A DNA stretch of 19,060 nt, taken from Bdellovibrio sp. (GTDB lineage Bacteria; Bdellovibrionota; Bdellovibrionia; Bdellovibrionales; Bdellovibrionaceae). The stretch covers positions 1 through 19,060 of the forward strand of contig JAHRXB010000199.1 in the NCBI GenBank assembly GCA_019104905.1. Direction: 5' to 3'. Of this stretch, positions 1 to 19,060 are shown piece by piece (within the stretch, counting starts at the first letter, position 1; every line of letters starts with the position of its first letter). The notes under the pieces are model-generated. The model did not search any database and had not been told where the DNA came from. It saw only the letters and a program-made list of their open reading frames with translations. A program made the position numbers and the translations under genes.

Positions 1-102
1 CACAAAGGTAATAGCGGTCTTTTCGCAAACACAAACCCTTCAGTTGTTAAAACTCAAGTAGCTAAAGCTGGTACTGCTTCTTCTCAGACTGGCACACGCT
101 AA
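1..102 (+). CDS. C-terminal end of an unidentified protein (5' truncated by window edge)
   Basis: An open frame runs from the first base to a TAA at 100-102 and encodes 33 residues ending SSQTGTR. The fragment is rich in Ser, Thr, Ala, Asn and Lys, as in a flexible or secreted C-terminus. It is followed by a good intrinsic terminator, which supports it as a genuine gene end. Nothing in the fragment identifies the family. Confidence 0.6.
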   Translation, partial: HKGNSGLFANTNPSVVKTQVAKAGTASSQTGTR

Positions 103-132
103 TTCGCGAAAAGAATTTAACTAAGCCCCCTA

Positions 133-176
133 AACCCAGGCACCCTTCCCCCAAGGACCTGGGTTTTCCTTTTTAG
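133..176 (+). terminator. Rho-independent terminator of the left-edge gene
   Basis: The stem AACCCAGG (133-140) pairs perfectly with CCTGGGTT (158-165) around a 17-base loop and is followed by a T-rich run (TTCCTTTTTT). It lies 30 bases after the stop of the plus-strand gene. Confidence 0.75.
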
Positions 177-182
177 AAGTAC

Positions 183-224
183 AAAAAAACCCAGATACAA
201 TCGCACCTGGGTTCTTTCTTTTTT
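183..224. terminator. Bidirectional terminator between the left-edge gene and the lipoprotein gene
   Basis: The stem AACCCAG (188-194) pairs with CTGGGTT (207-213). An A-run (183-189) lies on its left and a T-rich run (214-224) on its right, so it can terminate from both directions. Its main role is probably for the minus-strand lipoprotein gene that ends at 237. The stem is almost the same as that of the terminator at 133-165. Confidence 0.7.
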
Positions 225-236
225 GATGTCTTATCT

Positions 237-1226
237 TTATTTAGCAAAAGATGTTTCGCAAGCCAGGGCTTCCATTTTGAAAGCGTTGCTTGCATTCGCT
301 AGGTAAACAGGATCCCAACCGTCAGTGCAATTCCAATGAGTCAAACCCGTATCTGCCGAAGGAGTGTAGTTCAGATCGTAGGCATCAACGGCAGCTTGAT
401 GGGCACTGCTAGAAGCATTAAGCCCATCAGCCCCCCATGATGCGGTCGCTGTCCCATTTGTCATAGACCCTTCACCCATCTTATAAGTTGAGTAGCTTGT
501 TCCTGAAATTGTTGTCTTTCCGTAGAAATCGGCTGTCGGCAACATGCCTATCCCACTGAAACCCAAGATGTCTATTGCCGAACTGGCTTGAGTCATTCTA
601 ATGGTTGAGCTTCCCACCGTAAAGTTCACGGTCTTATTAAGCCAAGCACCACCTGAATAAGTTCCAGTAATGATCGCGTCCACATACGAACCGAAGCGCA
701 CTTTCGTGGTGTTTGTCGCACCATCATAAGACAAGGTCAGAGTCGGCGTAGTGCTATTTTCACAGACAGTCGCAGTCAAGGTGCTGACGCTGCCATCGGC
801 CCCTTTGGTCACTTTGAATTTATAGCGAGAAATATCATCGAAACCTAAAGCATAGTGGTCAGATCCATCATCAAAACCTGAAACCGTCGTCGCATTATTA
901 CTTAAAGCCTTTGCATAGCATGAAAATAAATCAGCCGCTGCACCTGCAATATAAAAACCCGTGACGGCAGAAAAAAATTGCTCCCCGTAGCTGCTGGCTG
1001 AACCTCCTGTCGGCCAAGTTCCGCCTTTAATGGAAATCCCTGCACTCATCGGCTTCACACCCAAGGAAAGAAGTCCCGCACCCGAAACAGGCCCCGTCAC
1101 AGCTGGAGTCAATGTATTCGCAGAAGATCCGCCACTCGCGCTACTACCGCCGCCACCTGAAGAACAGGCAACCAAAGAAATCGTCGCTGAACATACAGCA
1201 AATACCTTAACAATTGATTTTGTCAT
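237..1226 (-). CDS. Secreted lipoprotein of unknown function
   Basis: The product is 329 residues when started at the ATG at 1226. That start has AAGGGA 7 bases upstream; the ATG at 1241, five codons earlier, has no such site. The N-terminus is a type II signal peptide: a basic start (MTKSIVK), a hydrophobic core and the lipobox LVAC with the lipidated Cys at residue 21. A Gly/Ser-rich linker follows. Ser at +2 after the Cys would favour outer-membrane sorting by the E. coli rule, which is an inference here. The rest is rich in Ser, Thr, Gly and Ala, with beta-like stretches and several Cys (for example near FSCYAK, TVCEN, WNCTDG and ALACETS) that could form disulfides. I recognise no domain. 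It ends directly before a bidirectional terminator, and another terminator separates it from the barrel gene upstream, so it is probably transcribed alone. Confidence 0.8.
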   Translation of the reverse strand: MTKSIVKVFAVCSATISLVACSSGGGGSSASGGSSANTLTPAVTGPVSGAGLLSLGVKPMSAGISIKGGTWPTGGSASSYGEQFFSAVTGFYIAGAAADLFSCYAKALSNNATTVSGFDDGSDHYALGFDDISRYKFKVTKGADGSVSTLTATVCENSTTPTLTLSYDGATNTTKVRFGSYVDAIITGTYSGGAWLNKTVNFTVGSSTIRMTQASSAIDILGFSGIGMLPTADFYGKTTISGTSYSTYKMGEGSMTNGTATASWGADGLNASSSAHQAAVDAYDLNYTPSADTGLTHWNCTDGWDPVYLANASNAFKMEALACETSFAK

Positions 1227-1326
1227 TCTACATCCCTTCATGATGAAGTCTGTTATTGATCAAAATCAAAATTAATCCAAGAAAGAGACAAAATGAATGA
1301 AGTTTAGGTCTAGTCGAGATCCAGAA

Positions 1327-1358
1327 AATAAAAAAGCCCAGGGGTTACCTGGGCTTTT
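1327..1358 (-). terminator. Rho-independent terminator of the outer-membrane barrel gene
   Basis: AGCCCAGG (1335-1342) pairs with CCTGGGCT (1348-1355) around a 5-base loop. An A-run on the low-coordinate side reads as a T-run on the minus strand, just downstream of the stop at 1383. A shorter T-run on the other side may give weak termination in the plus direction. Confidence 0.8.
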
Positions 1359-1382
1359 AGCGTTCTACATTACGCCTTCAAA

Positions 1383-2453
1383 TTAGAAGTTGTAAGTGTA
1401 AGATACGTTAGACAACAATTGGTCAGAGTTGATAGTACCTGCACCCGCTTGAGTGAAAGTAGCATCAAGCATACCTTTGTTCAACTTGATACCAACACCA
1501 GCAGCAGCAACTACAGAATCAAGATCTGTTGTGTCGCCAGCTCCGCCAGGAGTTTTGTCTTTAGTTGTATTCAAAAGAACGTTTTGCTTGATAGATCCGC
1601 GCATAACCATCCAAGAAGTCGCATTAGCTTCGATACCAACCCATACAGGAAGAGTTGTAGTCTCAGATGAATCCTTAACAGTATCCATGCTGTAAGCGAT
1701 ACCGTAGAATACGTTTGCATCGTCGTTTTTAGCTACTGTGTTGATGAAACCAACATTCAAGACAGTTTTCTCAATAGTTGCTTCAACGCCAGCGGCTGCA
1801 GAAGTGTCACCTTCGATTTTAGACATCTTGTAGTCAGCATAAACGTGCATAGCATCAGACAAGTTGTAACCAAAACCAAGCTTAGTGTTACCTTTGCTTT
1901 CAACTGTGTGAGTTACACCAGCAATTTCTTCTTCAGTTTTACCAGCAAGACCCAACACCAACTCAGCTTCCCAAGTTCCGTTAGTCACACCAGCCGCGAT
2001 TCCCATAGAAGTCGCTTTTTGCTTCTTAGCATCGTTTTTACCGTTGCTGTACTTCAAAGTCGCGCCCCAAGAAAGGTCACCAGACTTCATGCCGTAGAAA
2101 AGATTCATTGGGTTTTGCTCTTCTAGAACAGAGAAGCCAAGACCTGCAGGGTCATTTGCCTTAGCAACTGCACCGCTGAAGTCAGTAGATTTACGACCGA
2201 AGTAGATACCGTAAACAGACTCACCGTGCTTCTTAACCAAACCACCTTCTGCGTGAGGAGTAACACCGTCACCACCTTTACCCCACTCAACAGTTACCAA
2301 CTCACCAACAGAGTGAAGAAGGTATGGTCTCTCGAATGTGTATTGTACGTCTACCAATTGACGTGAGTTCGCCAAAGCACTTACACGTGCCTTAGACGCC
2401 ATTGCAGGAGCTGCTGCCATAGTCAAAGCTGCTACTACTAAAAGTTTTTTCAT
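1383..2453 (-). CDS. Major-type outer-membrane beta-barrel protein (porin-like)
   Basis: This 356-residue protein has a signal peptide (MKKLLVVAALTMAAAPAMA, cleaved before SKARV). It has many alternating aromatic/polar strands, such as VYGIYFGRK, LSWGATLKYS, MHVYADYKMS and NVFYGIAYSM. It ends in SYTYNF, and a C-terminal Phe is the usual signal for BAM-mediated outer-membrane insertion. The start is supported by AAAGGA 7 bases upstream. Codon use is strongly biased, suggesting high expression, and the gene has its own strong terminator. The SKARxxALANS-type mature N-terminus and the overall pattern remind me of the Bdellovibrio major outer-membrane protein family (the Bd0427/OmpF-like protein of strain HD100). 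That link is from memory and unverified. It is transcribed divergently from a second outer-membrane barrel gene. Barrel class is confident; specific porin function is inferred. Confidence 0.8.
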   Translation of the reverse strand: MKKLLVVAALTMAAAPAMASKARVSALANSRQLVDVQYTFERPYLLHSVGELVTVEWGKGGDGVTPHAEGGLVKKHGESVYGIYFGRKSTDFSGAVAKANDPAGLGFSVLEEQNPMNLFYGMKSGDLSWGATLKYSNGKNDAKKQKATSMGIAAGVTNGTWEAELVLGLAGKTEEEIAGVTHTVESKGNTKLGFGYNLSDAMHVYADYKMSKIEGDTSAAAGVEATIEKTVLNVGFINTVAKNDDANVFYGIAYSMDTVKDSSETTTLPVWVGIEANATSWMVMRGSIKQNVLLNTTKDKTPGGAGDTTDLDSVVAAAGVGIKLNKGMLDATFTQAGAGTINSDQLLSNVSYTYNF

Positions 2454-2961
2454 TGTTGCATCCTTTCGTTTGCGTATTTGTTTAAAAGTCTAAAATCCTT
2501 AACTTTTAAATTTTTCTAATTCTGTACATAAAAAATGCTAATGAGGACCTAGGCCAAGATCAACAACAAAAATTTTTGGCCCCCTTTGCATCGCCTAAAA
2601 TTTCATCAGATCTTTTTCACTCTGTTGCTTCCAGAGCACAGTCTCCACTGCCGACACCCGTTTGTTCTTTCGCTAATTTTTACTCACCCTTCATTGCCTT
2701 GAAATCCGCTCCTACAGCGAATTTTAAGACAACAACACCAACACCCAATTTGCCTACGATTTATCTTGAGTGAGGCGAATTAGCGACCATCTCTTGGTCC
2801 ATTTTGTGGACGTCTTCTGACCATTGACGCAAAACTTCATAATAGAGTTAGCGCACTAGATCATGGTCTAGTTTTACTCCTTTTTTACGTTACAGAACAA
2901 AAGCAAGAGCCATACTCTTATCCAAATTAAAGGCTTCAAGTCTTATATAAAAGGAGATCGC
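2454..2961. promoter_or_regulatory. Divergent intergenic region between two outer-membrane barrel genes
   Basis: These 508 bases hold no convincing gene. An open frame at 2576-2773 would need a TTG start without a ribosome site and has a composition unlike its neighbours. The region must carry both divergent promoters. Visible structure lies in its right half: mutually exclusive short hairpins at 2785-2811 and an inverted repeat ACTAGA-N6-TCTAGT at 2855-2872 followed by T-rich sequence. I could not define -35/-10 boxes with confidence. Confidence 0.5.
2855..2872. repeat. Inverted repeat ACTAGA-N6-TCTAGT upstream of the porin-2-type gene
   Basis: A perfect 6-base inverted repeat separated by 6 bases lies about 90 bases upstream of the start at 2962. 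It could be an operator for a dimeric regulator. Because TTTTACTCCTTTTTT follows it, it could instead be a weak terminator or attenuator hairpin. Confidence 0.4.
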
Positions 2962-4017
2962 GTGAATATTTTGAAAATCCTCATAGTTAATCTACTGATG
3001 GGGTCCAGCATCGCATATGCGGCCGATATTGCCGGAATTACAGTCAACGGGGAAGTTGGCTTTGACTACAACTTCTTGTCCACCAAAAGCAAAACCATTC
3101 CCTACACTGGTGATGCCACCAATGAAACCTATCGCCTCAATCAAGCCCAGGCTCTTTTAAAGAAAGAGACTGATCAGATTTCCTTCTTGGGACGCTTAGT
3201 TTATGTCCCCACTCAATATTCAAAAGATGGAACTACTAATAATAAGGCCAACCTTGGAACTCTTGATCAAGTGGAGGTCTTTTACAAAGCGACGCCTCAA
3301 CTTCAAGTAGGATTCGGAAGATTTCTGACGACCATGGGTTATGAATCCCTCTTAAAGTCAGAAAATGCCACCTACGGTAACACCATCGCCTATCAAAGCA
3401 TTGTTCCTGGGTATGGCGAAGGTTTGCGTGCAAAATATGTTGCCGGGGATTGGCTCACAACGACCGTGTCTACATATAATCAGACGACCTATAGCGTTTT
3501 CGGCGAGGACTACACGCCAACCAAAACAACTGAGCTTTCAGCGACCGGCATCCTTGGTGGCTTTTCTTGGTTTACGGGCTATCTTCTTGGAACGGATGCG
3601 GCGGCGGCTCCCGCAACCAGCACCGTAGATAAATCCTCTTCAAGCGTATGGATGTCTTACAAGTTCATGGATAATCTGGCTTTAGCGGTAACTTATGACT
3701 CTTATACAAAGAAGACCGATGGCTCCCACACTCAGTGGACAGATTCGACCAGCGCCATTGTCACTTATGGTATTGGTATGCACAATTTTGCAGTCCGATA
3801 TGAAATGGTTCGTGGTGCCAACGAAATTGGCTATGGCGCCGCTGAAAATGTGAACTCTGTTACCATCACTGACAAGTTCGTATTGAATGACAACTTCAAG
3901 CTTTACTTCGAATATCGCCTGGATCAGGCCGATAAAGAGGTGTTCTTTGATACCGACGGTCTAGTTACCAAAAAAGAGGCCAGTCTCTTTACCTTGGGAG
4001 CTCTTGCCAGCTTCTAG
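2962..4017 (+). CDS. Outer-membrane beta-barrel, porin-2/OmpL-like
   Basis: The product is 351 residues and starts at GTG, with AAGGAG (2951-2956) 5 bases upstream fixing the start. The signal peptide (MNILKILIVNLLMGSSIAYA) is cleaved before ADIAG. The body has the layout of the beta-barrel porin-2 (OmpL-like) family. An N-terminal strand (VNGEVGFDYNF) leads to the central block VEVFYKATPQLQVGFGRFLTTMGYES, then a GYGEGLRAKY segment and paired strands to the end. The last residue is Phe (LGALASF), typical for BAM recognition. These proteins are taken to be passive channels; the substrate cannot be told. The gene is divergent from the outer-membrane barrel at 1383-2453 and shares its upstream region, so the two may be reciprocally regulated. 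The family call rests on motif pattern only. Confidence 0.75.
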   Translation: MNILKILIVNLLMGSSIAYAADIAGITVNGEVGFDYNFLSTKSKTIPYTGDATNETYRLNQAQALLKKETDQISFLGRLVYVPTQYSKDGTTNNKANLGTLDQVEVFYKATPQLQVGFGRFLTTMGYESLLKSENATYGNTIAYQSIVPGYGEGLRAKYVAGDWLTTTVSTYNQTTYSVFGEDYTPTKTTELSATGILGGFSWFTGYLLGTDAAAAPATSTVDKSSSSVWMSYKFMDNLALAVTYDSYTKKTDGSHTQWTDSTSAIVTYGIGMHNFAVRYEMVRGANEIGYGAAENVNSVTITDKFVLNDNFKLYFEYRLDQADKEVFFDTDGLVTKKEASLFTLGALASF

Positions 4018-4026
4018 CACTATCTT

Positions 4027-4055
4027 GGCGGGCTTCATTACCCATGAAGCCTGCC
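4027..4055 (+). terminator. Strong stem-loop after the porin-2-type gene, no T-run
   Basis: GGCGGGCTTCAT (4027-4038) pairs with ATGAAGCCTGCC (4044-4055), a 12-base stem with one G-T pair and a 5-base loop, 10 bases after the stop. The missing T-run means it is not a classic intrinsic terminator. It may protect the 3' end or work with Rho. Confidence 0.5.
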
Positions 4056-4142
4056 GTGCACCAAGACCCTCAGAACGAAAGAATATTCTTTTACACTTCC
4101 TAAGTTGTGCTAATCTCAGATAAAAGGAAGCACAGCCTGAAA

Positions 4143-6677
4143 ATGCAAAAGAAAAAAGTCCTCAACGGCACCATCAAAAGACACCCCGACGGATTCGGTT
4201 TTTTTATCCCCGACGATATCGACCACGCTGACGTTTATATTCCTCGCCACTCGATGGAAGGAATTATGACTAATGACAAGGTGGCCATAGAAGTCTTTCC
4301 AGAAAAAGGCGGTGAACGCTTTCGCGGTGAAATCCTTCGCGTTCTTTCTCGCGGAACCAAAACTGTCGTGGGACGCTTCTATAAAATGAATGAACGCACC
4401 GGAGCCATTCGCGACGAAGGCAAGGGCTGGGGCCAAGACTTAAAAATCAAAATGGAAGACTCTTTGAATGCAAAAGACAAAGAGTTGGTGGCAGCCGAGA
4501 TTTTGACTTATCCCGAAGAAGGAAAGTCGTTCACCGGAAAAGTCACCGAAATCATCGGCAACGCCCTCGATCCTTTGACGGACATTAAAAGAGTCATTCG
4601 CTCTAACAACATTCCCTTAGAGTTTTCAAAAGAAACCCTCGAAGAAGCGAAACACTTTAATGAAGTACCTGATGAAAAGGACTTCAAAGGTCGCCGAGAT
4701 CTTCGCGACAAGAGCCTGATCACGATTGACGGCGCCACCGCCAAAGACTTCGACGACGCCGTCTACGTGGAAACCACCAATGAAGGCTTCTTATTGTATG
4801 TCGCCATTGCGGATGTCAGTCATTACGTCCGTATCGGAAGTGCCATCAATAAGGACGCCTATGAAAGAGGAACCTCCGTTTACTTCCCGAATTATGTCGT
4901 CCCAATGCTTCCCGAGGTTCTCAGTAACGGCCTTTGTTCTTTGAACCCTCACGTTCCTCGTCTTTGTCTAGTTGCCGAAATGCTTTTTGATTTCACCGGT
5001 GAGATGAAGAGCTCTGACTTTTATGAGGCGGTGATGGAAAGCAAAGCCCGTGTCACTTACGGTGAGGCCCAGGAAATCATCGACGGCAACGAGGTTGAAA
5101 AGTTAAATCACGTCAAAGAACACATTCTAAGACTTTCTGATCTGGCTAAAATCCTGATGGCGAAGAGATTCAAAGAAGGCTCTTTAGATCTAGAAATTCC
5201 CGAAACAGAACTTGTCATTGATGGCGCCGGAGTTCCTATTGATATCCAGCGGTCCGAACGTCTGTTCTCTCACCGCTTGATTGAGGAAATGATGTTGGCA
5301 GCCAACGTGGGTGTAGCAAAATTTCTTTCCAGTCGAAATATCCCGGCTCTTTACCGTATTCATGAGCCCCCCAATGAACAAGCCATCCGTCTTCTTGAAA
5401 AATATCTGGAAAACTTTGGCGGAAAAACCAAGCTCAACCAAGGGAAGCTGCAAAAGCGACTTACCAAAGCTTTGGAGGAGTTTGAAAATCGCCCCGAAGC
5501 TCAGATTCTAAATATTCTGACTTTGCGATCCATGAGCCAGGCGAAATACAGCATGAATAATGTCGGCCACTTTGGTTTGGGTTTTGAGTTTTATACTCAC
5601 TTCACCTCCCCCATTCGTCGTTATCCCGATCTTATCGTGCATCGTTTATTAAAAAACCAGGTTATGCCAAACTCTCAATACCGTTTGATGAGTGAAGACG
5701 ATCTTGCTTCCGCAGGAACTATTTTGTCTGCGGCCGAACAGCGATCCGTCAAAGCCGAACGCCAAGTGCAATCCATCAAAAAAGCGCGTTTCATGGAGAA
5801 GTTCGTCGGCCAAGAGTTTGACGGCATGATCAGCTCTGTGGCGAAATTCGGTGTCTTTGTTCTTTTAAGAGAATATGACATCGACGGATTGGTCCGCCTG
5901 GATGATTTGGGTGGCGACCGCTTTGAGTTTGATGAAGAACATCTGCGCCTGGTCGCGAAGCGATCGGGCTTTGCCTATAGCATCGGCGACAACATTCGTA
6001 TTCAAGTCGCGGCCGCAGACCCAGAACTTGGACAGATCAATTTTATCGTGGCAGGCGTTGAGGCGACCGAGGAGGCTGAAGAAAAGACCTCTGCTGAAGT
6101 TTCAGCCGAACGGTTCCTCAAAAAATTGCACGGCAAAGGCAAACCCCCACGGGAAGAAAAATTCGACAAAGGTTCTCGTCGTTTTGAAAAGGGTGGCAAA
6201 GAAGAGTCCCGTAAAGAGTTTAAAAAAGGTCCTCCGTCAGAAAAAAACAAAGACTTTAAGAAAGATAAAAATCAAAAGTCGAAGTTTTTTAGAGACTCAA
6301 GGCAGGACAAAGAAGGTCAGGCGCAAAAGATCCAAAAGATCGAAAAGCAAGCCAACCTCCGCCCCCAACCGCACGATGATGAGCGCTCAGGTCCCGACAA
6401 GACTTTACTCGAGATGATCCTTGGTCCAGCAGAGTATCGCAAAGCCAACGGCGAGACCTCTGCTAAAGACAAGCCCAAACTCAGTAAAAAATTGATGTTT
6501 GCCGAACAGTCTAAACTCCGAGATAATGACGACTATTCGGAGAAGAATAGTGACAGCCTTAAAGACCGGAAGCCAGATCGGAAAGACTCTAAAAAACGCG
6601 GCAAGACTGAGAACGATCGTCGGGGTCTTCGCAAAACACGGCTTTCATCAGGTCGCGGAAAAGGTAAAGCTCGGTAA
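4143..6677 (+). CDS. rnr: Ribonuclease R (3'-5' exoribonuclease, RNB family) with long basic tail
   Basis: RNase R degrades structured RNA 3' to 5' in the cytoplasm. From the ATG at 4143 the protein is 844 residues. An upstream in-frame GTG at 4107 is possible, but AAAAGG lies between the two starts, which favours the ATG. Domains in order: N-terminal OB/cold-shock region (about 10-75, KRHPDGFGFFIPDD), second OB region, then the RNB catalytic core. The metal-binding motif ITIDGATAKDFDDAV carries Asp196, 202, 204 and 205, and HFTSPIRRYPDLIVHR (near 490) carries the conserved arginines. An S1 domain follows (about 555-640, starting GQEFDGMISS). From about 642 on there is a roughly 200-residue Lys/Arg/Glu/Asp-rich, low-complexity tail. 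E. coli RNase R is 813 residues with a shorter basic tail, so the extension is long. The last 128 bases also encode the start of the next gene in another frame. Confidence 0.95.
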   Translation: MQKKKVLNGTIKRHPDGFGFFIPDDIDHADVYIPRHSMEGIMTNDKVAIEVFPEKGGERFRGEILRVLSRGTKTVVGRFYKMNERTGAIRDEGKGWGQDLKIKMEDSLNAKDKELVAAEILTYPEEGKSFTGKVTEIIGNALDPLTDIKRVIRSNNIPLEFSKETLEEAKHFNEVPDEKDFKGRRDLRDKSLITIDGATAKDFDDAVYVETTNEGFLLYVAIADVSHYVRIGSAINKDAYERGTSVYFPNYVVPMLPEVLSNGLCSLNPHVPRLCLVAEMLFDFTGEMKSSDFYEAVMESKARVTYGEAQEIIDGNEVEKLNHVKEHILRLSDLAKILMAKRFKEGSLDLEIPETELVIDGAGVPIDIQRSERLFSHRLIEEMMLAANVGVAKFLSSRNIPALYRIHEPPNEQAIRLLEKYLENFGGKTKLNQGKLQKRLTKALEEFENRPEAQILNILTLRSMSQAKYSMNNVGHFGLGFEFYTHFTSPIRRYPDLIVHRLLKNQVMPNSQYRLMSEDDLASAGTILSAAEQRSVKAERQVQSIKKARFMEKFVGQEFDGMISSVAKFGVFVLLREYDIDGLVRLDDLGGDRFEFDEEHLRLVAKRSGFAYSIGDNIRIQVAAADPELGQINFIVAGVEATEEAEEKTSAEVSAERFLKKLHGKGKPPREEKFDKGSRRFEKGGKEESRKEFKKGPPSEKNKDFKKDKNQKSKFFRDSRQDKEGQAQKIQKIEKQANLRPQPHDDERSGPDKTLLEMILGPAEYRKANGETSAKDKPKLSKKLMFAEQSKLRDNDDYSEKNSDSLKDRKPDRKDSKKRGKTENDRRGLRKTRLSSGRGKGKAR
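6539..6552 (+). promoter_or_regulatory. Ribosome-binding site deciding a GTG start inside rnr
   Basis: GGAG at 6539-6542 lies 7 bases before a GTG at 6550, in the UbiB-family frame. Alternative in-frame starts (TTG 6499, ATG 6526) have no comparable site. The site lies within the RNase R coding sequence, so translation of the two genes may be coupled. Confidence 0.55.
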
Positions 6678-8226
6678 GTTCATCATTGAAAGACTCAATA
6701 CCACCTCTGACATCGAAAAACTTTCGATGCCAGAGCGCATGCGGATCAGTTTTGAAGAACTGGGTCCCACCTTTGTAAAGTTGGGACAGCTTTTAGCCAC
6801 CCGTCCCGACTTGGTTCCCGAAGAATACGTTAATGAATTCGAAAAGCTGCACGACCGAGTTCAGCCCCTGCCTTTTTCGACTGTTGAGACTGTTCTTAAA
6901 GAGGAATTCGGCAATACACTTTATCAAAAATTTGAAAGCATAGATCCAGAGCCTTTGGGCTCTGCCAGTATCGCTCAAGTCCACAAAGCGCGCCTCAACA
7001 CCGGCGAAAACGTCGTGGTGAAGGTTCAGCGTCCTGGCATTATCCAAACGATCAATGATGATCTGAATGTACTTTATCTGCTTGCTGATCTTCTAATTAC
7101 CTATGTGCCCGAAACACGCCCCTACAATCCCGTGGGGATCGTTGATGAGTATTTCAGAACTCTCGAGTTTGAAACCAATTTTGTTGTCGAGGCTAATAAC
7201 ATCCGGCGCTTCCAACAAAATTTCGCTGGTCACGAGAACATCAAAATACCAAAAGTCTATTTTGACTATACGACCGAGCGAGTTCTTGTTATGGAAGCCC
7301 TTCCCGGGATCCCCCTCAGTCAAGAAGGGGCTCTGACTCAAGACGGCTGCGATCCCAATGAGGTGATTCGTTTGGGTCTTCGCGCTTATCTTAAAATGGT
7401 TTTCGAAGACGGGCTTTTCCATGGCGATCTTCACGCCGGGAACTTTTTTGTTTTGCCTCAAAATCACATCGGCTTGATTGATTTTGGTGTGGTAGGACGT
7501 CTGAACGCACGAACTCAGGCCTCTATTGCAAATATGCTTTTGGCTCTTTCCAAGGAAGATTACGAGCGCCTGGCCTACGAATACGTAGACTTGGCACCCT
7601 TCACAGATCGCGTGAATGTCGATCTTTTCGCTAAAGATCTGCGCGAACTCATTGCTCCTTACTTTGGGTTGACCCTGAAAAACGTCAACCTAGGAAAGAT
7701 CCTAATGAAGTCATCGGGAATTGCAGCTCGTCACCACTTGCAAGTTCCCACGGACCTTATGTTGTTCTTTAAATCCATTGTCTCGATTGAAGGCATGGGA
7801 CGAAAAATTCACAAGGACTTCGACTTCCTCCATTACTCCTTGGAATTTGCCGGGGAACTGGCAAAAACCCAATACGGTCCTCAGCGAGTTATGAACGACA
7901 TGACTCAGATGGCGCGGGAATCAAAACTTTTCTTGAATGCTCTTCCCCGACAGCTGAACTTCTTTCTGCGTAAAATTAACAGCCCTGATCACGCCTTCCG
8001 ACTTAAAGTAGGCGAAATCAAAGAGCTTAAGAGATCGGTCGAAAGTTCTTCCAATCTGCTATTCTTGGGAGTGATCATTGCGGCTTTGATTTTAAGTTCT
8101 TCATTTATTTTTGTTCACAACACCGAGAATCACATCGCCGGTATGCCGACCATGAGTTTTATCGGCTATTTACTGGCCATTGTCTTAGGTATGATTGCGT
8201 TTCTAAACTATATTCGGAAACCCTAA
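6550..8226 (+). CDS. ubiB: ABC1/UbiB-family atypical kinase, membrane-anchored
   Basis: This family is needed for ubiquinone production in many bacteria and has ATPase or kinase-like activity; whether this organism uses ubiquinone is not shown here. The protein is 558 residues from the GTG, close to E. coli UbiB (546). Family landmarks: an N-terminal helix region (ARLRTIVGVFAKHGF), the KxGQ signature in EELGPTFVKLGQLLATRPDLVP (KLGQ about 77-80), the Ala-containing loop PLGSASIAQVHKA, the nucleotide-binding Lys in VVVKVQRPG, the catalytic-loop motif FHGDLHAGNFFV and the metal motif LIDFGVVGRL. Two C-terminal membrane helices follow (LLFLGVIIAALILSSSFIFV and FIGYLLAIVLGMIAFLNYI). Start choice matters: the conserved N-terminal helix lies upstream of 6677, so the gene truly overlaps the end of rnr. 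The LysR-type gene follows after 12 bases, suggesting one operon. The symbol follows the family, not proven function. Confidence 0.88.
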   Translation: MTALKTGSQIGKTLKNAARLRTIVGVFAKHGFHQVAEKVKLGKFIIERLNTTSDIEKLSMPERMRISFEELGPTFVKLGQLLATRPDLVPEEYVNEFEKLHDRVQPLPFSTVETVLKEEFGNTLYQKFESIDPEPLGSASIAQVHKARLNTGENVVVKVQRPGIIQTINDDLNVLYLLADLLITYVPETRPYNPVGIVDEYFRTLEFETNFVVEANNIRRFQQNFAGHENIKIPKVYFDYTTERVLVMEALPGIPLSQEGALTQDGCDPNEVIRLGLRAYLKMVFEDGLFHGDLHAGNFFVLPQNHIGLIDFGVVGRLNARTQASIANMLLALSKEDYERLAYEYVDLAPFTDRVNVDLFAKDLRELIAPYFGLTLKNVNLGKILMKSSGIAARHHLQVPTDLMLFFKSIVSIEGMGRKIHKDFDFLHYSLEFAGELAKTQYGPQRVMNDMTQMARESKLFLNALPRQLNFFLRKINSPDHAFRLKVGEIKELKRSVESSSNLLFLGVIIAALILSSSFIFVHNTENHIAGMPTMSFIGYLLAIVLGMIAFLNYIRKP

Positions 8227-8238
8227 AGCGGAGAGATC

Positions 8239-9009
8239 ATGCAGCACCTGTATTATGAATTGAGTGTTCTAACCAAGGCCATTCATTTTAAGAATCTCTC
8301 TGCGGCCGCTCTTCATGTCGGCCTCAGCCAACCTCAACTTTCTCGCATTATCGCCAAGATCGAAGACGAGCTGAAGATTGTCCTTCTGGATCGTTCCGCC
8401 AAAAGAAAATCAGGGTGGACCACCATCGCCTTCCAACTTTCAGATATCTTTGAAAAATCCAGCCGTCGCTTAGAGACGGAGCTGCAGGGAATCAGCAACA
8501 ACCAGATGGTCGCCGAGCTTCATATTGGCACCCTGGAGGGGCTGTCTGACTTCGCCCTTCACACGTCTCGCCTGTGTTTTGAAGAAGTCGGAGTTAAAAA
8601 AATCACCTTGGACATCTTTGACCTTAACGAGCTCGAAGCCAATTTTCTTTCCGGTAATTTGGACCTTATCTTTACTTCCAAAACCCCCGGTCGCCAAAAA
8701 TTTAAATATTTGAGCGAACTCGGTTTCCAAAGACTGGATCGAATTGAATCTTCTAAAAAATTTGCAGTGCTGAGCTCGTTTGAATATGGTCGTTCCAACA
8801 AAAAAGAATTGGAAACCTTTCCACATCTTTTTGTCTCAAACTCCCTGTCAATTCGCCGTTCTTGGTTTGAAAAAAACGGCGGAACCGGAAACCTTCCCAC
8901 CGAAGCCAAAAGGGGGCGCGCCAAAGATGCTGAACCCGTTTTGATGATCGGCTCAGAGCTTCTGAATCCGACCCTATGGAATAATCTTACGCTGGCGATT
9001 GACGAGTAG
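8239..9009 (+). CDS. LysR-type transcriptional regulator, short
   Basis: The protein has 256 residues, against about 300 for the family. The N-terminal winged helix-turn-helix spans about residues 1-62, with recognition region LSAAALHVGLSQPQLSRIIAKIEDEL. The linker helix follows (SDIFEKSSRRLETELQ). A shortened substrate-binding domain begins at VAELHIGTLEGLSD and contains NLDLIFTSK, the position where family members usually have a DLAI-type motif. GGAG lies 7 bases before the ATG. It starts 12 bases after the UbiB-family stop and probably shares its transcript. Its 3' end overlaps the convergent gene by 36 bases. LysR regulators usually act on a divergent neighbour, but none is present, so the target is unknown. 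Confidence 0.85.
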   Translation: MQHLYYELSVLTKAIHFKNLSAAALHVGLSQPQLSRIIAKIEDELKIVLLDRSAKRKSGWTTIAFQLSDIFEKSSRRLETELQGISNNQMVAELHIGTLEGLSDFALHTSRLCFEEVGVKKITLDIFDLNELEANFLSGNLDLIFTSKTPGRQKFKYLSELGFQRLDRIESSKKFAVLSSFEYGRSNKKELETFPHLFVSNSLSIRRSWFEKNGGTGNLPTEAKRGRAKDAEPVLMIGSELLNPTLWNNLTLAIDE

Positions 9010-10134
9010 ATTAATACTATCAGCCACTTCGGCAGATTCGTTAATCACGCGCTGACTGATCGCCATATTCTTGCCGAAATACCCCAAACCTCGGATCATT
9101 TGCGTGTTCCAAACCTCGGGACTTCTATTCGTTAGATTATATTTGGCATTTTTATAAATCTCGGAGCTCCAAAGCTGATCCACCTGAAGCTCGGGGCGCT
9201 TTCTTAAAACCCATTGAATGGCGGGCTGAGCAACATGACAACTGACACAGTCCATATTCTCAGGCGAAAAGTTTTTGGGGTTTTCAATACGATAAGCCGC
9301 CTTCACTTCTTGACGGATAAGTTCTTCGGATCCGTCTCCAAGGCGAACTGACTCTGCCACGATATTATCAAAAGTGTCGCTTCCTTTCGGAGACGGAGAC
9401 ATGCCTCCGCCGGCGAAGTGATCCGAAGGCACCGCGACGTTCACAAATGATTGAGCCAATCGTCCCTTCAATCGGGGCACTTCAAAAAGTTCGAGTTGGC
9501 CATCGCGCAACTCGAACCCCGCAAAAGCCCACATATCCGCCGCCCCACGAAGCACCATGGCCGTGACACGCGTGAGATTGGCCCGTCCAGCGTACTTCTT
9601 AATGATTTCTTGAAAATCTCGAAGGGCCGGACTGCGATCTCCTTGTTGAGCCCACGCTGGATGTACCTGCAAAGGAATAAAGTTTGTCTGAACTGGGTAT
9701 TTTGTTTTCCAGGCCTCAAGATCTGTCAGCAGATTGGCAAACTCTGAATCAGACAGAACGTAAAAACTATGCAGAGCTGCATCCACGGCGTGTGCCTGTC
9801 TTCGTCTTCCCTCTTGGAGAGGTTGCCACACCAAACGAATCTGCTTTTGACAAGACTGGGGCGTGGGCAGAGGAAAACAAGGATCAATACGAACCGCAAT
9901 CACGCGAAGGGCTTGATAGGTCTCTTCGCGATCCATATCAATCGCCAAGATCGGAACTCGCCCCAAGAGGATCGGCTCCAAAAGAGGTCCTCCCTTCCCC
10001 GGAGCCTCCAAACCTAAAAGCGCATCGCCGCCGACCACCGTTGGCAGAGGCAACAAATAAGACACGTCATTTAAATCCCAAGCGGCTTGAGCTTGCAGAG
10101 ACAGAAAGAAAAGAAGGCTTACAACAAATTTCAT
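8974..10134 (-). CDS. Secreted protein with a single CxxCH haem-c motif, unknown family
   Basis: This 386-residue protein has a Sec signal peptide (MKFVVSLLFFLSLQAQA, cleaved before AWDLND). Near the C-terminus NMDCVSCHVAQPA carries a CVSCH motif at residues 296-300, the covalent haem-c attachment signature, in an environment (xDCxSCHxA) common in c-type cytochromes. Met244 or another Met or His could be a distal ligand, but this is not determinable. The first ~290 residues match no family I know; Cys86 and Cys95 might form a disulfide. The ribosome site is weak: TAAGGG lies about 12 bases before the ATG. Its stop lies inside the end of the convergent LysR-type gene. A periplasmic electron-transfer or redox role is inferred from the motif alone. 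Confidence 0.75.
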   Translation of the reverse strand: MKFVVSLLFFLSLQAQAAWDLNDVSYLLPLPTVVGGDALLGLEAPGKGGPLLEPILLGRVPILAIDMDREETYQALRVIAVRIDPCFPLPTPQSCQKQIRLVWQPLQEGRRRQAHAVDAALHSFYVLSDSEFANLLTDLEAWKTKYPVQTNFIPLQVHPAWAQQGDRSPALRDFQEIIKKYAGRANLTRVTAMVLRGAADMWAFAGFELRDGQLELFEVPRLKGRLAQSFVNVAVPSDHFAGGGMSPSPKGSDTFDNIVAESVRLGDGSEELIRQEVKAAYRIENPKNFSPENMDCVSCHVAQPAIQWVLRKRPELQVDQLWSSEIYKNAKYNLTNRSPEVWNTQMIRGLGYFGKNMAISQRVINESAEVADSINLLVNRQRKIIP

Positions 10135-10241
10135 AATCTGTTGGTGCCCTTAGGAACTCAATATTTCAATAAGATTCGCATTACTCTGAGCAGCAAGAGG
10201 CGTAAATGAAAGTCGGATGACAAGAGACCCCTTTTAAAACG

Positions 10242-10270
10242 AAAAAAGGCCGTCTCTTTCGAGACGGCCT
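10242..10270 (-). terminator. Rho-independent terminator of flagellin gene 1
   Basis: AGGCCGTCTC (10247-10256) pairs perfectly with GAGACGGCCT (10261-10270) around a TTTC loop. The A-run at 10242-10247 becomes a T-run on the minus strand. It lies 16 bases downstream of the flagellin stop. Confidence 0.88.
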
Positions 10271-10285
10271 CCACCCTAAGTCCTA

Positions 10286-11119
10286 TTAGCCTAGAAGCTT
10301 CAAAGCCAATTGTTGAGACTGATTGGCTTGACCCAGAACCGAGATCCCTGCCTGCAACAAGATATTATTTCTTGTCATTTCAGAGGTCTCAGAAGCCACA
10401 TCCGTGTCTCTGATTCGAGAGTTCGCTGCCGACAAGTTTTCATCCGCGATCAACAAGTTATTCGATGTTGATACGAGACGATTTTGTAGGGCACCGAAGT
10501 TTGCGCGAATCGCATTCACCGATGTCATGGCCTGATCGATAGTATCCAAGCTCAACTGAGCTCCTTCTTTCGTCGCCACTGATTCCGCCGTCAATCCCAA
10601 GGCGTCTACAGAGGCGTTGGCAGCACCAGAGTTAAAACTGATTCTGTCACGGAAAGGGTCGTTATTTGTTCCGACCTGAATATCAATCATCCCGCCTGTG
10701 CCGTTGAGTAGTTCGTAACCGTTATAAGTCGTCGCCTCAGTAATACGCTGAATCTCAGACTTTAGTTGTTGATACTCAACATCCAAAAATTTTCTTTCTG
10801 TTTCACCAATCGTGTCAGAGGAGGCTTGTACGCCCAACTCTCTCAGACGAATGAGCATATTTGAAACTTCGTTCAAACTGCCCTCTGCGACTTGCACTAA
10901 CGAAATACCGTCATTGGCATTTCTGTTGGCTTGTCGAAGACCCCGAATTTGTCCTTTGAGGTTTTCACTGATCGCAAGTCCTGCGGCATCATCAGCAGCT
11001 TGATTGATTCTGAATCCAGAGGCCAATCGCGCCATTGATCTATTTGCATTTATTTGCGTCATGTACAGATTCTTCTGAGCATTCAACGCTGCCACATTGG
11101 TACCGATTCTTAATCCCAT
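10286..11119 (-). CDS. fliC: Flagellin (filament subunit), copy 1
   Basis: This 277-residue flagellin consists only of the conserved N- and C-terminal D0/D1 helical regions; the surface-exposed D2/D3 domains are absent, as is usual for short flagellins. The N-terminus MGLRIGTNVAALNAQKNL, the block DDAAGLAISENLKGQIRGL and the C-terminal RNNILLQAGISVLGQANQSQQLALKLLG are diagnostic. It is exported through the flagellar type III apparatus, so it has no signal peptide. AAGGAGG lies 7 bases before the ATG, a near-ideal ribosome site fitting high expression. It is followed by a strong terminator. The second flagellin gene lies 543 bases upstream on the same strand and is probably transcribed separately. 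Bdellovibrio genomes carry several fliC paralogues of this size; which one this is cannot be told here. Confidence 0.95.
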   Translation of the reverse strand: MGLRIGTNVAALNAQKNLYMTQINANRSMARLASGFRINQAADDAAGLAISENLKGQIRGLRQANRNANDGISLVQVAEGSLNEVSNMLIRLRELGVQASSDTIGETERKFLDVEYQQLKSEIQRITEATTYNGYELLNGTGGMIDIQVGTNNDPFRDRISFNSGAANASVDALGLTAESVATKEGAQLSLDTIDQAMTSVNAIRANFGALQNRLVSTSNNLLIADENLSAANSRIRDTDVASETSEMTRNNILLQAGISVLGQANQSQQLALKLLG

Positions 11120-11456
11120 TCTATCCTCCTTGCATCATATTCTTCCTCCGTGAAAGTTGCCATCCATTGGCTAAAGGCGCGATCCGTGCACCTGTTAAAT
11201 TAATTTTCGGAACTTGCGATACACAGTTCCTGCTTACTTTTCGGAAAAAAATAGCATCTGCTCGAGTCCAGATTTTTTGTTTTTGATTTTATTTTGCGGA
11301 GATTTTTTATTTCTGTATTGAGCGCGTTGCGCGCGAAGAAAAAGACAAAAAGGAAAATCCTTTTTTAAACGACTTCAAGGAAGAACAACTTCCCTATTCT
11401 CACTCACCGTTTCTTTGCCTGGAAAATATCATCTCTATTTTCCAATTTCCACTCTT

Positions 11457-11487
11457 GAAAATGAGGCCGTCGTCATCCGACGGCCTC
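11457..11487 (-). terminator. Probable distal terminator downstream of flagellin gene 2
   Basis: GAGGCCGTCG (11463-11472) pairs perfectly with CGACGGCCTC (11478-11487), with a 5-base loop. On the minus strand it is followed by ATTTTC, a short T-run. The stem shares GGCCGTC with the terminator of flagellin 1. It lies about 175 bases after the flagellin 2 stop, so the transcript may have a long structured 3' end. Confidence 0.5.
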
Positions 11488-11631
11488 GGTCGCAGGAAAC
11501 AGATCAAATTGTCAGCTCTAAACAGAGCTTCGGGGCTTGTACACTCGGAACCGCCGTTTAAAGACGGTTCTCTTGAGGGTGATCTTGATCATTGAAGATA
11601 AGACCGGGAACCAAAGTCATTTTACTTAGCC

Positions 11632-11652
11632 GACTCCAGCAGAGCTGGAGTC
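11632..11652 (-). terminator. Stem-loop immediately after flagellin gene 2, no T-run on the minus strand
   Basis: GACTCCAGC (11632-11640) pairs perfectly with GCTGGAGTC (11644-11652) around a 3-base loop, 10 bases after the stop. A short T-rich stretch exists only on the plus-strand side. It could be a weak terminator or a 3'-end stabiliser that limits decay of an abundant message. Confidence 0.5.
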
Positions 11653-11662
11653 TTTGTTAGGC

Positions 11663-12508
11663 TTAAGAGAACGACTTGTTCAAGAGTCCAAGTGCTACGT
11701 TAGCTTGTTGGTTCGCTTGTGCTAGTACGCTAGTACCTGCTTGCAACAAGATATTATTTCTGGTCATTTCAGATGTCTCTTCAGCTACATCCACATCTCT
11801 GATACGAGAGTTCGCGGCTGACATGTTCTCAACTGACACTTGAATATTAGAGACAGTTGATTGGAGACGGTTTTGGATCGCACCGAAGTCTGCTCTCATC
11901 GCAGAGACACTCACGATCGCTTGGTCAATCGCCGCCAACGCATTTTGTGCGGAAGCTTTATCGGCAACAGACGTCAAGTTAACTCCCAAAGCGGCGGAAT
12001 TCGCATCAGCCTTAGAAGCATCGAAAGAGATACGGTCGATTTCAGGGTTGTTTCTAGTACCAACTTGGAAGTCCAAGATGGAGCCCACACCTGCCAGCAA
12101 CTGAGTTCCGTTGAACTCTGTACCTTCGGCGATACGGTCGATCTCTGAAACAAGCTGATCGTACTCCACATTGAGGAACTGTCTTTCAACAGGACCTACG
12201 GTGTCAGAAGCGGCTTGTACAGACAATTCTCTGAGACGAATCAAGATCGAAGAGATCTCGTTCATCGAACCCTCGGCTACTTGCACGAGAGAGATACCGT
12301 CTTGAGCATTTCGTGACGCTTGTTTTAGACCGCGTACCTGAGCTTTTAAGTTCTCAGAGATCGCGAGGCCGGCAGCATCATCACCAGCGCGGTTGATTCG
12401 GAATCCTGAAGCGAGTTTTTCCATACTCTTATCAAGACCGATCTTCGTTCCCCAGAGAACTCTCTGAGCATTTAACGAAGCAGTGTTCGTGTTAATTCTT
12501 AACCCCAT
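11663..12508 (-). CDS. fliC: Flagellin (filament subunit), copy 2
   Basis: The product is 281 residues from the ATG at 12508. That start gives the canonical MGLRINTNTASLNAQRVL and has GGAGGAGG just upstream. A longer in-frame version from 12568 adds 20 residues that do not fit flagellins and reads through the ribosome site. It has the D0/D1-only layout of copy 1: GDDAAGLAISENLKAQVRGL near the N-terminus and EMTRNNILLQAGTSVLAQANQ near the C-terminus. The two copies differ at many positions, so they are paralogues of some age and not a recent duplication. Copy 2 ends with a short extra tail (LLNKSFS). Two flagellins from adjacent genes would allow a filament of mixed composition. Confidence 0.95.
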   Translation of the reverse strand: MGLRINTNTASLNAQRVLWGTKIGLDKSMEKLASGFRINRAGDDAAGLAISENLKAQVRGLKQASRNAQDGISLVQVAEGSMNEISSILIRLRELSVQAASDTVGPVERQFLNVEYDQLVSEIDRIAEGTEFNGTQLLAGVGSILDFQVGTRNNPEIDRISFDASKADANSAALGVNLTSVADKASAQNALAAIDQAIVSVSAMRADFGAIQNRLQSTVSNIQVSVENMSAANSRIRDVDVAEETSEMTRNNILLQAGTSVLAQANQQANVALGLLNKSFS

Positions 12509-12599
12509 AACTCCTCCTCCTTGAAGATTTGCAGAGTTTCTATCCTTGAAACTCGGTCGCCCCATCATGGTGCGAATGGTGGTTCATTTCTTACCTAAC

Positions 12600-12626
12600 T
12601 GATCGGTGTCTTGAGAAATTCCTAAA
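12600..12626 (-). promoter_or_regulatory. Weak candidate sigma-28 promoter of flagellin gene 2
   Basis: Read on the minus strand, TTTA-N15-ACCGATCA lies about 90 bases upstream of the start. The -10 part matches the sigma-28 consensus GCCGATAA at 6 of 8 positions with the expected 15-base spacer. The -35 part is poor (TTTA against TAAA). Confidence 0.25.
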
Positions 12627-12806
12627 GTGATACGTCTCATTTTTTTACAAATCTAGGCTTCAGTCCAGCAAGGGGGCCCAACAAAGGCGACAGACAAAGT
12701 TAATCTAACCATCTGAATTTGCATATATTTTTCATTTTTCTTGGTGACGAGTAAATGTCGCAAAGTTTATTGTCATAGAGGAGTTAGTCCCCAAAAGAGG
12801 TTACAC

Positions 12807-13565
12807 ATGCTTAAAGCATTTCTTATTTTTTGGAGCCTATTAGTAGGAGTCTCCTCAGCCCAAGGAGCCAAGAAGGTCATTCATATGGTCACCTTCAGCG
12901 CCCCCCCCTTTATGAGTGAAGATCTTCCAGAGCAAGGAGCTGGCGTCTACGCCTTTCGAGAAATTTTTCGCAAAGCCAACTACGAACTCAAAGTCACTTT
13001 TGCTCCCTATCTCAGAGCCAAGCGCCTGGTTTTACAAGAGGACCGTTATGCTGGCTTTTTCCCTGTCTCTCTTTTTAACCACATCCCTTCGGAGCTTAAG
13101 ATGTCCAAGATCATCTATCAAACTCCCTGGGTGTTGGCTGAAAGAAAGGACAAGGTCATAAACTGGCAAAACCCCAAAGATCTTGTTCCTTTTAAAATAG
13201 GCACCGTCACAGGATATGACATTGCACCTTCATTTAAAGATCTCTACAAATCTAACAAACTCAAACTGGAGTTCACCTCCAGCGATGAACTGAACCTTCT
13301 TAAGTTGGCAACCAAACGAGTTGATCTTATTTTCATCGAAGCAGGAATGTTTCAGTTCCTAACCAAAACCAGCCCCAAGCTGAAGGAATACCGAGAAGCC
13401 CTACAAATAAATAAGAAGATTGTGCAGATGGATCGATACGGATTGGCTTTTAAAAAGTCTCCCCAGTCTTTAAAATACCTAGAGACCTTCAATCAAATCG
13501 CCCAAGAAGAAGAATTCAACAACCTCATCCAAACCTACTTCCGAAGGTACGCCGTACCTTTTTGA
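12807..13565 (+). CDS. Periplasmic solute-binding-like protein (family 3 type), orphan
   Basis: The product is 252 residues. The ATG at 12807 is chosen because AGAGG lies 6 bases upstream and a signal peptide follows at once (MLKAFLIFWSLLVGVSSAQG, cleaved before AKKVIHM). A reading from 12741 would bury it. The body has the pattern of extracellular solute-binding protein family 3. An N-terminal VIHMVTFSAPPFMSEDLPEQGAGVYAFREIF resembles the usual PPF-G-D-E start. FKIGTVTGYDI is the hinge region, and VDLIFIEAGMFQFLT and YGLAFKKS match later family blocks. No permease or ATPase gene adjoins it, so it may serve a distant transporter or act as a sensor. The final codons (RRYAVPF and the stop) are formed by a REP-like element, so the C-terminus may have been altered by that insertion. 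Confidence 0.78.
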   Translation: MLKAFLIFWSLLVGVSSAQGAKKVIHMVTFSAPPFMSEDLPEQGAGVYAFREIFRKANYELKVTFAPYLRAKRLVLQEDRYAGFFPVSLFNHIPSELKMSKIIYQTPWVLAERKDKVINWQNPKDLVPFKIGTVTGYDIAPSFKDLYKSNKLKLEFTSSDELNLLKLATKRVDLIFIEAGMFQFLTKTSPKLKEYREALQINKKIVQMDRYGLAFKKSPQSLKYLETFNQIAQEEEFNNLIQTYFRRYAVPF

Positions 13566-13577
13566 AGTGCAGTGCGC
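13546..13577 (-). repeat. REP-like element, copy A (downstream of the RAYT gene)
   Basis: This 32-base element in minus orientation has the consensus nCGCrnyGCAm, then TTCAAAAA, then the hairpin GGTACGGCGTACC. It starts within the solute-binding protein gene (supplying its last codons and stop) and ends 3 bases from the RAYT stop codon. Read in the direction of the solute-binding gene it is a hairpin followed by TTTTTG, so it may act as that gene's terminator. It is inverted relative to copy B. Confidence 0.85.
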
Positions 13578-13580
13578 CAA

Positions 13581-14219
13581 TCAAACGATGTGGTTTTCCA
13601 AATAATGACTATTGGCCGTTCCCGAGTCTCGCGAGAATCCAAATTCTTTTCTCTTTAAGGCAAGTCGAATGGCCTCTCGGGACTCATCATCGAACTCTTC
13701 ATTAAGCCAACGCAACTGAGTTGCGGGGTTTTGAATGAGATCAAGAGTGTCATAGGCGGGAATATACAAATAGTCGAGCCCCAGGAGTCCACGCAAAGAG
13801 CTATAGGGATAGTCTTCTACCTTCTTGCAAAGTCCCGCCTGAACGGGATTCCGGTAAATGTATTTATATGCGTGTCGGTAGTAGATGGAATTCTTAATGA
13901 GAGACCAATGATAGGGCCCACCGAATATTTGATTTTCTCGATCTGTTTCCTCTCCCAATCGCTTACTCACTTCACGAAGAAGATAGTTCATCGCCACATC
14001 CAAATTCGCTTCTGGAGTTGAAATCAGCATATGAAAATGATTATTCATTAATACAAAGGAGTGAATCCTGACATCATAAGCTCTCCAAATGAAGTGCAGG
14101 TAGTTGGTGAAGTGCCCCCAAACAACGTCAAGCGGAGCTCCAAACCACTCGCTATTCGAGGTTCGGGCTGTTACGTGATAGGGATGTTCTGAGGTAGGGT
14201 AAAATTTTTTCCTTGGCAT
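13581..14219 (-). CDS. REP-associated tyrosine transposase (RAYT, Y1/HUH family)
   Basis: This 212-residue single-strand transposase is of the IS200/Y1 superfamily. The HUH metal motif is in FVLMNNHFHMLIS (His61 and His63). A candidate catalytic Tyr lies in SIYYRHAYKYIYRNPVQAGL (113-122), where YxxxNPVxAG is a hallmark of RAYT proteins. The N-terminal PRKKFYPTSEHPYHVTART is also typical of the group. RAYTs nick and move short REP hairpins in single-stranded DNA and are normally single-copy, domesticated-looking genes. Two inverted REP-like copies bracket this gene (13546-13577 and 14361-14392) and a third lies 2.3 kb away, the expected partner substrate. The ribosome site is poor, suggesting low expression. 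The frame is intact, so an active enzyme is possible. Family call is confident; the link to these repeats is inferred from position. Confidence 0.88.
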   Translation of the reverse strand: MPRKKFYPTSEHPYHVTARTSNSEWFGAPLDVVWGHFTNYLHFIWRAYDVRIHSFVLMNNHFHMLISTPEANLDVAMNYLLREVSKRLGEETDRENQIFGGPYHWSLIKNSIYYRHAYKYIYRNPVQAGLCKKVEDYPYSSLRGLLGLDYLYIPAYDTLDLIQNPATQLRWLNEEFDDESREAIRLALKRKEFGFSRDSGTANSHYLENHIV

Positions 14220-14313
14220 ATGGGGTCAACCTACCAATATATGGACCACGTTTTAAAGAAACCTACTAAACCCAGCACTCCTCCCCCTTCCGAAAATCGC
14301 CTCTTCACAATAG

Positions 14314-14344
14314 TTGACATCCCCCGTCCAAAAATGAATACATA
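14314..14344 (+). promoter_or_regulatory. Candidate promoter of the HD-domain gene
   Basis: A perfect -35 hexamer TTGACA (14314-14319) is followed after 19 bases by TACATA (14339-14344). The spacing is long and the -10 is imperfect; AATACA at spacing 17 is an alternative. It lies upstream of REP copy B, so the repeat would be in the transcribed leader. Confidence 0.4.
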
Positions 14345-14360
14345 GAGCCTCAGCCGCACA

Positions 14361-14392
14361 ACGCAGCGCAATTCAAAAAGGTACGGCGTACC
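14361..14392 (+). repeat. REP-like element, copy B (upstream of the RAYT gene, in the HD-gene leader)
   Basis: This is the same 32-base unit as copies A and C, in plus orientation. From TTCAAAAA through GGTACGGCGTACC it is identical in all three copies. It lies 4 bases before the GGGAGGGG ribosome site of the HD-domain gene, so its hairpin in the mRNA could influence translation initiation. With copy A it forms an inverted pair around the RAYT gene. Confidence 0.85.
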
Positions 14393-14408
14393 CTCGGGAG
14401 GGGATTGG

Positions 14409-15728
14409 ATGGAGATTCGCGATCCGGTACATGGTTCGATTTATTATTCTAATCAGGAAGTGGCCGTTCTTGACACCGCCGAATACCAGCGCCTTCGCGC
14501 GATCAAACAACTGGGTTATGCGGAATTCAGTTTTCCTGGAGCCACTCACAATCGGTATATTCACTCGATCGGAGTCGGACACTTAGCCGGAGAAACTTTC
14601 GACGCTATCTTTCGCGTTTATCCTTTCTCTAAACCCTCTGTAAAAACACGCTTCCGCCAAGTTCTTCGTCTTGGCGCTCTTCTTCATGATGTTGGGCACG
14701 GGCCTCTTAGTCACACCACCGAGCAAGTGATGCCTCATCTTTCTGAACTCAATATCAAACTATATAAAGAGCAAGAACAGTATGGCGATGAGGCCCATAC
14801 GGTGATGAATCACAATCGTCGCGCGAATCATGAAGACTACACCATTAAGTATGTTACCGACTCTCAGATTGCCGACACCATTCTTCAGCAATTTCCCGAT
14901 ATTCAACCCATCCATGTCGCTTGTCTTATCGACAAAGCCCTGCACTGTCCCGATGACTTCTTCATCGATGGCGGAGTCGATTTCAGACCCATCCTCAGTC
15001 AGCTTGTTTCCAGCGAGCTCGACGTGGATCGCATGGATTATCTAGAGAGAGACAGCTATTTCTGCGGCACCAATTACGGAAAGATTGATCTGTCCTGGCT
15101 TATTCAAAACATGACCTTTCATCGTCGCGAGAACAAAATGTTCCTCGCCCTGAATCGCCGCGCCCTCTACTCCTTCGATGACTTCTTACTTTCGCGCCAT
15201 CACATGCACTTGATGGTTTACTGTCATCACAAAAGCATCATCTATGAAGAGATGCTCAATCGCTATTTAACCTCCCCCGATTGCACCTTCGTGCTTCCAG
15301 GAGATATCAACGAGTACACGCGATACAACGACTATCGTCTTCATGAGCATCTCATCAGTGTCACAAATCCATGGGCACAAAGAATTGCCGAACGAAAGCC
15401 GTTCAAAGTTCTCATCGAACAACACAATACTTCCGAATCAGATCGTCCCGAGTTGATTAAGAAAGCCCTTGAGAATGAAGGTCTTGAGGTCATTCGCACC
15501 AGCTCTAAGGCGCGTCTTTCAAAATACCACACAGCTTCCCCGGAAGAGCGTGCTTTGCAAATCTACGTGGTGGATCAGTACGATCGCTGGGCTCAACCAG
15601 CGCCCATCAATCAGACGACGGAGATCTTCCAACGCTATGAAGGCGCTCGTATTATCGACCGCATCTATGTCTCTCCAGAGAACATCGACAAGGCCGACCA
15701 AATTTTAAAAGGATTGAAGCTCTCTTAA
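14409..15728 (+). CDS. HD-domain phosphohydrolase, dGTPase/YwfO-like
   Basis: The product is 439 residues. The start has GGAGG 7 bases upstream. HD-domain metal ligands are visible: His52 in YIHSIGVGHLA, the His93-Asp94 pair in LLHDVGHGPLSH, and a downstream Asp in SSELDVDRMDYLERDSYFCGTNYG (about 205-210). The opening MEIRDPVHGSIYYSNQEVAVLDTAEYQRLRAIKQLG is characteristic of the YwfO/SAMHD1-like branch of deoxynucleotide triphosphohydrolases, whose bacterial members are about 430-460 residues. Expected activity is hydrolysis of dNTPs to deoxynucleosides and triphosphate, or of a related phosphoester; the substrate cannot be read from sequence. The gene stands alone, between a RAYT gene and a convergent operon, with its own likely promoter and a REP-like element in the leader. 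Confidence 0.9.
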   Translation: MEIRDPVHGSIYYSNQEVAVLDTAEYQRLRAIKQLGYAEFSFPGATHNRYIHSIGVGHLAGETFDAIFRVYPFSKPSVKTRFRQVLRLGALLHDVGHGPLSHTTEQVMPHLSELNIKLYKEQEQYGDEAHTVMNHNRRANHEDYTIKYVTDSQIADTILQQFPDIQPIHVACLIDKALHCPDDFFIDGGVDFRPILSQLVSSELDVDRMDYLERDSYFCGTNYGKIDLSWLIQNMTFHRRENKMFLALNRRALYSFDDFLLSRHHMHLMVYCHHKSIIYEEMLNRYLTSPDCTFVLPGDINEYTRYNDYRLHEHLISVTNPWAQRIAERKPFKVLIEQHNTSESDRPELIKKALENEGLEVIRTSSKARLSKYHTASPEERALQIYVVDQYDRWAQPAPINQTTEIFQRYEGARIIDRIYVSPENIDKADQILKGLKLS

Positions 15729-15737
15729 AAGAGCTTC
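15716..15737. terminator. Convergent stem-loop between the HD gene and the SDR gene
   Basis: GAAGCTCT (15716-15723) pairs perfectly with AGAGCTTC (15730-15737); the loop contains the HD-gene stop codon. It lies between two convergent genes with only 9 bases between their stops. T-runs are weak on both sides, so efficiency is uncertain. Confidence 0.5.
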
Positions 15738-16496
15738 TTAACTTAAAGAGATCACTTGTCCGTTCACTGCAGCCCCATACTGGCTGACCAGATAGGTGAT
15801 CGTGTTGGTCACCTTTTCCGGTTCCGTAATTTTTAGATGAGGCTCTTTTTCACGAAGTTTTTCGACGGCCTCTTTGATGGATTTTGCTTCAGGATGTTGC
15901 GCCAGAATAAACTCTTCCGTTAATCCCAGCTTAAGTACATTCACCGTAATATTAAATTCAGAGACTTGCTTTGCCAACGCTTGCGCAAATGGCACCAAAG
16001 CCCCCCGTGCACCCGCCAGAATAGGGTCCGGGTAAGACTCATTCAGAAGATATAAAATACGACCGCGCTTACGGTTCTTAAGGAAGTTCAAAACCGCATG
16101 AGTCAAAAGCACCGAACTCTTGAAGTTGTGTTGAACTTCATCGTCCAAATAACTTAAAGCCTCACCAATTTTATAGCGATTGGGTTTATTGTATGTTTGG
16201 GCATCGATAAACAAATCCACGCTTCCGAAGGCTTGTGCCGCAGACCCGACTGCTTCCTTGATATCCTCAGGCGTTTTCATGGGTGATTTAAGACTGAGAG
16301 CTCGGCCAAATTTCGGATTGATTTCTCGCCCATCGTTGATTTGATTGCAAAAACGTTGGCTGGCGGCATTGTCAAAATCGAGAAGAACGCAGTCTGAACC
16401 CATTTGAGTCAGACCCATCATCAAACTTTGCACCGTTGTTGAAAAGGGCCCTACGATAAGGGCCGTGCGTTCTCGAAGATTAAATCCATTTTCCAT
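15738..16496 (-). CDS. Short-chain dehydrogenase/reductase homologue lacking catalytic residues
   Basis: The product is 252 residues, the classic SDR length. Overall order matches the family: a beta-alpha start (RTALIVGPFSTTVQSLMMGL), an acidic residue after the second strand (LLDFD), VDLFIDAQ where NNAG is expected, RGRILYLLNES, a GARGALVPFAQALAKQV helix and ITVNVLKLG, with VNGQVISLS at the end. Key residues are missing. The glycine-rich TGxxxGxG is VGPFSTTV, NNAG is replaced, and the YxxxK pair reads L160 and R164. It is therefore probably not a normal oxidoreductase. It follows the thiolase gene in the same direction, with 45 bases between them holding REP copy C. GAGG lies 4 bases before the ATG. 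An origin from a PhaB/FabG-like acetoacetyl-CoA reductase next to its thiolase is plausible but unproven. Confidence 0.8.
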   Translation of the reverse strand: MENGFNLRERTALIVGPFSTTVQSLMMGLTQMGSDCVLLDFDNAASQRFCNQINDGREINPKFGRALSLKSPMKTPEDIKEAVGSAAQAFGSVDLFIDAQTYNKPNRYKIGEALSYLDDEVQHNFKSSVLLTHAVLNFLKNRKRGRILYLLNESYPDPILAGARGALVPFAQALAKQVSEFNITVNVLKLGLTEEFILAQHPEAKSIKEAVEKLREKEPHLKITEPEKVTNTITYLVSQYGAAVNGQVISLS

Positions 16497-16509
16497 GAAA
16501 CCTCAATTG

Positions 16510-16541
16510 CCGCGATGCACTTCAAAAAGGTACGGCGTACC
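16510..16541 (+). repeat. REP-like element, copy C (thiolase-SDR junction)
   Basis: This is the third copy of the 32-base unit, in plus orientation, directly touching the thiolase stop codon (16542-16544). On the operon's own (minus) strand it reads as the hairpin GGTACGCCGTACC followed by TTTTTG, like a small intrinsic terminator. It could reduce transcription into the SDR-like gene. Confidence 0.85.
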
Positions 16542-17723
16542 CTAAAGTTTTTCGATGATGATGGCTATGCCTTGGCCGCCGCCTATGCAGGCTGAGCCGA
16601 GAGCGTATTTTGCGTTTCGGCGATGAAGCTCGTAAACAAGGTGATTCATGATACGAGTTCCAGAGGCACCCAAAGGATGGCCGACAGCGATGGCTCCACC
16701 ATTGACGTTGGTTTTTGCTGGATCTAATTTCAATTCTTTTTCGACAGCTAGATATTGAGCGGCGAAAGCTTCATTGACTTCGATAAGATCCATTTGCTCC
16801 AAGGTCATGTTCGCTTTTTTTAAAGCCAAGCGTGCAGCGCCCGCAGGACCAATGCCCATGATCGTCGGATCACAACCCACCGATGCATAACTCACGATGC
16901 GAGCCAGGGGTTTTAATCCCAATTCTTTCGCTTTTGATTCACTCATCAATAATGAGCAGGCAGCTCCATCCACGATCCCCGAAGCAGAGGCCGCCGTTAC
17001 CAGTCCCTCTTTTTTAAACAAAGACTTCAAAGTCGCAATTTTCTCTAGCGTAGAATCCGGCTTGGGATGTTCGTCCTTATCAACCACCACCGCGCCCTTG
17101 CGCCCCTCAACCGTCACTGGCGTAATTTCTTGCGCAAAGTGACCTTTATCAAAAGCTGCTTTGTAACGTTGCTGACTTTGAATCGAGTACTTGTCACACT
17201 GCTCACGAGTGAGGCCATACTTTTCACCCAAGTTTTCGGCTGTGATCGCCATGGGCATCTTGGCATAAGCGTCTGTCAATGCGGAGGTCATTAAGTCTTC
17301 CAACTCAAAATTCCCCATGCGCATTCCATCAAAACGAACTTTGCGCGCCACATACGGCACCAAAGACATCTGCTCAACACCACCGGCAAGAACCGCCGTG
17401 GCCTCCCCACACTGAATCATTTGTGCGGCACTCACCCAAGACTGAAAACCACTTCCACAAAGTCTGTTCACAACAAAAGCACCCGTACTGACAGGGACTC
17501 CCGTTTTTAGACCAATATGTCGAGGAAGATAAGCGGCATCGGCACCCGACTGCACGACATTTCCGAAGATGACATGATCAATTTTTTCAGGCGAAAGCCC
17601 CGCCTGCTCAAGTGTGGCTTTGGCGGCAACCACTCCAAGATCCGTTGCAGACACATCCTTTAGAGACCCACCAAACGCTCCAAAGGGAGTTCTTTTTCCA
17701 GAGATAAAAACAATATTTTCCAT
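16542..17723 (-). CDS. Acetyl-CoA C-acetyltransferase (thiolase II)
   Basis: This biosynthetic/degradative thiolase interconverts two acetyl-CoA with acetoacetyl-CoA. The protein is 393 residues from the ATG at 17723, which gives the canonical MENIVFISGKRTPFGAFGG. A longer frame from 17801 adds unrelated residues. The catalytic residues are all present: nucleophile Cys89 in VNRLCGSGFQS, the NEAFAAQ block, His349 in AVGHPLGASG and Cys379 in SACIGGGQG. These positions agree with the well-studied Zoogloea enzyme. No clear Shine-Dalgarno site precedes it. It lies 55 bases after the small secreted-protein gene and before the SDR-like gene, with REP copy C touching its stop. Possible roles are fatty-acid breakdown or acetoacetyl-CoA supply; the sequence does not decide between them. 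Confidence 0.93.
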   Translation of the reverse strand: MENIVFISGKRTPFGAFGGSLKDVSATDLGVVAAKATLEQAGLSPEKIDHVIFGNVVQSGADAAYLPRHIGLKTGVPVSTGAFVVNRLCGSGFQSWVSAAQMIQCGEATAVLAGGVEQMSLVPYVARKVRFDGMRMGNFELEDLMTSALTDAYAKMPMAITAENLGEKYGLTREQCDKYSIQSQQRYKAAFDKGHFAQEITPVTVEGRKGAVVVDKDEHPKPDSTLEKIATLKSLFKKEGLVTAASASGIVDGAACSLLMSESKAKELGLKPLARIVSYASVGCDPTIMGIGPAGAARLALKKANMTLEQMDLIEVNEAFAAQYLAVEKELKLDPAKTNVNGGAIAVGHPLGASGTRIMNHLVYELHRRNAKYALGSACIGGGQGIAIIIEKL

Positions 17724-17778
17724 GAAACAAGGGTAAGCCCGATCATGACAGGGGTCAAATCGAAACTCGGAAGCCGAA

Positions 17779-18324
17779 TTACCAAGACCACGCAAGACCA
17801 ATCATGGAAAGGTCCTGGTCTTTGTTGGCGCGATGACTGACGATAAGATCTTTATTCGCAAAGACTTTTTCTTTAAACAGAATATCAGTTGCGGACGCTT
17901 TGGCGTCATAGTTAATAGCCGCTCTCAACCATCCCGTGTATTCCATTTTCGCCAGTGCTTGAAAGGCTTCAATTCTAAAGGAGAACTTATGACTTACACC
18001 CTTGGTGGTGCTAGCAGGAACAACGACATCTGTTTTAAGCTTTTCTTGCGCTTCTTCAGCGAAGCGGCCCAGAGCTGATTCTTTCATGAAAGAAGAATTA
18101 AACCACAATGAAAATCCACGGTCCGCGATGCGCGAGAAGACTGTATTCTGACTGTCACCTTCCTTGAGATCCATCGGAACCACCTGCGCCACATCCGCTT
18201 GAGTGATCTTAGGAGTCACCTGATCCACAGGGATGATAAGGCGTTTTGTAGACTTTAAATCCACTTTGCCCCAACAAACTCCCGAGCAGGTTACTAAAAA
18301 GAGAACTGTCATGATTAATCTCAT
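17779..18324 (-). CDS. Small secreted protein of unknown function
   Basis: This 181-residue protein has a signal peptide (MRLIMTVLFLVTCSGVCWG, cleaved before KVDL). AAGGAG lies 8 bases before the ATG. The mature part alternates polar and hydrophobic residues in several stretches (KFSFRIEAF, GWLRAAINYDA, DLSMIGLAWSW) and ends with an aromatic residue. It might be a small beta-rich periplasmic or outer-membrane protein, but there are too few strands to call a barrel. I recognise no family. The thiolase gene follows 55 bases downstream in the same direction, so they may share a transcript. Two 12-base palindromes lie in its upstream region. Confidence 0.7.
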   Translation of the reverse strand: MRLIMTVLFLVTCSGVCWGKVDLKSTKRLIIPVDQVTPKITQADVAQVVPMDLKEGDSQNTVFSRIADRGFSLWFNSSFMKESALGRFAEEAQEKLKTDVVVPASTTKGVSHKFSFRIEAFQALAKMEYTGWLRAAINYDAKASATDILFKEKVFANKDLIVSHRANKDQDLSMIGLAWSW

Positions 18325-18355
18325 ACAATGCTCTCCTTCAAATAGCGTTCCACTA

Positions 18356-18384
18356 TTGAGGCCTCAAGTCCCCTTAAATTTAAG
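18356..18384. repeat. Two adjacent perfect 12-base palindromes
   Basis: TTGAGGCCTCAA (18356-18367) and CTTAAATTTAAG (18373-18384) are each perfect palindromes separated by 5 bases, 32 bases upstream of the gene starting at 18324. They may be operator sites for dimeric regulators. Confidence 0.55.
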
Positions 18385-18561
18385 ATAATAAGCATTTAAC
18401 AAAGAAATCCTTCGAAAAGAGTCAAAATGCGTCTACCCATCTAGCGGTTGACGATATTTTGTGACACGACCATGGGCTTGTTTCAAATCGAAGCAACCTA
18501 GCACCACCCTTGCACCATGACTTCCCTGAACGAGCGTGAAAAGGAAAGGTCTCTACTTAGA

Positions 18562-18596
18562 CCAGTGTGATTCCAAGAACTTAGAATCACCACTGG
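18562..18596 (+). other. Long hairpin in the 5' leader of the right-edge gene
   Basis: CCAGTG-TGATTC (18562-18573) pairs with GAATCA-CACTGG (18584-18596), a 12-base stem with a single bulged C and a 10-base loop. GGTCT at 18548-18552 can instead pair with AGACC at 18559-18563, which competes for the base of the stem. No T-run follows, so it is not a normal terminator. It lies about 70 bases before the start codon. Confidence 0.5.
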
Positions 18597-18664
18597 GTTG
18601 AGAAGTGCCTCAAAATGACACGCAAAAAAGGTTACTTGGCGAAAAGTTAAACAATGGAGACACT

Positions 18665-19060
18665 ATGAAACTGAAGAACGTTAAGCGAAGTGCAATGGTC
18701 TTTGCCCTTTCCGCAAGCTTCATTCTTCCTCACGCCCCTCAAACGGTCTGGGCGGCAAAAGAAGGAACACCCTCATTTCCTCTGGATTTATTTCCCGAAG
18801 ATAGCGGCAGCGACACCGGACTTTTCCCAACCACTCCCGCGCCCACTCCGGGAAAATCTAATGGAAGTGCGCCAAAAACAAATGTTGGCGCCGTAACGAC
18901 TCGCCCCCAAGCAGGAACCAGCAAAGCCAGCATGAATGCCGCTCGTGTTCCTGAGGCTTATACTTGTCCTCTTTTCGACAACCGTCCCCACGCCGAACTT
19001 ATCGCCGCCATTGATTCACTCAATAAAGAGGTGAAAGCGTCTCCTGAATGTGCCGGAACT
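18665..19060 (+). CDS. N-terminal part of a secreted protein of unknown function (cut by window edge)
   Basis: An ATG with GGAG 5 bases upstream opens a frame that runs to the last base of the window (132 codons, no stop). The product begins with a basic signal peptide (MKLKNVKRSAMVFALSASFI...VWA, probably cleaved before AKEG). A Pro/Thr/Ser/Gly-rich linker follows (about residues 48-88). A more ordered part then begins, with Cys residues (YTCPLFDNRP and SPECAGT) and a helix (HAELIAAIDSLNKEV). It is probably periplasmic or surface-exposed. No family is recognised and the main domain lies outside the window. Confidence 0.7.
   Translation, partial: MKLKNVKRSAMVFALSASFILPHAPQTVWAAKEGTPSFPLDLFPEDSGSDTGLFPTTPAPTPGKSNGSAPKTNVGAVTTRPQAGTSKASMNAARVPEAYTCPLFDNRPHAELIAAIDSLNKEVKASPECAGT

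Follow-up and report, generated by a model that had tools for sequence, protein, structure and literature searches.

A probable REP/RAYT-type system in Bdellovibrio with a nearly invariant palindrome and a lineage-specific word

The RAYT locus and its predicted protein

The stretch of Bdellovibrio DNA analysed here (the window, 19,060 nucleotides) carries a gene for a RAYT, a TnpA-REP-like Y1/HUH transposase, together with three copies of a short repeat and the genes that adjoin them. The features are as follows.

13546..13558, plus strand: repeat copy 1, hairpin GGTACGCCGTACC; the T-run strand is the plus strand
13559..13579, plus strand: rest of repeat copy 1, made up of the T-run, the AAGTGC word and the tail; contains the TGA that closes the upstream ORF 12741-13565
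13581..14219, minus strand: RAYT gene; its 212-aa product has N60-H61-F62-H63 as the HUH motif, Tyr120 as the catalytic tyrosine according to alignment, and Asn124 at position Y+4
14359..14379, minus strand: rest of repeat copy 2, made up of the T-run, the AATTGC word and the tail
14380..14392, minus strand: repeat copy 2, hairpin; the start codon of the HD-domain gene lies 16 nt further on
14409..15728, plus strand: HD-domain protein gene, marking the fixed position that the RAYT occupies on chromosomes of the genus
16508..16528, minus strand: rest of repeat copy 3, made up of the T-run, the AAGTGC word and the tail
16529..16541, minus strand: repeat copy 3, hairpin, immediately past the thiolase stop codon
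16542..17723, minus strand: thiolase gene, the flank of copy 3; start set at 17723, with an open frame extending to 17801

The RAYT ORF (13581-14219, minus) is unbroken, and its product matches Pfam Y1_Tnp (E 2.9e-6), the only Pfam family found at E 0.001; a C-terminal helix-turn-helix (Bac_DnaA_C or similar) was not found at that threshold. The NCBIfam model 'REP-associated tyrosine transposase' (REP_Tyr_transpos) was matched with E 1.3e-18 and 67.3 bits, which is below the model cut-off of 80. The sequence also aligned with that of the E. coli TnpAREP structure 4er8 (E 4.4e-9), placing Y120 on Y115 of 4er8, and residues H61, H63, Y120 and N124 are invariant across the 42 aligned sequences of the RAYT alignment. 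The AF2 model (pLDDT 91.2) had 4er8 as its top PDB match in Foldseek, with E 6.4e-9 and TM-scores of 0.57 (query) and 0.71 (target). Judged by these alignments and by the model, the gene is unbroken and its product is predicted to be an HUH/Tyr protein with the TnpA-REP fold, in line with the first-pass annotation, which had placed an intact RAYT between two inverted repeat copies. A PHROGs search returned one family, of unknown function. Only two RAYT matches were present in the window's genome at E 0.01, the second being 45% alike.

The 21-mer TTCAAAAAGGTACGGCGTACC occurs exactly three times in the window, at 13546-13566 (minus), 14372-14392 (plus) and 16521-16541 (plus), while 200 dinucleotide shuffles yielded no match to it, even with as many as 3 mismatches tolerated. 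The first two copies stand in inverted orientation on either side of the RAYT ORF, and the third is 2149 bases away from copy 2. The 11 bases ahead of the 21-mer read G-CGC-ACT-GCA-C, A-CGC-AGC-GCA-A and C-CGC-GAT-GCA-C. The identity of the 21 bases in all three copies, the fixed positions of CGC and GCA ahead of them and the distance of 2.1 kb to the third copy had all been described beforehand, and each was recovered here.

The repeat family in the genome and across the genus

In the genome of the window (G000, a Bdellovibrio draft of 2.93 Mb) there are 31 exact copies of the palindrome, or 34 sites when three near variants are included, in agreement with the suggestion that many copies would be found genome-wide. 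On the word-first strand the layout is approximately T[GA]A-CGC-NNN-word(6 nt)-CAAAAA-GGTACGGCGTACC. The repeat is thus a short, nearly invariant palindrome behind an A-run and a lineage-specific word, without a GTAG foot. In the consensus of nine genomes the six bases ahead of the hairpin are CAAAAA in 6/9, CCAAAA in G022 and G010, and GAAAAA in G008; none of the nine consensus sequences has a GTAG/GTGG foot adjoining the hairpin or a GGGGWSAS motif. The first-pass description of a stem preceded by an A-run and lacking a GTAG-like tetranucleotide was therefore right for this Bdellovibrio family. Sites were sampled, with 33 out of 34 taken in G000, 22 each in G019 and G022, 11 in G010 and 8 in G008; L278 and L285 were examined too, and the site-reading script recovered no site from them.

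The copies are mostly extragenic, as had been anticipated: only 8/126 sites lie inside a called gene, by a home-made caller whose gene starts are rough and which overlooked the window's own RAYT. Contrary to expectation, they are not mostly paired: opposite-strand pairs within 80 nt numbered 0 among 33 sites in the window's genome and 4 among 13 in G015. A copy number above 100, a canonical REP trait, was not reached in any of 147 genomes, the maximum being 42 in G019 in a count that can score a near-symmetric site once on each strand.

Several observations sit awkwardly with a REP/RAYT assignment. The copy number is modest (tens) and the GTAG/GTGG foot is absent, and the copies are mostly single, REP singlets usually being decaying REPIN remnants according to the available text of PMC8049555. 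An alternative fold, in which the tail pairs with CGCCGTAC, was considered as a shared feature and rejected: the fraction of copies that reach 7 or more net pairs was 0.64 for G022 and 0.82 for G010, against 0.12 with shuffled tails; it was 0.24 for G000 (shuffled 0.03), 0.15 for G015 (0.05) and 0.10 for G020 (0.02), and it was 0.00 to 0.05 for G003, G004, G019 and G008.

Among the matches listed, a RAYT ortholog (at least 63% identity) is found in 6/24 genus genomes, and in 6/6 of these it stands directly upstream of the HD-domain gene. Flanking repeats are recognisable on both sides of the ortholog in five of the six (one of those in G004 being partial) and, within 500 bases, on one side only in G019. 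The repeats are numerous in genomes with the RAYT and few or absent in genomes without it, with three exceptions. Again among the matches listed, the six ortholog-bearing genomes have 31, 28, 13, 38, 23 and 33 repeat matches, and the 18 genomes without the ortholog have 21, 13, 10, 5, 5, 1 and twelve zeros; in these counts one near-symmetric site may be scored on both strands, and several genomes, including that of the window, are drafts. The difference gave a Mann-Whitney p of 2e-4, a value that overstates independence because the genomes are related. Copy number accordingly follows the RAYT clade, as had been proposed, with at least 13 matches in 6/6 genomes with the ortholog and none listed in 12/18 without it. 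The exceptions are G003, G010 and G008, which have 10 to 21 matches (among those listed) and no ortholog; one reading is that the RAYT was recently lost there.

The nearest relative of the window's genome is G003 (98% HD identity), in which the RAYT was not found at the HD-gene locus. The pair G003 and G000, without and with the RAYT, amounts to a natural deletion experiment. Exact 19-mers number 13 in G003 versus 29 in G000, in a count open to the same double scoring of near-symmetric sites. At orthologous sites, 8 were changed in G003 where G000 was intact and the reverse case was seen 0 times (sign test p 0.008, with the same overstatement of independence); among the 8, two differ in a single loop base only and one in the T-run only. 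Degenerate copies were fetched at 12 places in G003 versus 3 in G000, as an earlier listing had given more in G003.

The 6-nt word is largely uniform inside each lineage and differs between lineages, with Bdellovibrio sp. KM01 belonging to a GGGTGC type and strain kdesi to a GAGTGC type. On its six columns 145/167 copies were assigned to their own lineage, against a mean of 28.6 and a maximum of 58 for label shuffles, with lineage groups A (G000, G003, G020) and E (G022, G010) defined after the words had been inspected. Within cross-lineage groups sharing neighbouring genes (n=14, including both RAYT-flanking groups) the figure was 44/49. The immediate flanks of cross-lineage site pairs are alike at only 0.32 to 0.35 (ungapped), so independent insertion at the same spots may lie behind the shared sites of most groups. 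It is least likely at the ancient MEPIG site, where the word appears to have been replaced in place with the flanks kept; in G015 and G019 the MEPIG copy is decayed or interrupted though both genomes have the RAYT. The site after the thiolase gene carries the repeat (copy 3 of the window) in some species but is vacant in 16/23.

Competing explanations and a proposed mechanism

Could the repeats be a family of intrinsic terminators, a hairpin plus a T-run, whose association with the RAYT is incidental? TTTTTG directly follows the hairpin in most copies, the three copies in the window give RNA folding energies of -8.4 to -11.6 kcal/mol, and a long ORF ends no more than 12 nt before the hairpin at 74/167 sites, compared with 793/20,000 random positions, the end falling exactly 2 nt before the hairpin at 36 of those 74. 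However, there is no orientation bias to the left neighbour (out of 126 sites, 58 share its orientation and 56 oppose it, by the same home-made caller), and because the orientation is even we reject termination as the main function. In addition, copy 2 lies just ahead of the HD gene start, the word is lineage-specific although termination calls for no particular sequence past the T-run, and 12/24 genus genomes have zero matches among those listed. We regard this explanation as improbable, although the co-oriented copies may still act as terminators.

A second alternative is that the repeats are sites for a host DNA-binding protein, a regulator or nucleoid factor co-evolving with the word, and that the RAYT merely carries two of them. 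The in-place word change at MEPIG resembles selection on binding sites, and many copies stand at gene borders. Against this, copy number tracks the RAYT, the thiolase site is so often empty, and other RAYTs in the phylum have their own inverted repeats at 26/31 loci (pair score at least 13, a cut set without a shuffled control). Such a role is, in our estimate, quite improbable. A conventional IS200/IS605 insertion sequence that shed its ends around the genome shares the HUH/Tyr fold but is very improbable, given the single locus of the ortholog in all six genomes, Asn at Y+4 where IS200-type members have Gln, and the mere two RAYT matches in the genome.

We consider it likely that Bdellovibrio has a REP/RAYT-type (REPtron-like) system with a different recognition layout, in which the RAYT would copy and maintain the repeats. 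In such a system the RAYT would bind single-stranded repeat DNA in its folded form, hairpin and word together, probably at replication forks, and would cut and rejoin at the folded repeat, thereby copying repeats to gene borders. It would keep the copies matched to its own specificity; a change in that specificity would be followed by the word population, and loss of the RAYT would leave the copies to decay. A more tentative proposal, which we think rather unlikely, is that the RAYT is a repeat editor that rewrites the word of standing copies by short-tract strand exchange beside the hairpin. Ancient copies would then be re-coded in place genome-wide as specificity drifts, and not displaced by new insertions.

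The system bears on how RAYTs choose their repeats, and on whether, besides spreading the repeats, they also maintain them. Since genomes with orthologous RAYTs share the hairpin and differ in the word, specificity should be mappable by word swaps, making a recognition code easily testable.

Comparison with known systems

No description of REP/RAYT repeats in Bdellovibrio, nor of the palindrome itself, was found in the open-licence literature, where the search turned up an sRNA survey of a different species. The first-pass annotation had suggested a distinct repeat class. The absence of GTAG stands; going by the accessible portions of PMC3733652 and PMC6006769, the kind is not wholly new. TIRYTs, or TIRtrons, are RAYT-like genes flanked by inverted repeats without GTAG (Di Nocera et al. 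2013, PMC3733652), and GGGGWSAS is reported in the majority of their flanking repeats, not all (PMC3733652, PMC6006769). As far as these excerpts describe them, the Bdellovibrio locus resembles TIRtrons in joining a RAYT-like gene to non-GTAG inverted repeats, TIRtron repeats being longer and some forming moderate families. It differs from them in having no GGGGWSAS in the window-type consensus and no Pfam C-terminal HTH, and in its nearly invariant 13-nt palindrome.

Repeats without GT[AG]G and with 'atypical secondary structures' are also ascribed to TnpAY1 subclass 2.6 and class 3 in the consulted text of Quentin et al. (2018, PMC6006769). The Bdellovibrio repeats likewise have no GT[AG]G and, as in 2.6, have copies elsewhere in the genome. 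By that partial account, however, 2.6 is mostly from Bacteroidetes and class 3 from Planctomycetes, Acidobacteria and Proteobacteria, and the tabulated Tyr motifs are unlike YIYRNP. In a comparison made by this motif table, NHFH fits subclasses 2.1 and 2.4, and YIYRNP fits no listed Tyr motif.

In classical REPs, as outlined in the available parts of PMC2817692, PMC3686654 and PMC8266576, the constant element is GTAG, next to a palindrome that varies, and there are more than 100 copies, which are paired. Compared with the REPtrons of Pseudomonas, Stenotrophomonas and E. coli, to the extent that these sources cover them, the Bdellovibrio arrangement is reversed: the palindrome stays the same, there is no GTAG, and the variation lies in a 6-nt word on the far side of the A-run, while the repeats come in tens and are mostly single. 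Like REPtrons, it has the HUH/Tyr fold, bracketing inverted repeats and a fixed locus, a repeat number tied to the gene, and orthologous RAYTs with differing repeats.

Gene, Protein and Repeat

The window holds three exact copies of the 21-base core and shuffled sequence none, and the arrangement proposed by the first-pass annotation, an intact RAYT between two inverted copies with a third about 2.1 kb off, stands in every part. The features are as follows.

12741..13565: upstream ORF, whose final codons (YAVPF) and stop come from repeat copy 1, an end retained, slightly altered, in G003
13581..14219, minus strand: RAYT, a Y1/HUH transposase, unbroken ORF, bracketed by inverted copies 1 and 2
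14409..15728, plus strand: HD-domain gene
Copy 3, 2149 bases from copy 2: repeat after the thiolase stop codon

The fixed CGC and GCA positions in the upstream bases, also described earlier, are present in the copies.

The RAYT is an unbroken enzyme of the right fold. Among Pfam families only Y1_Tnp matches, and the match to the NCBIfam REP-associated model scores under that model's cut-off. The AlphaFold2 model (pLDDT 91.2, pTM 0.88) has as its best solved match E. coli TnpA-REP, 4er8 (E 6.4e-9; TM-score 0.57 by query, 0.71 by target). In the alignment with 4er8, H61 and H63 form the HUH motif, Y120 lies opposite Y115, and N124 occupies the position of N119; these four residues do not vary across 42 aligned sequences. 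Y115F is the catalytic mutant of TnpA-REP (PMC8266576) and N119 is named as essential (PMC6006769). A second RAYT in the genome that holds the window, G000 (G000:C294:12537-13139; L032, L041), is 45% identical to the first and sits at a contig end, with 35 bases of one flank present.

The window forms contig 35 of an 88%-complete draft of 2.93 Mb. The repeat is numerous beyond it: the draft has 31 palindromes GGTACG[CG]CGTACC, followed by TTTTTG in 29 cases and by TATTTG and TTTCAC in one each, and 34 sites when three near variants are included. On the T-run strand the layout is GGTACGCCGTACC, TTTTTG (or TTTTGG, TTTTTC), a six-base lineage word, three free bases and approximately GC[GA]T[TC]A. 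A search of 84,980 named genomes placed the 19-mer GGTACGCCGTACCTTTTTG in 45 stretches; apart from a single short contig that bears the label Epsilonproteobacteria, their titles are of Bdellovibrio or Bdellovibrionota groups. With the loop base free, the 19-mer occurs in 13 of 147 relatives, namely 9 of the 24 genus genomes and four outside the genus with 1 to 3 matches each.

Compound elements at five repeat places (L182, L183 and L195 in G019; L152 and L156 in G020) set a window-type repeat opposite GGTGCC[TA]GGCACC or GAAGCAGGCACC, with a spacer common to both. A small hairpin, CCCACC-N-GGTGGG or CCCTCC-N-GGAGGG, lies in broken or neighbouring copies (L319 in G019, L290 in G020, L190, and the G019 RAYT flank) and is perhaps another short element landing in window-type repeats.

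Copy Number, Probable Gene Loss and Placement

Among 24 genus genomes, a RAYT ortholog (at least 63% identity) is held by G000, G004, G015, G019, G020 and G022. No RAYT match was obtained in G008, G013 or G016 at E 1e-10, and in the remaining genomes identity is 48% at most among the matches listed. The HD gene is found in all 24, and by coordinates the RAYT lies directly before it in all six genomes with the ortholog. These six have 31, 28, 13, 38, 23 and 33 repeat matches; of the 18 others, six have 21, 13, 10, 5, 5 and 1, and twelve have none (Mann-Whitney p 2e-4, indicative only because the genomes are related). The locus is fixed and copy number follows the gene, which upholds the suggested tie to this RAYT clade.

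The nearest relative of G000, G003 (HD identity 98%), has at this locus a damaged left repeat followed at once by the HD promoter region, with the RAYT absent. Since the RAYT is at the same locus in six other genomes, we infer from genome comparison that G003 lost the gene, as opposed to never having had it. Some of its repeats are damaged. There are 13 exact 19-mers in G003 versus 29 in G000; with the loop base free, 12 of the 14 G003 sites are collinear with G000 sites, while L118 matches at a different offset and L128 has no match. At eight sites that are intact in G000, the G003 19-mer carries one or more changes (two differ by one loop base only, one by the T-run only), and the reverse case was not seen between the two genomes. 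G003 also has a loop variant, GGTACTCCGTACC, as an inverted pair (G003:C49:2507-3059; L077), and no RAYT was seen in the approximately 530 bases between.

By a home-made gene caller, 8 of 126 repeat sites fall within called genes, in agreement with the expectation that copies are mostly extragenic; the left neighbour is co-oriented at 58 sites, opposed at 56 and unknown at 4. A long ORF ends no more than 12 nt before the hairpin at 74 of 167 sites (36 at exactly 2 nt), compared with 793 of 20,000 random positions. This gene-end placement may come from target choice or from selection.

Lineage Words and Orthologous Sites

Words of the repeat
Commonest word in the genome
G000, G003, G020: AA[GT]TGC or CATTGC
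G015: GAGTGC
G004: CCACTC
G019: AGGCTC
G022, G010: GGGTGC, after TTTTGG
G008: GGATGC, after TTTTTC
Word at the site before the MEPIG-type gene
G000, G003, G020: AATTGC
G004: ACACTC
G008: GGATG, after TTTTTC
G010, G011, G012, G022: G-rich

The words are specific by lineage. Leave-one-out assignment on the six word columns returned 145 of 167 copies to the lineage they came from (500 shufflings of the labels averaged 28.6 and reached 58 at most), and 44 of 49 in 14 lineage-spanning site groups with common neighbour genes; adding the two preceding columns gave 152 of 167 and 46 of 49. Minority words also occur inside genomes, as at 5 of 22 sites of another type in G019.

Two sites are instructive. 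Before the MEPIG-type gene, which we take to be TrmO-like, GCGTCAA stands in 24 of 24 genomes at a similar distance to the start, with an insertion between in G019. The hairpin is intact in nine and a remnant in several others; among the six RAYT-bearing genomes, an intact copy is missing from G015 and G019. All nine intact copies carry own-lineage or near-lineage words. The three free positions read CTC or CTT in G000, G003, G020, G009, G018, G001, G017 and G008 while the words differ, which speaks for short tract or point changes over whole-element replacement at this site; the other orthologous site groups do not show constant free bases with differing words. At the thiolase end, the place of window copy 3, read in 23 genomes, five have a repeat 0 to 2 nt past the stop, each in its own-lineage word; in G019 the repeat lies 13 nt past the stop and bears that genome's word, in G020 it is broken, and in 16 it is absent, some having the next gene starting within 0 to 14 nt or overlapping. 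Old copies can therefore have been re-worded, and a site may carry a repeat in some genomes and lack it in others.

Relation to Known RAYT Systems

Across the phylum, 26 of 31 RAYT loci, that of the window counted, have inverted repeats within 500 bases that pair with a score of 13 or more, and many flanks share a plan of GG..CC element, T-run and GCG tail. By eye, GTAG lies inside the matched repeat at five loci (L052, L057, L058, L063, L067), at none of which was it confirmed as a hairpin foot. G001, G007, G010, G017, G018 and G020 each have 18 to 38 matches to a further repeat class, GGTGCCTGCTTCTTTTTT; among the places listed, it is mostly followed by G in G018, G001 and G017, by A in G005, by T in G010 and by C in G007. 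In G018 and G001 it also occurs as opposed pairs with a spacing of about 50 bases, an arrangement that resembles REPINs.

In the mechanism we consider likely, the RAYT would recognise word and hairpin as a single strand, cut and join DNA at the recognised repeat and copy repeats to gene borders; either rewriting or selection would make the words homogeneous.

For gammaproteobacteria, published work describes inverted REPs around RAYTs, co-evolution and a tie between gene and copy number (PMC2817692), as well as differing REPs with orthologous RAYTs and possible RAYT loss (PMC3686654). Flanking repeats lacking GTAG are known as TIRs (PMC3733652) or as atypical structures (PMC6006769). The part of the RAYT literature covered held no earlier report of in-place re-wording of repeats. 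As far as literature searches show, the phylum, the reversal of constant and variable parts, and re-wording in place are what is new in the present system.
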